Below, piece after piece: positions 1-64,000 of a DNA stretch of 64,000 bases (position 1 is its first letter; every line of letters begins with the position of its first letter). The notes under the pieces are model-generated. The model saw only the letters and a list, made by a program, of their open reading frames with translations, was not told where the DNA came from and made no database searches. The stretch lies in assembly GCF_001298525.1 (NCBI RefSeq), contig NZ_CP012678.1:1054001-1118000 (forward strand). Reading direction: 5' to 3'. The DNA is from Psychrobacter urativorans (lineage in GTDB: Bacteria; Pseudomonadota; Gammaproteobacteria; Pseudomonadales; Moraxellaceae). The position numbers and the translations under genes were made by a program.

Positions 1-24
1 TTAGAAAGTGGGAAAAACCGTGTT

Positions 25-1194
25 TTGCAGAGTGTTATATTCAGCAGCTTATCACGCTCTTGGTCACAATTTTGGTCATGGTTTTGGTTCATCAACGTCA
101 TTGTTATGACAGGATTACTAAGCGCTTGCCAACCGCCAACGGCTACTGAAAATAGCGAGAAAGTGAACTCATCCATTATTATTAGTGAAGATAGCGTCAC
201 GATGGCACCAGAATATATTCTGAGTATTAAAACCTTACGCTATCAGCCAAGCCTTGGTTTACAAGGGATTATTGAACCTATTAAGCAAGCGCGGCTAAGC
301 GCAGCGCAAGATTTACATATCGAAGAAGTACTGGTCACAAACGGTCAGTGGGTAGAAAAAGGAGCGCCATTACTGATCGTTCAGCGTCCAACTGTGGGCG
401 ATAGTGTCATCGTAGAAAATGATAATGATAATGACCAATCACCTCAGAAAACAGAAAACTCATTATCTGAACCAGTCACCAACCCAGCATCAAATAAGCG
501 CATTGACGATAGCAAACAAATAAATGACCAGATTGTCCAAGACGACCTTACCCCAGTTACCCTAATAGATACCGAGCAGCTAATCACTATCCGTGCCAGC
601 TTTGCAGGGCGCGTAGATAACCTCTATGTCGGCACTACGCAAAACGTGAAGGCACACGAGCCACTTATGCGTTTAAGTGACGATACTGCTTTACGCTTTA
701 TTGCCACCCTACCCATTCAGGCTAAATCGCAACTATCGGTCGGGCAGACAGTTAATTTTACTGCTGCCGGTCAGATAGATACATTTACAGGACAAGTCAG
801 TAAATTGACCGTAAACCGTCCATCCAATCAATTATTGGTCGATGTTCATGTCGTTAAAAATGACGTTAGTCGCGGTAAACTACCCCTTAATACTGCCGTC
901 TCGGGGCGAGTTGATTATGGACAAATAGAAGTGGGCACGATTGTACCGGCACACGGCATTCATGATGTTGACTTGACTGAATTGCAAAAGCCACCCTATA
1001 AACCGTCATCGCCACTCACCGCTAATGTTTGGACGATCAAACAAGACCAACGTCTCACCCGTCAGTCGGTTGAAGTCATTGAGTATGACCCTAGCACCAA
1101 ACAATATCTAATCGCCGGTATCAGTAATGACAGTTTAATTTGCTTGGCTGACTTACCACTTGAGTCTGCAGGTAAAAAAGTGGTGATTTTATAA
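25..1194 (+). CDS. Lipoprotein periplasmic adaptor (membrane fusion protein, HlyD/RND type)
   Basis: This is a probable periplasmic adaptor that would link an inner-membrane exporter to an outer-membrane channel. A hydrophobic N-terminus ends in a lipobox (LLSAC, Cys35), so a lipid-anchored protein is expected. The first lipoyl half lies at about residues 88-121 and the second at about 187-218, followed by a beta-barrel region at about 222-300. Between the halves, where adaptors normally carry a coiled-coil hairpin, residues 123-185 are Asp/Asn/Ser-rich with no evident heptads. The first possible start is TTG at 25. No stop codon precedes it within the window, so the true start may lie upstream of base 1. 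No transporter partner is visible; a two-component system follows 283 bp downstream. The fold assignment is fairly sure; the cargo is unknown. Confidence 0.75.
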   Translation: MQSVIFSSLSRSWSQFWSWFWFINVIVMTGLLSACQPPTATENSEKVNSSIIISEDSVTMAPEYILSIKTLRYQPSLGLQGIIEPIKQARLSAAQDLHIEEVLVTNGQWVEKGAPLLIVQRPTVGDSVIVENDNDNDQSPQKTENSLSEPVTNPASNKRIDDSKQINDQIVQDDLTPVTLIDTEQLITIRASFAGRVDNLYVGTTQNVKAHEPLMRLSDDTALRFIATLPIQAKSQLSVGQTVNFTAAGQIDTFTGQVSKLTVNRPSNQLLVDVHVVKNDVSRGKLPLNTAVSGRVDYGQIEVGTIVPAHGIHDVDLTELQKPPYKPSSPLTANVWTIKQDQRLTRQSVEVIEYDPSTKQYLIAGISNDSLICLADLPLESAGKKVVIL

Positions 1195-1202
1195 TTTCTA
1201 AT

Positions 1203-1239
1203 CGTATGCGTTACTATCGTTTATAACCGTATGCGTTAC
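1203..1239 (+). repeat. 12-bp direct repeat between adaptor and response regulator genes
   Basis: CGTATGCGTTAC occurs twice, at 1203-1214 and 1228-1239, 25 bp apart start to start. It lies just after the adaptor stop codon and upstream of the response regulator promoter region. It could be a regulator site or a duplicated scrap; the sequence alone does not decide. Confidence 0.5.
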
Positions 1240-1316
1240 ATTGCGTAGAAATATTAACAAAGGGTATCTTGTTTGCTATCACAGTAGTTAGGCACAATAG
1301 GAGCAGTATTAAATCT

Positions 1317-1380
1317 TTAAACTTAATGTAAGATTAAGCGCTTATACATTTTTAAAAATCTATAATAAGTCAGTTATAAT
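1317..1380 (+). promoter_or_regulatory. Candidate promoter with TTAA repeats for the two-component operon
   Basis: A perfect -10 hexamer TATAAT lies at 1375-1380, with a weak -35 (TTAAAA, 1352-1357) at 17-bp spacing. Just upstream, TTAA occurs at 1317, 1323 and 1334. The last two form CTTAAT-N5-ATTAAG, with 11-bp spacing. OmpR-family regulators such as PmrA bind TTAA half-sites one helical turn apart, so autoregulation by the downstream regulator is plausible. This is inference. Confidence 0.4.
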
Positions 1381-1477
1381 GAATCATAGATTGACGACAT
1401 TTAATACGAAATCTAAATAAATAATAATGACAATTAAAACTCTAATTAAACATCCCTCTTAACTAAAGGACACCACC

Positions 1478-2200
1478 ATGAGTAAGCAAATTCTATTGAT
1501 TGAAGATGATCCTGATTTGGCTGAATTGATTAGCGATTATCTAACCATGAACTATTATGATGTGCATCATGCTGCTCTTGGTCAAGAAGGGCTAGAGATT
1601 TTAGATACTAAAGAACGCGATATTGATTTGGTCGTTCTTGATTTAATGCTACCCGATATGGATGGGATGCAAGTTTGCCAAAAAATTCGTGGCAACAAAA
1701 ATAATATCACCAATAAAGTCCCTATTATTATGCTCACCGCTAAGGGTGATACCACAGACCGTGTTTTAGGCTTAGAAATGGGTGCGGATGACTATATGTC
1801 AAAGCCATTTGAGCCACGTGAATTATTAGCACGTATTCGTTCAGTGATTCGTCGCCATGAGCAACCCAATCAAGCAGACAGTCAGTCAGACAGCTTAACC
1901 TTTGGGCGTTTAAGCGTTTTCCCAGACAGTCATGAAGTCACTATTGACGATCAATCTGTACGCCTGACCACCCATCAGTTCCAGTTACTGCATTACTTCG
2001 CCACGCATTCTGGCAAGGTTCTGAATCGTGAGCAACTGTGGCAAGCCATGCCAAATGATGACAGCTCAGACAATATTGATCGTGCCATCGATGTGCACAT
2101 TTCACGTTTGCGCGCTTTGATTGAAGACAATCCACGTCAGCCAAAACGTATCATCACCGTTCGCGGCGTGGGTTATCAATTTGCCACTGATCAAGTTTAA
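1478..2200 (+). CDS. OmpR/PhoB-family response regulator
   Basis: This 240-residue cytoplasmic transcription regulator is controlled by phosphorylation. The receiver domain covers about residues 1-120, with the acidic pocket E9/D10/D11, phospho-acceptor D55, T87 and K109 all present. A winged-helix DNA-binding domain fills about 140-236, ending in the family-typical VRGVGYQF. AAAGGA precedes the ATG at good spacing, which fixes the start. The sensor kinase gene follows after 154 bp on the same strand, so the two form a cognate pair. The upstream adaptor gene suggests an efflux or envelope-stress role, but the signal cannot be read from sequence. Confidence 0.93.
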   Translation: MSKQILLIEDDPDLAELISDYLTMNYYDVHHAALGQEGLEILDTKERDIDLVVLDLMLPDMDGMQVCQKIRGNKNNITNKVPIIMLTAKGDTTDRVLGLEMGADDYMSKPFEPRELLARIRSVIRRHEQPNQADSQSDSLTFGRLSVFPDSHEVTIDDQSVRLTTHQFQLLHYFATHSGKVLNREQLWQAMPNDDSSDNIDRAIDVHISRLRALIEDNPRQPKRIITVRGVGYQFATDQV

Positions 2201-2224
2201 GCAATATGTTTAATAAACATAGAG

Positions 2225-2289
2225 CTGATAAATAATACGCGCTAGTGCCAGTCGCTAACTATTATTTATCAGTAGCTTAAACGGCTACT
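2225..2289 (+). promoter_or_regulatory. Two hairpins between regulator and kinase genes
   Basis: A perfect 13-bp inverted repeat (CTGATAAATAATA at 2225-2237, complement at 2260-2272) encloses 22 nt. A second small hairpin, AGTAGC/GCTACT (2271-2276 and 2284-2289), overlaps its 3' edge. No T-run follows, so it is unlikely to be a simple terminator. It may stabilise the upstream message, attenuate kinase expression, or be an operator. Confidence 0.5.
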
Positions 2290-2354
2290 ATAGCGGCTAT
2301 AAAAATCATGCTATCAAAATACTGACAGTCGCCTATGACCACAGAGATCTTGTA

Positions 2355-4463
2355 ATGCAGCATTTCGGTTTTCACTCCGTCTTTGCTAGACTATTTGCCA
2401 GCGTAATGCTGGCATTAATCTTGTTTGCGGTCGCTATGGTACTGTTAACGCAACTGGTTCATGACAAAGATGCAGGCATTCGCTCCGAGGTCGTTGCGAC
2501 ACAAATTTTGGGACAAATTGATCCCTTTTTGCAAGAGCTTAATGTTTCTGTTAGTAAGAAAAATCGTCTACAGTCACGCTTTATGTTGGCAGTAGTCAAA
2601 AAAAGCTTTGATATTTTTGATGAATCCTTGCAAGCCAAAATGGCTTTGTATGATAATGAAGGTCATCTACTCATGCAGACGGATAACAGTGATTTTCCGT
2701 CTGAACTGCCGGCGATGCCTTCTTTATTATTGCGTATTTTTCCCTCTTTTTCTGATACCCCTTTAACCAAGCAAGCTCAGGTTTATAGTAGTACTGGCTA
2801 TACGCTGCTCTATGAGTCTCGCTTGCCTCCTAAAAAGCCGGTTCTTTCTGCGGCGCTTAATTTATTCACTGGTACATTACTGTTACTGCTCATTATGGCA
2901 GGCGTATTGTGGTGGATTGCACGCTCAATGACATGGCGCATCAATCAACTGAGTCGGCAAATGACGCAGCTTGGTGATGGAGATTTTACGGTACGAGTGA
3001 ACGCGCGCGGCAATGATGAAATTGCATTACTAGCGCGTGGATTTAATCAAGCCGCACAGAAAATTGAACACCTTATCAATGCCAATAACTTATTATTAGC
3101 CCACGCCTCACACGAGCTGCGTACGCCCATTACGCGCATTCGCCTACAAATTGAGATGATGGATATGTTGGCAAGTTCGATGCCGATAGAGACCAAGGCT
3201 AAATTTGATAAACGCGCGCAAGCCATTAATCGTGATTTATCAGGGCTCAATGATTTGGTTGAGAGCATTTTACTGGTCAGCCGTTTGGATGCAGGTCATG
3301 TGCTGCAACAAATTGAGCGCATGGATCTATACGACTTGATCAATCAAGAACGTCAACATTATCCCGAAGCGACTTTAATTGGCGAGCATCTTGTCATTGA
3401 GGGTCAGCCGTTGATGTTGACGCATTTAATTCGTAACTTATTAAATAATGCGATGTTACATGGTGAGCCACCGATAACCATTCTACTTTATGGTGTGCAA
3501 AATAAAGAAGATGCGGTTACTGTACCGGATTACCTATTACAGACAGTAGTGTGTCGTAGTTTTGCCAATTATCAGAGCGCCGATAATGACCATTATGATG
3601 AACTGCTCACGGATAGCGAGGATGTTGAACATGATAAGCACGGTAAGCGCGTCGAACGTATAGCTCCATCGTCTAAAGATCACTCTGACAGCACTCAAAA
3701 ATCCAAAACAGAAGCAGAACCGTTAGCCGCTTTAGCTGCGCCTAATCTTTATAGAAATGGCGAGACCTTTATTGTTGATGACAGTAATAACAGCAATGAC
3801 CTGACTCTCAGTAATGCAGACAATAAGCGCCTGATTATAGATAATTCAGCAGGAGAATTAAAGGCGGATGAGACAGCTCAAGAGTTATTAAATGCCCAAC
3901 AGACCACGTTAAGTATGGAGACTGACGAAACATTAACCACTGCAACGCCGTTTGTCGATACTCATTCATTGGCTTCTAATGAGAATATATTTACCATTGA
4001 TATACTGGAAAAAATTAAAAAAGTCAGCTGGCGTGCGGTACCTACTATCCAAGAGCATATGAACCATGTAGGCACTGACGACAATAATAAGAATCTCAGC
4101 GAAAATGACCCTAATAACAACCTACCAATAACTCAGCGTAAAGAAAGCTTATTTAAAAAACATCTAAAAAAATCTAAACCCGAACCTGTGCGCCCACTCC
4201 CTAAATATGCCGTCCTAGCGGTGATTGATGAAGGCGGTGGTATTCCTGAAGACAAGCGCGAAGAAATCTTCAGTCCTTTTGTACGCCTGCAACAAAAGAA
4301 AAAAGGCTCAGGGCTGGGTTTATCTTTAGTCACTCAAATTGTTACCGCGCACCAAGGTCATATTACGACCGACACCATCAATGGTCATACTCGGTTTTTA
4401 ATCGTGCTACCAGTGAAACATGACCCTCATTATAATTATCGCGACCATAATAGACGTGGATAA
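2355..4463 (+). CDS. Membrane sensor histidine kinase with a large insert in its ATPase domain
   Basis: This is the sensor of the two-component pair. A transmembrane helix at about residues 13-34 and another at about 167-189 flank a periplasmic sensor region of about 130 residues. HAMP follows at about 190-242. The dimerisation box has ASHELRTP with the phospho-acceptor His253. The ATPase domain has its N-box at about 357-370 (NLLNNAMLHGE), but the G1 box (DEGGGIP) comes only at 625-631 and G2 (GSGLGL) at 651-656. About 235 residues of Asp/Asn/Ser/Thr-rich sequence (about 381-616) lie between them, where ordinary kinases have a few tens. All catalytic boxes remain, so the protein is probably active. 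At 702 residues it is far longer than the usual 450. Confidence 0.92.
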   Translation: MQHFGFHSVFARLFASVMLALILFAVAMVLLTQLVHDKDAGIRSEVVATQILGQIDPFLQELNVSVSKKNRLQSRFMLAVVKKSFDIFDESLQAKMALYDNEGHLLMQTDNSDFPSELPAMPSLLLRIFPSFSDTPLTKQAQVYSSTGYTLLYESRLPPKKPVLSAALNLFTGTLLLLLIMAGVLWWIARSMTWRINQLSRQMTQLGDGDFTVRVNARGNDEIALLARGFNQAAQKIEHLINANNLLLAHASHELRTPITRIRLQIEMMDMLASSMPIETKAKFDKRAQAINRDLSGLNDLVESILLVSRLDAGHVLQQIERMDLYDLINQERQHYPEATLIGEHLVIEGQPLMLTHLIRNLLNNAMLHGEPPITILLYGVQNKEDAVTVPDYLLQTVVCRSFANYQSADNDHYDELLTDSEDVEHDKHGKRVERIAPSSKDHSDSTQKSKTEAEPLAALAAPNLYRNGETFIVDDSNNSNDLTLSNADNKRLIIDNSAGELKADETAQELLNAQQTTLSMETDETLTTATPFVDTHSLASNENIFTIDILEKIKKVSWRAVPTIQEHMNHVGTDDNNKNLSENDPNNNLPITQRKESLFKKHLKKSKPEPVRPLPKYAVLAVIDEGGGIPEDKREEIFSPFVRLQQKKKGSGLGLSLVTQIVTAHQGHITTDTINGHTRFLIVLPVKHDPHYNYRDHNRRG

Positions 4464-4770
4464 GCCAGCAAACACTATTAATAAGTGCTGTCATTTCTAT
4501 CAATCGTTCCCTTTCTTTATGCTTAATCCTTTATATTAATTTTATTTTTTATAACTGTATTGAGCATATTGCCTTATATTTTACGCTGCCATATAGATTT
4601 TATTATGGGTTATAAAATACTCCAGTCACGGATGCACATACCCAAAACGCTGCAAAATATGCTATATTACCGCCCCTTATTAACGTGTTAGCGGTCATTG
4701 GCTGTGAATAAGGCACTGATCTTAACGCACTTTTATAACTGTTATACTATTTATTAAATTTGAGCATTCC
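4464..4770. other. Intergenic region upstream of metN
   Basis: No gene was seen in this 307-bp AT-rich stretch. A good -10 (TATACT) lies at 4743-4748, close to the metN start, but its -35 (TCTTAA at 4720-4725) is poor. A second TATATT lies at 4663-4668. No MetJ-box array or S-box leader was recognised. Confidence 0.4.
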
Positions 4771-5541
4771 ATGAGTGACATGATCGTTCTAAATGACGTG
4801 ACCAAACGCTTTTTAAGTGATAGATCAGTCAAAGGTACAGATGGCAAACCGCATTGGTTTACTGCCGTTGAACCAACGTCGCTGTCGGTAAAGCAAGGTG
4901 AAATCTTTGGCTTAATGGGTTATTCAGGCGCAGGAAAGTCTACTTTATTACGACTGATTAATTTACTTGAGCGCCCTGATAGTGGTCACGTGAGTATTGA
5001 TGGCGTTGATTTGACCCAGTTATCAGCCAGTGATTTGCGTATCGCACGCCATAATATTGGTATGATTTTTCAGCAATTTAACCTGATGTCCAATCGTACG
5101 GTATTTGATAATGTGGCATTTAATCTGACAGTTTCAGGCTATCCTAAATCTGATATTCACAAGCGTGTGATGGACTGTTTAGAGATTGTAGATTTGACGG
5201 ATCGCGCCAGTCATTATCCGGCACAGTTATCCGGTGGACAAAAGCAACGCGTCGGTATTGCTCGTGCTATTGCACCGAGTCCAAAAGTTTTATTGGCGGA
5301 TGAGCCGACTTCCGCGCTTGATCCTGCCACTACTCGCAGCTTGCTAACCTGCCTACGTGATATTAATGAGCAGCTTGGGGTGACCATTGTCATCGTTACT
5401 CATGAGATGAGCGTGATTCGTAGGCTGTGTCACCGCGCTGCATTATTGCATCAAGGGCAGCTACTAGAGGTTGCAGATATTCGCGATGGATTGATACATG
5501 CTACGACCCCGATTGGGCAAGGCTTAGTACAAGAAGACTAA
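4771..5541 (+). CDS. metN: Methionine ABC transporter ATP-binding protein, short form
   Basis: This is the cytoplasmic ATPase of a D/L-methionine importer. Walker A (GYSGAGKST, 50-58), signature LSGGQ (153-157), Walker B (VLLADE, 173-178) and the H-loop His211 are all present. The sequence matches the MetN subgroup, and metI and metQ follow on the same strand. It has 256 residues and ends soon after the ATPase core. The C-terminal NIL domain of about 90 residues, which in E. coli MetN binds methionine and shuts transport down, is absent. The Shine-Dalgarno is weak. Function is well supported; loss of feedback inhibition is inference. Confidence 0.92.
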   Translation: MSDMIVLNDVTKRFLSDRSVKGTDGKPHWFTAVEPTSLSVKQGEIFGLMGYSGAGKSTLLRLINLLERPDSGHVSIDGVDLTQLSASDLRIARHNIGMIFQQFNLMSNRTVFDNVAFNLTVSGYPKSDIHKRVMDCLEIVDLTDRASHYPAQLSGGQKQRVGIARAIAPSPKVLLADEPTSALDPATTRSLLTCLRDINEQLGVTIVIVTHEMSVIRRLCHRAALLHQGQLLEVADIRDGLIHATTPIGQGLVQED

Positions 5542-5559
5542 TGAGGCAGGAGAAAATAG

Positions 5560-6246
5560 ATGTTAACTGGTGCTGAATTATCTGCCTCGATCGATAAACT
5601 GCTTATATTGCGTAAAGAGATTTGGCAAGCGTTCGTCGATACCTTTGTGATGCTTGGTATTTCTACCACGGTCGCCATTCTCATCGGCGGGCTGTTTGGC
5701 GTATTCTTATTTTTATCCAGCGATCGGCAGTTTTTGCAAAATAAAACTTTGTATGGCGTGCTTGGTGGTATTACCAACTTTATGCGCGCCTTCCCGTTCG
5801 TGATTTTGATGATTGCGATGAGTCCCTTTACTAAAGCCATCGTTGGTACGGGCATTGGTCCTATCGCCGCCTCTTTAGTACTTGCGATTGCGGGTTCGTT
5901 TTATTTTGCCCGTTTGGTCGAACAGAACTTACGTGAAGTACCACGCGGTATCATTGAAGCGACTGAATCGATGGGTGCGCGTCCGTATACTATTATTAAA
6001 GTGCTGCTCAATGAAGCGCGTTCAGGGTTGGTCTTATCAGTCACTATTCTATGTATCAGTTTGCTGTCATTTTCAGCAGCAGCAGGTATGATTGGCGGTG
6101 GCGGTCTTGGTGATTTGGCGATTCGTTATGGTTATTATCGTTATCAAACCGAGGTCATGGTCTTCATCGTTATTATGCTATCGATAATGGTTATCTCCAT
6201 TCAAGCTTTCGGTAATTGGGTTGCGACGCGTTTGGATAAGCGCTAA
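5560..6246 (+). CDS. metI: Methionine ABC transporter permease
   Basis: This is the inner-membrane channel subunit of the methionine importer. It has 228 residues with about five transmembrane helices. The EAA coupling loop that docks onto MetN is visible at about residues 139-160 (ESMGARP followed by LNEARSG). It starts 18 bp after the metN stop behind GGCAGGAG, so it is translated from the same message. Length and sequence are typical of MetI. Confidence 0.93.
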   Translation: MLTGAELSASIDKLLILRKEIWQAFVDTFVMLGISTTVAILIGGLFGVFLFLSSDRQFLQNKTLYGVLGGITNFMRAFPFVILMIAMSPFTKAIVGTGIGPIAASLVLAIAGSFYFARLVEQNLREVPRGIIEATESMGARPYTIIKVLLNEARSGLVLSVTILCISLLSFSAAAGMIGGGGLGDLAIRYGYYRYQTEVMVFIVIMLSIMVISIQAFGNWVATRLDKR

Positions 6247-6320
6247 ATGGCGTTAAACAACGCTTGATTTTATTACTGAAACCCTTTAACTTTGTTATCA
6301 TTCTAGCAACACTTAATTTA

Positions 6321-6363
6321 GCAGCATTACGACTTACCTTGTCAGTCATAATGTTGCTTTTTT
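6321..6363 (+). terminator. Terminator-like hairpin between metI and metQ
   Basis: A 14-bp stem (6321-6334 with 6344-6357; one G-U pair and one C-A mismatch) with a 9-nt loop is followed directly by six T residues. It has the form of an intrinsic terminator, but it sits inside the met operon, 54 bp before the metQ start. It could uncouple metQ dosage from metNI or act as an attenuator. Confidence 0.7.
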
Positions 6364-6417
6364 AATGGCTACACGAATTCTATTGGCATTTAACACATTT
6401 ATTATTAAGGATATTCC

Positions 6418-7392
6418 ATGAAATTAACCGATATCAGTCGTCAATTGGCGACCGCATTTGCAGCAGTTGGCGTATCAAGTTTAGTATTGGTTGGCTGTAA
6501 TAATTCATCAGCGCCAGAAGCGACCGCAGAGCCTGTAACTGAAGGCGCAGCGGCTGATAAGACAGCAACCAAGGATAGCGATCCTGAACATAGCAAAATC
6601 GTCATCGGTACGACTGAAGGTGACTTTGCAGATATGGTACGCAACCAAGTTAAAAGCTCACTTGAAGCGCAAGGCTATGAAGTTGAACTGGTAACCTTTA
6701 CCGACTATGTACGCCCGAACATTGCCTTGGCTGATGGCGATTTAGACATTAATATCTTTCAGCATAAGCCATATCTAGATACCTTTAAAAAAGAAAACAA
6801 ACTTGATTTGGTAGAGGCTTTCCAAGTACCAACCGCACCACTAGGCGTCTATTCAGGTAAAAAAACCAAGCTTGAAGAAGCGTTTAAAGGTATGAGTGTA
6901 TCTGCACCCAATGACCCAAGTAACTTTGCGCGCGCCTTGGTGATGATGAATGATCTTGGTTGGATTAAGCTAAAAGCTAATATTGACCCGCTAACCGCAT
7001 CAAAATCTGACATTGCTGATAACAGCAAATACGATATCAAAATCGTTGAGTTAGAAGCCGCCCAGCTACCACGCGCACGCGATGAAGTGGACTTTGCTAT
7101 CATTAATGGTAACTATGCCACCGACTCTGGCATCAAGCTGACTGAAGCTTTATTCCAAGAGCCAAGCTTTGCTTATGTCAACTGGTCAGCGATCAAAACT
7201 GCCGATAAAGATAAAAAATGGGTCAAAGACGTGACCAACGCCTACAACTCTGACGCCTTTAAAAAGTATGCTCATGATAGCTTCCCTGGTTATAAATATC
7301 CAAAAATCTGGGGTACTGACACTGTTGCTGCCCCTGCGACCACTACTACTACAACAGATAGCGCTCCAGTCGCAGAAGCTGCTGCTCAGTAA
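6418..7392 (+). CDS. metQ: Methionine-binding lipoprotein, NlpA/MetQ family
   Basis: This is the substrate-binding lipoprotein of the methionine importer. A signal peptide ends in the lipobox LVGC with Cys27 as the lipidated residue. An NlpA-type solute-binding domain fills about residues 58-300, including the family-typical stretches IFQHKPYLD and AIINGNYA. A charged linker (about 30-57) and a C-terminal Thr/Ala/Pro tail (about 303-324) flank the domain and are longer than in E. coli MetQ (271 residues). AAGGAT precedes the ATG. A strong terminator follows at 7455-7486. Confidence 0.92.
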   Translation: MKLTDISRQLATAFAAVGVSSLVLVGCNNSSAPEATAEPVTEGAAADKTATKDSDPEHSKIVIGTTEGDFADMVRNQVKSSLEAQGYEVELVTFTDYVRPNIALADGDLDINIFQHKPYLDTFKKENKLDLVEAFQVPTAPLGVYSGKKTKLEEAFKGMSVSAPNDPSNFARALVMMNDLGWIKLKANIDPLTASKSDIADNSKYDIKIVELEAAQLPRARDEVDFAIINGNYATDSGIKLTEALFQEPSFAYVNWSAIKTADKDKKWVKDVTNAYNSDAFKKYAHDSFPGYKYPKIWGTDTVAAPATTTTTTDSAPVAEAAAQ

Positions 7393-7454
7393 TTGCTGAC
7401 TTAAAACACCTTATCTAAATAAAGTATTTTGAGAGTTTACTAAGTAAAATAAAA

Positions 7455-7486
7455 AGCCCATTATTATCAAATAATGGGCTTTTTTT
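7455..7486. terminator. Bidirectional terminator between metQ and codA
   Basis: A perfect 11-bp stem (7455-7465 and 7470-7480) with loop ATCA is flanked by an A-run on the left and seven T residues on the right. It can end both metQ and the converging deaminase gene. Confidence 0.92.
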
Positions 7487-7542
7487 CGTCGATATTTTAT
7501 ATTGTTGCTATTTACTTCTTACCTTTCTTTCGTTAAATCCGG

Positions 7543-8799
7543 CTATTTGGTTTTTCTAAAAATATCCAGTTCGATATCGTAGCTTGGTTCAGGCTTTTTA
7601 AACAGATATTTACCGTTGCGAATAGAGGCAAGTACATCGGCGCGTTGACGGACGGCTTCAAACGGACTATCGGCATCCAATACCAAGAAGTTAGCGGGTT
7701 TACCCACATCTAAGCCGTACTGGTCTTCGATGTTTAATGTTTTAGCGCCATTAAAGGTAATCAAATCCAGGCAGCTATCAAGCTGCGGCATCGACATCGT
7801 TTGTGCTAAATGAATACCATTATCCAAGATATTCATCAGGTTACCGTTACCAGCCGGATACCAAGGGTCATTGATAGAATCCTGACCAAAACAAACGTTG
7901 ATATTATTTTCCCAAAACTCTTTTACCCGCGTTAAACCACGACGCTTAGGATAAGTATCTTGACGACCTTGTAGATAGGCATTTTCAGTTGGCAAGGCAA
8001 TAAAATTCATGCCGGACTTTTCAAACAATCCCATCATACGAAAAGCATAGGCGTTATCCGCCGAACCAAACGAGCAAGTATGACTGGCAGCTGTGCGACT
8101 GCCAATCCCCTCAATCATCACTAAGGCGTTTAGTAGCTCGACAAAACGGCTCATGACATCATCAGTTTCATCACAATGGACGTCGATAAGCTTGTCGTAT
8201 TTCATGGCCAGCTCAACCGTTTTATGAATGGATTTTTCACCGATTTCACGTGCCCATTCAAAATGAGGGATACTGCCCACACAGTCAGCACCCATTTTTA
8301 AGGCTTCTTCTACCATTTCAGCCCCGCCTTTGTAGGCATACATGCCTTCTTGCGGGAACGCCACAATCTGAATGGTGACGTTGTTTTTTAATTCTTCACG
8401 AAGCTCGAGCATGGCCTTTAAGCCAGTAAGGTTGGGATCACAGACGTCAATATGAGTACGAATAAATTGCACCCCTTTTGACACTTCTTCTTGAATACCC
8501 TTTAATGCCCGTTCCTTGGCATCTTCAAAGGATTGTGTTTTTTTGACATCGTGCCAACGGGCAATCCCTTCAAATAAAGTGCCAGTGTCGTTGGTTGCGC
8601 CTGCATTACCAGCTGTATAAACATAGTCTAGGTGCAAATGAGCATCTACATAAGGTGGCACGACCAACCGACCCTTAAGATCAATCTCCTCTTCAGCAGC
8701 AGGTAAATCCTTACCAATCTGCTGAATAACACCGTCTTTGACCAAAATCTCGTTAGCAGCGCTATTACGATAAATATTTGCATTGGTAAACTTAATCAT
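7543..8799 (-). CDS. codA: Cytosine deaminase (CodA-type amidohydrolase)
   Basis: This enzyme should hydrolyse cytosine to uracil and ammonia for pyrimidine salvage. It is a metal-dependent amidohydrolase of 418 residues. The metal ligands are visible in HLHLD (His54, His56), in the VHCDE stretch near residue 209 and in the conserved GQDSINDPWYP stretch near 305, which aligns with the catalytic Asp region of E. coli CodA. The usual CodA landmark TAGNAG follows the first metal motif. AGGAG lies upstream of the ATG. The gene follows an MFS transporter gene by 70 bp in the same operon. A related isoguanine- or creatinine-type substrate cannot be fully excluded. Confidence 0.85.
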   Translation of the reverse strand: MIKFTNANIYRNSAANEILVKDGVIQQIGKDLPAAEEEIDLKGRLVVPPYVDAHLHLDYVYTAGNAGATNDTGTLFEGIARWHDVKKTQSFEDAKERALKGIQEEVSKGVQFIRTHIDVCDPNLTGLKAMLELREELKNNVTIQIVAFPQEGMYAYKGGAEMVEEALKMGADCVGSIPHFEWAREIGEKSIHKTVELAMKYDKLIDVHCDETDDVMSRFVELLNALVMIEGIGSRTAASHTCSFGSADNAYAFRMMGLFEKSGMNFIALPTENAYLQGRQDTYPKRRGLTRVKEFWENNINVCFGQDSINDPWYPAGNGNLMNILDNGIHLAQTMSMPQLDSCLDLITFNGAKTLNIEDQYGLDVGKPANFLVLDADSPFEAVRQRADVLASIRNGKYLFKKPEPSYDIELDIFRKTK

Positions 8800-8869
8800 T
8801 ACAAACTCCTGTTTTTATTAAAAATCATTTATTTGAAACGTTTTATTGAAAGTGGTTTATTGAACGCTA

Positions 8870-10102
8870 TTAGACAGTAGGTGCATCCAACGTTTTCTTA
8901 GAGACAACTGTAATTATAATGGCAGGAATGAAACAGAGAATAGAGAGATACACAATACCTAAGACGCCTGTTTCTGGCATATGAACCAAAATCAAACCTG
9001 CAAGCCATGTCGCAATCATAATTGAGAAATTAAACACACTTGATTGTACAGAGGTCGCGACTGCTTTTGCTTCGGTCACCTGATGACTAACAGCTGTTTG
9101 AAACATGGTTACCAAAGGTCCAAACGCTAAGCCCCACAGTAAAAAGGCCAAATGCGCAAAACCATTCGTTCCCCTGAAGAAGACAAACAGCAGCATAGCA
9201 ATCACGCCGCAAGCCAACATACCAACGATTAAACCACGCAGATGAGTATCGATAATCTTGGCCGATAAGATAACTGAAATGACCGAACCTATCCCAAAGA
9301 TAAACAAAGCTAGACTGATACCGCCCACAAACTTGATGGTTTCGACCAATAGCGTGATATAGGTATAGGTGCTGTAATGCGCCACAACTGCTAAGAAAGT
9401 TAGGGCTAAGACTATCCAGACCCCAGGGATTTTTAACACCGCGATTGGTGAGTTACTTTGAGTAAGTTTTTCGCCTTGTACGGAAGGCAAGTATTTAGCC
9501 GCCAGCAGCGCAATCACTGCACCCAATGCACCAAGCACCATAAACGAGGTACGCCAGCCCACTTGGGTACCAATATAGGTCATAATCGGTAGACCAAGGC
9601 TCACCCCAAAAGTATTACCCGCCATGATGATGGTAATCGCCTTGCCATGCAGGTTTTCTGGTACCAATGCAGTGCCATAAGCGGCAATCATCGGCCACAT
9701 AATCCCTGCACATATACCGCCAATAATACGCATGGTGACGATGAGCGGATAAGACGAGGTAAGACCGACGACCAGATTAGAGACGGCAAAACCTGTCAAT
9801 AGCACCAATAAAAGCACCTTGCGATTGACCCACAACGTCATGCTAATGAGGGGAATGGCAAAAATCGCCGATGCCAGTGCGTATATGCCGACTAAAAATC
9901 CTACTTGAGTCTGCTCAATTCCTAAACCCTCAGTCATTTGCGGCAAGATGCCAGAAGGCATCAGCTCTGAGAGAATACCAATAAAGGTGACACTTGCCAT
10001 CAAACCAAAGATAAACCACGAAATAGGGTTTTGATGTTGACCATTTGCCGTGTTTTCTGAACGGCTGCCTTCTGCAGGACTTGGCTTTGAAAGACTAGAC
10101 AC
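8870..10102 (-). CDS. MFS transporter (DHA1-like), linked to cytosine deaminase
   Basis: This 410-residue inner-membrane transporter has about 12 helices and a hydrophilic N-terminal tail of about 28 residues. It resembles the AraJ/PbuE/NepI drug and nucleoside exporter group (conserved PMIAAYGTALVP and GNTFGVSLGLP stretches). It starts at a GTG, chosen because AGGAG lies 6 nt before it. Its position directly ahead of codA suggests it moves a pyrimidine or related base, in place of the usual CodB permease of another family. The direction of transport is not known. Confidence 0.82.
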   Translation of the reverse strand: MSSLSKPSPAEGSRSENTANGQHQNPISWFIFGLMASVTFIGILSELMPSGILPQMTEGLGIEQTQVGFLVGIYALASAIFAIPLISMTLWVNRKVLLLVLLTGFAVSNLVVGLTSSYPLIVTMRIIGGICAGIMWPMIAAYGTALVPENLHGKAITIIMAGNTFGVSLGLPIMTYIGTQVGWRTSFMVLGALGAVIALLAAKYLPSVQGEKLTQSNSPIAVLKIPGVWIVLALTFLAVVAHYSTYTYITLLVETIKFVGGISLALFIFGIGSVISVILSAKIIDTHLRGLIVGMLACGVIAMLLFVFFRGTNGFAHLAFLLWGLAFGPLVTMFQTAVSHQVTEAKAVATSVQSSVFNFSIMIATWLAGLILVHMPETGVLGIVYLSILCFIPAIIITVVSKKTLDAPTV

Positions 10103-10531
10103 ACCCCTCTCCTAATTCGATGAAGTTTCTAGAAGATTCATAACCTTGCTTTATTGATAAACCCATCCATAGAAAACCATATATCCATAAAAACATAGCT
10201 TGCTATGAGCGAATATTGGGCTGATATATAGGTTTATCATTTATTTAGGTCTACTGTAGCATCGCATCTGTTTTATAGATACCCACTATAACAGTAAGGT
10301 TTTGTAATTTCAGTAATTCCTATTTTTGGCAACACCCTCGAATGACATATTAGCTGCTTTAATAACTATAAAATGACGTTACAGCCTGTTTGTTGTTTGT
10401 AGGAAAGCGTCACCCGCCCTTTCACTTGCCGCTCCTTTTTTTTATAGTGGGTAAGCTTAATAGGGATTTAGATAATCATATTTCTTATTTAATTTTCTGT
10501 CAATAAACACACGAATAACAAGGATAACCAT
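10103..10531. promoter_or_regulatory. Divergent control region between MFS/codA and the aldo/keto reductase
   Basis: This is 429 bp without a gene. It holds an operator-like palindrome, CATAGC-TT-GCTATG, at 10194-10207. It also holds a 9-bp inverted repeat TGATAAACC (10155-10163) and GGTTTATCA (10231-10239) that brackets that palindrome. These could bind a regulator of the divergent genes; no regulator gene is adjacent. Confidence 0.4.
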
Positions 10532-11380
10532 ATGCGTGCTAAAACTTATAATATTCGCACCGCTGGACAAGCCAATATTCCAGTACTTGGTCTAGGTACA
10601 TGGCAATCTACCGGTCAGGATTGTATCGACGTCGTCAGTCAAGGGCTACAGATGGGTTATGAGCACATTGATACGGCTCAAGCTTATAGTAATGAATGCG
10701 AGGTCGGACAAGGCATTAAGCAATCTGGTGTTGCTCGGGATAAGTTCTTTTTGACCACTAAAATATTTCCTGATGATTTAAAGTTTCAACCAGAAAAGTT
10801 AGTTGCCGCTGCCAAACGCTCGTTAGAAAATTTAGATACCGATTATGTCGATTTATTATTACTGCATTGGCCAGATGATCGCGTGCCATTATCGGAAACT
10901 ATTCCCGCGTTATGTGAGTTACAAAAACAAGGGTTAACCCGCCATATTGGGGTTTCGAACTTTAATATTGCGCATTTAATAGAAGCAGAGAAATACGCCG
11001 ATGTACCGATTGTAGTGAATCAGGTTGAATTTCATCCCTTTATTAAACAGAATACCTTGCAAGCCTTTTTAAACACTCATCATATTTTACTTGAAGCCTA
11101 CTCGCCTCTCGCGCGTGGTGATGTGTTCGATAATGAAATTATGAAACACATTGCGGATAAGCATGGTATCACGCCAGCGCAAGTTTCATTGGCTTGGATA
11201 TTGTCGGATAAAAACCGCGTAGCAATTCCCAAAACGTCTAACCCTAAACACTTACAAAGTAATTTAGAGGCTATTAATATTCAATTAAGTGCCGATGAAT
11301 TAGAACAAATTGGTCGTTTGGCGCGTTCTGATGGACGCAAAATTGAGCATCCTGACTACACGCCTAAATGGGATGACTAA
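10532..11380 (+). CDS. Aldo/keto reductase
   Basis: This NAD(P)H-dependent cytoplasmic reductase of aldehydes or ketones has 282 residues and forms a TIM barrel. The catalytic tetrad is present: Asp47, Tyr52, Lys77 and His112, in the contexts HIDTAQAY, TTKIF and LLHWP. The late AIPKTSNP stretch (about 230-237) is the usual cofactor-phosphate loop. The sequence resembles the DkgB subgroup (2,5-diketo-D-gluconate reductase, methylglyoxal reduction), but the substrate is uncertain. It is a single gene behind AAGGAT and ends at a terminator shared with the converging ccm operon. Confidence 0.9.
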   Translation: MRAKTYNIRTAGQANIPVLGLGTWQSTGQDCIDVVSQGLQMGYEHIDTAQAYSNECEVGQGIKQSGVARDKFFLTTKIFPDDLKFQPEKLVAAAKRSLENLDTDYVDLLLLHWPDDRVPLSETIPALCELQKQGLTRHIGVSNFNIAHLIEAEKYADVPIVVNQVEFHPFIKQNTLQAFLNTHHILLEAYSPLARGDVFDNEIMKHIADKHGITPAQVSLAWILSDKNRVAIPKTSNPKHLQSNLEAINIQLSADELEQIGRLARSDGRKIEHPDYTPKWDD

Positions 11381-11435
11381 CATCACGTATTAGAATTTTA
11401 CGGTTATGTAGTAACCATTAAGCATAAAATAAGCA

Positions 11436-11470
11436 TAAAAAAAGCCACTGATAAACTCAGTAGCTTTTTT
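11436..11470. terminator. Terminator between aldo/keto reductase and ccmE
   Basis: A GC-c-ACTGA stem (11444-11451) pairs with TCAGT-a-GC (11457-11464) around a 5-nt loop. An A-run lies on the left and six T residues on the right, so it can work in both directions. Confidence 0.8.
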
Positions 11471-11505
11471 ATTGGCTATCAACTTATAATTTATAATGCT
11501 GCTTG

Positions 11506-12000
11506 CTATAACGCTTGATTGTCACGAATCGGTTCAGCAGGTTTATATTGTCCAGATGCTGCGCCCGTACCCGAACGATTATTCTCTTTTAACGATTTCG
11601 CCACTTCTGGCGGCATATAATTTTCATCATGTTTTGCCAATACTTCACCCGCGACAAAGGTAGTGCCTTGCATTTTACCAGTCGCAACGATGCCAGAATT
11701 TTCAGCAAATAAGTCTGGCAAGATGCCTTGATAAGTCACGGGAACGGTCGATTTAAAATCCGTAATGGCAAACTCAACACTTAGCGGATCATTGGGCGCA
11801 CGTTGCACACTACCTGCTACCACCATACCGCCTGCGCGAATACGTTTGTCTTGTGGCGCTTCACCTTTGGCAATCGCTGTGGGGTCAAAATAGTAATCGG
11901 TCTGCTGCCCGATAGCGTAGATAACCAACACTACAGCCACTGCTGCACCAGCCAGCGTAAACAATACCCACATCAGCTTCTTGCGTCGAACTGCATTCAT
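11506..12000 (-). CDS. ccmE: Cytochrome c maturation haem chaperone CcmE
   Basis: This periplasmic haem chaperone is tethered by one N-terminal helix (about residues 10-30). It binds haem covalently and passes it to apocytochrome c. The haem-binding motif is present: His124 in [10 protein letters not shown], with Tyr128. The beta-barrel core spans about 35-130. At 164 residues it is the usual size. GAGGT precedes the ATG. It is the last visible gene of the minus-strand ccm set and is separated from ccmD by an unusually wide 229-bp gap with no gene. Confidence 0.95.
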
Positions 12001-12229
12001 ACCACTACCTCATAGATGACTAACCACTGTACACAACAGAAGAGGCTCAGGATGCTCTTTTTATACTGTATGCGACAGGCTGCCTTTAAGATACCTATAT
12101 AGTAGCATTTTTTGCACAAATCAATAAGTCCTTTGCACATTAAGCAGACAGATTGTACAAAATTTAAATACAGCAGAAAATATTTTTAATAGGCTAAGAC
12201 TATGATATTAAGCTAATTTTAAGCGGGTT

Positions 12230-12442
12230 TTATAAGATAGGAGGTTGATTAACTGTGGCACTGCGCTGCGCCTGCCGCGCTTGTTGAATAGTCAGCTGCT
12301 TAATCAAATTCTGTCTTTGCTTACGACTATACCAGATAAATATCAGCATCATGCCAACGGTAATTGCCCAGCATGACCATACAAAAACGCCATGCGTACC
12401 CATGGCAATAAATTCAGAGACACTATAAAAGTAGGGCTGCAA
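12230..12442 (-). CDS. ccmD: Haem exporter protein CcmD
   Basis: This small membrane protein helps release holo-CcmE from the CcmABC complex. It has 70 residues with one transmembrane helix (about 18-38) and a basic cytoplasmic tail. It starts at a TTG. The alternative is ATG at residue 14, but the first 13 residues (PYFYSVSEFIAMG) align with the conserved CcmD N-terminus, and GGGAGA lies well placed upstream, so the TTG is kept. It lies 26 bp after ccmC. Confidence 0.88.
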   Translation of the reverse strand: MQPYFYSVSEFIAMGTHGVFVWSCWAITVGMMLIFIWYSRKQRQNLIKQLTIQQARQAQRSATVNQPPIL

Positions 12443-12468
12443 GGTATTCTCCCAAATGTGCTAAGGCG

Positions 12469-13257
12469 TTATTTACTTTGACCACGGATGTATTCTTTTA
12501 CCCATGCCTTACCTTGGTCACGGTAGAGAATAAGCGTGTTGGTACGATAAATTGCTAACGTTGCCACTAATAAATAACCACCAATTATCATTAATAATAA
12601 CGGCATCCACATATCGGCTGACATTTTTGGCGCTTCAGTCAAGGTAAAAGTTGAGCCTTGATGTAAAGTATTCCACCACTGCACTGAATACTTAATAATG
12701 GGTAAGTTCACCGCACCAACAATGGATAAAATAGCCGCTGCTTTGCCGCGATTTGCGGTGTGTTCAAAAGCGGCAAATAGTGCCATCACGCCCGCATATA
12801 AAAATGCCAAGATGAGCATTGAAGTTAATCGCGCATCCCAAACCCAGTACGTGCCCCACGTTGGCTTTGCCCAAATAGAACCCGTCAGCAAACTGACCAC
12901 GCACAATAAAAACCCCAATGGCGCGAGCGCCTGCGCCACCAAGTTTGCCGTTTTAATTTTCCAGACTAAATATATGACCCCTAACACAGCAAGGGCAAAA
13001 TAAATCGAAATGGCAAGGCTTGCGGCTGGTACATGGATAAAAATAATACGGTAGCTGTTACCCTGCAAGTAATCAGGCGGCGCAAATACCAAGCCCCAAA
13101 TACTACCAATCGTTAGGCAAATTCCGGCTAAGATAGCCAACCACTTGACCCACGGCGAAAAAATCCGAAAGAACTCTTTAGTGCCGACAGTGGTCAAGAA
13201 AACTTGCCAAATGCGCTGCCACAGGCTAGGAGATGAGACGTTATTTAGGTTGGGCAT
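12469..13257 (-). CDS. ccmC: Haem handling membrane protein CcmC
   Basis: This inner-membrane protein binds haem on the periplasmic face and loads it onto CcmE. It has 262 residues with about six transmembrane helices. The Trp-rich haem motif is seen at about residues 133-143 (WGTYWVWDARL), flanked by membrane histidines at about 75 and 194. The N-terminus is about 20 residues longer than in E. coli. A 242-bp gap without a gene separates it from ccmB upstream, so it may have its own promoter. Confidence 0.95.
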   Translation of the reverse strand: MPNLNNVSSPSLWQRIWQVFLTTVGTKEFFRIFSPWVKWLAILAGICLTIGSIWGLVFAPPDYLQGNSYRIIFIHVPAASLAISIYFALAVLGVIYLVWKIKTANLVAQALAPLGFLLCVVSLLTGSIWAKPTWGTYWVWDARLTSMLILAFLYAGVMALFAAFEHTANRGKAAAILSIVGAVNLPIIKYSVQWWNTLHQGSTFTLTEAPKMSADMWMPLLLMIIGGYLLVATLAIYRTNTLILYRDQGKAWVKEYIRGQSK

Positions 13258-13499
13258 GGGGATAAACCTATTGCAATAGCATAGCGGTTATGGCTGATAG
13301 GGTATGTTACTACTCCCACTATCCGCGAACCTGTTGGCGTTAAACACGGGACTGAATATCTAATTTATCATTATAGCAAGATTGCAGGTTTTCACCACGC
13401 TGTTAATACGAAGAGTGTACACCCTACAATAAAGCGGCAAATAAAAAGCAAAAATGGATTTTATTTAAGATTTTCATTTTATATTTTAATTGGCACGAT

Positions 13500-14228
13500 T
13501 TAATTCAGCCAAGCCATTTTTAGAGTTTGGGCAATGACCCATGGCATGACCAACACAGAGATAATACTCCCTGCTAATAGTAGCGCTAAAATAGGTAAGC
13601 CATTTAAACCAGTGGCAAATAAATCGACCGCGCCCGTCGCAAAAATAAGTACTGGCAACTGCATCGGTAGCGCAATCAGTGGCACCAATACCGCACCGTT
13701 TTTAAGTGATAACGTCAGACTACTTGCGACAGCTGATAACATGAGTAACATAGGACTACCGACAATAATGGATGCCATCAATATGCCCGTTTCAAACCAA
13801 CTTAACTGAAACAAAGGCACAGCAAGTAAGCTTAAAACTGCCACAATGCCACTACTAAAAATCCAATGAATCACCAAGCGAATAAGCACCCACAACGGTA
13901 GCGAGGCTTTTGCCACTACCAATTGCGCCAAAGTACCATTATCTAGCGCCGGTTTAAATAAACCTTCGACACCCATCACCAACGACAATAAAGCGGCAAT
14001 CCAAACCGCGGCAACGCCTAAACGTTGTAAGAGCTGCGGCTCGCTACCCACCGCTAATGGAAATAAAGTAATGATAACTAAGAACAATACTAAAGGATAG
14101 AGCCATTGCACCGCGCCTTGTTGCTTGACCTGCCATTCACGTCGCCATAATTGCCCAAAGCTGATAACGTGCGGCGCTGTACGGATCAGATCATTATGGA
14201 TTACTTGCTCTCGGTTATCTGTCATCAT
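13500..14228 (-). CDS. ccmB: Haem exporter permease CcmB
   Basis: This is the membrane subunit that pairs with the CcmA ATPase to drive release of haem-loaded CcmE. About six transmembrane helices are visible. The open frame begins further upstream at 14282, overlapping ccmA. AAGGACGG, however, sits just before two consecutive ATG codons (14228 and 14225), a few bases after the ccmA stop, so the start is placed there. This gives about 242 residues, near the usual 220. It is translated together with ccmA. Confidence 0.92.
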   Translation of the reverse strand: MMTDNREQVIHNDLIRTAPHVISFGQLWRREWQVKQQGAVQWLYPLVLFLVIITLFPLAVGSEPQLLQRLGVAAVWIAALLSLVMGVEGLFKPALDNGTLAQLVVAKASLPLWVLIRLVIHWIFSSGIVAVLSLLAVPLFQLSWFETGILMASIIVGSPMLLMLSAVASSLTLSLKNGAVLVPLIALPMQLPVLIFATGAVDLFATGLNGLPILALLLAGSIISVLVMPWVIAQTLKMAWLN

Positions 14229-14235
14229 CCGTCCT

Positions 14236-14919
14236 TTATACCATATAACCTGATAAATCGAGCACTTGATTCGCCACAGCAACCGGCTGATGACTGGTCA
14301 TTAATATTGCACCGCCCATATCAGCAAACTCACGCAAGCGCACTTCCATACGCGCAACCATATCCACATCAAGTGCGGTAAACGGCTCATCAAGTAACCA
14401 TAGAGGCGTCACTTTTGGAGTCAATAAATACAGCCGAGCCAGCGTAATACGGCGGGTTTGTCCTGCCGATAAATGACTTGAGCTGATGGTTTCAAAGCCC
14501 TGTAAGCCAACCCAATTCAACGCCGCATCAATCTCATCTCGACTTGGCGTAATACCATATAAATTGAGCAAAAAGGTCAAATTTTGTGCCACTGTTAAGC
14601 TAGGATGAATACCCAACTGGTGCGACACATAGAGCGGCTGAATTGGCAGCGTTTTTGACCCTTGATAATGCACTTCGCCCGTAAGCACAGGTAATAATCC
14701 GGCAAGCTGCATCAGCAAAGTTGTTTTTCCCGTACCGTTAGCCCCAATTAAATGGCAAATATCACCCGCAGATAATTCGAGCGCCACCCCCTCACATAAC
14801 GGAATTTCACCGCGCTGCACGGTCAGCTCGTGACAGGAAAGCACAGGCACTGGCATAGATACTGGCATTGATGGTGCTATAGATGGAGTTGTGGATATTG
14901 ACAGGTCGGTCACGGGCAC
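14236..14919 (-). CDS. ccmA: Cytochrome c biogenesis ATP-binding protein CcmA
   Basis: This ABC ATPase powers release of holo-CcmE. Walker A (GANGTGKTT), a signature variant LSAGQTRR and Walker B (LWLLDEP) are all present, and LSAGQ is typical of CcmA. Two candidate GTG starts lie at 14919 and 14913. The AAGAGG upstream is too close to the first and well spaced for the second, so 14913 may be the real one. The N-terminus carries an extra Ser/Pro/Met-rich segment of about 22 residues before the ATPase. It is the first gene of the ccm set and is divergent from an unknown gene. Confidence 0.93.
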   Translation of the reverse strand: MPVTDLSISTTPSIAPSMPVSMPVPVLSCHELTVQRGEIPLCEGVALELSAGDICHLIGANGTGKTTLLMQLAGLLPVLTGEVHYQGSKTLPIQPLYVSHQLGIHPSLTVAQNLTFLLNLYGITPSRDEIDAALNWVGLQGFETISSSHLSAGQTRRITLARLYLLTPKVTPLWLLDEPFTALDVDMVARMEVRLREFADMGGAILMTSHQPVAVANQVLDLSGYMV

Positions 14920-14967
14920 CTCTTATTATAGATTCAATGAGCGATAAATATTCACCATAAAGCACTA

Positions 14968-14995
14968 TTGAGTTCATCGTAAAATACGTTATGCT
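14968..14995 (+). promoter_or_regulatory. Sigma-70-like promoter for the unknown gene at 15033
   Basis: A -35 TTGAGT (14968-14973) and a -10 TATGCT (14990-14995) are 16 bp apart. A message would begin near 15002. This rules out the ATG at 14991, which lies inside the -10, and supports the ATG at 15033. Confidence 0.6.
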
Positions 14996-15032
14996 CACTA
15001 CACCTTATCAGTATAACAAATTGTCAATTACT

Positions 15033-16178
15033 ATGACCTCAAAACATACGCCACACCCAAAAGATATCCAAAATGCTATCCAAAATGCTATCCAACATTC
15101 AGAGTCTCATTTAACGTCTGATGTAAAGTCAGCTTCTGACCCGTCGGTAGCGACTGGCTTAGACGGCACTCCTTTAGCGGATTTTACTATCAATGGCTTA
15201 ATTGAAGCGCAAGTTGCCTTTATGCAGCAATGGTTAAGCTCACAAGCTGAACCCCTAGCGATGCAGGCATGGCAATGGTTTGGCGCACAGTCATTCAGTC
15301 AATACGTCAGTCATGAAGACTTACAGCACCTGATGAACGACTGGCTATTGAGCCAGCCGATGAGTGAGATGATGCGCGCTGATATCCGCGATATTTTACA
15401 CACCATTATTTATCATCCAGTCAATGATGACGTGCCTTTATCTGAGCTCATCGACGACAGCCAAATTGACACCTTAGCCAATTATATTGGCAGTCACGAA
15501 CAACAGCGCAATATCTTGATTCATAGCCTGATTGGTAATGATACGTTTGCCGATTTATTGACCCAAACCCTGCATCACGCCATTAACGACTTTATGGAAA
15601 CCACCCTTGATAAAGCCGGTGGCGTCGGTAAATTAATGAAACTTGGGCGCAGCTCGTTTGAAAAAGCCACCAATCGCAATCTCGATGATAAGTTACAAGC
15701 ATATTTGCATCGCAATATTAAAGACTTGACCCGACGTGCGGAAACCAACGCGCAAGCGCATTTGTCCAATGAAGAAGTGGCACGCTTGCTGATTACCGGT
15801 TGGGCGCGTATTAAAGATGAGCCAATCAGTCAACTACAAGCCTATCTCAGTGACGAACCGGATAATAATAGCATTGACCTTATCGAAGCCAGTGTGCAGC
15901 ACAGTTATAATCGTTTACGCCTGTCACCCTATTTACAGAGCTTGGTCACCGCAAGCGTCAAAACTTGGTATCACCAGCATCAATCCGACTCTTTTGCTAC
16001 CTTAGCATTAGGGCTAAATATTGATACCCAAGCGATGACAGCGTTAAGCACTGCGCTATTGCCGCTTGCCCATGATGCCATAAGTAGTGACTTCTTCACT
16101 GACCATATTCGTGAGATGCTACACGCATTTTATGCGCAGCCTGATATTAAGCAATCGTTAACAAGCGGAATTTCTTAA
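15033..16178 (+). CDS. Uncharacterised cytoplasmic protein, divergent from ccmA
   Basis: I do not recognise this protein. It has 381 residues, is mostly helical and hydrophilic, and has no signal peptide or membrane segment. A GG-VGKLMKLGR stretch lies around residues 193-203 and a region rich in short amphipathic helices fills the rest. Near the start a 12-bp tandem DNA repeat (15066-15089) encodes an IQNAIQNAIQ run. The start at 15033 is chosen because the promoter -10 overlaps the earlier ATG at 14991. It is followed by a YbjN-domain gene in the same direction after 94 bp. The sequence gives no clear link to cytochrome c maturation. Confidence 0.75.
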   Translation: MTSKHTPHPKDIQNAIQNAIQHSESHLTSDVKSASDPSVATGLDGTPLADFTINGLIEAQVAFMQQWLSSQAEPLAMQAWQWFGAQSFSQYVSHEDLQHLMNDWLLSQPMSEMMRADIRDILHTIIYHPVNDDVPLSELIDDSQIDTLANYIGSHEQQRNILIHSLIGNDTFADLLTQTLHHAINDFMETTLDKAGGVGKLMKLGRSSFEKATNRNLDDKLQAYLHRNIKDLTRRAETNAQAHLSNEEVARLLITGWARIKDEPISQLQAYLSDEPDNNSIDLIEASVQHSYNRLRLSPYLQSLVTASVKTWYHQHQSDSFATLALGLNIDTQAMTALSTALLPLAHDAISSDFFTDHIREMLHAFYAQPDIKQSLTSGIS

Positions 16179-16272
16179 CCAGCTGCTAACTATTGAGTAA
16201 ATAGCATTTCATTAGCTCAATAGATAACGGCATTTATTTCACTGTCTTCATTTATTAATAAAAGCACTATTT

Positions 16273-17262
16273 ATGAGTCAATCCAATAAATTCAGCTTAT
16301 GGCAAAAAATAAAACAGCTATTGATTGCCGCAGCACCGCAGTCTATTGTCGATAGCATAAAGATAAACTCTGATTTGCCGCAAACAGCGATGCGTACTGA
16401 TAACTCGAATTGTGAACGCCATACTGATATCGATAATCAAGACCAAAGTATAAAAGAGCAAAGCATAAATACGGACGCTCCCGACTTACTTTTTTCTGAC
16501 GACACTCAAAACGATGCCGGTAAGCGTAACGCTATTGAGAGTAGTGACGCTGGCGGTAGTGATGCTGAGAATAACAATATTGCAGATACAGATAGTAGTT
16601 TTGAAGAAACTACGATTGAAAACGGTGATGCTAAAAATAGTGACGCTAAAAGCATCGATTCTAATAGTGTAGATTCTGCCAGCACTGGTGTTGAAAATAC
16701 TGGTTTTAAAAACAATGAATCTGAAACCAATGACAACACACCCATCGTCGATTATCTCAAACAGTATTTTGATAATAAAGAGTGGCACTATACCTATTAT
16801 CGTCCAAAATCATCGGACAGCCAGCAGTCACACCATTTGTCCCTACGGATGCGCAACAAGCAGATAGACTGTGGCTATCTGTTTCGAGTGCAAGAAAACA
16901 ATAGCTTACTAGCAGTCTATGGCATTTTGCCGTTTTTAATTCCTGAAAGTCATCAAAGCGCGGCGATGCTCCTGATTACCCAAATCAATTATGACATGCT
17001 AATTGGCAATCTAGAAATGGACATCAATGATGGCGAGATACGCTACAAAAATGCCATCGATGTCGATTCGGTTGGCATTGATGACCATATCACTGAGCAT
17101 TTACTACAAAGTGTGATTGCTATGACTACCGTCACTTACGAGATATTCAGCGACTTGATCAATACTGAAGAGCCTGCTGAAGACATGCCCACTTTACTCG
17201 ATGAATTACGTCAGCAAGCAGAGGCGCGCACCTTCTTTTTGCCGACTCAGTTTGTTCAATAA
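16273..17262 (+). CDS. YbjN-domain protein with a long acidic N-terminal linker
   Basis: Residues about 157-312 match the YbjN fold, a small alpha/beta domain related to type III secretion chaperones and often annotated as a sensory transduction regulator. The stretch YLKQYFDNKEWHY and the following LFRVQENNSLLAVYG region are typical. Residues about 36-156 are a low-complexity Asp/Ser/Asn/Glu linker with many SDA/NGDA-like repeats. The first 20 residues form a basic amphipathic helix. No membrane segment was seen. The domain call is good; the cellular role is unknown. Confidence 0.75.
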   Translation: MSQSNKFSLWQKIKQLLIAAAPQSIVDSIKINSDLPQTAMRTDNSNCERHTDIDNQDQSIKEQSINTDAPDLLFSDDTQNDAGKRNAIESSDAGGSDAENNNIADTDSSFEETTIENGDAKNSDAKSIDSNSVDSASTGVENTGFKNNESETNDNTPIVDYLKQYFDNKEWHYTYYRPKSSDSQQSHHLSLRMRNKQIDCGYLFRVQENNSLLAVYGILPFLIPESHQSAAMLLITQINYDMLIGNLEMDINDGEIRYKNAIDVDSVGIDDHITEHLLQSVIAMTTVTYEIFSDLINTEEPAEDMPTLLDELRQQAEARTFFLPTQFVQ

Positions 17263-17334
17263 CTGTCATATTAAGATATCAGTCCATCATATTTAACAGA
17301 TTCCTAAACCGCCTTTTTAAGACAGTCAAAAACT

Positions 17335-18261
17335 ATGCTAAAAATTGCCTATTCTGAGATTTTTCGTTATTCCGTCCCTGAAAAACATCGCTTTCCGATG
17401 CAAAAATACACCATGATTCCTGAGCGACTCTTGGCTGAAGGCACTATCTCGGACGCTAACTTTTTTGCGCCAAAAAAATTAAGCGAAGAAGAAGTGTTAA
17501 GCACCCATACCGCCGAATATTGGTATAAGCTCAAGACCCAAACCTTAACCGCGAAAGAGGCGCGCCCGATTGGGTTTGAGATGACGCCAACCTTAGTCGA
17601 GCGCGGTCGTTACATTGCCCATGCGACGTATGAATGTGCCTTGTATGCGCAGCAGTATGGTGTGGCGATGAATGTCGCAGGCGGCACGCATCATGCCTTT
17701 GCTGACCATGGCGAAGGATTTTGTGTGTTTAATGATGTTTGTATTGCCAGCAATTTATTACTGGCGCGTGGTCAAGCACAGCGGATTTTGGTCGTTGATT
17801 TAGATGTACACCAAGGTAATGGTAATGCCAGTATTATGGCAAATGAGCCACGTGTTTTTGTTTTTAGTATGCATGGCGCTAAAAACTATCCATTTCGTAA
17901 GCAACTATCTGACCTTGATATTGAGTTGGCGACAGATATGGGTGACGACGAATATCTGCAAATTTTGGCAGATACGTTACCACGCTTAATTACAGAATTT
18001 GCACCCGATATGATTTTTTATCAGTCCGCAGTCGATGTATTGGCAACGGATAAACTAGGTAAATTGGCATTGTCACAGGACGGTTGTAAAACGCGTGATG
18101 AATACGTGCTACGCCAAGCAAAAACGGCAAATATACCCGTTGCTATCGTCATGGGCGGTGGCTATTCAGAAGATATTAATGATGTGGTTGAGGCGCACTG
18201 TAATACTTTTCGCTTGGCGCAACAAATATTTTTTGCAGAAGTAAATGCTAACTACTATTAG
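17335..18261 (+). CDS. Histone-deacetylase-family hydrolase
   Basis: This is a zinc-dependent amide hydrolase of the arginase/deacetylase fold, in the bacterial AcuC and acetylpolyamine amidohydrolase superfamily. It has 308 residues. The catalytic His pair is His119-His120 (GGTHHAF). The metal ligands are Asp155/Asp157/His159 (DLDVHQGNG) and Asp234 (AVDVLATDKLG), and the transition-state Tyr277 lies in GGGYS. All the active-site residues expected of an enzyme are therefore present. The substrate could be an acetylated lysine, polyamine or small molecule; context does not decide. It follows the YbjN gene by 72 bp. Confidence 0.88.
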   Translation: MLKIAYSEIFRYSVPEKHRFPMQKYTMIPERLLAEGTISDANFFAPKKLSEEEVLSTHTAEYWYKLKTQTLTAKEARPIGFEMTPTLVERGRYIAHATYECALYAQQYGVAMNVAGGTHHAFADHGEGFCVFNDVCIASNLLLARGQAQRILVVDLDVHQGNGNASIMANEPRVFVFSMHGAKNYPFRKQLSDLDIELATDMGDDEYLQILADTLPRLITEFAPDMIFYQSAVDVLATDKLGKLALSQDGCKTRDEYVLRQAKTANIPVAIVMGGGYSEDINDVVEAHCNTFRLAQQIFFAEVNANYY

Positions 18262-18289
18262 GTTGTTAACATTGGTTTGTGAGCTGCTA

Positions 18290-19066
18290 TCACAACAACA
18301 ATGCCGTGATACCTTGCCAGCCAATCCGCACCCCAAGTATAGCGACAATGAATAAAATAAGCTGACGAAAGCGCGCTTGAGGTAAATAGTGATGCACGCG
18401 CATACCGACTAACGATGCGACTATAGATAGCCCACTGATTAAAGCAATCATCTGCCATTCGCTGCTACTCATCGCCATAATCGGCTCGCGCAATATGATA
18501 ACTTGTGCCAACTTTCCTAAGAAATAACACATATTACCAACTTTGGCGATGGTGTTTTTATCGTCAGTTGCGGAGAGCAAATACATCATGAGCATGGCGG
18601 ACATAGCATTGGTCGCGCCGCCAATAATGCCTGCGATCAGTCCCACAGCAATCAGTACAGGCTGGGTATTGGGCAGCGCAATCGCCTTACCCCACAGCGT
18701 ACTTAAAACATAACAAGCAATTACTGCCGCCAGCACTAGCAAAATATAAGCGCTGTTCACCCACAGCAAGAGTTGAGCGCCAAGCAGACTACCCAATAAA
18801 CTGGTTACTGCCAATAACCAGTAGCGCCGACTGTAATGGCTAAAATTTTGCCAAATACTACGCTTGCCACCGATAAGCCATGTGAGGGCATTAAGTAGTA
18901 ACGAAGGGAAAATAACCAACACAATGGCATAAGGCAGTGGATAAATACTAGCCAGCGCGGTAGTCGCTATCAAGGTGAAGCCAATACCACTAATGCCATG
19001 CAGTAGTGACGCTCCTATAAAGACCGTCAGCAGCAATCCCATTTGGATAATGGTGCTATCCATCAT
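18290..19066 (-). CDS. TauE/SafE-family membrane permease
   Basis: This inner-membrane protein has 258 residues and about eight transmembrane helices in two similar halves. Each half has a Gly/Pro-rich motif typical of TauE/SafE (formerly DUF81): LLHGISGIGF near the N-terminus and GLIAGIIGGATNAMS near 150. Members move sulfur-containing organic anions such as sulfoacetate or sulfite; the substrate here is unknown. It converges on the deacetylase-like gene with only 28 bp between them and no clear terminator. A second, divergent family member lies at 24670-25425. Confidence 0.85.
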   Translation of the reverse strand: MMDSTIIQMGLLLTVFIGASLLHGISGIGFTLIATTALASIYPLPYAIVLVIFPSLLLNALTWLIGGKRSIWQNFSHYSRRYWLLAVTSLLGSLLGAQLLLWVNSAYILLVLAAVIACYVLSTLWGKAIALPNTQPVLIAVGLIAGIIGGATNAMSAMLMMYLLSATDDKNTIAKVGNMCYFLGKLAQVIILREPIMAMSSSEWQMIALISGLSIVASLVGMRVHHYLPQARFRQLILFIVAILGVRIGWQGITALLL

Positions 19067-19167
19067 GTACTTGCCATAGAGGGTATTTGCTGCTTAACAC
19101 TGTATAGCACGAGCTTAACGGAATAATCCTTGTTCACCGTGTTAGCTTACCGAAAGAGTCGTATCTG

Positions 19168-20517
19168 CTATTCACCATGTTGACGCTGTAATAAAGTATC
19201 ACCAATCATCGCTGCTAATTGTTCTGCAATATTGTCTTTACTGGCTTTATCCAAGATTGCTGAATCTTGATTATAACGTTCAGCGAAAAATACCTGCATC
19301 GCATTGTCGTCACTGGCAAAACCAATATCTGCGCGTGACACATCATTACAGGCAATCATATCTAAGTCTTTGGCGATCAATTTACCTTGGGCATAATGCT
19401 CGATATCTTGGGTTTCTGCTGCAAAGCCAACGACGAACAATTCCGGATGCGCATGAGAAATGGTTGCTAAAATATCAGGATTTTTCACCAAACTAAGGCT
19501 CATAGCATCTTGGGTTTTTTTAATTTTTTGCGGCGCGGCTTCTTCGGTACGATAATCGGCAACGGCAGCGGTTGCAATAAAGATATCTGCCACTAGATTA
19601 TCAGCAGTCGGTAAGGATTCAAGGTGCTCATCGCCACAATCACAGTCGCCATGGTCGTGGTCATGATGATGGTCATGGTCGTGCTCTTCATCTTCTAATT
19701 GAAGCGCAGCATGTGTACCGGCGACGCATTGTTCGGCAGCAATCAGCATTTCTTGTGCGGATAACACATCAATACGGGTGACACCAAGCGGTGTTGGTAA
19801 TGCTACTTTGCCACCAACAATTAAGATAACTTGTGCGCCAGCCTCAACACAAGCACGTGCTAAGGCAAAACCCATTTTCCCTGAAGAATGATTGGATAAA
19901 TAACGCACAGGGTCAATCGCTTCTACCGTTGGACCTGCAGTGATAACCACTGTTTTTCCGAATAAGCGTTGCGGAATAACTTGCTGCGCGCTGAATAAAC
20001 GTAGCTCAGCCAATAATTGCTCTGGCTCTGGTAGACGCCCTGCTCCTACATCACCGCACGCTTGCTCGCCACTGGCAGGCATAATGATATGATAGTTCAT
20101 ATCACGCAGCGTCATAACGTTAAGATTAACGGCAGGATGCGCCCACATTTGCTGATTCATAGCCGGTGCAATGATAACTGGCGCGGTAGTTGCAAGGCAA
20201 ACGGTGGTGAGCAAATCATCTGCCATACCCATCGCTAGCCTTGCTAACGTATTGGCTGAGGCAGGCGCGATAATGACCAAATCCGCCCATCTAGCAAGTT
20301 CAATATGACCCATACCCGCTTCAGCGTGTTCATCAAGTAACGAAGTATGCACCTCATTACCCGTCAACGCTTGCAAGGTCAACGGCGTAATAAAGGCTTG
20401 CGCCCCAGCGGTCATAATGACGCGCACTTCATAGCCTGACTTAATCAATAAACGGGCAAATAGAGCAGATTTATAAGCGGCAATACCGCCAGTGATAGCG
20501 AGCACAATATTTTTCAT
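19168..20517 (-). CDS. coaBC: Bifunctional phosphopantothenoylcysteine decarboxylase / synthase
   Basis: It joins cysteine to 4'-phosphopantothenate and decarboxylates the product, two steps of coenzyme A synthesis. The CoaC flavoprotein half (about 1-185) shows the active-site His71, PAMNQQM (118-124) and Cys154 in ACGDVGAGRL. The CoaB half (about 186-445) shows TAGPTVE, VRYLSNHSSGKMG and KIKK (331-334). Residues about 274-303 are an extra loop packed with His, Asp and Cys (EEHDHDHHHDHDHGDCDC), absent from E. coli Dfp and resembling a metal-binding tail. It is divergent from radC. No Shine-Dalgarno is obvious. Confidence 0.95.
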   Translation of the reverse strand: MKNIVLAITGGIAAYKSALFARLLIKSGYEVRVIMTAGAQAFITPLTLQALTGNEVHTSLLDEHAEAGMGHIELARWADLVIIAPASANTLARLAMGMADDLLTTVCLATTAPVIIAPAMNQQMWAHPAVNLNVMTLRDMNYHIIMPASGEQACGDVGAGRLPEPEQLLAELRLFSAQQVIPQRLFGKTVVITAGPTVEAIDPVRYLSNHSSGKMGFALARACVEAGAQVILIVGGKVALPTPLGVTRIDVLSAQEMLIAAEQCVAGTHAALQLEDEEHDHDHHHDHDHGDCDCGDEHLESLPTADNLVADIFIATAAVADYRTEEAAPQKIKKTQDAMSLSLVKNPDILATISHAHPELFVVGFAAETQDIEHYAQGKLIAKDLDMIACNDVSRADIGFASDDNAMQVFFAERYNQDSAILDKASKDNIAEQLAAMIGDTLLQRQHGE

Positions 20518-20677
20518 AAGCGTGGCAATATCAACAGTAAGAAGTTAAAGAGCAGGAAGTTAAAGGATAAAATGGCGCTTATAGTAACAATTATGCGATA
20601 AATTGGGTAAGATTTTCCGCACTTATCTACAGTTCAGCGTAACGACTTTATCATTGTCCCATTTTAAAGGAATAGTA

Positions 20678-21361
20678 ATGGCGATTAAAGACTGGCACGA
20701 AGACGATCGACCGCGAGAAAAGTTACTCAAATTTGGGGCGGCGCATTTATCGGATGCCGAAATATTAGCCATATTTTTACGCACAGGGACGCAATCGCAA
20801 TCCGCCATTGAACTGGCGCGGCATCTCATTACCCATTTTGGTAGTCTCGCTGAATTATTATCCGCCCCCAAAGACGAGGTTCTCGCCTGCCACGGTATTG
20901 GTCCGGCTAAATACGCGCAAATATTGGCATCGTTAGAGATGGGCACGCGCTATCTCGACAGTCAGCTAAAAACGGGGCAAGCACTCGGACGCTCGCAAGT
21001 GGTGAAGGATTATATCAGCACCCAACTGCGCGGCGAGCACCGTGAGGTTTTTGCGGTATTGTGTTTGGACAATGCGCTGAATTTACTCAATTATGAGATA
21101 CTGTTTACTGGCGGTATCTCATCATGCTCGGTGTGTATCAAGCACGTACTGCGTCATGCATTAACACATTCTGCCAGTCAATTAATCGTCGCCCATAATC
21201 ATCCGCATACCAATGCTCAGCCTTCCACAGCAGACAATCGCTTAACCGACGAGCTCAAAAAAGCCTGCGATTTAATCGACTTATCTCTTATCGACCATAT
21301 TATTGTTGGGCGCAACGATACCTTATCGTATGCTGAAAATAACTTATATCCGTTTGCTTAG
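20678..21361 (+). CDS. radC: RadC/JAB-domain protein
   Basis: This is a RadC (MPN/JAB1 metalloprotease-like) protein with an N-terminal helix-hairpin-helix region (about 20-95). The metal motif is HNHPHTNAQPSTAD near residues 172-185, close to the family HNHPSG-x3-PS-x2-D pattern with Ser-Gly replaced by His-Thr. Its historic DNA repair role is doubtful and its true function is unclear. The frame is open upstream, but AAAGGA at 20667 and similarity starting at MAIKDW fix the start at 20678. That gives 227 residues, the normal size. It is divergent from coaBC with a 160-bp gap. Confidence 0.92.
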   Translation: MAIKDWHEDDRPREKLLKFGAAHLSDAEILAIFLRTGTQSQSAIELARHLITHFGSLAELLSAPKDEVLACHGIGPAKYAQILASLEMGTRYLDSQLKTGQALGRSQVVKDYISTQLRGEHREVFAVLCLDNALNLLNYEILFTGGISSCSVCIKHVLRHALTHSASQLIVAHNHPHTNAQPSTADNRLTDELKKACDLIDLSLIDHIIVGRNDTLSYAENNLYPFA

Positions 21362-21607
21362 TTGGCGTTAGATACAGATAATCGACACAGCGTAGCAGTT
21401 TCGTTATTGATAACTGTCCACATATCTCGCATATTGGTCACTAGATTTGTGTCCGTAATCTGTATCATGGGTTAAGATGTATTTACTAATGCTTACTCTT
21501 TTCTAGACAAACCCTATTTTTTCTACATTATTACGCGTTATCATGGCAGGTTATGGTTTGTAGCGCTGTTCCTATTCACTCATTCACTCTTTGCTAAGGA
21601 GACAGTC

Positions 21608-24484
21608 ATGGCGATTGGCTTATTTATTTTGGCAGTAATCGTGCAGTTAGCTGTCGTTTTGGCTATCTTTTTGCAGTCGTTATCGCGCTTAACAGGCAGT
21701 ATTGTGGCGATTATCACGGTAATAGTCACCGCCTATATCAGTCCATGGTCACTGGTTTTGGGTGCGCCTACTGCTCTACTGTGCTTGATATTAATGATTG
21801 CACCCATCCGTCGTATGCTGATTACCAAGCCAGTTTATAAAGCACTCGGTAAGGCAATGCCAAGTATGAGTGACACTGAACGCGAGGCGCTCGATGCCGG
21901 TACTAGCTGGTGGGAAAAAGAGCTGTTCATGGGTAATCCAAACTGGAAAACCTTTGCCAATTATCCGTATCCTGAACTGTCAGATGAAGAGCAACACTTT
22001 ATTGATAATGAAGTTGAGTATCTGTGTGAGATGCTGAATGAGTGGCAAATCCAACATGAAGATAAAGAGCTGTCGCCAGAAGCGTGGCAATTTATTAAAG
22101 ATAATGGTTTTTTGGGTCTGATTATTCCCAAAGAATATGGCGGCTTAGAGTTTAGCTCCTATGCGCAAAGCCGAATCATGAGTAAAATTGCCTCACGCTC
22201 GCCAACCGCTGCGGTTACTTGTATGGTGCCAAACTCACTGGGACCCGGTGAGCTGCTGATGCACTATGGCACAGACGCGCAAAAACAACGTTGGCTACCA
22301 GGCTTAGCAAAAGGTGAAGAGATTCCTTGCTTTGGGCTAACAGGTCCGGAAGCAGGTTCTGATGCGGGTGCTATTCCTGATACCGGCGTAGTTTGCTACG
22401 GTATGCATGACGGCAAATATACCTTGGGTCTGCGCATGAATTTTTCCAAGCGCTGGATTACTTTAGCACCGATTGCGACTGTTGTTGGATTGGCGTTTAA
22501 ATTGTATGACCCTGAAGGGCTATTGGGTGATATTGATAAAACCGATTATGGTATTACTTGTGCCCTTGTGCCGGCAAGCCATGAAGGTGTCATTACGGGT
22601 CCGCGTCACTATCCAAGCGGCTCCCCCTTTATGAATGGCACGGTCGATGGTAAGGATGTGTTTATTCCGCTCGATTATATTATTGGTGGCGTAGAAAATG
22701 CCGGACGTGGTTGGCGGATGCTGATGGAATGTCTGGGCGTTGGTCGCGGTATTTCCTTACCGGCATTATCAACGTCAGCCAGCGAGATGAGCTACCTAAC
22801 AGTTGGCGCATTTGCCAAAGTACGTGAACAGTTCAAAATCTCGGTCGGTAAATTTGAAGGCATCCAAGACGTTACTAGCCGTATCGCTAGCCAAACGTAT
22901 ATGTTAGAAGCCTTTCGTCATTTGGTTACCTGCGGTCTAAACCAAGGTGGCACACCTTCGGTCATGACGGCAATGGCAAAATATTACGCCACAGAAACTA
23001 TGCGCGGCGTCATTAACGACGGTATGGATGTGGTCGGTGGTCGTGCCATTCAAATGGGACCACGCAACTTTTTAGCCATTCCTTATCATGCCATTCCAGT
23101 TTCTATCACGGTTGAGGGCGCTAACATTTTAACGCGTTCGTTGATGATTTTCGGTCAAGGGGCAATGCGCTGCCATCCGTATTTATTTGATGAATTACAA
23201 CTGCTGCAAAGTGATGATAAAAAAGCCGCTATTAAGCCGTTTGATGTTTTATTCTTTAAACATTTAGGCTACACCTTTAATCGCGGTGCTAAGGCGTTTG
23301 TCTCCGGATACATGGGCGGTAGTAATGATGCACCCCTATTTGCCGACAGCTTTACCCGACCGTATTACAAGCATATCAACCGCCTGAGTACCAGCTTTGC
23401 GCTGACGGCTGATATGGCTCTGGGCTTATTGGCTGGCGATTTGAAACGTAAAGAAATGCTATCGGGTCGTCTTGCCGATATTCATGGACATCTCTTTATC
23501 GCCACTGCTATTTTGCAATTTTATCAATATGGCGGTAAATCAAAAGCTGAGCAGTTGCACGCAGAAGTCGCATTAAAACACAGCTTATTTACCATTCAAG
23601 AAGCCTTTATCTCTTTCTTTGAGAATTTCCCCAATCGCATGGCAGCAGGCGTGGTCAGCTTTGTCACTTTCCCAAGCGGTCGTATTTTTAAACCGGCTAG
23701 CGACGAGCTGAAGTGCCAACTTGGTGATATCTTTATGGATGATTTTGAAGCCAATCCGTTCCGCGATTATCTCAAAACCATGGTTTATTATAATACTGAA
23801 CCAAATGATACCACCGGTCGTATGGAAAATGCCTATCAGACCTTATTAGCCATTGAACCATTATGGCAACGCTTTAAAAAAGCGGAGCATAAAGGCAGCT
23901 TTGAGGGCTTAACCTTTGAAGATTTTGTGGTGGAAGCCAGTCAAAACGGTGATATTAGTGAAGAAGAAGCGGAAGTGCTGATTCATTATAATGCGCTGCG
24001 TTTTGATTCGTTGTTAACCGATACCTTTGATGAGCATTTAGAGCAAGTACACGAGCGCACCAATCCGCACAGTTTAGAAAATGCGGTCGATAAACTGACG
24101 AACTATGCACAATTGAAAAAAGACGCGCAAATCAGACACGGCACTTATATCGACAAAACATCTACAATAAAAGACCATCAGTCGCCTAATGATAAAGACA
24201 GTGCTGACCACTACCACGATTACCATCCATCCGAACCACAAACGGGTGATAACAATCCTAACCACGGCTATGAGTCAGATGGCGATGTCAAAATGGTAGC
24301 TGAGCAAAACACCACTCAAGAACGCAGGGCGCAGGCTGATTTTAATAAAGCACCTACCAAAGAAGAAGCGCTGTATTATCGTACCCGTGACGCTGAAGCC
24401 ATTCTTAATAATCGTATGAGTGAAAACCATAGCGAGGCTAAATGGCAAGATGGTCTGCGTCGTGATAATGATGATAAAAAATAA
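21608..24484 (+). CDS. fadE: Acyl-CoA dehydrogenase FadE, with an extra C-terminal tail
   Basis: It catalyses the first, FAD-dependent oxidation step of fatty acid beta-oxidation. Two or three N-terminal transmembrane helices (about 2-70) precede the dehydrogenase core, as in E. coli FadE. Core landmarks include FGLTGPEAGSDAG (about 239-251), the PALS region near 395 and VEGANILTRSLMIFGQGA near 505. The protein has 958 residues against 814 in E. coli. Much of the excess is a hydrophilic C-terminal tail from about 835, rich in Asp, His and Asn. AAGGAG lies before the ATG. Two FadD ligases elsewhere in the window would supply its substrates. Confidence 0.94.
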   Translation: MAIGLFILAVIVQLAVVLAIFLQSLSRLTGSIVAIITVIVTAYISPWSLVLGAPTALLCLILMIAPIRRMLITKPVYKALGKAMPSMSDTEREALDAGTSWWEKELFMGNPNWKTFANYPYPELSDEEQHFIDNEVEYLCEMLNEWQIQHEDKELSPEAWQFIKDNGFLGLIIPKEYGGLEFSSYAQSRIMSKIASRSPTAAVTCMVPNSLGPGELLMHYGTDAQKQRWLPGLAKGEEIPCFGLTGPEAGSDAGAIPDTGVVCYGMHDGKYTLGLRMNFSKRWITLAPIATVVGLAFKLYDPEGLLGDIDKTDYGITCALVPASHEGVITGPRHYPSGSPFMNGTVDGKDVFIPLDYIIGGVENAGRGWRMLMECLGVGRGISLPALSTSASEMSYLTVGAFAKVREQFKISVGKFEGIQDVTSRIASQTYMLEAFRHLVTCGLNQGGTPSVMTAMAKYYATETMRGVINDGMDVVGGRAIQMGPRNFLAIPYHAIPVSITVEGANILTRSLMIFGQGAMRCHPYLFDELQLLQSDDKKAAIKPFDVLFFKHLGYTFNRGAKAFVSGYMGGSNDAPLFADSFTRPYYKHINRLSTSFALTADMALGLLAGDLKRKEMLSGRLADIHGHLFIATAILQFYQYGGKSKAEQLHAEVALKHSLFTIQEAFISFFENFPNRMAAGVVSFVTFPSGRIFKPASDELKCQLGDIFMDDFEANPFRDYLKTMVYYNTEPNDTTGRMENAYQTLLAIEPLWQRFKKAEHKGSFEGLTFEDFVVEASQNGDISEEEAEVLIHYNALRFDSLLTDTFDEHLEQVHERTNPHSLENAVDKLTNYAQLKKDAQIRHGTYIDKTSTIKDHQSPNDKDSADHYHDYHPSEPQTGDNNPNHGYESDGDVKMVAEQNTTQERRAQADFNKAPTKEEALYYRTRDAEAILNNRMSENHSEAKWQDGLRRDNDDKK

Positions 24485-24544
24485 GTCTGTATACTTATAA
24501 TAAGAAGTTAATTATCCGCTCAACGGTTAGCAGTGAATAAGTAT

Positions 24545-24585
24545 AAAAAAGCAAAACTGTCCACGTTAAACAGTTTTGCTTTTTT
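24545..24585. terminator. Terminator after fadE
   Basis: A perfect 11-bp stem, AGCAAAACTGT (24550-24560) with its complement (24570-24580), encloses a 9-nt loop. It is flanked by six A and six T residues, so it can end both fadE and the converging TauE/SafE gene. Confidence 0.92.
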
Positions 24586-24669
24586 ATAGCTAGTTTATCG
24601 TTATTCTTCGAAAAATATCTTGCCTGATTAATACTATAAAATCTTAATACAAAAAATAGCGCTAATGAT

Positions 24670-25425
24670 TTAGCCAAACACATATTTCGTCACCATCGCT
24701 AGACAGACCAGTACAATCATCGGACGAATCAGTTTGCTACCGCCCTTCATGACCATATGCGAGCCAAAATAAGCGCCTATCGTCTGCCCAACCATCATTG
24801 CTAGTCCCACTTTCCAAAGCACATTGCCGCCCAAAATAAAAAATATCAACGAGCCAATATTGGTGGATAAATTAAGCACCTTTGCCGCGCCTGTGGATTC
24901 AACAATCCGCCGACCGCGCAACGCCACGTTACCAAGGGCAAAAAACATTCCCGTGCCTGGTCCCATATAACCATCATAAAAACCTATGATTGGTGCAACC
25001 ACTTTTTGCCATTTGCCTTCACTGATGCGCGGTTTGGTTTCTAATGCTCCCAATTTTGGCGCAAATAACGTATAAATACCAATCGCTGCAATTAAGAACG
25101 GAATCAACTTTTCTAAGAAATCAGGTGGCGATAACTGTACCGCTATCGAGCCAATAATTGACCCAATAAAAGCGGCAATAATAGCCGTCTTGATTTGTCT
25201 CGGCTGAACCACGCGATTACGAATCATGGTGATAGACGCTGCTAATGCACCCGATGCCGCTTGCAATTTATTCGTTCCCAACGTTAATACGGGTGGAATG
25301 TTAGCCAACAACATGGCGGGAATGGTCAATAAGCCACCGCCGCCGGCAATCGCATCGATAAATCCGGCGAGCGCAGCCACAGCGGTAAGCATTAAAATGA
25401 CTTCTAAAGAAAGCGATACATCCAT
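24670..25425 (-). CDS. TauE/SafE-family membrane permease (second copy)
   Basis: This 251-residue inner-membrane protein has about eight helices. The family motif AGFIDAIAGGGGLLTIPAML is seen near residues 20-39, and a second-half GFYDGYMGPGTGMF near 150. This resembles the YfcA branch more than the copy at 18290. It probably exports or imports a sulfur-containing or other organic anion. It is divergent from nhaA across 450 bp and converges on fadE. Confidence 0.87.
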   Translation of the reverse strand: MDVSLSLEVILMLTAVAALAGFIDAIAGGGGLLTIPAMLLANIPPVLTLGTNKLQAASGALAASITMIRNRVVQPRQIKTAIIAAFIGSIIGSIAVQLSPPDFLEKLIPFLIAAIGIYTLFAPKLGALETKPRISEGKWQKVVAPIIGFYDGYMGPGTGMFFALGNVALRGRRIVESTGAAKVLNLSTNIGSLIFFILGGNVLWKVGLAMMVGQTIGAYFGSHMVMKGGSKLIRPMIVLVCLAMVTKYVFG

Positions 25426-25875
25426 GACACTGACCTTGTAAAAAATTTATGATAAAAAGTCTAGCATCAATAGATAAGGCTAAACGTATTACTGGTACTT
25501 GCTAAGAGGCTAAGCTTATTAGTGTGACTGGAGTTATGGTTGGAATAGGTTAAAAGCGACGTATTATAAGGTTAATTATATAAAAAAAGCCAAAAACGTC
25601 GTAAAGTCTGCTAGATTTATAAGCAGAATCAAACATTTTGAGAGTGCGCTTAACGACTAATAACAACGAATAGCCACTGATAACGATCAATTGCGCGGTT
25701 ATATCAAGCTAAAAACAACGCTATTGTTCACTATATATGGATAACAAAGACCCATTGCTGCCAATCAGTACACGACTATAACGTGCTTTAGTAATGATAT
25801 TGTTTATAGTATTAACATCATAAAACTGAGCGCAGTCGCCAGTTAGATAATATTTATTAAATCAATGAGGATGAT
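25426..25875. other. Long divergent intergenic region upstream of nhaA
   Basis: No gene was seen in 450 bp. Only small imperfect hairpins were found, for example TCTGCT/AGCAGA at 25607-25627. No strong promoter pair or known regulator site was recognised, though both flanking genes must start from here. Confidence 0.35.
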
Positions 25876-27075
25876 ATGGCAATAAGAAGAATTAAAGCCT
25901 TTTTTGATCTTGAGGCATCAGGCGGCATTGTGTTGGCGCTCGCTGCCATCGCTGCCATGATTATTGCCAATACGCCTCTCAATACGTGGTATGAATCCTT
26001 TATTCATGCCCCCGTTGCTATCCAAATTGGTGGCTTTGCCATTGCTAAAGACGCTCATCATTGGATTAATGATGGTCTTATGGCGGTTTTCTTTTTTTTA
26101 GTCGGACTTGAGCTCAAGCGCGAAGTGCTCATTGGCGAGCTATCCAATCTAAAGCAGATTATTTTGCCCGCAGGTGCAGCATTAGGCGGCATGATTGCAC
26201 CCGCCATCGTATATGTGGCGTTTAACCACAATAATCCCGAATATTTAAAAGGTTGGGCAATTCCCACCGCAACCGATATTGCTTTTGCCTTAGGTATCCT
26301 AAGTTTATTGGGCAATCGCGTTCCCAATTCCTTAAAAGTATTCTTGGTATCTATCGCTATTTTTGATGATATTGGCGCTATTTTAATTATTGCCTTATTT
26401 TATACCAGTGATTTATCTTTAGGCTCGCTGGCGCTTGCGGGTTTATGCTTACCATTTTTATATTTGCTCAACCGTCGCAACGTAACCAGCATTACGCCGT
26501 ATATTCTTATCGGTGTCATCATGTGGATTTTTGTGCTGAAGTCTGGTATTCATGCGACCTTAGCAGGTGTCGTATTAGCACTATTTATCCCAATGTTCGA
26601 CCGCACTGACCCTGAACATTCACCATTAGAAGAGCTGGAACACGACTTACAAAATACGGTTTCTTATGGCATTTTGCCGCTATTTGCCTTTGCCAATGCG
26701 GGTATTTCGCTAAAAGGCGCTGGCGTTGCTGAGCTGTTCCATTCTGTGCCACTTGGTATTGCTGCTGGACTATTTATCGGTAAACAGTTAGGCGTGATGA
26801 TTATGTGCTGGGTTATCTTTAAACTCGGTATCTCAACGATGCCAAAAGGTATGAATTTTAAGCAAATCTACGGTGCGGCATTATTATGCGGTGTGGGCTT
26901 TACCATGAGTTTATTCATCGGTGGCTTGGCATTTGGTGGCGATACGCCGCTATTTGATGAGCGTTTAGGTATTATTATGGGTTCAATCGTGTCTGGTATT
27001 GCCGGTTATCTCATGCTAAAAGTGGCGTTAAAAGACAATGTCAGTGGTAAGTCGGTAGATTTAATCCATCATTAA
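25876..27075 (+). CDS. nhaA: Na+/H+ antiporter NhaA
   Basis: This inner-membrane antiporter expels sodium in exchange for protons and serves salt and alkaline-pH tolerance. It has 399 residues and about 12 helices. The ion-binding aspartates are present as Asp164-Asp165 in AIFDDIGAI. Asp134 in [10 protein letters not shown] matches the E. coli residue of the unwound helix. The characteristic [13 protein letters not shown] lies at 71-83. GAGGATG precedes the ATG. Length matches the family. Confidence 0.96.
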
Positions 27076-27149
27076 TAGTTATGTGATAACAGGCATACGG
27101 TGACAGTCATGCGGTTAATCGTTTTTAAAGGTTGTCATAGGAGACGGCT

Positions 27150-27734
27150 ATGAGGTCATTTGTGCAGGTATTGGCATTGCGCTTGCCCCTCCTTGGCAGT
27201 ATTGTTTTACTAGCAGGCTGTGCCACCTTATCCAAAGAAGAATGTACCGTTGGTAATTGGCAAACCATTGGCTATAACGATGGCGTAGCAGGCTACTATT
27301 CCGACCGACTGGCAGCCCATGCAAAGGCGTGTGCAAAAGTGGGTACAGCACCTGATTATCAGACGTGGGAGCGTGGTCGCCAACAGGGACTACAGCAATA
27401 CTGCACCACCAGTAACGCCTATAATATTGGCAAGCGCGGTCGTGACCTAAATAGCGTCTGTCCCGCAGCACTAGCAAATGCGCTGCAACAGGCAAATCAA
27501 CAAGGTCAAAGGTATTACAATTTAAACAAACAGTTGACTGAAGATAAGCTGCTATTAGAAAAACACCAAGCGGAATATATCAAACTTCGTGATGGCGAAA
27601 TGCTAGATTTTAACACTGAAAAAGAAGCACGCGCGCGTCTCTTATCTTTACCACCCGAGCTACAAAGAATCAGATACCGAATTGCTACTACTGAAGCAAA
27701 ATTAACCTTAGAGAACCAGAAAACTCATTTTTAA
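27150..27734 (+). CDS. DUF2799-type lipoprotein
   Basis: This is a small envelope lipoprotein. The signal peptide ends in LLAGC with Cys24 lipidated. The mature part contains GYNDGVAG and two similar W-x-x-G-R/Y-x-x-G modules (WQTIGYNDG, WERGRQQG, YNIGKRGRD), the pattern of DUF2799 proteins. The C-terminal third (about 120-190) is charged and helical, probably a coiled coil. AGGAG lies before the ATG. Function is unknown. Confidence 0.8.
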   Translation: MRSFVQVLALRLPLLGSIVLLAGCATLSKEECTVGNWQTIGYNDGVAGYYSDRLAAHAKACAKVGTAPDYQTWERGRQQGLQQYCTTSNAYNIGKRGRDLNSVCPAALANALQQANQQGQRYYNLNKQLTEDKLLLEKHQAEYIKLRDGEMLDFNTEKEARARLLSLPPELQRIRYRIATTEAKLTLENQKTHF

Positions 27735-27820
27735 AGTGAATAGATTTTATTACGATTTCTGTAGAAAATGCTGCAAAAAAGGCGTTCTAAAATAACCATA
27801 GTGTCAAACTGTGAGAGTGC

Positions 27821-29242
27821 GTGATAGATATGGATACCAAAAACGATACGGCTAATAGCTTAAATAAAGATGATTATAAAAATGATGCTCAGCAACATGA
27901 TAAGCGCAATAATGAGTTTAATATTCAACGCCAAATAGCAAATTATCAGCGACACGGGCGCACTACAGCTATTAATGACCATAGTGATTTACAAGTTTTA
28001 AAGCGTATTAAGCGCTATCTATTGCCGAAAGACTTTGTGATTTCTCCTGCTTTATTGGAAGAAATAGTCTCAGGTTATGATATCGGTGACCCGCTAGCGG
28101 ATAAACTGGCAGCTGATGGTATTCGTTTTGCCAAGCCGTTACAAAGCGCTATTCTTGGTACTAATATCAATAATAATATCAACACAGACATCAGTACTGA
28201 AATTAGTAGCCATCCAGCATTTGTCACCATGCAGGCACAATTTAGTCGCCATCCCGATTGGTTCGACCCACAACTTGCGCAAATTGGCGCGATTGCTTAT
28301 CGCCGCTATCCGCTCATGTTGATTTGGTTATTGCGTAACGTGGCATTAATGGCAGGTTATAGTATTCCTGCGCTGTCCTTACCACTGATTCAAACGGGCG
28401 CGTTGATGCACGATGCGCTGCCGCGATTGATGCGTACTTATGCCTATATTCTCGCGGTATCTGAGCATCCACAACTGGACACCGCCTCTCACCCGCAGCG
28501 TACGCCTATTAGCGGAGTATTAGCGATTGGCTCTGAGGGTTGGCGGCAATCTATACAGGTGCGTCAAATTCATACCTTGGTACGCCAAAATTTACTCAAA
28601 GGTAAACTAACTGCCGCCAATGGCGTGATAGCGGATGCCGCCCAACATCATCATGCCGATGGTAGTTGGAATACTGACTATTGGGGCGTGCCCATTAATC
28701 AAACTGATATGATTGCTACCCATTTGCAGTTCTCGTTACTGATTATGCGCGGGCTGCGACTGCTCGGCGCGCGTATTAGTAGTGAGGAAGCCGAAGGTAT
28801 TTTGCATCTGTGGAATCTTGCGAGCTATTGGATGGGCGTTGATTTACAGCGCTTACCAAAAGATGAAACCGCCTGTTGGGAATGGCTCTATACTTATTTA
28901 TCCATTCAGCAGCTTGATTTTAAGATGGGACGACCATTGGCAAAAGCGTTACATGACTTACCGCGGCAGTTGATGGGCGAAGACAATCGCCGTGGGCGCT
29001 TTGTTGAGATGGTCAATGCCAGCGTGACGCGCACGATCGTTGGCGATGACATTGGTGATGGCTTAGAGCTGCCCAAGTCAAAAATTCGCTTTGGCGTTTT
29101 GTCCTCAGTACCGATATTATTTACCCTCGATACCGCTCGCCAGCACAATCAAATGGTTGCTGAGAAATTAGAGCAATTTCGGGCAAAGCGCCAAGACAAT
29201 ATGAATTGGTGGCTCAAGAAAAATGACGATTATTATAAGTAA
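27821..29242 (+). CDS. DUF2236 (MpaB / rubber-oxygenase-like) protein
   Basis: Residues about 140-420 match the MpaB/Lcp-type oxygenase domain (DUF2236), whose latex-clearing members bind b-type haem and cleave poly-isoprene. Stretches typical of the family are GSEGWRQSIQVRQIHTLVR (about 235) and WGVPINQTDMIATHLQFS (about 287), carrying candidate haem and catalytic histidines. The first 45 residues are hydrophilic and Asp/Asn-rich. A GTG at 27821 and an ATG at 27830 are both possible starts. No signal peptide was found, so it is probably cytoplasmic. The natural substrate is unknown. Confidence 0.78.
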   Translation: MIDMDTKNDTANSLNKDDYKNDAQQHDKRNNEFNIQRQIANYQRHGRTTAINDHSDLQVLKRIKRYLLPKDFVISPALLEEIVSGYDIGDPLADKLAADGIRFAKPLQSAILGTNINNNINTDISTEISSHPAFVTMQAQFSRHPDWFDPQLAQIGAIAYRRYPLMLIWLLRNVALMAGYSIPALSLPLIQTGALMHDALPRLMRTYAYILAVSEHPQLDTASHPQRTPISGVLAIGSEGWRQSIQVRQIHTLVRQNLLKGKLTAANGVIADAAQHHHADGSWNTDYWGVPINQTDMIATHLQFSLLIMRGLRLLGARISSEEAEGILHLWNLASYWMGVDLQRLPKDETACWEWLYTYLSIQQLDFKMGRPLAKALHDLPRQLMGEDNRRGRFVEMVNASVTRTIVGDDIGDGLELPKSKIRFGVLSSVPILFTLDTARQHNQMVAEKLEQFRAKRQDNMNWWLKKNDDYYK

Positions 29243-29291
29243 TCATTTATAAACAATCATCAACGACAAGCAATGTGCAATGTGTTTAATT

Positions 29292-30044
29292 TTATAGCTG
29301 CATATTTTGAATACGGTAATACCACTCAAGCTGACGATCAAAACCCGTTTCCAGCAAACTTGCTAACACGCGTCCCGTTAGCCCCCAAACTATTTCACCA
29401 TCAATCTGCCAACTAGGCGTCAGCAAGGTTGATGTTTGCGCTTGCATGGTATAGCGCACGCTATATTCTACGGTCGGTTGGGTAATCAGTGTTTCAAAAT
29501 CCGCCCAAAAAATACGCGATATTTCACTAAGCTCAGGTACTAAAATCAAATCTGGGGCAATCAATGCCACAATGGGGCGCACGCTCATGCCGCTTTTAGA
29601 CATTTGAATGGGCAACTGACCGAGGAGTTGTACCTTATTTGGTGGCAACGCGATTTCTTCGCACGCCTCACGCAATGCCGTCACCACGTTATTACCATCG
29701 CCATTTTCATATTTACCACCGGCACAAGATACCTCGCCGGCATGACTATTCATGTGGATAGCACGGCGCGTCAATAGCAATTTAGGGCGCGATTCATTAG
29801 TAATAGCGACCAAAATCGAGGCATCGGCAATCGGGGTTTGATAGAGCTTATTTAAAATAAGCGTACTTTGAGCAATCGTATCATTGGCATTGGTCACATC
29901 AAACGGCAATAGCGAGGGTATTGCCGTGCCCAAAAGCTCACCCTGCATCCGTTCTGCCAGCTGCCTTAATATAGGCTGACGAATATAAGCGGGCAAAGCA
30001 ACTGCCAATTCATCAAAAGGTGACGAACGCCATGAGACTGCCAT
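29292..30044 (-). CDS. Nudix hydrolase, CoA-pyrophosphatase type
   Basis: It probably cleaves CoA or its derivatives to phosphopantetheine and 3',5'-ADP. The Nudix box is present (GGKYENGDGN... REACEEI, about residues 108-130). It is preceded by the LLTRR...SHAGEV pattern that marks the CoA-specific group (NudL, UPF0035). At 250 residues it is longer than E. coli NudL (192), the extra being an N-terminal helical part. A second Nudix gene lies divergently 400 bp away. Confidence 0.82.
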   Translation of the reverse strand: MAVSWRSSPFDELAVALPAYIRQPILRQLAERMQGELLGTAIPSLLPFDVTNANDTIAQSTLILNKLYQTPIADASILVAITNESRPKLLLTRRAIHMNSHAGEVSCAGGKYENGDGNNVVTALREACEEIALPPNKVQLLGQLPIQMSKSGMSVRPIVALIAPDLILVPELSEISRIFWADFETLITQPTVEYSVRYTMQAQTSTLLTPSWQIDGEIVWGLTGRVLASLLETGFDRQLEWYYRIQNMQL

Positions 30045-30453
30045 TATTATATCTGTCCTTTATATTAGTGAATGCTACATTTAATTAGCGCTCAATATGA
30101 TTACGCTATGCCTAAGCCTTAAACAACAATTATTAAATGAACAATATTACTAGAGGCATATATTATCTTTGGTATTGGTAATTAAGCATAATTCACTAAG
30201 CATTAGCAAGGCGGTATTAACTATTTAATTGATGCTAAGACTGATGCTTTTCAAGACTTCCATACGTTATGCTCGCACTGGTAAATCATGCGTTCCTGTT
30301 AACACCGCTCAGCTCTGGATAAATTTATGTTATCTTATGACGACTGTTGACTAAAATTACCGATAGCTATAGTAGTTATAACATAAGAAAAACACGCAAA
30401 AGTATTTTATATATCCTTTCACTAATTCCTTTCACTAATAAAAGGCAGCTCAT
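30045..30453. other. Divergent intergenic region between two Nudix genes
   Basis: No gene was seen. A -35 TTGACT lies at 30347-30352. A TATAGT follows at 30368-30373 with a short 15-bp spacer, or TAGTAG at 30370 with 17 bp, and it may drive the right-hand Nudix gene. Confidence 0.35.
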
Positions 30454-31017
30454 ATGCGCTATTGTCTCGAATGCGGTCACGAAGCTGAACGCAAAATTCC
30501 CGCCACTGATAATATACCGCGTTTGGTATGCCCAAACTGTCATTATATTCATTATGAGAATCCAAAAATCATTTGTGGCTCATTGGTGGTGCATAAAGGT
30601 CGAGTGCTATTATGCCGCCGTGCCATTGAGCCGCAGTATGGCTTGTGGACAGTGCCTGCAGGCTTTATGGAAAATGGCGAAACCATTGCTGAGGGTGCAG
30701 CCCGTGAGAGCTTTGAAGAAGCCGATGCCGTCGTAACCAATCCGCATTTATACTGTATTTATGATTTGCCGCATATCGGGCAGATTTATATCATTTATCT
30801 TAATGATTTAAAAGATGGCGCGTATGGTATTGGCTCAGAAAGTTTAGACTGCGCTTTATTTGCCGAAGAAGATATTCCTTGGGATAAGATTGCTTTTGAA
30901 GCGGTACGTCGCACTTTGACTAACTTTTTTGCCGATCGTAAACAATTCGATAACCATGCAGACTTCCCTGTTCATCAAGACTATATCGATAAAGACCACA
31001 GCATTAAGCGTTTTTAA
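30454..31017 (+). CDS. Nudix hydrolase with N-terminal zinc ribbon (NudC-like)
   Basis: This 187-residue cytoplasmic Nudix hydrolase has a zinc ribbon with Cys4, Cys7, Cys26 and Cys29. The Nudix box lies at about 70-92 (GFMENGETIAEGAARESFEEAD). The ribbon followed by YENPKIICGSLV resembles the NudC NADH pyrophosphatase group. It lacks the N-terminal NudC domain, so it belongs to the shorter zinc-ribbon Nudix family with uncertain substrate. Upstream is AAAGGCAGC. A terminator follows. Confidence 0.88.
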   Translation: MRYCLECGHEAERKIPATDNIPRLVCPNCHYIHYENPKIICGSLVVHKGRVLLCRRAIEPQYGLWTVPAGFMENGETIAEGAARESFEEADAVVTNPHLYCIYDLPHIGQIYIIYLNDLKDGAYGIGSESLDCALFAEEDIPWDKIAFEAVRRTLTNFFADRKQFDNHADFPVHQDYIDKDHSIKRF

Positions 31018-31081
31018 ACGCTGCTGATTGAAGCAGTATTGGCAGTCGCACTGAGGCGATTATCTTACAAAAACAAGTAGT

Positions 31082-31128
31082 AAAAGCCGTTGATAAGAAT
31101 TATGCTCAAATCTCATCAACGGTTTTTT
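31082..31128 (+). terminator. Terminator after the zinc-ribbon Nudix gene
   Basis: An 8-bp stem CCGTTGAT (31087-31094) and ATCAACGG (31115-31122) with a 20-nt loop is followed by six T residues. Confidence 0.75.
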
Positions 31129-31174
31129 ATTGTCTAAATATTACCTGTTCATTCATTCAATTGCCGAGGATATT

Positions 31175-32494
31175 ATGCTGACATTGCAACGCTCTTTTGC
31201 CTTATTACCGCTCACTTTAGCGCTTGGGTTTACCAGTATAAGCGGTCATACTGAGAATACCCCTTTAACGGCACAAGCATCTGATCCACAGGTTATGGGA
31301 TGGATGCAAGGCTTTCCACCGCCAAAAGATAAGCTCATATCACAGCCAGAGTCCGATTTTTTCAGCTTTCCAAAACTACGTTGGACGGTTTGCCATATCC
31401 GTGAACTGATGCCAACCAGTGAAGTGAGCCGCGGTATCGGCGCACCGTCTACATTAAATTATGCCCTTGATAAAAATATCGATGCGATAACGTTTACGCC
31501 AACTGGTAGCACGCAAAAAATGACTTGGCGGCAGTCGCTTGATGCCAACTATACCGACGGTATTATGGTCATGCATCATGGTAAAGTGGTTTATGAGCGC
31601 CAAAACGGTTGTCTCAATGAGCTAGGCAATCACGCCGCGATGTCGATGACCAAATCGCTCACTGGACTATTGGCAGAAACCTTAGTTATCGAAGGCAAAT
31701 TGAACGATAAAGCCTTAGTCGGCACGATTATTCCTGAGCTAAAAAATAGCGGCTTTGGTGATGCGACTGTGCGCCAAGTCATGGATATGACCACCGCACT
31801 GGATTATAGCGAAAATTATGCCGATCCTAATGCAGATATCTGGCAATATTCGGCAGCAGCAAGTCCCTTACCTAAAGCTAAAGACTATACCGGTCCTAAT
31901 GGTTACTTTGAATACCTACAAACGGTGAAGAAAAAAGGGACGCATGGCGCGGAGTTTAATTACCGAACGATTAATAGTGATGCGCTCGGCTGGATTATCT
32001 CGCGTACCACAGGCAAAGCTGTTGATGACCTATTATCAGAGCGCATTTGGCAAAAAATTGGTGCCGAACAAAGTGCTTATATGACCGTTGATGCCAAAGG
32101 TACGCCGTTTGCTGGCGGCGGTGTCAGCGCCGGTTTACACGATATGGCACGTATTGGTAGCTTGATGTTAAACAAGGGCGAAATCAATGGACATCGCTTA
32201 TTTCCTGCTGCGGTAGTCGACAGTATCGAGGCAGGTGGCGATAAAAAAGTATTCGCAAAATCTGGTTACGATCAACTAAAAAATGGCAGTTATAAGAGTA
32301 TGTGGTGGCTGTTTAATAACCCCACGCCTATTTATGCTGCGCGCGGTGTTCATGGTCAGACGGTTTATGTTGACCCAGCTGCTGACATGGTCATCGTACG
32401 TTTTGCCTCTTATCCTGAAGCCAGTAACGGCAAAATCGACCCAACTTCATTACCTGCTTATAGCGCTTTGGCAAATTATTTAATTAAGAAGTAA
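31175..32494 (+). CDS. Secreted serine hydrolase of the beta-lactamase / NylB-like family
   Basis: This 439-residue protein has a signal peptide (about 1-24). The penicillin-binding-protein-like fold carries the nucleophile motif SMTK (Ser157, Lys160) and a YRTINSD stretch near 260 that provides the catalytic Tyr. It resembles class C beta-lactamase relatives such as 6-aminohexanoate-dimer hydrolase and esterase EstB rather than true beta-lactamases. The frame is open upstream, but CGAGGATATT before the ATG at 31175 and the signal peptide beginning there fix the start. It acts in the periplasm or outside; the substrate is unknown. Confidence 0.82.
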   Translation: MLTLQRSFALLPLTLALGFTSISGHTENTPLTAQASDPQVMGWMQGFPPPKDKLISQPESDFFSFPKLRWTVCHIRELMPTSEVSRGIGAPSTLNYALDKNIDAITFTPTGSTQKMTWRQSLDANYTDGIMVMHHGKVVYERQNGCLNELGNHAAMSMTKSLTGLLAETLVIEGKLNDKALVGTIIPELKNSGFGDATVRQVMDMTTALDYSENYADPNADIWQYSAAASPLPKAKDYTGPNGYFEYLQTVKKKGTHGAEFNYRTINSDALGWIISRTTGKAVDDLLSERIWQKIGAEQSAYMTVDAKGTPFAGGGVSAGLHDMARIGSLMLNKGEINGHRLFPAAVVDSIEAGGDKKVFAKSGYDQLKNGSYKSMWWLFNNPTPIYAARGVHGQTVYVDPAADMVIVRFASYPEASNGKIDPTSLPAYSALANYLIKK

Positions 32495-32536
32495 GCGTGT
32501 AAACGTTCATCATTAATTATTAATCATAGTCGCTAT

Positions 32537-32580
32537 AAAATAAAAACCGCCACTCTCATTAAAGTGGTGATTTTTATTTT
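32537..32580. terminator. Bidirectional terminator between the hydrolase and M16C peptidase genes
   Basis: The stem CCACT (32549-32553 region) with AGTGG is extended on both sides by long pairing A-rich and T-rich arms (AAAATAAAAA with TTTTTATTTT). It suits both converging genes. Confidence 0.75.
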
Positions 32581-32604
32581 TAACAATAGGGCTAATATTT
32601 ACAG

Positions 32605-35600
32605 TTAGCTTTTTACTTTACAGACGGTAAAGCCTAACGCTTTAACCACCTCTTCTTTATCGTAAGGCGCGAGTACGGCTCGTACGTGTTTTTGTCCTTG
32701 AAGATATTGCTTAGCGACACGCTGCAAGTCAGTAATCGTAACCGCTAAAATTTCCGCACGCATTTTACGTTGCCAGTCGATACCGCGATGATGCAAGTCG
32801 GCAAAGCACGCTTTAACCGCTTCACCTGCTGGTGAACCCGGTTTATCCATGCCTGAAATAATACCTAAGATAGCTTCCTCTAACTGCTCAGCGGTTTGTG
32901 GCTCATTCAATAACCATTCAACACTGGCATCAAAATGCGCAAAGGTTTCAGCACAATGCGGATCGCGATAGCTAAAGAATTTAAAGGCGCACGCATTGGC
33001 ATCGTAACCCGCACCGCCACCATACGCACCGCCACGCTCGCGAATGGCACTATGCAGATAGCCATTACGCAAATATGGTGCTAACACCATCAAGGCAGCG
33101 GTATCAGGATGCTCAGGCGCAGGAACGGTATAAGCACTGGCATTATGATAAACGTTGGTCGCCACCAACCATGCTAGGTCTGCAACATCGACTGTCTCGC
33201 CATTGTTGGCAATTTCCGGTGTATTGTGTTCACCATCCAAGGCAGGATTAATCGTTAAATCAGCGAATTCACTAGGAATATTAACGGCAGTATTAATCTC
33301 TTGTGTCGCAAGCTCTGTAGCACGACTGTCTTTCCAACTATTGACAATCAAACCACTCAAACGTTCAGTTTGTTCCGCTTCACAAATAATCAGTGCATGC
33401 TTTGGCAAGCTGATAATACGTTGATGCAAGCTCATGAGACTGGTTGCCAATTGATCCCAAAGCGCATCATCGGTTGCCGCATGCGTTAAGAAATCCTTGA
33501 GCGCATTGAGTGCTGGCAGACCACTCCGCACATATTCTAACTGTGACTGACGACTCATACCGCGACTTGCCGTTTGCATGGCATAAGCATGTCCTGAGCC
33601 TGCAAGGTTAGATTGCCACCCTGATTGGCGCTGCTGCAAAATCTCTTTAATACGATCATGCTCAGTAAAGATACTGTGCTCCATCACCTCTTTCACCAAA
33701 TCAATGGCTTCAGGCTTACGGTTCAGCGCGCGCGTTGCCATCACAAAATAGCTGCTAATAGATTGGCTGCTATCAATATTCGTACGCTGGCTCACTCGTG
33801 CCGTTACCCCTGATGAGTGCGCCGCTTGCTTGGCTTGCAGCTCATAAGCATCCATCGAATCGGTACCAAGCTCTGATAATAAGCTTAAATAAATCGGCAA
33901 TAATGGATGATTAATGACGTCATTAGCGGGCAATTCATTAGTGTCTGTATTACCTATCTCATCGGTTAGCGGTACAATGATTTGATAATAATATAAGCCA
34001 TTCGTGCCCGCCTCATATTCAAATAAGGTGCTGTCTTGACCGCTTAATTGGATTTGTTTTTGTGTGCCTTGTTTAAAGCTAATATCGGTCGGTACGTCTT
34101 CTAGACCAACTTTGGGTAATAAGCTTAAATCATCAGGAGCAGCTTGACGCGCAGCCAAATCTAGCGCTTGTTGCTTTAAGATATCTTTATCAGCAGTGGT
34201 TAAATCCATCTCAATAGCATCGAGGCGTGCTTGTTCCGCTGCCGCTAAACGGGCTGTTTTTTTACTATCTGGCGTAAGTGTTACGCGGACACGGTGCTGA
34301 TTATCAAGCAAATGCTGCTTAATTAAATTGGGTAACCATTGTTCATCTTGCACTTGTTCACGCAGCCATAATAAGTGCTCATCCACTTCCCAAACATCAA
34401 TCGGATTGCCGTCATGAATCGCTGTACTAAAGCCTTCTAACATTAAATTAAGACCATACGGCATACTGTCGCCACCGATATGACGCTGATCAATCTCGAT
34501 TTGATGCAAAATCGTTTCAATCGTTTCTTCATCTATCGGTGTACTGGCAACGGTAGCTAGCAAGTCCATAATCCCTTGCTCAACCGCTTCGGCATGTTCA
34601 GGATTGGAGCCGCGCAGACCGGTATAAAACACCATTTCATAATGGCTATCATCAAGACCTAATAGTGGACTTGGCGCTTTGCCTAGCGGATGACTGTCCA
34701 AATAAGCACGCAATGGCGAACCTGCGTGCTCAACCAATACCCCTTCTAGTAAACGTAATGCCAAGCGTTGTTTTGGATCGGTAATCGTTGGTAATAACCA
34801 TGCCACCACGTGATGGGTTTGGTCAGAACCTTCTTCATCAGCCGTATACGTATCCGTCACACTAATCGGTGCTAATAAACGTTGCTCAGGACGTGACACA
34901 TGTTTTTTACCCGTTTCAAACTGAATGAGCGCATCGTCATGTATTTTGGCTTGAGTTTCAGCGACTGGAATATTACCAAAGCTCATAATCACGCTATTAG
35001 ACGGATGATAATGGCTATGGTGAAACTCAACCAATTCATTATGGGTCAAGTCAGGAATATCAGCAGGATCACCGCCAGAATTATAATGATAAGTCGTCGT
35101 TGGGAATAAATGATGGGCGACCGCATGATACAGCTGATCAATCTCGCCACTCATCGCGCCTTTCATCTCATTAAAGACAATACCTTTAAATTGTGGCTTA
35201 TCATTGTCGTCTAATTCAACGCGAATACCTTCTTGCGCAAAATCAAGCGGATGAATATTAGGAAAGAATGACGCATCCAAATAAACCGCTAATAAATTAA
35301 AGTAATCATTTTTATTTTGCGTGGCATACGGATACGCTGTCCAATCCGCCGCCGTCATCGCATTCATAAAGGTATTTAGTGAACGCTTAATCATCGAAAA
35401 AAACGGATCTCGTACCGGAAATCTCGCAGAACCACATAGCGCCACGTGCTCTAAAACATGCGCCTCACCTTTTGAATCCATTGGCTGCGTGCGAAAGCCC
35501 ACCAAAAAAGCATTTTCATCACTGGCATGTGCCAAGTGATAATGCATAGCGCCAGTTTGGACATGCTGACTGATTAACACATCCATCGATAGTGCTTCAA

Positions 35601-35670
35601 TATGGCGATGCTCAATGAGCGCAAACGCCGGATGCAAGGTTAAATCAGCCGTAAATAGCGTGTCAGTCAT
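32605..35670 (-). CDS. M16C zinc metallopeptidase, presequence-protease-like
   Basis: This large peptidase of 1021 residues has the inverted zinc motif H-x-x-E-H (His71, Glu74, His75 in HVLEHVALCGS), with the second Glu in the downstream FKGIVFNEMKGAMSGE region. Two M16 half-barrels joined by a hinge are expected: the active half about 1-480 and the inactive half about 580-1010. It belongs to the PreP/Cym1 group, which degrades short unstructured peptides in mitochondria and plastids. No signal peptide was seen, so it is probably cytoplasmic and recycles peptides. AAGGAA precedes the ATG. Confidence 0.9.
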   Translation of the reverse strand: MTDTLFTADLTLHPAFALIEHRHIEALSMDVLISQHVQTGAMHYHLAHASDENAFLVGFRTQPMDSKGEAHVLEHVALCGSARFPVRDPFFSMIKRSLNTFMNAMTAADWTAYPYATQNKNDYFNLLAVYLDASFFPNIHPLDFAQEGIRVELDDNDKPQFKGIVFNEMKGAMSGEIDQLYHAVAHHLFPTTTYHYNSGGDPADIPDLTHNELVEFHHSHYHPSNSVIMSFGNIPVAETQAKIHDDALIQFETGKKHVSRPEQRLLAPISVTDTYTADEEGSDQTHHVVAWLLPTITDPKQRLALRLLEGVLVEHAGSPLRAYLDSHPLGKAPSPLLGLDDSHYEMVFYTGLRGSNPEHAEAVEQGIMDLLATVASTPIDEETIETILHQIEIDQRHIGGDSMPYGLNLMLEGFSTAIHDGNPIDVWEVDEHLLWLREQVQDEQWLPNLIKQHLLDNQHRVRVTLTPDSKKTARLAAAEQARLDAIEMDLTTADKDILKQQALDLAARQAAPDDLSLLPKVGLEDVPTDISFKQGTQKQIQLSGQDSTLFEYEAGTNGLYYYQIIVPLTDEIGNTDTNELPANDVINHPLLPIYLSLLSELGTDSMDAYELQAKQAAHSSGVTARVSQRTNIDSSQSISSYFVMATRALNRKPEAIDLVKEVMEHSIFTEHDRIKEILQQRQSGWQSNLAGSGHAYAMQTASRGMSRQSQLEYVRSGLPALNALKDFLTHAATDDALWDQLATSLMSLHQRIISLPKHALIICEAEQTERLSGLIVNSWKDSRATELATQEINTAVNIPSEFADLTINPALDGEHNTPEIANNGETVDVADLAWLVATNVYHNASAYTVPAPEHPDTAALMVLAPYLRNGYLHSAIRERGGAYGGGAGYDANACAFKFFSYRDPHCAETFAHFDASVEWLLNEPQTAEQLEEAILGIISGMDKPGSPAGEAVKACFADLHHRGIDWQRKMRAEILAVTITDLQRVAKQYLQGQKHVRAVLAPYDKEEVVKALGFTVCKVKS

Positions 35671-36039
35671 AGTCTTCCTTAGTATTTACCTTTAATAGCA
35701 GCGTAAATAATCGTTAAAAAGTGAACATTAAAGTAATGATTGTCAGATTTTGACATCCATTTTTATAGAATTTGTCACATCATTGTATTTTGGAGTTTTG
35801 GGGTTTTGATATTTTGGGTAGTCTTATATGTAATGACAAGTTCAAGCAATGCAGCAGAAGCGTTAAAAAGAAGTTGTCTCACAATTTGCCTAACGAAGAT
35901 AGATGGGGTTTTTATGATCAGAAGTCAAGGTAATACCTGAAAGTTAATCAAGGATAAAGGCGCTATTAACTCTAGTGCTACTTAACAGTAGCCGTTAGTA
36001 ATGCTATAGTAAAATCTATCTGATAGGAGGAGGATGCTC
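35671..36039. other. Divergent intergenic region between the M16C peptidase and uspA-like gene
   Basis: It holds the promoter at 35982-36010 described separately. A 66-codon frame at 35740-35940 has no ribosome site or recognisable product and was not accepted. Confidence 0.5.
35982..36010 (+). promoter_or_regulatory. Strong sigma-70 promoter for the universal stress gene
   Basis: TTAACA (35982-35987) and TATAGT (36005-36010) each match consensus at five of six bases and are exactly 17 bp apart. The message would begin about 36017, just ahead of the AGGAGGAGG ribosome site at 36025-36033. Confidence 0.75.
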
Positions 36040-36507
36040 ATGACTTACAAACATATCTTATTGGTTACGGATTTAATGTCCGATGCCGATATCGTTGCGG
36101 AAAAAGCCAAACTTATCGTTGCTAACCGCCCTGGGTCTAGGCTATCGGTACTGCATATCGTGAAAGATACTATGGTCGGCTTTGGCTATGAGCTGGTGCC
36201 CGCCTCTAGTCTATATGATGAGATTGATGATGAACGTTGCCAAGAAGCGCGCGGACGCTTAGCGAAATTCTTAGAGCGCAATCAGCTGTATAATGTCAAT
36301 TCTGAGGTGACCACAGCGATATCTAATAGTGAAGGCATTGTTAATTACTGTGCCAAACATAACGTCGATTTACTCGTTATCGGTCGTCATGAACGCCACG
36401 GCATTGCGGCATGGCTGAGCGGTGCAACGGCGGATAATATATTGCCAAACGTGCCGTGTGATAGCTTGGTTGTGAGACTGGATAAGCCAGTCACTCAGCG
36501 CGGTTAA
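36040..36507 (+). CDS. Universal stress protein (UspA family)
   Basis: This 155-residue cytoplasmic protein has one UspA domain: an N-terminal HILLVTDL strand, VDLLVIGRH near residue 109, and a C-terminal PCDSLVVRL. The ATP-binding G-x2-G-x9-G(S/T) signature is replaced by a GRHERHGIAAWLSGATAD loop, so it is probably the non-ATP UspA type. The ATG at 36034 abuts the AGGAGGAGG; the ATG at 36040 is at the proper 7-nt spacing and is taken as the start. A consensus-like promoter and strong ribosome site suggest high expression. Confidence 0.92.
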   Translation: MTYKHILLVTDLMSDADIVAEKAKLIVANRPGSRLSVLHIVKDTMVGFGYELVPASSLYDEIDDERCQEARGRLAKFLERNQLYNVNSEVTTAISNSEGIVNYCAKHNVDLLVIGRHERHGIAAWLSGATADNILPNVPCDSLVVRLDKPVTQRG

Positions 36508-36551
36508 CACTGGTATAACTATGACTATATAAAAATAATGATATAACTTAT

Positions 36552-36590
36552 AAAAAGCGCATGATATCCAAATTAATCATACGCTTTTTT
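36552..36590. terminator. Bidirectional terminator after the universal stress gene
   Basis: The stem GCG-c-ATGAT (36557-36565) with ATCAT-a-CGC (36576-36584) has flanking A- and T-runs. It can serve both the stress gene and the converging LysR gene. Confidence 0.88.
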
Positions 36591-36608
36591 ATACGCAATT
36601 TTTAATCA

Positions 36609-37544
36609 TTAATTTTCTTGAATAATATCAATAAACGACTGCCAAATTGGGCTTTGATGACGCGCTTTATGCCAGACTAACCACCACGTTCGTGCCAAAT
36701 CTATACCGTCTACTTTGACTTGAACCAACTGTCCCGTGGTTAATTCGGCATGGATAACATGTTGCGAGAGACAACCCAAACCAATATCAACGCTCACCAT
36801 GTGCTTAATCGCTTCCGATTGTTGAATTGCCATAATGATTTCAGCATCAGGCATCTGTTGCAATAGCTGCTCATCGATAATTTGCCGTGTCCCTGAACCT
36901 GCCTCACGTACCAATAGCGGCAACGTTGCCAACTGCGCGACAGTCAGCCGATAGCAGTCTTTATCGGCATCATATTCTGCCAAACCATTTAACCACTTAC
37001 TATCACGCTTTGCGAATACCATCAAGGTATCGGTACGCCATGCGCGTTGCTCAATGACTTTTGTATCCGTTGGGCGCGGCATACCTTCTACCAAAGCAAT
37101 ATCAATATTTAATTGCTCAACCTCAGCCACTACCTCTTGCGTATTGGCAATATACATATCGACGTTGGCATCAGGAAGCGCGCCATATAGTTTGGCAAGT
37201 AATGGCGGCAACACATAATTGCCGATGGTGGTACTCGCGCCAATATGAATTTGCTCTGCATGATGTTTATGATAATGCTCAAGGGTTAAAGCTTGCCCCA
37301 AGATTGCCTGCGCTTGGATATAAACCGGATACGCATTCGGATGTTGGTTGAGCCTACGCCCGACTCGCTCAAATAATGGCATCTGCAATCGTGCTTCTAA
37401 TTCTGTTAACGCACTACTCACCGCTGACTGGGATAAATGTAACTCTTCACTGGCGCGACTGGTGCTGCCCGTTTGGTAAATGCTCACAAATACTGCCAGT
37501 TGCCTAAAAGTAATCTTCGGTAATGTCTGAACTGCCTTTTTCAT
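36609..37544 (-). CDS. LysR-family regulator, YeiE-like
   Basis: This 311-residue transcription regulator has an N-terminal winged helix-turn-helix (about 12-70, STSRASEELHLSQSAVSSALTELE) and a periplasmic-binding-like effector domain (about 95-305). AGGAT precedes the ATG. It is divergent from a yeiH-type permease, the same arrangement as enterobacterial yeiE/yeiH, where YeiE activates yeiH and responds to sulfite. By analogy it probably controls the neighbour; the effector is inference. Confidence 0.88.
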   Translation of the reverse strand: MKKAVQTLPKITFRQLAVFVSIYQTGSTSRASEELHLSQSAVSSALTELEARLQMPLFERVGRRLNQHPNAYPVYIQAQAILGQALTLEHYHKHHAEQIHIGASTTIGNYVLPPLLAKLYGALPDANVDMYIANTQEVVAEVEQLNIDIALVEGMPRPTDTKVIEQRAWRTDTLMVFAKRDSKWLNGLAEYDADKDCYRLTVAQLATLPLLVREAGSGTRQIIDEQLLQQMPDAEIIMAIQQSEAIKHMVSVDIGLGCLSQHVIHAELTTGQLVQVKVDGIDLARTWWLVWHKARHQSPIWQSFIDIIQEN

Positions 37545-37592
37545 GATTACTATTGCATCCTATAAAGCAAATCCTTAACCTAAAAAATCGAT

Positions 37593-37662
37593 AGGTTATA
37601 TATTATTAATCTGTTTTTATTATAGAATAACCTGCTTTATAATGTCTATTCATAAGCTTATG
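37593..37662. promoter_or_regulatory. Candidate LysR operators between the regulator and yeiH genes
   Basis: A perfect 12-bp palindrome CATAAGCTTATG (37651-37662) and a 7-bp inverted repeat AGGTTAT (37593-37599) / ATAACCT (37627-37633) lie in the divergent gap. Palindromes of this AT-rich kind with T-N11-A geometry are usual LysR recognition sites. Confidence 0.5.
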
Positions 37663-37778
37663 CTTATTTGGATTATTGAGAAATGCTGTGCGTAAAAGCT
37701 CATCACCCTTATTTTTTCTAGCTTAAATCTAGCATCAGCAATCCATACTACATAAACGTGTTAATAGGACATTCCGTC

Positions 37779-38861
37779 ATGAAAGCTTTTACCCAAGCAG
37801 TCGCCAGTTATATTCCGCGCGGTCGTCATTTAGCCGGATTAATCGTCGTGCTGATCGGTAGTTTATTTTGCTTATGGTTGAATAGCAGCTTGAACACATG
37901 GTCAAACGGGCACATCAAGGGCTTGTCCTCATTAACGTTAGCTATTTTAATCGGTATGATACTGGGTAATACCGTTTATTCTAAAGTTGCTGAGCCTTTA
38001 AATGAAGGGGTTAGCTTTGCCAAAGGTCAAATACTGCGTTTGGCGATTATGTTCTACGGTTTTAAATTAACCCTGACGCAAGTCGCGAGCGTTGGCTTAC
38101 CTGCGGTGATGAGTGATGCCTTGGTCTTAACCTCAACCTTTTTAATTACTTATTGGTTGGGTACAAAATGGCTGAAAGTCGATAAGCAAACGACCATATT
38201 AATTGGTTCAGGTGCCAGTATTTGCGGTGCCGCAGCCGTTATTGCTGCCGAGCCAATCGTTAAAGCTGAAGCGCATAAAGTCACGATTGCTGTAGCAACA
38301 GTGGTCGTATTCGGTACTATCGCTATGGTACTTTATCCCTTTTTATATCATCTTGGCTGGTTACAACCGTGGCTGAGCGCGCAAGATTACGGTGTTTATA
38401 CTGGCTCTACTATTCATGAAGTGGCTCAAGTTGTGGTTGCGGGTAATACCGTGAGTCCTGAAGTTGGTGATACCGCGGTCGTCACCAAAATGATTCGGGT
38501 GATGATGCTTGCACCCTTCTTACTGGTATTGTCTTTTGCATTAACCAAAGGCAGCAGCGAGAATGGCGAAAAACCGTCCTTTATGAACCGTGTTCAACAA
38601 GTTAAAGTCCCATGGTTCGCTTTTATTTTTATTCTTATCGTCGTACTGCATACTTGGCTTAATATGAGCGCAGGTTTTGAGCAAGCCATGGTAATGGTAG
38701 ATGATATATTACTGACGATGGCGATGTTTGCCTTAGGTCTGACCACCCATTTAGGCGCGATTAAACAAGCGGGTGTAAAACCGTTAATCTTAGGTGCAAT
38801 CATGTTTGCATGGTTAATCGTCGGTGGCGGGCTGATTAATATTGGTATTAGCTTGATATAG
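37779..38861 (+). CDS. yeiH: YeiH-family (UPF0324) membrane protein
   Basis: This 360-residue inner-membrane protein has about ten helices. Family landmarks are GASICGAAAV near residue 144 and YTGSTIHEVAQVV near 207. YeiH is thought to export a sulfur-related anion such as sulfite under the control of YeiE. The frame opens at a GTG (37758), but the ATG at 37779 has AGGA upstream and matches the family start. A strong terminator follows. Confidence 0.88.
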   Translation: MKAFTQAVASYIPRGRHLAGLIVVLIGSLFCLWLNSSLNTWSNGHIKGLSSLTLAILIGMILGNTVYSKVAEPLNEGVSFAKGQILRLAIMFYGFKLTLTQVASVGLPAVMSDALVLTSTFLITYWLGTKWLKVDKQTTILIGSGASICGAAAVIAAEPIVKAEAHKVTIAVATVVVFGTIAMVLYPFLYHLGWLQPWLSAQDYGVYTGSTIHEVAQVVVAGNTVSPEVGDTAVVTKMIRVMMLAPFLLVLSFALTKGSSENGEKPSFMNRVQQVKVPWFAFIFILIVVLHTWLNMSAGFEQAMVMVDDILLTMAMFALGLTTHLGAIKQAGVKPLILGAIMFAWLIVGGGLINIGISLI

Positions 38862-38896
38862 ACCCTTCGACTTTTTATCGTCACTAATTAAACTAA

Positions 38897-38926
38897 AAAA
38901 CGCCTACAACTGCTTGTAGGCGTTTT
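38897..38926 (+). terminator. Terminator after yeiH
   Basis: A perfect 13-bp stem including four A-T pairs (38897-38909 with 38914-38926) around loop CTGC, followed by the paired T-run. Confidence 0.85.
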
Positions 38927-39052
38927 GCATTGGGTCATGATTAGTTATATATATTTATAAGTCATTCAGAATATTCAAAGCTTAAACTTTTCAAATGAGT
39001 TATGTTTCTCACTTTCAAAGCTTAAATAATGAAATCTTAAATAACAGACATA

Positions 39053-39080
39053 AAAAAACGAACCCGAAGGTTCGCTTTTT
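39053..39080 (-). terminator. Terminator of the cold shock gene with UUCG tetraloop
   Basis: On the minus strand GCGAACC-TTCG-GGTTCG forms a stem capped by the very stable C(UUCG)G tetraloop (loop 39065-39068), followed by seven T residues. Confidence 0.9.
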
Positions 39081-39113
39081 ATTCATCTTGCTCTAATTGT
39101 CTATAAAGACAAA

Positions 39114-39323
39114 TTAGATAGCAACGATGTTATGAGCTTGTGGACCTTTTTGACCTTGAGTTACAGTGAACTCAACTTCTTGGCCTTCAGCTAAAGTTTT
39201 GAAGCCTGAACCAGTGATTTCGCTGTAATGAGCAAAAACGTCTGCGCCGCTTTCTGGAGCGATAAAACCAAAGCCTTTAGCTTCGTTAAACCACTTAACT
39301 GTACCTTTCATAGTATCTGACAT
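39114..39323 (-). CDS. Cold shock protein (CspA family)
   Basis: This 69-residue OB-fold protein binds single-stranded RNA and DNA and melts mRNA structure. RNP1 (KGFGFIA, 16-22) and RNP2 (VFAHY, 29-33) are both visible. The small size and full domain match CspA/CspE. A perfect -10 (TATAAT, complement of 39413-39418) would give a leader of about 80 nt, but no clear -35 or cold-box was found, so cold induction is not shown. AGGA lies before the ATG. Confidence 0.95.
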
Positions 39324-39632
39324 ATCATAATCCTAATTTTCTAATTTATTAATGGTCTAGTGACCGGTAACGCTTGCAAATAGCTACTGAACGATAAATA
39401 TTAAAACGAAGGATTATAACTAATACTACGAGGTAATGATTTGGTGCAGAACTGCTCTTAAGCTTGGATACAGTATAAGGGGGGTCACTCACTATCGCAA
39501 GTCTTATCTGATATTTCGTGTAACTAGTTACAAATATAGCGTTAAGTGAGCATTTTTTAATCGTTTTGGTAGTTATTTATCGTCTTAACGGCTGTTTATA
39601 GCATAAACAATAAATTTGGGTGGTAGCAGTGG
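39324..39632. other. Leader and spacer between the cold shock and DUF454 genes
   Basis: It holds the probable cold shock -10 at 39413-39418 and a perfect 14-bp palindrome TGTAACTAGTTACA at 39519-39532. It also holds a hairpin TGTTTAT-AGC-ATAAACA at 39593-39609, just past the DUF454 stop. No gene was seen. Confidence 0.5.
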
Positions 39633-40055
39633 TTACGCGTTCGGTAAGCGAAACAGATAAACAATCACCCCGCTACCCACTACGGCAACAATCCATGCTA
39701 GCCATAGCATATCCGCTGGCAGACGATAAAATAACATGAGCGTCGATATCGTCAGCATAATACTGGCTAGCCACTTGGCATATAGCGGCACAGCATGACG
39801 ATCTTCCCAATCACGAACGAACTTCCCAAAATATTTATGATTAATCAGCCAAAAGTGAAACCGTCGTGAGCTACGCGCCCAACATCCTGCCGCTAATAAT
39901 ATAAAAGGTGCGGTCGGCATCACGGGCAGCAAGATACCAATGATTCCTAATGCAAAGAATAGCCAGCCTAATACGAGAAACAGCCAACGTACGGTAGGAT
40001 TTTTGGATTGATTGATCTTAGGTCGATGATAAAAAGTTTTTTTTGATGGAGTCAT
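39633..40055 (-). CDS. DUF454 (YbaN-like) inner-membrane protein
   Basis: This small inner-membrane protein of about 140 residues has three or four helices. The family motif is LGIIGILLPVMPTAPFILLAA followed by CWARSSRRFHFWL. Function is unknown; in E. coli ybaN lies near recombination and adenine salvage genes without a known role. The frame is open up to 40139 (168 residues), but the family core starts late, so the ATG at 40055 is preferred. Neither start has a clear ribosome site. Confidence 0.82.
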   Translation of the reverse strand: MTPSKKTFYHRPKINQSKNPTVRWLFLVLGWLFFALGIIGILLPVMPTAPFILLAAGCWARSSRRFHFWLINHKYFGKFVRDWEDRHAVPLYAKWLASIMLTISTLMLFYRLPADMLWLAWIVAVVGSGVIVYLFRLPNA

Positions 40056-40340
40056 GACTAGGTTATCAACAAATAATAGGTTTAGGCAGTACAGACTACC
40101 TATATAAGTTATTAAAGATAAAGAAGTTAACAACACCATTCAAGACTGATTTTGCAGGGTTTTGCTACCGCTGGGTATGTTTGGTTAGTGATTGAGTAAA
40201 CTGAGTAAATAGATACATTCAGGTTTTATAGGGTTATTCTCTTTAGAGTGGTAATTATTATCAACTCTGAAACGAATAAAATGTGTCATCTGCTGTATTT
40301 TTGGTTAACTACAATCTTAGCTTTAAGTGAAGTGAAATAA

Positions 40341-40376
40341 AAAAACCGCTTACAATCTAAATTGTAAGCGGTTTTT
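40341..40376. terminator. Perfect 16-bp stem terminator downstream of the unknown membrane gene
   Basis: AAAAACCGCTTACAAT (40341-40356) pairs completely with 40361-40376 around loop CTAA, with flanking A- and T-runs. It ends the minus-strand gene at 40411. Confidence 0.93.
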
Positions 40377-40410
40377 ACTTACTGGATAAAGTATTCTCGA
40401 CAAATAAGCT

Positions 40411-40911
40411 TTAAACCAATATCAATGCCAGTATCGCAAATACCAAGAAATAGCCAAAGACGCTCATAATCGCGTACATGGTTTTGATCTCTTTACCATT
40501 AATCTGAATGCTGGCTAAGGTGTTGCCAAGTTTCAAAATGGAGATGGTATAGAAGTAAAAGGCTAATAACAGCAGTACCATGCTAATGGTAAATATAGCG
40601 ATGGAAGACAGCGCGCCAAAAAAGACAACCGTTCCAGGAAATAACGCCTCACCTTTGATAATTAAAACCAAGAGTACGATAGCCACACCTGACGCAGACG
40701 CATGGAAAAATATAATATCGTGCCACGTTGCATCGGCTTTATAAAAACTAGACTCAATATCGAGCTTATCGTTACTTAGCGTGTTTGGCGCTCTTGACAT
40801 AGAAGCGCTAGCACGGCTTAACCTATGACTTTTTATATTACTCATGGTCACAAGAAAGGTAAAAAATGATAGGGCGATCCAAAAGATGACAAACATATTT
40901 ATTTTTATCAT
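40411..40911 (-). CDS. Uncharacterised inner-membrane protein
   Basis: I do not recognise a family. There are 166 residues with about four transmembrane helices: one at the N-terminus (about 5-23), then a hydrophilic Ser/Arg/Asn-rich segment (about 25-62), then three helices. The frame is open to 40980, but TTAGGA sits about 10 nt before the ATG at 40911, so that start is preferred. It has its own terminator and 5' gap, so it is probably a single-gene unit. Confidence 0.68.
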   Translation of the reverse strand: MIKINMFVIFWIALSFFTFLVTMSNIKSHRLSRASASMSRAPNTLSNDKLDIESSFYKADATWHDIIFFHASASGVAIVLLVLIIKGEALFPGTVVFFGALSSIAIFTISMVLLLLAFYFYTISILKLGNTLASIQINGKEIKTMYAIMSVFGYFLVFAILALILV

Positions 40912-41190
40912 AGTCTTTATTCCTAAACCTAGAGAATCTTGATTTAAAAATATCTTGTGTACTACAAGATTCGATATCATATTTTCTGTTTATTTTTCTA
41001 TTTATATAGTGTTTAAACCTATAACAATGAATGCTTAGATGTTTATCTTAGCAGTCCTATGACTTTTGTTTGTAAAAAAGTGCGCTAATAAGCGGCTTTA
41101 TTGTAGCGATGTTCATATCTATGATTGCTGTCCGTTTTGATAATGGCACTTAGTTTGTTTAGCCGTGTGGTAAATGTAGGTCGTTATTCA

Positions 41191-41595
41191 CTATGATTTG
41201 GCAGGATAGCTTTCCCAGTAATCTGCGATTGCCTTTGGAAAGCAGTATTCTTTTGGCATCACGGTAATGGCGATTGGCACTAATATAGATTTGCTCACAC
41301 CGCCAATACTCTCACAAGTCGCATTAGTCGGTACGTCATAATAAATCACGCGCAAAGTATTTTGCGGGCAAAGGTCTGAGCACTGGAATGATTTGACCAC
41401 TGCGATACCATGATGATAACCAATCACCCATTGCTGCGCGCCTTCGGTTGGTGCTGATTCTTTTTGCTCAGCAGCTCGAATGAGATCGGCATCTGTCATG
41501 GTGTCTTCATTGGTCGGTGGTGAGACGAGAACGCAAGCGCTCAGGCTTAACAACAATGCACTTAAAGTCAGGGCTTTGGCGGTTGATGTTTTCAT
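41191..41595 (-). CDS. Small lipoprotein of unknown function
   Basis: This 134-residue lipoprotein has a signal peptide ending LSLSAC, with Cys21 lipidated. The mature part has four Cys (SFQCSDLCPQN near 71-78, then C93 and C117 regions), likely two disulfides. It contains a short conserved-looking GYHHGIAVVKSFQCSDLCP stretch. No family was recognised. It lies 37 bp downstream of the pentapeptide-like gene on the same strand, so the two could share a message. Confidence 0.72.
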   Translation of the reverse strand: MKTSTAKALTLSALLLSLSACVLVSPPTNEDTMTDADLIRAAEQKESAPTEGAQQWVIGYHHGIAVVKSFQCSDLCPQNTLRVIYYDVPTNATCESIGGVSKSILVPIAITVMPKEYCFPKAIADYWESYPAKS

Positions 41596-41632
41596 GGTGA
41601 ACGTCCTTGTTTGGAGTAGTTAATACCTACAT

Positions 41633-43240
41633 CTAACGTTGAGTATGTCTCTTAACGGCTACAACTATTTGCCAGATTAATATTGCAAACCAAATATAAA
41701 AAAGTAAGCTTATAAACTCAAACCCACTCTTAGATTCCAGAAATCTACTAAAAGGCAAAAAATTTCTCGCAGCACTATTAGCGTAAACTGAAAGAGTATT
41801 AAAATAAGGATGAAGAAAGTAATTATAATTATCGAAATAACAGTCATGAAAAGATAGTAACATCGTATATAAAATCAGGCTAATGATTAGCCAGACAATT
41901 GGTCTTACATAGTTTCCGCCAAATTCTGACATTAAATCATTCATATAATATACTACTACATCTCGCTTACTGCCGTATGCCTTCAGCTCGCTCTTAAAAG
42001 CTTTCATCTCTTGAACAAAAAACCTATTTGCTTCAAGAGTATTCCCTCTAGAATCGAATGAATACTTTATGATTCTAAATGTTTCTCGATTAGTATTGTA
42101 AGGATTAATATTTGACTTTAAGAAATTGGGTTGTTCTCTTAAGTCCACATTCTCGAAATCTAAACCATAGTAAAAATTTACTTTCTTGAAGTTTGAGGCG
42201 GTCATAAATGTCACAAATCTAAATATCGCTGTCACAGGATAAGATGCTATAACAATTTTATCCGCTTCGCCAAATTCAGCATTTTCAAAATCCGCAACAT
42301 CATAAAACTTTACTCTTTCAAATTTTGCATAACTAAAATGACTTTCAAAAGCATTAAAGACACCTTGCATTTCTGTATTAATACATAGAAAACTTTCAAC
42401 CTTCATGTTTGTTATTTCGAAGCTAGAAAGGAAATTTGTGTCATTAATCTGAAGAGATCTTACAGCAATTTTATTAAGTTTAACAACCCCTTCAAATGTA
42501 CAATTAAAGATTTCCAGTGTTGTGTTAACAAATGACTGCTCATTTAATTCTAGAAAAGGTTCTTTCTTAAAAACTGAGTTTTCTAATCTGAGTAAATTTT
42601 TGAAACTACAACCTGAGAATAAACTATCCTCGAAGATATTATTTGTTTCTATGCGCGATACTCTCACTTTAGTCTTAAACTCACATTCAGAAAATAAGCA
42701 ATTCGTATCATTACTCAACATTGTAATGGGAGTTATATCAAACCAGTTATAAAATACGCATTCTTCAAAGAAAAAACTTACATCTTCAACTTGCCAATCA
42801 CCTATATATAAATGGCAATCAATTAAGTGAATTCCGCTGAATAATTTTAATAATTTAAAATAATCGAAACTGTCTCTACTCTTTCTATCAGGAAAATGAA
42901 TATTAGATAAAATGATTAAATCATAGGTATTTGTTCTACGAATCAAGTTTCTAGTTTCTTCATCATTTAAATCACTGTCTCGAATCATCTGAGGAAAGTC
43001 TATACCCAAGTCTCTCTTGTATGAGCTAGGTGAAGAACTAAATAAGCTATGAATAGTACTAGAGGTTGAAGCTGATGTTGTAGCAAGAAAGTCTGCTATA
43101 TAAATCTTTAATAAGTCATAAAACTCAGATAAAACACCTTTCAACTTATCATCTTGATAATTGCTTTTTACACAATGAAGAGCACATTCTTCATGAGGTG
43201 CAAACTTATTGTTTGTACAACCTTGGAAAGTACATGTCAT
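41633..43240 (-). CDS. Pentapeptide-like membrane protein with N-terminal Cys/His cluster
   Basis: This 535-residue protein of unknown function is strongly AT-rich compared with its neighbours. Residues 3-23 hold a probable zinc knuckle (Cys3, Cys8, Cys19, His22, Cys23). A helical, Ser-rich linker follows (to about 115). Repeats centred on F or L every five residues (for example CEFKTKV, CSFKNLL, CTFEGVV, AKFERVKF, ADFENAEF; about 130-370) suggest a right-handed beta-helix. A charged segment with ANRFFVQEMKAF (404-415) leads to two transmembrane helices (about 446-464 and 509-529). Other bacterial pentapeptide proteins share this architecture, and their role is not established. No K+-channel filter is seen between the helices. 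It may be horizontally acquired. Confidence 0.8.
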   Translation of the reverse strand: MTCTFQGCTNNKFAPHEECALHCVKSNYQDDKLKGVLSEFYDLLKIYIADFLATTSASTSSTIHSLFSSSPSSYKRDLGIDFPQMIRDSDLNDEETRNLIRRTNTYDLIILSNIHFPDRKSRDSFDYFKLLKLFSGIHLIDCHLYIGDWQVEDVSFFFEECVFYNWFDITPITMLSNDTNCLFSECEFKTKVRVSRIETNNIFEDSLFSGCSFKNLLRLENSVFKKEPFLELNEQSFVNTTLEIFNCTFEGVVKLNKIAVRSLQINDTNFLSSFEITNMKVESFLCINTEMQGVFNAFESHFSYAKFERVKFYDVADFENAEFGEADKIVIASYPVTAIFRFVTFMTASNFKKVNFYYGLDFENVDLREQPNFLKSNINPYNTNRETFRIIKYSFDSRGNTLEANRFFVQEMKAFKSELKAYGSKRDVVVYYMNDLMSEFGGNYVRPIVWLIISLILYTMLLSFHDCYFDNYNYFLHPYFNTLSVYANSAARNFLPFSRFLESKSGFEFISLLFYIWFAILIWQIVVAVKRHTQR

Positions 43241-43350
43241 GTCTCAAAAATCTCTCGTTATTTACTGCTAATAGGTTAGTAAACCATTCTAATTTCGCTA
43301 GCCATCAGTTATATCATAAAATCAGAAAAATCAAGCAATGGTTCAGAGAT

Positions 43351-43385
43351 AAAAAAGCGCTATCACAATTGTGACAGCGCTCTTT
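43351..43385 (-). terminator. valS terminator
   Basis: AGCGCT-a-TCACAATTGTGA-c-AGCGCT (43356-43381) folds into a 12-bp stem with one mismatch. Six A residues at 43351-43356 give the T-run on the minus strand. It separates valS from the AT-rich gene downstream. Confidence 0.88.
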
Positions 43386-43410
43386 GCTATTACAGTTATC
43401 TAAGTGTGAG

Positions 43411-46365
43411 TTACAACGCCTTTAACTCTTCCATCTGCGCTGTCATCGCCGTCAACTGCCCTTCTAGCTCAGCCAATTTTGCTTTCTCGCTTTCGACTAC
43501 TTCCACAGGCGCTTTACTGACAAAGCCTTCATTACCCAGCTTACGGGCGATACCTTCGGCTTGACCTTTCAACTTATCATATGACTTACCCAAACGAGCC
43601 AGCTCAGCCGTTGGGTCAATCAGCCCTTTCATCGGTACAAGGACGCGCAGCTGACCGACCATACTTGATGATGATAATGGCACGTCATCGCCTTCTTTTA
43701 GGATGGTTAAGCTCTCTACTTTAGCTAGCGCCTTAAACTGATTGGCGATACGCGATAGACGCGTGTCTTCCGCTGCTGAGATATTTTGTAGCAATACTGG
43801 CAGACGTACGGCGTTGCCCAATTTCATCTCACCACGGATATTACGTACGCTGGCGATCAGCTCTTGTAGCCATGCCATATCGGCTTCGGTTTGCTCACTG
43901 ATTTGCGCAGTATCGGTCTGTGGATAGGCGGCAATCACGATGCTATCGGTGTCTTTACGACCCAATAGCGGTGCGATGGTCTGCCAAATCTGCTCAGTCA
44001 GATATGGCATGATCGGATGGCTAAAGCGTAGCGCGGTCTCAAGCACATGCAGCAGCACGTAGCGGATTTGCGCTTTACGCTCGCTTGATACCGAGTCATC
44101 ATTCAGGCTCGCCTTGGCAAGCTCAACATACCAATCACAGTATTCATTCCAGATAAATTCATAAATATCATGACTGACCATATCAAGGCGATACTGGGCA
44201 AAATGCTGATGGATATTGGCAATCGTTGAGTTCAAACGACTCATAATCCATTTTTCTGGTAATTCCCACACCTCAGCATTGGCAGTTTGGTCAATAGCTT
44301 GGGCATTGCCTTCTTTATCAACACAGTTCATGAGCACAAAGCGACTGGCGTTCCAGATTTTATTACAGAAGTTACGGTAGCCTTCGACACGTTTTAGATC
44401 AAAGTTGATATCGCGACCGGTACTTGCTAAGGATGTAAAGGTAAAGCGCAGCGCATCCGTACCAAATGCCGGAATACCTTCTGGAAATTCTTTACGCGTT
44501 TGCTTTTCAATTTTTGCCGCGTCTTTCGGGTTCATCATGTTACTGGTGCGTTTTTCTACCAACGCTTCTAACTCGATACCGTCGATGATATCGATAGGAT
44601 CAAGAACATTGCCCTTTGACTTAGACATTTTTTGACCATTGCCATCACGCACCAGACCGTGTACATAAACGGTCTTAAATGGTACTTGCGGCGTGCCATC
44701 TTCATTTTTGACAAAGTGCATGGTCATCATAATCATGCGCGCGACCCAAAAGAAAATAATGTCAAAGCCAGTAACCAATACACTGGTTGGATGGAACGTT
44801 TCCATCACACGTGGATCGGCATTCACATCCGCCCAATCAAGGGTACTAAATGTCCATAGACCAGAGCTAAACCACGTATCAAGGACGTCATCATCTTGGC
44901 GCAGTTTCACGTCAGCAGCGAGATTATATTTGCTGCGCACTTCCGCTTCATCACGGGCGACATAGATGTTACCTTCCTCGTCATACCAAGCAGGAATACG
45001 ATGTCCCCACCACAGCTGACGGCTGATGCACCAGTCTTGAATGCCATTCATCCATGCCATATACATATTTTTATATTGCGCTGGGACGAATTCAATTTGA
45101 CCGTCTTCTACGGCGGCAATCGCAGGCTGAGCAAGCTCTTTAACCGCTACATACCACTGATCGGTTAACCACGGCTCAACGATTGCACCGCCACGCTCAG
45201 CACGAGGCGCTTTTAGCGCATAATCTTCGACTTCTTCTAACCAACCTTGCTCGCCAGCTTGCTCAACGAGGAATTTACGCGCCGCGAAACGCTCAAGTCC
45301 TGCGTACTCACTTGGCGTGGTCTCAAGATTTGGCTCACGGGTTTGCAAGTCAGGATAAACTTCCATCGCAGGCAAAATATGCGCATGAGCATCTAAGATA
45401 TTAATCAGCGGTAATTCATGACGACGACCAAGCTCATAGTCATTAAAGTCATGCGCTGGGGTGATTTTTACACAGCCCGTACCAAAATCGATATCAACAT
45501 AGTCATCAGCAAGGATAGGTACGATACGACCGGTAATCGGTAAGGTAATGGTTTTACCGACCAAATGCGCATAACGCTCGTCTTTTGGATTGACCGCAAC
45601 GGCAGTATCACCAAGCAAGGTTTCAGGACGCGTGGTTGCGACGACTAAATAGTTTTTGCCATCTTTAGTAGTGATATCATTATCAGTGAAATGATAGCGG
45701 AAATGCCACAAGCTTCCTTTTTCATCATGGTTTTCTACTTCTAAATCTGATAATGCAGTTTGGAACTTAGGATCCCAATTCACCAAACGCTTACCGCGAT
45801 AAATTAAACCATCATCAAACAGGCGCACAAACACTTCTTTCACCGCATTAGACAAGCCATCATCCATGGTAAAGCGCTCACGCGACCAATCGACCGAGCT
45901 GCCCAAACGACGAATCTGACGGGTAATATTACCGCCCGACTCTTCTTTCCATTCCCAGACTTTATCAATAAAATCTTCGCGGCTCATATCACGGCGCTTG
46001 ATACCTTCAGCTTCCAGACGACGCTCAACCACCATTTGCGTGGCAATACCCGCATGATCGGTACCCGGTTGCCACAGCGTATTGTCACCATCCATACGGT
46101 GATAACGGGTTAGAGCATCCATAATAGCATTATTAAAGCCATGCCCCATATGTAGCGAACCAGTGACGTTCGGTGGTGGCAAGGCAATAGAAAACGATTC
46201 TTCTTTATCAAAAGTTGGCTGAAAATAACCACTTTCCTCCCAACCTTGATACATACCTGCTTCGACTTCCGCAGGGTTGTAGGCGTTTTCAAGTTGGCTA
46301 AGTGCCGCTTGGATAGAAGTGGTTAGATTGGTTTTGCTGCTTTCATTGTTATTGGGATTGCTCAT
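43411..46365 (-). CDS. valS: Valyl-tRNA synthetase
   Basis: This class I synthetase charges tRNA-Val. It has 984 residues. The HIGH motif appears as HMGH (72-75, in [14 protein letters not shown]) and KMSKS near residue 580 ([10 protein letters not shown]). The CP1 editing domain lies about 200-400, with the [17 protein letters not shown] region. A C-terminal coiled-coil tRNA-binding arm (about 910-984) ends the protein. Slightly longer than E. coli ValS (951). No strong Shine-Dalgarno is seen before the ATG. Confidence 0.97.
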
Positions 46366-46657
46366 AATAGAATGGTCTTTTATTAATAATGAATGTGGTC
46401 AAATAAATACGTTAAAAATAGATAAAATAATTAGTAGGATGATTTTAACGCAGATAGCAGGATTTTGTTAGATGCTAAGGCAATTTAGCTATGTTGTGAG
46501 GATGTTGAGCAAAGAATATTGAGCAAGCGCTGGATACAGCAAAGCAAAACTGTCAATTTTATAAAAGGTGCTTATAGAAAGGATTTAGTTAGAAAGAATT
46601 TAGTTAGAAGGGGTTATTTAGAAGGTGATGAGTTAGAAATTACTTAATGAGAGGGTT
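46366..46657. other. Spacer upstream of valS
   Basis: No gene. A short degenerate direct repeat, ATTTAGTTAGAA, occurs at about 46583-46594 and 46599-46610, with weaker copies after it up to about 46640. No tRNA-sensing leader was recognised. Confidence 0.4.
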
Positions 46658-47146
46658 TTAGCTGAGGGGTTTGTGAGGGATAACTTTAGGGATAATGACC
46701 GCTGTGCCGTAAGCAATGGCTTCGACCATACTGCCTAATTGGTTAATATTACTGACTTCAAAACGCAGGCCATAAATATGATTGCAGCCTTTGGCATGGG
46801 CTTGGGCACGCATACGTACGACGGCTTCACGGCGGGCACGCTCTAATAATGTCTCATAAGTAGTAAGATTCTTACCAAAAAAACTCAACACTTTAGCAAT
46901 CACCATTTTAAAATAATCTTGGGCAATGACGACACTACCAATTACCAGCTCACCTTGACTATTCTCCGTAAGGGTTGGCTGATAAAAACGCTCAGTTGAG
47001 ACGATAATATGTCTTAAAGCTTTTTCATCTATAAGCAGCTGAGCTAAATGCTGACGCTCATGACGCGACCCAAAAAACCAACCGACCACAAATAATATCA
47101 CCAACGGTGCATAGTTAATAAGTATCTGAGTGACAGAGTTGTTCAT
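46658..47146 (-). CDS. YbjQ/UPF0145-like protein with membrane anchor
   Basis: This 162-residue protein has an N-terminal transmembrane helix (about 10-26). A domain resembling YbjQ (UPF0145, PF01906) follows, with ARREAVVRMRAQAHAKGCNHIYGLRFEVS near 103-131 and a final YGTAVIIP. YbjQ domains form pentameric rings; the heavy-metal-binding label is only predicted. It lies 33 bp after the soluble paralogue at 47180, so the pair is likely one operon and arose by duplication with one copy gaining an anchor. Confidence 0.8.
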   Translation of the reverse strand: MNNSVTQILINYAPLVILFVVGWFFGSRHERQHLAQLLIDEKALRHIIVSTERFYQPTLTENSQGELVIGSVVIAQDYFKMVIAKVLSFFGKNLTTYETLLERARREAVVRMRAQAHAKGCNHIYGLRFEVSNINQLGSMVEAIAYGTAVIIPKVIPHKPLS

Positions 47147-47179
47147 GGCATACTTCTTATCATAAAAGAATCTAAAAGC

Positions 47180-47596
47180 TTAGCCAAAAGGATTAAATCT
47201 TTGCGTTTGCTGGTCTTGTAACGGCTGGTCAGAAGCCACGTGCGGTGCTTGATTTTGCGCTGATAGATTTGGCAAACGTACCGCCTTGACCGCTGTGCCA
47301 TATACAAATAACTCAGCGGCACCTTGGGCAATGCTAGAAGTCGAAAAGCGCATCCCGACCACCGCATCTGCGCCCAATGCTTCCGCCTTTACCACCATAC
47401 GCGCCACTGCTTCTTGCCGTGATTCTTCTAACAACTCGGTATAAGCAGTCAGCTCGCCACCAACAAGGTTTTTGATACCCGCAAATAAGTCCTTACCAAC
47501 ATGCTTTGAGCGCACCGTACTACCGTAAACCACGTCTAAACGCTCCGTGATTTGATAATTAGGCAAGTGCTCAAGGTTAGATAGTTGCACGGTCAT
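47180..47596 (-). CDS. YbjQ-family (UPF0145) soluble protein
   Basis: This 138-residue cytoplasmic protein shows the typical YbjQ sequence: GSTVRSKHVGKDLFAGIKNLVGGEL (about 25-49), the ARMVVKAEALGADAVVGMRF helix-strand (about 69-88) and FVYGTAV. A Gln-rich tail of about 25 residues follows. AAGG precedes the ATG. Function is not established. Confidence 0.87.
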   Translation of the reverse strand: MTVQLSNLEHLPNYQITERLDVVYGSTVRSKHVGKDLFAGIKNLVGGELTAYTELLEESRQEAVARMVVKAEALGADAVVGMRFSTSSIAQGAAELFVYGTAVKAVRLPNLSAQNQAPHVASDQPLQDQQTQRFNPFG

Positions 47597-47681
47597 GGTA
47601 TTACCTTATTAATGACGTCTAAAATTGCTGATAGCAGGCGTAATTTATGGATCATACGTATAGAGTAATCATTGATATGGA

Positions 47682-48236
47682 TTAATCGTTAGTATGAAAC
47701 AATAAGAACAGCTCAGTTAAGTTGCCTTCGATACTGTTCGCCATTTGTGCCAATTTATCTTGATCCTCATGCATCTGCGCAATTTCAGGATCTTCATTAT
47801 CAATGCCGCTGAGCACGATCATGGGTAAGGTCAATACGGCAACGTCTTCTTCGGTTTCGTCTTCAAACCACTCGCTCGCTTCATCACCATACATAGCATC
47901 AACAAAGCCAATCGACCATGCCACAATATCTGACTCATCTGAAAAATCGACTGCCTCGTCTTCATCGCCCGCCCCTTCATTAAACGGCAGGGTAATTGGC
48001 ATCTCATTTTTAAGGTCATTCATAATATCATTGCGCCAGCGATGGATACAGTCGATCACGTTTTCTGGCACGTCTTTAACATGACCTTCAAACATCGCAT
48101 CTATCCAATTAGGCAGTGCAGGTCCAATAACGGTAGCGGTCAAAAAACCATGGGCAGCAATATAATCTAGTACATATTCTTCTTCAGAATTGTCCAAAAA
48201 ATAGGCTAATTCATCTAAGCTTATTGGGTTGCTCAT
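47682..48236 (-). CDS. UPF0149 / YecA-YgfB-family protein
   Basis: This 184-residue acidic cytoplasmic protein is of the YgfB/YecA family. Family landmarks include LDYIAAHGFLTATVIGP near the N-terminus and the WSIGFVDAMY helix near residue 107. Members often carry a C-terminal SEC-C zinc motif; none is seen here. Some relatives influence stress and antibiotic response, but the role is unclear. AAGGAT precedes the ATG. Confidence 0.82.
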   Translation of the reverse strand: MSNPISLDELAYFLDNSEEEYVLDYIAAHGFLTATVIGPALPNWIDAMFEGHVKDVPENVIDCIHRWRNDIMNDLKNEMPITLPFNEGAGDEDEAVDFSDESDIVAWSIGFVDAMYGDEASEWFEDETEEDVAVLTLPMIVLSGIDNEDPEIAQMHEDQDKLAQMANSIEGNLTELFLLFHTND

Positions 48237-48422
48237 GGGTTACTTATCCTTGGTTCGATAGATTATTAGTTACTAAATATGGCGAGTAAAAAAATAATGA
48301 GTAAAAATAAAGCTTTAAAAATTTATTAATTTTAATGCAGGATTTACGATTTAAAAAATTAACTCAGCTTAGCACTTAGATAATGAGAAGACTATCTTGT
48401 ACGGCAGCCCTGATAATGACGA

Positions 48423-48659
48423 CTACATATCATCATCCCAATCATCATCGCCGTCTTCATCAAAATCATCGATATCGTCTAGCTGGTCTTTTAATTCTTT
48501 AGCCAACCGTTTTTCTTCTAGCAGATTATCAATCAATCGGCGTTTCTCTAAACTGCTTAATCGTGTGCGTACGCTGGTTTCTGCCTCTTCAACCATCTTG
48601 GCATCATCGTCATCAGAAAACTCACCGTCAAAATCATCATCGATATCAGTATCACTCAT
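48423..48659 (-). CDS. Small acidic protein, PA3496-like
   Basis: This 78-residue, extremely acidic protein has a central basic helix, SSLEKRRLIDNLLEEKRLAKELKD (about 35-58), between two Asp-rich ends. This pattern resembles the short PA3496-type envelope integrity family of gammaproteobacteria, which is mostly hypothetical. AGGAG lies well placed before the ATG. It is short, but the ribosome site and family pattern support it as real. Confidence 0.72.
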   Translation of the reverse strand: MSDTDIDDDFDGEFSDDDDAKMVEEAETSVRTRLSSLEKRRLIDNLLEEKRLAKELKDQLDDIDDFDEDGDDDWDDDM

Positions 48660-48809
48660 GACAAACTCCTAAACCTGAACAAAAAATTAAAATAATTAGA
48701 TACATACATGCCTTATAAAGTCTCTGTTCAACGTTGTCAATCATTTTTATATCTATGTTAAATTTGATTTTAAATTTAAAGAGACTTTGCGGGCAACCAC
48801 AAGCGTTAT

Positions 48810-50180
48810 TTATTCCGCTTCATTACCGCTTATCAAGACCGCATTACGGACATCAGTGAGGCGTTCCATAATGGCTGCGTTGCCACCATCGAAAACGGCA
48901 CATTCACGCTCATACACCGTCGTTGGGCGCTTGAGATTATGTACTTGAACGTGGTTACCAATTTGTTTAAGTCCAGCATTTGGTAATAAGATCAGCATTT
49001 GCTCCTTTCTACCGATACTTTTGAGCAACTGTTTCATGGCAGGGGCTTGGGCTTCATCACTGACCCCAGCTTTAGCCGGTAGCGCAAAGCGTGATAGCTC
49101 AATGTGCTTCGTATGAATAATTTTATTCAGCATTAAGTACAGTTTGCCAAGCATGACGCCGGCAAGCGCCACTTTAGCCTGATTATTCTCGGCTTTAAGG
49201 ACGACAACAGCGCCATTATCATCAAAATGTGGCTGATTGACGATACTCACGCCCGCCAATAACGGCTGCTTAAGCAATTCAATAAGCGCTTGATGCAGTA
49301 GTTGGGTACACAGCGCCAAATAAGGCAGACGCATTTCAGGCGTCAGACGCTCAAGCATCCGATATTCATCATGAAACATAATCTGCACGCTAACGCTATC
49401 AAAAGCACGGTTAGCAGATAATTTAGCGGTGTTAGCGATAAATTTATTGCCACTGTCTACTTGACCATGAGCATCGTCTGCTTGAGCGTCGGCATTATTA
49501 TCATTATCATTATTATCAGTATTTTGCTGTGACTTGAGGTAAGCATTGACGCCACCATGAACGGCTGCGGTATCAATCCCAGTGTTAGGCTTGGTCGTAC
49601 TCAGGCGTCCATTGCTGATATTGTCATTATCGCTGCCACGCGCCGATTGCTTACGGTGCAGATTATCAATATCACGACTGAGAGCATTGATTTGCTCTTT
49701 GGTTGGGCGGGCAATATAACCATAAGCCACCCAAAGCAATAGATGCAAAATCAGCGAACCAATGACAAATGGCCACTGCATGGCAATAATTTCACCTTTG
49801 CTAATGTCTTTTAGCGTCAATGCCACGCTGCCAATTACGGCATCGCCTTCGGTGGCAATCTGACTGATGGTAATGCCTTGTTGCATAGGCGCATTGCCTA
49901 CTGGTACTAAAATATCGCCTTTACTGTCCTTAATGACCAAACGGGCGATATCCTGCTCGCTGGTATAACGATTGGCAATCACACTGAGGCTCACCCGATC
50001 TTTATTTTCTAAAGACAAACGCGCCTCGTCGATGAGCTGGGCAATCATTTGTTCGCCTTTTTGCTCACGACTTTTGGTCAATTGTTGGTCGGTGCTAATC
50101 ACCAGCAGCAGAGTTTGCAAACAAAAACTGACCAAAATGATAATGGCAAACAGCCCTTGCCGCGGCGCTAAATACGTCAT
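48810..50180 (-). CDS. Membrane protein in the Smp/AhpA position next to serB
   Basis: This 456-residue inner-membrane protein has helices at about 10-29 and 133-154 enclosing a periplasmic domain with SLSVIANRYTSEQDIARLVIKD. After the second helix comes a hydrophilic Asn/Asp-rich segment (about 180-245) and a C-terminal soluble domain of unknown fold. Its place divergent from serB and its two-helix plan with a periplasmic loop match E. coli Smp (YtjB/AhpA), but the long cytoplasmic domain is extra. Homology is inferred from position and layout, not shown. Confidence 0.7.
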   Translation of the reverse strand: MTYLAPRQGLFAIIILVSFCLQTLLLVISTDQQLTKSREQKGEQMIAQLIDEARLSLENKDRVSLSVIANRYTSEQDIARLVIKDSKGDILVPVGNAPMQQGITISQIATEGDAVIGSVALTLKDISKGEIIAMQWPFVIGSLILHLLLWVAYGYIARPTKEQINALSRDIDNLHRKQSARGSDNDNISNGRLSTTKPNTGIDTAAVHGGVNAYLKSQQNTDNNDNDNNADAQADDAHGQVDSGNKFIANTAKLSANRAFDSVSVQIMFHDEYRMLERLTPEMRLPYLALCTQLLHQALIELLKQPLLAGVSIVNQPHFDDNGAVVVLKAENNQAKVALAGVMLGKLYLMLNKIIHTKHIELSRFALPAKAGVSDEAQAPAMKQLLKSIGRKEQMLILLPNAGLKQIGNHVQVHNLKRPTTVYERECAVFDGGNAAIMERLTDVRNAVLISGNEAE

Positions 50181-50525
50181 GATATCGTAAACTTTTTTTG
50201 AATAAGGAAAGTTAAAAAACGAGACGCTCGCTCATTTTCTGGAAAAATATACTACCAATAAGCTTCAGCTAAATCTCTTTAGCGGGTTCTACTGATTTTG
50301 CCTACTATAGCATCATAATGCCGGTTAGAGATGCCGTTATAGATTCCGTCATGATAACGCTTTTATCATCTATTTTTTACCTTAATCAGCATTAATGTCT
50401 TAATTAATGCTGATATTAGCCGTTGAAGGAGACTAAAAAATACTTCATGGGTCATCTATAGGCGAGGCACGGTAAAACTGTTATTATTCCTAATCTTATT
50501 TGAGCACACAAGGGACAATTGAGCC
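50181..50525. promoter_or_regulatory. Divergent control region of serB with a 12-bp inverted repeat
   Basis: ATCAGCATTAAT (50385-50396) pairs perfectly with ATTAATGCTGAT (50403-50414) around six bases. It has the look of an operator for a dimeric regulator; no T-run follows. The remaining 345 bp hold no gene. Confidence 0.5.
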
Positions 50526-51749
50526 ATGCCAAAAAATACGCCTTACTCGTTACCAAAAGACAGCAAAGCTTGGCAACAAGCCGTCGATTCTGTCGCTTCT
50601 TTGTTACCTGAGGATATTAATGTACGAGATTTTGACGCATTGCAGTCCCTACCCATTTTTGCACTCATCGTGGTTTTGCCTGCGCATGTCTCGGCGCTTG
50701 ATATTCATCAGTATGTGCAATCGTGGGTCGATAAGCAGCCCAATTGGCATTTGGTGACAGTAGCCGAAGATAAAGAGGCAAACTTTGTTGACATTACTAT
50801 TGATACTGCCGCAGTAGACCGTATCTCTGGTTTGGGCACTATCTCTGATACTGCGCCTACACAGCCGTTTGTTCCTGCACAAGTGTTCCGTTATTTGCTC
50901 GTACCCGTCACCGCAACGCTGATGCATCCTGCTAAAAAGACGGCTGCCGCGCACATTATTGACGAGCAACTTACCAGTAGTTTGCGTCGTGATTTAGCAG
51001 AAGATTATAATAACAATCATCCTGATGCTCAAAATGTCGCATTAGATAGCTTAAGTCTAGTCGATTGCCATATTTTATCTGTCGGGCATATGCTACGTAC
51101 CCATAAGCTGATTTGTTTTGATATGGATTCTACTTTGATTGAACAAGAAGTCATCGTTGAGCTGGCAAAAGTCGTCGGCGTTGGTGAGCAAGTCGAAAGC
51201 ATTACCGAAGCGGCGATGCGCGGCGAAATTGATTTTGATGATTCTTTTGCTCAACGTGTGGCGCTGTTAAAAGGGGTGCCGACGACGGTGCTTGATGAGA
51301 TTTGCGTGCGCTTAACGCTATCTACAGGTGCGCGTACCACTATCAGCGCCTTTAAAGCTTTAGGCTATCATACCGTTTTAGTGTCGGGTGGCTTTACCTA
51401 TTTTGCACGTTATATCGCGGAGCAATTAGGGATCGATGAAGTGCATGCCAATCATTTGGATATTGAAGATGGTGAAGTCACCGGTCATGTACAGTTGCCG
51501 ATTCTTAATGGCAATAAAAAGGCGGCTATCGCCACGCATACTGCCGAACGGTTGGGTTTTGATATGTCCGAAGTGGTTTGCGTGGGCGATGGTGCTAATG
51601 ACTTACCGATGATGGCACTTGCGGATTTAGGCGTGGCGTATAATGCCAAGCCTATCGTACAAGCACGTGCGGATGCAGCGGTCAACGTCACGGGTCTCGA
51701 AGGTGTACTGTATGCGCTTGGCTATCCTGCACTTATTCCTACAAAATAA
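50526..51749 (+). CDS. serB: Phosphoserine phosphatase
   Basis: It performs the last step of serine synthesis, removing phosphate from L-phosphoserine. The HAD-family catalytic site DMDST has nucleophile Asp199 and Asp201; later motifs VLVSGGFT (about 287), NKKAAI and VGDGANDLPMM (about 355) are intact. The N-terminal ~190 residues form an extra ACT-like region, longer than in E. coli (322 residues). AAGGGA lies upstream of the ATG. A strong hairpin follows. Confidence 0.95.
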   Translation: MPKNTPYSLPKDSKAWQQAVDSVASLLPEDINVRDFDALQSLPIFALIVVLPAHVSALDIHQYVQSWVDKQPNWHLVTVAEDKEANFVDITIDTAAVDRISGLGTISDTAPTQPFVPAQVFRYLLVPVTATLMHPAKKTAAAHIIDEQLTSSLRRDLAEDYNNNHPDAQNVALDSLSLVDCHILSVGHMLRTHKLICFDMDSTLIEQEVIVELAKVVGVGEQVESITEAAMRGEIDFDDSFAQRVALLKGVPTTVLDEICVRLTLSTGARTTISAFKALGYHTVLVSGGFTYFARYIAEQLGIDEVHANHLDIEDGEVTGHVQLPILNGNKKAAIATHTAERLGFDMSEVVCVGDGANDLPMMALADLGVAYNAKPIVQARADAAVNVTGLEGVLYALGYPALIPTK

Positions 51750-51865
51750 AGCGGTTTAATAACGCTTATTTTATTAATCTTATTTAATTACTCTTACTTG
51801 TTTAAAATATCTCAGATATCGCCATTTTGCATAGCAGTACTTCGTATAGCATAACTTTGCATAGC

Positions 51866-51915
51866 AATAAGCTGAGTGAGCGACTTTATCGCTGATTCAG
51901 CTTATTCATTTTTAT
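51866..51915 (+). terminator. Hairpin terminator after serB
   Basis: AATAAGCTGAGTGAGCGA (51866-51883) pairs with 51889-51906 around loop CTTTA through 18 positions (one G-U, one G-G mismatch). ATTTTTA follows. Confidence 0.75.
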
Positions 51916-51960
51916 CCTCTTTCCCTTATTATTTTTGCTTATTTTTAAAAAGGAATGTCC

Positions 51961-52962
51961 ATGACGGCATCATCACCACGCCCAGATTCGCCGTCGCCGA
52001 ATCCGCAGGTAGAGCCTACTCCTGCACATAAAGTTCACGTGCACCATGATAGCCCCAAAGAGTTGCTAGGGATTTATATTAAAGGTATGACCATGGGCGC
52101 AGCCGACATTGTACCCGGTGTCTCAGGTGGCACGATTGCCCTGATTGCAGGTATCTATGAGCGCTTGATTAATGCGCTGAGTAGTATTGGTCCTAGCCTG
52201 TGGCATACTTTTCGTAAAGACGGTGGCTTTAAAGGCTTATTGGCTGTTTGGCGACAGGTCGATGCCACCTTTTTATTGTGTTTGGTCGCCGGTATCGCGA
52301 CCAGTTTAGTGACTTTAGCAGGGTCAATAAAATATCTGTTGGATAATGAACCATTATTGATTTGGTCATTTTTCTTTGGATTAGTGGCGACGACGGTGGT
52401 TCTTTTATTAACGGAGATTAAGCGTTGGACGCTGGCAAGGGTGGGTTTATTTATCGTTGGTATGGTTGCCGCCATTATTATTAGTAGTCTGCCGATGTTT
52501 AGCACCACGCCAAGCTTGCTGTATTTATTTTTTGCAGGGGCTATTGCCATTTGTGCGATGATATTGCCCGGTATTTCGGGGTCATTTATCTTACTATTAT
52601 TGGGCGCTTATGACACGGTGTTAGAAGCTGTTCATACTTTTAATTTCACGATTATTTTTACCTTAATGGCAGGTATGGTCACAGGACTACTACTGTTTAC
52701 TCGTATACTGAAGTGGCTGTTGTCACGCTATTACCACGCCACCTTGGCACTATTAACAGGCTTTATTGCCGGCTCTTTGGTCAAAGTATGGCCGTGGAAA
52801 ACCGATGTCTTAGGTACGCTTACCAGCGACGCCATTCATAATGTCGCACCGTGGCACTACCCTACGGGCTCACATTGGGGCATGACGTTGGGCTTAATGG
52901 TATTAGGCGCAATTTTAGTATCCGCGCTGTCGTGGTGGGGTCATCAAAGCAGTAGCGAATAA
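51961..52962 (+). CDS. DUF368 membrane protein (polyprenyl-phosphate translocase family)
   Basis: This 334-residue inner-membrane protein has about eight to nine helices. The defining motif GAADIVPGVSGGTIALI appears near residue 42 and is echoed by ILPGISGSFILLLLGAYD near 200. DUF368 (PopT) proteins, like DedA, recycle the undecaprenyl-phosphate carrier of cell wall synthesis. The frame opens at ATG 51955, but AAAAAGGA is 7 nt before the ATG at 51961, which is the better start. The N-terminal ~35 residues are Pro/Ser-rich. Confidence 0.9.
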   Translation: MTASSPRPDSPSPNPQVEPTPAHKVHVHHDSPKELLGIYIKGMTMGAADIVPGVSGGTIALIAGIYERLINALSSIGPSLWHTFRKDGGFKGLLAVWRQVDATFLLCLVAGIATSLVTLAGSIKYLLDNEPLLIWSFFFGLVATTVVLLLTEIKRWTLARVGLFIVGMVAAIIISSLPMFSTTPSLLYLFFAGAIAICAMILPGISGSFILLLLGAYDTVLEAVHTFNFTIIFTLMAGMVTGLLLFTRILKWLLSRYYHATLALLTGFIAGSLVKVWPWKTDVLGTLTSDAIHNVAPWHYPTGSHWGMTLGLMVLGAILVSALSWWGHQSSSE

Positions 52963-52983
52963 TCTGTAAGAATTTTTAGTCAG

Positions 52984-53019
52984 CCATTATCTATAATAAG
53001 ATAAATGGTACATTTTTTT
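52984..53019 (+). terminator. Terminator after the DUF368 gene
   Basis: CCATTATCT (52984-52992) pairs with AGAT-a-AATGG (52999-53008) with one bulge; a run of seven T residues follows. Confidence 0.65.
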
Positions 53020-53187
53020 ATCATAGACTTATTCTTATTGTTACACGATGCTTAATGGTATCTACGTCATTTCTAATGAATCTATAGTAAAAAATAGTTT
53101 ATAATTTAATGATATGACTACATAGTTTCAGTAATAATTGTTATAAAGTACATCTGATTTTATCCCTTATTTTTTAGGAGTTTGGCT

Positions 53188-53694
53188 ATGTTTACTATTC
53201 CTGTTCTAGATGTTAAATCTGATCCATTAGACGTCTTGCTTGCTGCCATTGGCTACCGTTTATCGATGCTTGCCAGTAGCGACAATGAAGCGTTCAAAAA
53301 ATTACTCACAGACAAAAAAGCAGTGATTGAATTTGCCAGTAACGAATCTGATGTGGCGCGTTATTTTAGCTTTGACAACGGTCAGTTCAGCCAACACCGT
53401 GGACATGCCGATGAACCCACACTGACCATTACCTTTAAAGATTCTATGACTGGCGTTAAGCTACTCACCAAAGGCGATCTGTCGGCATTTATGACCGCAG
53501 TTCAAGACAAAGAATTGAGTATCGAGGGCGAATACACCCTACTGATGTGGTTCAATAAATTGGCAAAACATATCGTGCCCGCCATACCTGAAGAGCTAAA
53601 ACCGCATATCGAACGTGTAAAGCCTTATGCGTATAAAGCCCAGCAATGTGCGGAACATTGGATTGGTGTTGCTAAATATAAATTGGGTAAATAG
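53188..53694 (+). CDS. SCP2 sterol-carrier-domain protein
   Basis: This 168-residue soluble protein with an SCP2-like domain (about 25-125) includes TITFKDSMTGVKLLTKGDLSAFM near 90 and IEGEYTLLMWF near 115. SCP2 domains bind lipids or fatty acyl groups in a hydrophobic tunnel; the bacterial role is unclear and may concern ubiquinone or fatty acids. The TTG at 53182 touches the TTAGGAG, so the ATG at 53188 (7-nt spacing) is chosen. Confidence 0.82.
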   Translation: MFTIPVLDVKSDPLDVLLAAIGYRLSMLASSDNEAFKKLLTDKKAVIEFASNESDVARYFSFDNGQFSQHRGHADEPTLTITFKDSMTGVKLLTKGDLSAFMTAVQDKELSIEGEYTLLMWFNKLAKHIVPAIPEELKPHIERVKPYAYKAQQCAEHWIGVAKYKLGK

Positions 53695-53929
53695 ATTTTT
53701 TATTATTAATGCTCATTAGCTTAATGTCCATTAGCAACCTGTAATGCAGCTCTGCTTTTTATATTAAGGTTGCGGTATACTACGGTTATCGCAGCTTTTT
53801 TTATGCGCTTTATATTGCCAATTTATGTCATGTTTGGTGGTTTAAGCGGGCGCTGATTTCGTTTCACCCCTTTATCATTGATTTAATATTCCCATTTTTC
53901 CTCATACTTATTATAAAAGGATTTTACTC

Positions 53930-55072
53930 ATGGCAGGATTGCTTTCAATCACAGAACCTACCGCTAATGATACCAATGCCACCACCACGCCCGCAGCTGA
54001 TTTTTTTGCAAACGCTCCTGCCGTAACAGAAACTACTACGCCTATTCAACGCAGCCGTGAACAAATTGCCGAATTGTTTGAGTTGCCATTGATGGATTTA
54101 TTACTCCAAGCGCAAACCATTCATCGTCAGCATTTCAACGCCAATGAGGTACAAATCAGTACCTTATTATCGATTAAAACGGGAAATTGCCCTGAAGATT
54201 GTGGTTATTGCTCACAGTCCGGTCATCACCGTGATAAAACCAAATTAGAAGCTGAAAAACGTATCGACGTTGATAAGGTCATTGCTGCCGCAAAACGCGC
54301 TAAAGCCACTGGTTCATCACGCTTTTGTATGGGCGCAGCGTGGAAGCATCCAAGCGCTAAAGATATGCCGTATGTGGTTGAGCTGATTAAAGAAGTCAAA
54401 GATTTAGGCTTAGAAACCTGCATGACCTTGGGTATGCTCGATGCGGATCAAGCCACGCAATTGGCGGATGCGGGATTGGATTATTACAATCATAATTTGG
54501 ACACTTCAAGACGCTACTATGAGCAAGTGGTCAGCACGCGCAGCTACGATGACCGACTAAATACGCTTGATAATGTGCGTAATTCTGGCATTAATGTGTG
54601 TAGTGGTAATATCGTTGGTATGGGTGAAAGTCGTGACGACCGTATCGACTGGGTACATGAGCTGCTCAAAATGCCAAAAGCACCTGAGTCGATTCCTGTG
54701 AATCTGCTCGTGCCTATTGCCGGTACGCCTATTGGTGATAAAGTATTGGCAGAAGGCGGCTTGTCCGTTCTTGAATGGATTCGTACCATTGCAGTCACGC
54801 GTATTTGTTGTCCAAGCAGCTATGTGCGTCTGTCCGCTGGACGCGAAAGTTTATCCGATGCTGAGCAATCGCTCGCCTTTATGGCAGGTGCTAATTCGTT
54901 CTTTTACGGTGATAAGCTGCTAACGACAGGTAACGCTAGCCAATCAGGCGATGATAGATTGATGCGCGAACTTGGGCTGACCAAGCAATTTGCCGCGCCA
55001 AGAGCACCAAAATTATTACCCGTTCTTGATGCCGTTAGTGGTCATGAATCACAAATGGTATTGGCAGATTAA
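53930..55072 (+). CDS. bioB: Biotin synthase
   Basis: This radical-SAM enzyme inserts sulfur into dethiobiotin. The CPEDCGYC motif (about 87-94) binds the [4Fe-4S] cluster. The downstream [12 protein letters not shown] region and the [18 protein letters not shown] stretch carry the [2Fe-2S] ligands. At 380 residues it has an N-terminal Thr/Ala-rich extension of about 40 residues compared with E. coli (346). No other bio gene is nearby and no BirA operator was recognised. Confidence 0.96.
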
Positions 55073-55214
55073 TGATAAATCACGTTTAAGCTTAGCAATG
55101 TTTTGATTTCGAACAATAGTTTCTAAGTTCAAACAATAATGATTGCTAAACTTGCTGCGTTTCCTTACCTTAATTTTCATCCCATACAGATTATCGCGAG
55201 CACAAGAGATTCAC

Positions 55215-55649
55215 ATGGTAGATTATTTTAACTGGATTAAAGCGGCACATATTATCTCAGTGGTCACTTGGTTTGCGGCGATTTTCTACTTGCCGCGCTT
55301 ATATGTGTATCATGCCATGAGTGATGATAAAATCAGTCACGAGCGCTTTATTATCATGGAGCGTAAACTGTATCGCGGTATTATGACGCCATCTATGATA
55401 GCCACTTGGGCGTTTGGATTATGGATGGTATTTTTGGGTTGGGATACGTATAAAACCCAAGGTTGGCTACACCTAAAGCTTGTCTTAGTGGTGCTATTGT
55501 CGGGATATCATGGCGCGTGCGGTTTTTATCGTAAAAAGCTGGTGGGTAATCCGCAATATAAATCACATGTGTTTTGGCGATGGTTTAATGAAGTGCCAGT
55601 TTTTGCGTTGGTCGCTATCGTCATTTTAGTCGTAGTGAAACCTTTTTAA
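55215..55649 (+). CDS. hemJ: HemJ protoporphyrinogen IX oxidase
   Basis: This inner-membrane enzyme oxidises protoporphyrinogen IX in haem synthesis. It has 144 residues and about four helices. Conserved features are His12 (WIKAAHIISVVTWFA), the FYLPRLYVYH run, ERKLY and the WLHLKL stretch. The frame is open from 55143, but the family starts at MVDYFNWIK, and AAGAG precedes that ATG, so 55215 is used. A terminator follows. Confidence 0.92.
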   Translation: MVDYFNWIKAAHIISVVTWFAAIFYLPRLYVYHAMSDDKISHERFIIMERKLYRGIMTPSMIATWAFGLWMVFLGWDTYKTQGWLHLKLVLVVLLSGYHGACGFYRKKLVGNPQYKSHVFWRWFNEVPVFALVAIVILVVVKPF

Positions 55650-55685
55650 GCTCTATTTTAAATTTGGTTAAACACTTTAAAAGCA

Positions 55686-55725
55686 AAAATCCTGCATGAC
55701 CACTTATGGCGATGCAGGATTTTTT
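55686..55725. terminator. Terminator between hemJ and the converging hydrolase gene
   Basis: ATCCTGCAT (55689-55697) pairs perfectly with ATGCAGGAT (55712-55720) around a 14-nt loop, flanked by A- and T-runs, so it can act both ways. Confidence 0.88.
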
Positions 55726-55752
55726 ATGCGCTTTATTCAGGATAGCTATTAA

Positions 55753-56658
55753 TTAAGTGGGACGTATAATTTGGTAAACATGGCTCAAATCATACACTCG
55801 ATAGCGTGCCGGTTCTTTTCGACTCTCACCAGCGTAGCTTAATATGAGCGCTTGCTTCGCCGATTGATCTACCCAACCGACAAATAAGCCACTGTGCTCA
55901 ATATCGTTATAGCCATGATTGATATAATACAGCCAATCACCAACCTGAATCTCGCCACTATTGACATAAGGACCTTCGGCATAAGCGCCTTTATGTACGG
56001 TACTACGGTTCACGCCAGCGCGATTAAAGACCGCATTGAGATAATCCCAGCAGCCGCCTTTAATAACGGTGCGCTCATTAAGCGACATGGTGCGCGCCAT
56101 ACTGATGACCTCACGCGCCGCCCTACTGCTCTGCTTTTCAGCGCGGCTTAATAATGGCAAATGGGCGCTATCAACATTATCATAACTGCCAGTTATAGAA
56201 CCACCTGACAAAAATGCCGGCAATACGCTTGGCGCTTGGCGTTTTACTTCCGGATAACGAGCGGCGGTATTGATAACGGGTGTAGGTATAACTTGTTGCT
56301 TATACGCCTGTTGTTTATAAGCTTGTGGTTTATAGACCGTTGCCTTATTACTAGACGCAGCATTGATATTATTAGTAGCCGTAGTCGTTGGCGCATTCAT
56401 GCGTACACGCTGAATGGTTGAGCGGGTGCTGACGCGAGCAGCAGGTACGGCAAGCTCGGGTTGGGCAGATTTTTGTGTGATAAGCGTGCTCATACTGTCA
56501 GCATATACCTGAACACTGGTCGTTGCCAATACTACGAACAGCGCCGTGGTTGGTATTTTTTTTAAGCTAGGTTGTGCTTGCAAATAACGAGATGGGGCTG
56601 AGCATAAATGATGAACAAACGCCAGTTTATGTGAGGCGGTAACCGACAAACAAGACAT
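55753..56658 (-). CDS. Exported cysteine/histidine hydrolase, NlpC/CHAP-like
   Basis: This 301-residue exported protein has a signal segment (about 36-53, cleavage after VYA). The C-terminal domain (about 170-301) has Cys203 in GGCWDYLNAVF and His255 in DIEHSGLFVGW, the Cys-His layout of NlpC/P60 and CHAP peptidoglycan hydrolases. The middle carries Thr/Ser/Gln linkers with a repeated AYKQQ unit (113-122). It probably cleaves cell-wall peptides, but the family is not certain. A third catalytic residue could not be named. Confidence 0.7.
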   Translation of the reverse strand: MSCLSVTASHKLAFVHHLCSAPSRYLQAQPSLKKIPTTALFVVLATTSVQVYADSMSTLITQKSAQPELAVPAARVSTRSTIQRVRMNAPTTTATNNINAASSNKATVYKPQAYKQQAYKQQVIPTPVINTAARYPEVKRQAPSVLPAFLSGGSITGSYDNVDSAHLPLLSRAEKQSSRAAREVISMARTMSLNERTVIKGGCWDYLNAVFNRAGVNRSTVHKGAYAEGPYVNSGEIQVGDWLYYINHGYNDIEHSGLFVGWVDQSAKQALILSYAGESRKEPARYRVYDLSHVYQIIRPT

Positions 56659-56888
56659 GACACGCTCCTTTTAGGACAGCAACAATGGCAGCAACTATAA
56701 GCCAAAACTATAAAATCAATCGCCTCTAGTTATAAACCATTTCGGCAGGAGACTGCAAGCGCTATTCATGAGTGGCAGGCGCTAAAAAGTAGGCAGAAGG
56801 AGATAAAGGGTAGGAAGAGAAATACAGAGGATTACAAATAAAAAGGAATATTGCGTAAAAAGCAGGGTGAGTCGTGACTCATTTTAAT

Positions 56889-57380
56889 TTAATCGTTACT
56901 CATTTTAATCGTGACATGACGTTTATTCAGCGTTTGTCCTTGTAGGATAGCTTTGGTCGCTTGCGCTTCTTTCTCATTATCAAAACCGCTGATACGATAT
57001 TTATGGATATGATGAACATCCATAATCTGTAGCTGTTCGCCCTCTAGCGTGATGGTGTCGCCATCAGCGAGATGAATATGAGCACGCTTGCCTTGATTAT
57101 CATGTACCAGCTCGTTACAACGTACCCATAATATGCCACTGCTAATCTGACCACTCATGGCTTTTTTATGGTTTTGCCGTTGCCGATTAAAAATAAAACT
57201 ACCAATAATTAGCAGAGCAAGCGCACCAATAGACCAGCGAACGGGCAATAAACTCATTGCCAGCGCCACAGCCACCGCGCCTACCAATAACGCTGCACCA
57301 AACCAGAACAACCCATTGTCTAATGCTTGGGGTTGCCCTTGTAAGGTAATCTTTGCACCGTCATCAGTCAGTTTCAGCAT
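56889..57380 (-). CDS. Unknown membrane protein coupled to rph
   Basis: This 163-residue protein has two transmembrane helices (about 22-62) and a C-terminal soluble domain of beta character (LADGDTITLEGEQLQIMD) with a Gly-Phe-Asp-rich turn. I do not recognise a family. It starts 6 bp after the rph stop, within the same operon. Confidence 0.75.
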   Translation of the reverse strand: MLKLTDDGAKITLQGQPQALDNGLFWFGAALLVGAVAVALAMSLLPVRWSIGALALLIIGSFIFNRQRQNHKKAMSGQISSGILWVRCNELVHDNQGKRAHIHLADGDTITLEGEQLQIMDVHHIHKYRISGFDNEKEAQATKAILQGQTLNKRHVTIKMSND

Positions 57381-57386
57381 ACGTGA

Positions 57387-58103
57387 CTACCAGCCTAACG
57401 CTGTTTTTTGCATTTGGACAAGCTCAGCAATGCCTTTTTCCGCAAGAATGAGCATGTCATCGGCTTGCGCACGAGTGAACGGCTTTTCTTCAGCCGTACC
57501 TTGCAGCTCAATAAACTCACCCTTTTGAGTCATCACCACGTTTAAATCGGTATCACAGCTGGCATCTTCTTCGTAGTTTAAATCCAGATAAGCTTTGCCA
57601 TCTTTCATACCGACAGATACCGCAGCAACCAAACCAATTAAAGGATCAGCTTTTAATTTTTTGGTTTTTTGAAGGCTTTCTAACGCATCAATTAAAGCAA
57701 TAGCCGCGCCTGTTACACTGGCGGTGCGCGTACCACCATCAGCTTGTAACACATCACAATCGAGATAAATAGTATTTTCACCAAGTTTACTCAAATCAAT
57801 CATCGCGCGTAAGCTACGACCAATTAAGCGCTGAATTTCTTGGGTACGACCAGACTGCTTACCACGAGCCGCTTCGCGTTGGTTACGGGTATTGGTTGCG
57901 CGTGGCAACATACCGTATTCAGCGGTAATCCAGCCTTTACCTTTGCCTTTTAACCAGCGTGGAACGCCCGACTCAACACTGGCAGTACACAATACTTTGG
58001 TATCGCCAAAGCTGACCAACACTGAGCCTTCGGCATGCTTGGTATAGTGGCGCTCAAAGGTAATCGAGCGAAGTTGGTCAAGCTCACGGTTATCAATACG
58101 CAT
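57387..58103 (-). CDS. rph: Ribonuclease PH
   Basis: This phosphate-dependent 3' exonuclease trims tRNA precursors. It has 238 residues. The sequence starts [12 protein letters not shown] and shows [15 protein letters not shown] and [16 protein letters not shown] (substrate and phosphate-binding arginines), with [11 protein letters not shown]. The frame is open further upstream to 58148, but TAGGAA before the ATG at 58103 and family length support this start. Confidence 0.96.
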
Positions 58104-58299
58104 AAAAATTCCTAGTACGATGTTGTAAAAGCAGTGTGGTAAAAACAAACAGTCTAGCCATTAAATCATTCAATAATAAAACATTATCAGACAATATAGC
58201 AGACTTAAATATTGAGGTATCCTAACGTGACAACGGCATAATAGCAAGATAAGTGCTTACGATTACACGGTATTTTTGGCAAAAGTTATCGTTAAAACT

Positions 58300-58334
58300 A
58301 AAAAAGACAAAGACGATTTCGCCTTTATCTTTTG
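58300..58334 (-). terminator. Terminator of the first fadD gene
   Basis: On the minus strand AAAGATAAAGGCGA pairs with TCGTCTTTGTCTTT across an AA loop, all pairs Watson-Crick or G-U, with T residues following. Confidence 0.8.
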
Positions 58335-58372
58335 AATTTTATGTGAATAATTAGCAAGATTAGGCTAGCAGA

Positions 58373-60211
58373 TTAATCCAAGCCTTCCATTTTGCGTAAT
58401 TCTTTACGCAAGATTTTACCCACATTTGATTTGGGTAACTCGTCAACGAATTGTACGTGACGCGGACGCTTATAGCCGGTCAAATTCTTTTTGCCAAAAT
58501 CGAGTAGTTCTTGTTCAGTGACTTCGCCTTTTTTGACCACAAAAATCTTCGGATCTTCACCGCGCTCTGCACTTGGAATACCAATCGCGCCGCACTCTTT
58601 TACCGCCGGATGCTCGCTCATGATTTCTTCAATCTCATTCGGATAGACATTAAAGCCCGATACCAAAATCATGTCTTTTTTGCGATCGACAATTTTAGTA
58701 AAGCCTTTGTCATCCATAATACCGATGTCGCCCGTTTTTAGGTAACCAGTCGCTGTGAACGTTTCCGCGGTTTCATCAGGGCGATTTTGATAGCCAATCA
58801 TCACTTGCGGACCTTTGACACAAATCTCACCGCGCTCACCGATAGCCACTTCATTTTCATCGTCGTCGATTAATATGATGTCAGTGCTAGAGGCTGGAAT
58901 ACCAATTTTGCCAGTAAATTCTGCAATGGTCATCGGATTAAATGCCACTACTGGCGAGGTTTCAGACAAGCCATAACCTTCAACAATCGGTAAACCGGTG
59001 ATTTTATGCCACTCTTTTGCGACACTAGGCAATACGGACGTGCCACCACCAATCGCGGCTTTTAAGTTAGAGAAATCTAAGGCAGCAAAGCTTTCTTTAT
59101 TGACCAAGCCATTAAATAACGTATTAACGGCAGGAATAAAGGAGGGTTTATATTTCGCCATTTCTTTAATCAAACCGTCCAAATCGCGCGGATTAGGAAT
59201 CAATAATCCGGCATAACCTTGATACATACCATACATACCGCAAACCATAAAGGAGAACACATGATACAGCGGCAGCGCGGTCAAAATCACATCATTAGCA
59301 TTGGCATCGTCGTCAAAAGCGCTGTCCATCAAGGCGCTAATCTGTAGCATATTGGCAACCAAGTTACCGTGTGACAGCATGGCGCCTTTTGCCACGCCCG
59401 TTGTGCCGCCAGTATATTGCAATAATGCCACATCACTTAAATTCAAATCTGGGCGTTTGTATTTACTAGCTGATACGCTATTTAGGGCTTCTTTAAAGCT
59501 GTTGCTCTCTGGCAAGTTATAAGACGGAATCATTTTTTTAACATGACGGGCGACGAGGTTAACGACGGTGCCTTTGAGCAGTCCTAACATATCACCAAGC
59601 TTGCAGACAATAACGTTTTTAACTTTACTTTTATTAGTGGCTTCTTGATAAGTCTTGGCAAAATTTTCGACAATAAATAAGGCTTTCACGCCGCTATCGT
59701 CAAGCTGATGCGACAATTCACGACTGGTATATAGCGGATTGACATTCACTAAAATCATGCCCGCACGCAAAATACCCAGTGCAACGATAGGATACTGCAA
59801 AATATTGGGCATCATCACGCCCACTTTATCGCCTTTTGCTAAGCCTAATGACTGCAAATAGCTGGCAATCTGGCGACTGTATAAATCCAATTGCTTAAAA
59901 CTAATTGAGGCACCCATACAAATATAAGCGGGTTTTTGTCCATAACGACGAAAGTTACGCTCAAAGACTTCTAGTAGTGAGGTATTGTCTTCAGGCATAT
60001 CAATAGTGGCGCTGATGCCATATCGCTCATAAGCGGCAAGCCATGGACGATCGCTTGGAATATCGGGCATGGTCGGAAAAGCATTTGTCTCTGCCAATGA
60101 CTGAGCGCGATGCACTTTTGCTGCGTTGCCTTTGTTTGGCTGGCGGGCAGTCGTTTCTTGATTGGTGCTATTTTTTTTATGAGAACTTTGGTTATTGGCA
60201 GTATCAGTCAT
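58373..60211 (-). CDS. fadD: Long-chain fatty acyl-CoA ligase (copy 1)
   Basis: It activates fatty acids to acyl-CoA with ATP for oxidation by FadE or for lipid use. It has 612 residues. The AMP-binding motif YTGGTTGVAKG lies near 266-276, with GYGLSETSP, TGDIG and the C-terminal GFNVYPNEIEE typical of FadD. The frame extends 21 bp upstream, but TTTAGGA before the ATG at 60211 fixes the start. A hydrophilic N-terminal tail of about 50 residues is extra. It lies downstream of its paralogue with a terminator between them. Confidence 0.94.
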   Translation of the reverse strand: MTDTANNQSSHKKNSTNQETTARQPNKGNAAKVHRAQSLAETNAFPTMPDIPSDRPWLAAYERYGISATIDMPEDNTSLLEVFERNFRRYGQKPAYICMGASISFKQLDLYSRQIASYLQSLGLAKGDKVGVMMPNILQYPIVALGILRAGMILVNVNPLYTSRELSHQLDDSGVKALFIVENFAKTYQEATNKSKVKNVIVCKLGDMLGLLKGTVVNLVARHVKKMIPSYNLPESNSFKEALNSVSASKYKRPDLNLSDVALLQYTGGTTGVAKGAMLSHGNLVANMLQISALMDSAFDDDANANDVILTALPLYHVFSFMVCGMYGMYQGYAGLLIPNPRDLDGLIKEMAKYKPSFIPAVNTLFNGLVNKESFAALDFSNLKAAIGGGTSVLPSVAKEWHKITGLPIVEGYGLSETSPVVAFNPMTIAEFTGKIGIPASSTDIILIDDDENEVAIGERGEICVKGPQVMIGYQNRPDETAETFTATGYLKTGDIGIMDDKGFTKIVDRKKDMILVSGFNVYPNEIEEIMSEHPAVKECGAIGIPSAERGEDPKIFVVKKGEVTEQELLDFGKKNLTGYKRPRHVQFVDELPKSNVGKILRKELRKMEGLD

Positions 60212-60415
60212 AACTTTTCCTAAATGGTACATTTAAAGACATAGAATAATCTAATGAGGGAGCAAATACAGTGCTGGTTAGTGATTATTTGTGAACCGAA
60301 CGTCATTATTCACCGTATTCTACGCTAGAAAAGCGCTTCTTAAAACGAGGATAATTGAGTGTCAGTGCGGCACTCAACTATAGATAACGTAAATATACGC
60401 CGTAACGCTAATAAT

Positions 60416-60456
60416 AAAAAAGGATAAGGTCACACAGTGGCGACTTTATCCTTTTT
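60416..60456 (-). terminator. Terminator between the two fadD genes
   Basis: AAAAAGGATAAGGTC (60417-60431) pairs with GACTTTATCCTTTTT (60442-60456; one G-U) around 10 nt. It closes the upstream copy on the minus strand. Confidence 0.9.
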
Positions 60457-60492
60457 CCATGAGCAAATAAGCGCTTGTTTTTTAACCGCTAA

Positions 60493-62226
60493 CTATTGCT
60501 TAGCGTGACGGTCTGCTTCAAGTTTACGCAAATCTTTATGTAAGATTTTACCGACGTTCGACTTTGGCAGCTCATCGATAAACTCAACATAACGTGGACG
60601 CTTATAGCCCGTTAGATGCTCTTTCGCATAGGCGTGTACTTCTTCTTCCGTCAAGCTCGCATCTCGACGTACCACAAAAATCTTAGGCACTTCGCCACTT
60701 TTATCGTCTTCAACACCGATGACACCGCACTCTAGAATCTTATGACAACCCGCCATGACCTCTTCGACTTCATTGGGATAGACATTAAAACCGGATACCA
60801 AAATCATGTTCTTTTTACGATCAACGATGCTGATATAACCATTTTCATCCATAATACCGATATCACCGGTACGGAAAAACCCATCACTGGTCATTGATTC
60901 TGCTGTTGCATCATCACGCTTCCAATAACCTTTCATGACTTGCGGACCACGCACGCCAATTTCACCACGTTCGCCCAATGCCACTTCGTTACCCACATCA
61001 TCTAAAATAGCAACATCAGTCGCTGGCATCGGTACGCCAATAGTGCCACTAAAAGTCGCGCTATTAATAGGATTGGCGGTGGCTACTGGAGATGTTTCCG
61101 ATAATCCGTAGCCTTGGACGATAATATTGCCCGTTATTTGACGCCATTTTTCTGCAGTCGAGCTCACTACTGCCATGCCTCCGCCCATCGTTACGCGCAA
61201 CTTACTATGATCCAACGCCTTAAACTCTTCATTATTAGCAAGGGCATTAAATAGCGTATTAACAGCAGGGAAAAGTGCAGGTGGATGTTCTTTATACGCT
61301 TTTAATAAGCTGTCAATATCACGCGGATTAGGAATCAATAAGCCGACACAGCCACGATATAGACCAAACATCCCACAAAGGGTAAATGAGAAAATATGAT
61401 ACAGCGGTAAAGCTGTCATAATCACTGCCTGCTCGCCACTTTTGTCAAACTCATCAAAGGCACTACCTAAAAAGGTATTGCACTGAATGAGGTTAGCTAC
61501 CAAGTTTTTATGGGTCAGCATTGCCCCTTTAGCGACGCCTGTCGTGCCGCCGGTATATTGCAATACAGCAACATCATCAAGGGTGATATTGGTTGGACGC
61601 TTATATTGGCTTATCGTTACTTGCTTAATCATGCTGTTAAAGCTAACACTACCCGCTATTTTATATTTAGGCACCAGTTTTTTGACATAGCGAACAACCG
61701 TATTAACCATGAAGCCTTTCAGCGTACCCATCAAATCGCCCATACCCGTGATCACCACATGATCCACGATATTACGACCAATATCTTGATAAGTTTTGGC
61801 AAAGTTTTCCACTAAAATAAGTGCTTTTGCCTCAGAGTCTATCAACTGATGCTCAAGCTCTTTGGTGGTGTATAACGGATTCACATTCACTAAGGTCAAG
61901 CCAGCGCGCAGCACACCAATAATGGTAACTGGTAATTGTAAAACATTGGGCATCATGACCGCGACTTTATCGCCTTTAACCAAGCCTAATGACTGCAGGT
62001 ATGCTGCCACTTGCTGGCTGTATAAATCTACTTCCTGAAAGGTCAACTCAGAACCCATACACACAAAAGCAGTTTTATTGCCATTTTTCGCAAAGCTTTG
62101 TTCAAAAATATCAATCAGCGAGGTATTATCCGCAGGCAGCTTGATATCATATGTCAGCCCAAGCGCCTCATAAGTTTTTAGCCAAACTTTATCGTTATGT
62201 CGAATTAAATGGTCTTGATTGTCCAT
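60493..62226 (-). CDS. fadD: Long-chain fatty acyl-CoA ligase (copy 2)
   Basis: It is paralogous to the previous ligase, 577 residues, without the N-terminal tail. Motifs YTGGTTGVAKG (about 224-234), QGYGLSETSP, TGDIG and GFNVYPNEVEE are intact. The frame opens at a TTG that overlaps the AGGAG; the ATG at 62226 lies beyond the ribosome site and is the better start. A terminator separates it from copy 1, so the two can be expressed separately, perhaps with different chain-length or source preferences. Confidence 0.93.
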   Translation of the reverse strand: MDNQDHLIRHNDKVWLKTYEALGLTYDIKLPADNTSLIDIFEQSFAKNGNKTAFVCMGSELTFQEVDLYSQQVAAYLQSLGLVKGDKVAVMMPNVLQLPVTIIGVLRAGLTLVNVNPLYTTKELEHQLIDSEAKALILVENFAKTYQDIGRNIVDHVVITGMGDLMGTLKGFMVNTVVRYVKKLVPKYKIAGSVSFNSMIKQVTISQYKRPTNITLDDVAVLQYTGGTTGVAKGAMLTHKNLVANLIQCNTFLGSAFDEFDKSGEQAVIMTALPLYHIFSFTLCGMFGLYRGCVGLLIPNPRDIDSLLKAYKEHPPALFPAVNTLFNALANNEEFKALDHSKLRVTMGGGMAVVSSTAEKWRQITGNIIVQGYGLSETSPVATANPINSATFSGTIGVPMPATDVAILDDVGNEVALGERGEIGVRGPQVMKGYWKRDDATAESMTSDGFFRTGDIGIMDENGYISIVDRKKNMILVSGFNVYPNEVEEVMAGCHKILECGVIGVEDDKSGEVPKIFVVRRDASLTEEEVHAYAKEHLTGYKRPRYVEFIDELPKSNVGKILHKDLRKLEADRHAKQ

Positions 62227-62368
62227 AATCTTGTTTCTCCTCAAAAATGCTGCAATGGGCAGTAAATATACATTTGTTCTTTAACATACACACTTTACTA
62301 AGCGGACTCAATACAAAAGATTGCTATGAGCGTTCGTAAATAAATCGCAACGCTCATACTGTGTCTAT

Positions 62369-64000
62369 TCAAGGCTGCAAGGCATCGGCAAGTTCAGTCA
62401 AGCCAATAAAACTGCGCCGTAAGCCATTAGGGTCAGTAACGGCTTTTTGCTTAAGGCTTTGGGTAGCAAGAGCGCGGCTGTCTTTATATTGCCAGTTATT
62501 AATATAAGGGCTCTGCTGCAAGCGTTGCCCAAACCCTGCGACGGCTATGGCAAATTGCGTATCAGGATAAGCATTGCTTAGTGGCGTTGCTTTGTTCAAC
62601 GCATTGATGGGCAAATCGACCAACTGTGAGTTGGCGTTTTGCGTGGCTTTATAGCGTATTTTTAAGAAACCTAACTCTTGATTATTAATATTTTTTGCGA
62701 GCATGGAGTTGCTTTTATTAGGGGCATTGTCTGGATAACGGCGCGGGTTAAAACTACCCACCTGCCCTGTTGGGGTAATCTCAAACAATGCCACGACCGC
62801 CTTGCCCGCACCCAGCTCACCGGCATCGACTTTATCATTATTAAAATCTTCTTCGGCAAGCACGCGATTTTCATAACCAATCAAGCGCCACTCTTCCACT
62901 TGTGCCGGATTAAATTCAATCTGCACTTTCACATCATGCGCGACGGTATTAAAGGTTGCTGCCAGCTCATCGCTTAATACTTTTTTGGCTTCAGCTAGGC
63001 TGTCAATATAACTGTAATTACCATTACCGCTGTCTGCCATTTGCTCCATCATATAATCGTTGAGATTACCACGCCCAAAGCCAATGGTCGATAAGGAAAT
63101 ACCGCGATTACGATTGGCTTTTACCAAGTCGAGCATGTCATCAACGTCACTAATACCAACGTTAAAATCGCCATCGGTCAACATTAAGATACGATTGATA
63201 CTGCCTTTTTTTAAGGACTTGCTGGCCTCATTATAAGCAAGTTTCAGCGCATCTTCGCCATTGGTACTGCCTTCAGCACGCAAGCCATTAATAGCGGCTT
63301 GAATGGTTGCCGTTTTATCACCGCGCGTTGCAGGCAATACAACCTCGGTACTGCCCGAATAGCTGACAATGCTAATCGTATCTTCAGCGCGTAACTGCTT
63401 GGCTAATAAGTTTAATGTTGCCTGCGCCAATGGCAATTTGTCTTGTGATTGCATTGAGCCTGAAGTATCAACTAAAAATACCAAATTAGCGGGCGGCAAC
63501 GACGTATTTTTTTGCCCAAATTGTGCCGTATCGATGGCTTTGATACCTACTTTTAATATTTGATTATTTTGTCCGACTTTATCCCAAGGTGACTCGACCA
63601 CTTCCGTTTCAACGATAAAGGGCGCACGATTTAGACGCTGCGCATTTGAGAATTGATATGGAAAATAATTAATCACCTCCTCAACCCGCACCGCATTTTT
63701 TGGTGGCAATTGTCCCTCATTTAGATAGCGACGCACATTAGCATAACTACCCGTATCCGTATCAATAGATAACGTGGCAACCGGCATATCAGCGGTACGA
63801 TGAATGGGGTTTGCGACGTTTTTTTGATAATTATCGCGCATCTCTGGTATTGGCATTTTTGGTAATGGCATACCTTGTGGGATATAACTGGTGGAGCGTG
63901 TCAGCATATCGGCGCTGCTAACGACTGTAGGCGCTGCCATCTCAATCATAGGGGCGACCTTTGAGACGACCGCATTTGTAGACTCTTGGTTCACCATATC
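62369..64000 (-). CDS. YfbK-type von Willebrand factor A protein (partial)
   Basis: This is a partial gene, cut by the window's right end; the frame is still open at base 64000. A YfbK N-terminal region (about 35-165, with SYANVRRYLNEGQLPP and VRVEEVINYFPY) precedes a vWA domain (about 170-345) with an intact metal site DTSGS and TDGDFN. A C-terminal DUF3520 domain follows (about 360-540). Relatives are envelope lipoproteins, so a signal sequence probably lies beyond the edge. Confidence 0.88.
   Translation of the reverse strand, partial: DMVNQESTNAVVSKVAPMIEMAAPTVVSSADMLTRSTSYIPQGMPLPKMPIPEMRDNYQKNVANPIHRTADMPVATLSIDTDTGSYANVRRYLNEGQLPPKNAVRVEEVINYFPYQFSNAQRLNRAPFIVETEVVESPWDKVGQNNQILKVGIKAIDTAQFGQKNTSLPPANLVFLVDTSGSMQSQDKLPLAQATLNLLAKQLRAEDTISIVSYSGSTEVVLPATRGDKTATIQAAINGLRAEGSTNGEDALKLAYNEASKSLKKGSINRILMLTDGDFNVGISDVDDMLDLVKANRNRGISLSTIGFGRGNLNDYMMEQMADSGNGNYSYIDSLAEAKKVLSDELAATFNTVAHDVKVQIEFNPAQVEEWRLIGYENRVLAEEDFNNDKVDAGELGAGKAVVALFEITPTGQVGSFNPRRYPDNAPNKSNSMLAKNINNQELGFLKIRYKATQNANSQLVDLPINALNKATPLSNAYPDTQFAIAVAGFGQRLQQSPYINNWQYKDSRALATQSLKQKAVTDPNGLRRSFIGLTELADALQP

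Follow-up and report, generated by a model that had tools for sequence, protein, structure and literature searches.

A gene for a 535-aa membrane protein in Psychrobacter urativorans is best explained, with a probability of about 0.5, as a single-gene anti-phage cassette that combines a cytosolic beta-helix sensor with a two-helix membrane effector and occupies an exchangeable slot behind valS, closed in most cases by a TerF-like gene. We infer the defence role from location: relatives swap presumed anti-virus genes in this slot, so the gene is probably an undescribed anti-phage gene, and its position there is the decisive evidence for the defence reading. The window, a stretch of 64,000 nucleotides (NZ_CP012678.1, positions 1,054,001 to 1,118,000), was analyzed together with the corresponding loci of other Psychrobacter genomes.

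The open reading frame begins 170 bp after valS on the same strand (Table 1), and a scan of the interval between the two genes returned no promoter-like site. ValS of the window and ValS of Psychrobacter sp. GP33 (L031) are 97% identical. The TerF-like gene is absent from the window.

Table 1 Features of the valS-adjacent slot and of its 535-aa cargo in the window
Feature	Position	Strand	Basis
DUF454 gene, first conserved gene past the variable region	39633..40139	-	Pfam, locus comparison
189-aa ORF (cluster c1), predicted membrane protein, presence in the region variable	40411..40980	-	ORF clustering
134-aa predicted lipoprotein, separate accessory gene of the variable region	41191..41595	-	ORF, locus comparison
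Slot cargo, 535-aa beta-helix and two-TM membrane protein	41633..43240	-	ORF, 46-sequence alignment, AlphaFold2, GC
Second membrane helix, residues 508-533, strongly conserved, basic end after it	41642..41719	-	AlphaFold2, alignment
Helix joining the two membrane helices, residues 478-492	41765..41809	-	AlphaFold2
First membrane helix, residues 445-471, differs among alleles	41828..41908	-	AlphaFold2, allele comparison
Juxtamembrane helices, residues 385-438	41927..42088	-	AlphaFold2, alignment
Right-handed beta-helix, residues 108-367, proposed sensor	42140..42919	-	AlphaFold2, alignment
Possible metal site, residues 1-25 (C3, C8, C19, H22, C23), metal binding putative	43166..43240	-	Conserved in 43-45 of 46 aligned sequences
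Terminator-like hairpin and U run between valS and cargo	43352..43385	-	-22.2 kcal/mol, z -5.7, 0 of 200 shuffles as stable
valS, left slot border	43411..46365	-	ORF; valS 3' end found in 59 of 60 genus genomes

AlphaFold2 modeled the protein with a pLDDT of 86 and a pTM of 0.78, and predicts an N-terminal Cys/His cluster followed by a right-handed beta-helix, helical linkers, and a two-helix membrane hairpin. In an alignment of 46 sequences picked among 94 family matches, C161 and C186 of the beta-helix are invariant (46/46), and the juxtamembrane helices with their adjoining stretch carry the motif FRIIK-SFD-GN-EANRFF-EM. Mean pairwise identity within the family reaches 0.64 across residues 371-420 and 0.68 across residues 506-535. 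No signal peptide was found in the protein, which is most likely held at the inner membrane with both termini in the cytoplasm; the basic C-terminus supports this C-in topology, which is not clear-cut as the loop joining the two helices is itself slightly basic (net +1.1). GC content of the open reading frame (0.308) is the lowest of the 51 window ORFs of at least 100 aa (mean 0.446, sd 0.029). The architecture given in a preliminary description of the locus, beta-helix included, is thus recovered in the model and its remark on base composition stands, whereas its term zinc-knuckle, in the strict sense, is not supported for the Cys/His cluster.

To describe the slot, 60 genomes of the genus were searched for the valS 3' end and up to 20 kb downstream were fetched in 40 of them, yielding 41 loci together with the window. 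Across these loci a variable stretch separates valS from DUF454, which precedes a cold-shock gene and YeiH. The valS-adjacent ORFs vary between genomes, and ORFs of the slot region form 86 clusters. A cassette gene with a defence-type Pfam domain above the curated cut-off is present in 19 of the 41 loci, "defence-type" being our own classing of domains and three of the 19 (L137, L127, L133) being assigned via their ORF cluster, the rest by scanning. These genes encode GmrSD nucleases (L119, L147, L154, L155), NB-ARC/STAND with TPR (L124), SIR2-STAND (L149), TIR with SLOG (L142), AAA_21 with RloB (L135), OLD-like AAA_15/TOPRIM (L145; L137 by cluster), a protein kinase with matches to PADLOC PD-T4-6/mads_6 (L140; L127 by cluster), RelA_SpoT (L129; L133 by cluster), NERD (L118), AAA_5 (L123), HATPase (L131), and AAA_21/SMC-like ATPases (L130, L143). 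PADLOC matches comprise HEC-06 (L147, E 6.7e-88), PD-T4-6/mads_6 (L140, E 2.4e-36), Old/GajA (L145, E 7.5e-29), and Ppl (L130, E 1.4e-20); slot genes of L124 and L131 gave no PADLOC match, and STAND and HSDR_N_2 matches in L134 are sub-threshold only. When the 49 other genes of the window were scanned as a control, the best 25 of 70 Pfam families listed were housekeeping families; AAA_21 matched two of these 49 ordinary genes and is therefore not specific for defence.

Judged by Pfam domains, the valS slot holds unrelated presumed anti-phage genes at the same site in relatives, as a defence hotspot does, in 19 of 41 loci. Like known anti-phage hotspots it is a fixed site with short cargo that differs by strain and includes many anti-phage genes; it differs from them in its chromosomal location, in its borders (valS on one side, a TerF-like gene on the other), and in the valS 3' scars it carries. 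Wherever slot ORFs could be scored (38 loci), at least one lies 5 or more GC points below valS, so that the low GC of the 535-aa gene is typical of slot cargo. Other contents include a Na+/H+ antiporter as non-defence cargo (L130) and genes in which Pfam identified no informative domain (L120, L122, L132, L141, L151); the slot of L152 is nearly empty.

Profile search detected the family itself in 14 of 105 Psychrobacter genomes, and every one of the 14 has it downstream of valS or of a valS 3' end. In 12 of these genomes the short flank contains this element; for genes split over contigs (G016, G061) the flank is that of the N-terminal piece, and in one of the 12, G124, the last 46 valS codons alone reach into it. 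In the other two, G119 and G105, intact valS was found upstream in longer stretches, the short flank of G119 having held a valS-tail remnant only. The six Psychrobacter loci of the named genome collection, among 68 family loci, likewise all map to this region. Patchy presence and low GC agree with the transfer suspected in the preliminary description, and the defence role suspected there holds up by slot position.

A TerF-like gene (TerD and vWA domains), or its start or remnant, follows the family gene in 12 of 14 cases. In eight of the 14 the family stop codon is the TAA of the TAAGGA ribosome-binding site of the TerF-like gene, an arrangement of translational coupling. The near-constant TerF-like start, TAAGGAACACCATGAACC, was recognized at the slot border in 31 of 41 loci, with some weak matches, and TerF-like ORFs (cluster c0), some of them fragments, occur in 23 of 41. 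As this start closes the slot for other cargo too, we take the TerF-like gene to mark the slot border and not to be a partner specific to the family. Truncated TerF-like remnants after the family gene are seen, for example, in L164, L166, and L002.

The slot also carries traces of cassette movement. Of 60 genomes, 11 have a second, partial valS 3' end no farther than about 2 kb from valS, and eight of nine such copies compared with 41 valS ends match the valS of another genome best. These copies look like scars of repeated cassette gain. Partial copies past an intact valS were noted in L119, L124, L126, L129, L130, L131, L133, L135, and L139, and also in L016, L176, and L177; the order in L176 and L177 is valS, a 487-488 aa ORF, the valS-end scar, the family gene, and the TerF-like gene. 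The pattern would fit homology-facilitated illegitimate recombination, in which incoming DNA would recombine within valS on one side, be joined with less specificity on the other, and push the old valS end aside. Passages of PMC3240628 report this process in naturally transformable bacteria including Acinetobacter baylyi. Integrase-driven insertion was considered and set aside: no integrase is among the slot Pfam matches listed (best 25 of 59 pooled families), and the scars appear to fit one-sided homologous recombination better.

Alleles of the family are mosaic. The comparison used 21 of the 27 proteins listed on contigs longer than 20 kb, leaving out P0067, P0079, P0084, and P0096 as distant or partial, and P0074 and P0120 without a fixed rule. 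Identity across residues 1-300 is nearly uncorrelated with that across residues 421-505 (r 0.16 over all pairs of the 21 proteins, the pairs not being independent). P0005 and P0057 share 0.20 identity in the first segment and 0.98 in the second, P0042 and P0044 0.41 and 0.98; the reverse is seen for P0107 and P0126 (0.92 and 0.30) and for P0034 and P0042 (0.83 and 0.31). The sensor half and the stretch of first membrane helix and loop are therefore exchanged separately around the conserved juxtamembrane motif and second membrane helix. Such mosaicism would be as expected of parts under diversifying conflict.

Across 84,980 species genomes we found 68 family loci, those outside Psychrobacter belonging to Nitrotoga, Microbulbifer, Pseudomonas, Arcobacter, Sulfurimonas, and others. 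The distant homologues have neighbors of various kinds (KAP NTPase 3, Fic 3, type I restriction 2, AcrB 2, HlyD 2, of 83), which offer weak evidence for defence; the scan covered 83 of 182 neighbor ORFs, those of L009-L042, with the best 25 of 132 families listed. Two distant homologues from a viral-contig collection lie on prophage-like contigs, L158 and L159, and the family is in this sense prophage-borne; the Psychrobacter copies themselves lie outside prophages. On L158 (7000-9548) genes for a P2-type tail sheath, a tail tube-like protein (head closure per PHROG), a tape-measure protein, and a tail protein precede a short, presumably Ogr-like ORF and then the homologue, whereas on L159 the homologue stands amid integrase, antirepressor, HNH nuclease, and exonuclease genes. 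No homologue was present in 72,556 plasmid and 50,697 phage records. The L158 homologue lies on the opposite side from the gpA-gpQ hotspot described in PMC9122126, possibly at a second accessory site.

As an anti-phage protein, the 535-aa product would sense infection through its Cys/His-capped beta-helix, which would bind a protein made or altered by the phage, a signal that the conserved juxtamembrane helices would relay to the hairpin. The hairpin would then oligomerise and the membrane turn leaky, so that the infected cell would halt growth or die ahead of phage release; trigger and oligomerisation are hypothetical, and pore formation by the two helices is our hypothesis. A bolder version, which we put forward tentatively, is a polymorphic immune receptor: a pentapeptide-type beta-helix would sense a phage product and drive a two-TM channel, recombination would shuffle sensor and TM1-loop alleles independently, and the valS-terF slot would serve Psychrobacter as a whole as a chromosomal site where immune genes are exchanged. 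If the anti-phage reading is right, the membrane-tethered pentapeptide beta-helix would be a new sensor type in bacterial immunity, and a compact chromosomal slot would be defined in a genus whose phage defence has received little attention in print; that sensor and TM1-loop are shuffled independently would be a directly testable sign of two-sided conflict.

An ordinary accessory envelope or stress protein, serving for example under cold, osmotic, or membrane stress and using a permissive site after valS, is the strongest competitor, if an unlikely one. The antiporter and the cassettes lacking informative domains show what else the slot admits, in L176 and L177 the homologue is preceded by an ORF of similar size, and the TerF-like border gene belongs to a family that we take to be stress-associated. 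Against this stand the defence-type genes in at least 19 of 41 loci, together with patchy distribution, mosaic alleles, and carriage by prophages, traits that are unusual among stress proteins. Superinfection exclusion, whereby the hairpin and a variable outer loop would keep phage DNA from entering or obstruct phage membrane proteins and spare the cell, is less probable still: it would suit the prophage carriage, the predicted inner-membrane location, and the TM1-loop as one of two exchanging modules, yet it leaves the large cytosolic beta-helix and Cys/His cluster without explanation, and slot companions are mostly cytosolic systems.

The anti-phage reading has few guides among described proteins. 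Pentapeptide_3 (PF13576) scores sub-threshold on the 535-aa protein (21 bits, cut-off 27), and several relatives carry a precomputed pentapeptide match. The right-handed beta-helix of pentapeptide proteins is present, yet other beta-helices score alike, tailspikes and lyases as high as pentapeptide proteins, and the result speaks for fold rather than family membership. For the 535-aa protein no NCBIfam model and none of the PADLOC 2.0.0 families matched at E<=1, a sequence search of solved structures returned no relative, and Foldseek gave no match in PDB or BFVD at E<=0.001. Besides its score below the Pfam cut-off, what sets it apart from pentapeptide-repeat proteins (PF13576/PF00805; HetL, QnrB1, AlbG, MfpA) is the additional Cys/His N-terminus, the juxtamembrane helices, and the two-TM hairpin; none of the solved structures is close to it in sequence. 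A DNA mimic of the Qnr/MfpA/AlbG kind that protects topoisomerase or inhibits DNA-binding enzymes at the membrane is improbable: apart from the low Pfam score and a fold shared with tailspikes and lyases, topoisomerase protectors of the Qnr/MfpA type are short soluble proteins without membrane helices, in contrast to the hydrophobic helices 445-471 and 508-533, and to our knowledge hairpin and Cys/His cluster are absent from proteins of that kind. Among the nearest known systems we count anti-phage systems with two-TM membrane effectors, such as Hailong with HalA, and those of CBASS and retrons with TM effectors.

According to passages of PMC8713573, the phage-resistant Campylobacter jejuni strain CAMSA2038 has a pentapeptide-repeat gene beside an Eco57I-type system, where a phage-sensitive strain has an AAA ATPase gene; these passages do not credit the resistance to that gene, and its likeness to our family is by description only. 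Pentapeptide repeats occur as domains in conflict systems, as stated in parts of PMC7159879 and PMC10853773. Searches of the open-licence literature on pentapeptide repeats and defence and on valS or Psychrobacter hotspots turned up neither the family nor the slot.

The lipoprotein gene, 37 bp past the 535-aa gene on the same strand, had been proposed to encode a partner, a proposal we abandon: it occurs in 11 of 60 genus genomes and, among the 41 slot loci, in nine, in these always within the same variable region and in eight of them beside unrelated cargo, and no match was found in the stretch examined at 11 of 14 family loci. The 134-aa lipoprotein is thus probably not a partner, and a two-gene system is hardly credible despite the short spacing and the lipoproteins near family homologues in L164, L167, and L031.

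The slot borders offer a simple route to harvest further cassettes, several slot genes being without informative domain. One slot gene of 697 aa (L141:16628-18721, minus strand, GC 0.271) has no Pfam match and is a candidate undescribed system. A further candidate is a low-GC three-gene cassette (clusters c11-c13) whose first gene has no Pfam match and which recurs in three genomes (L132:1369-2634, L125, L138).
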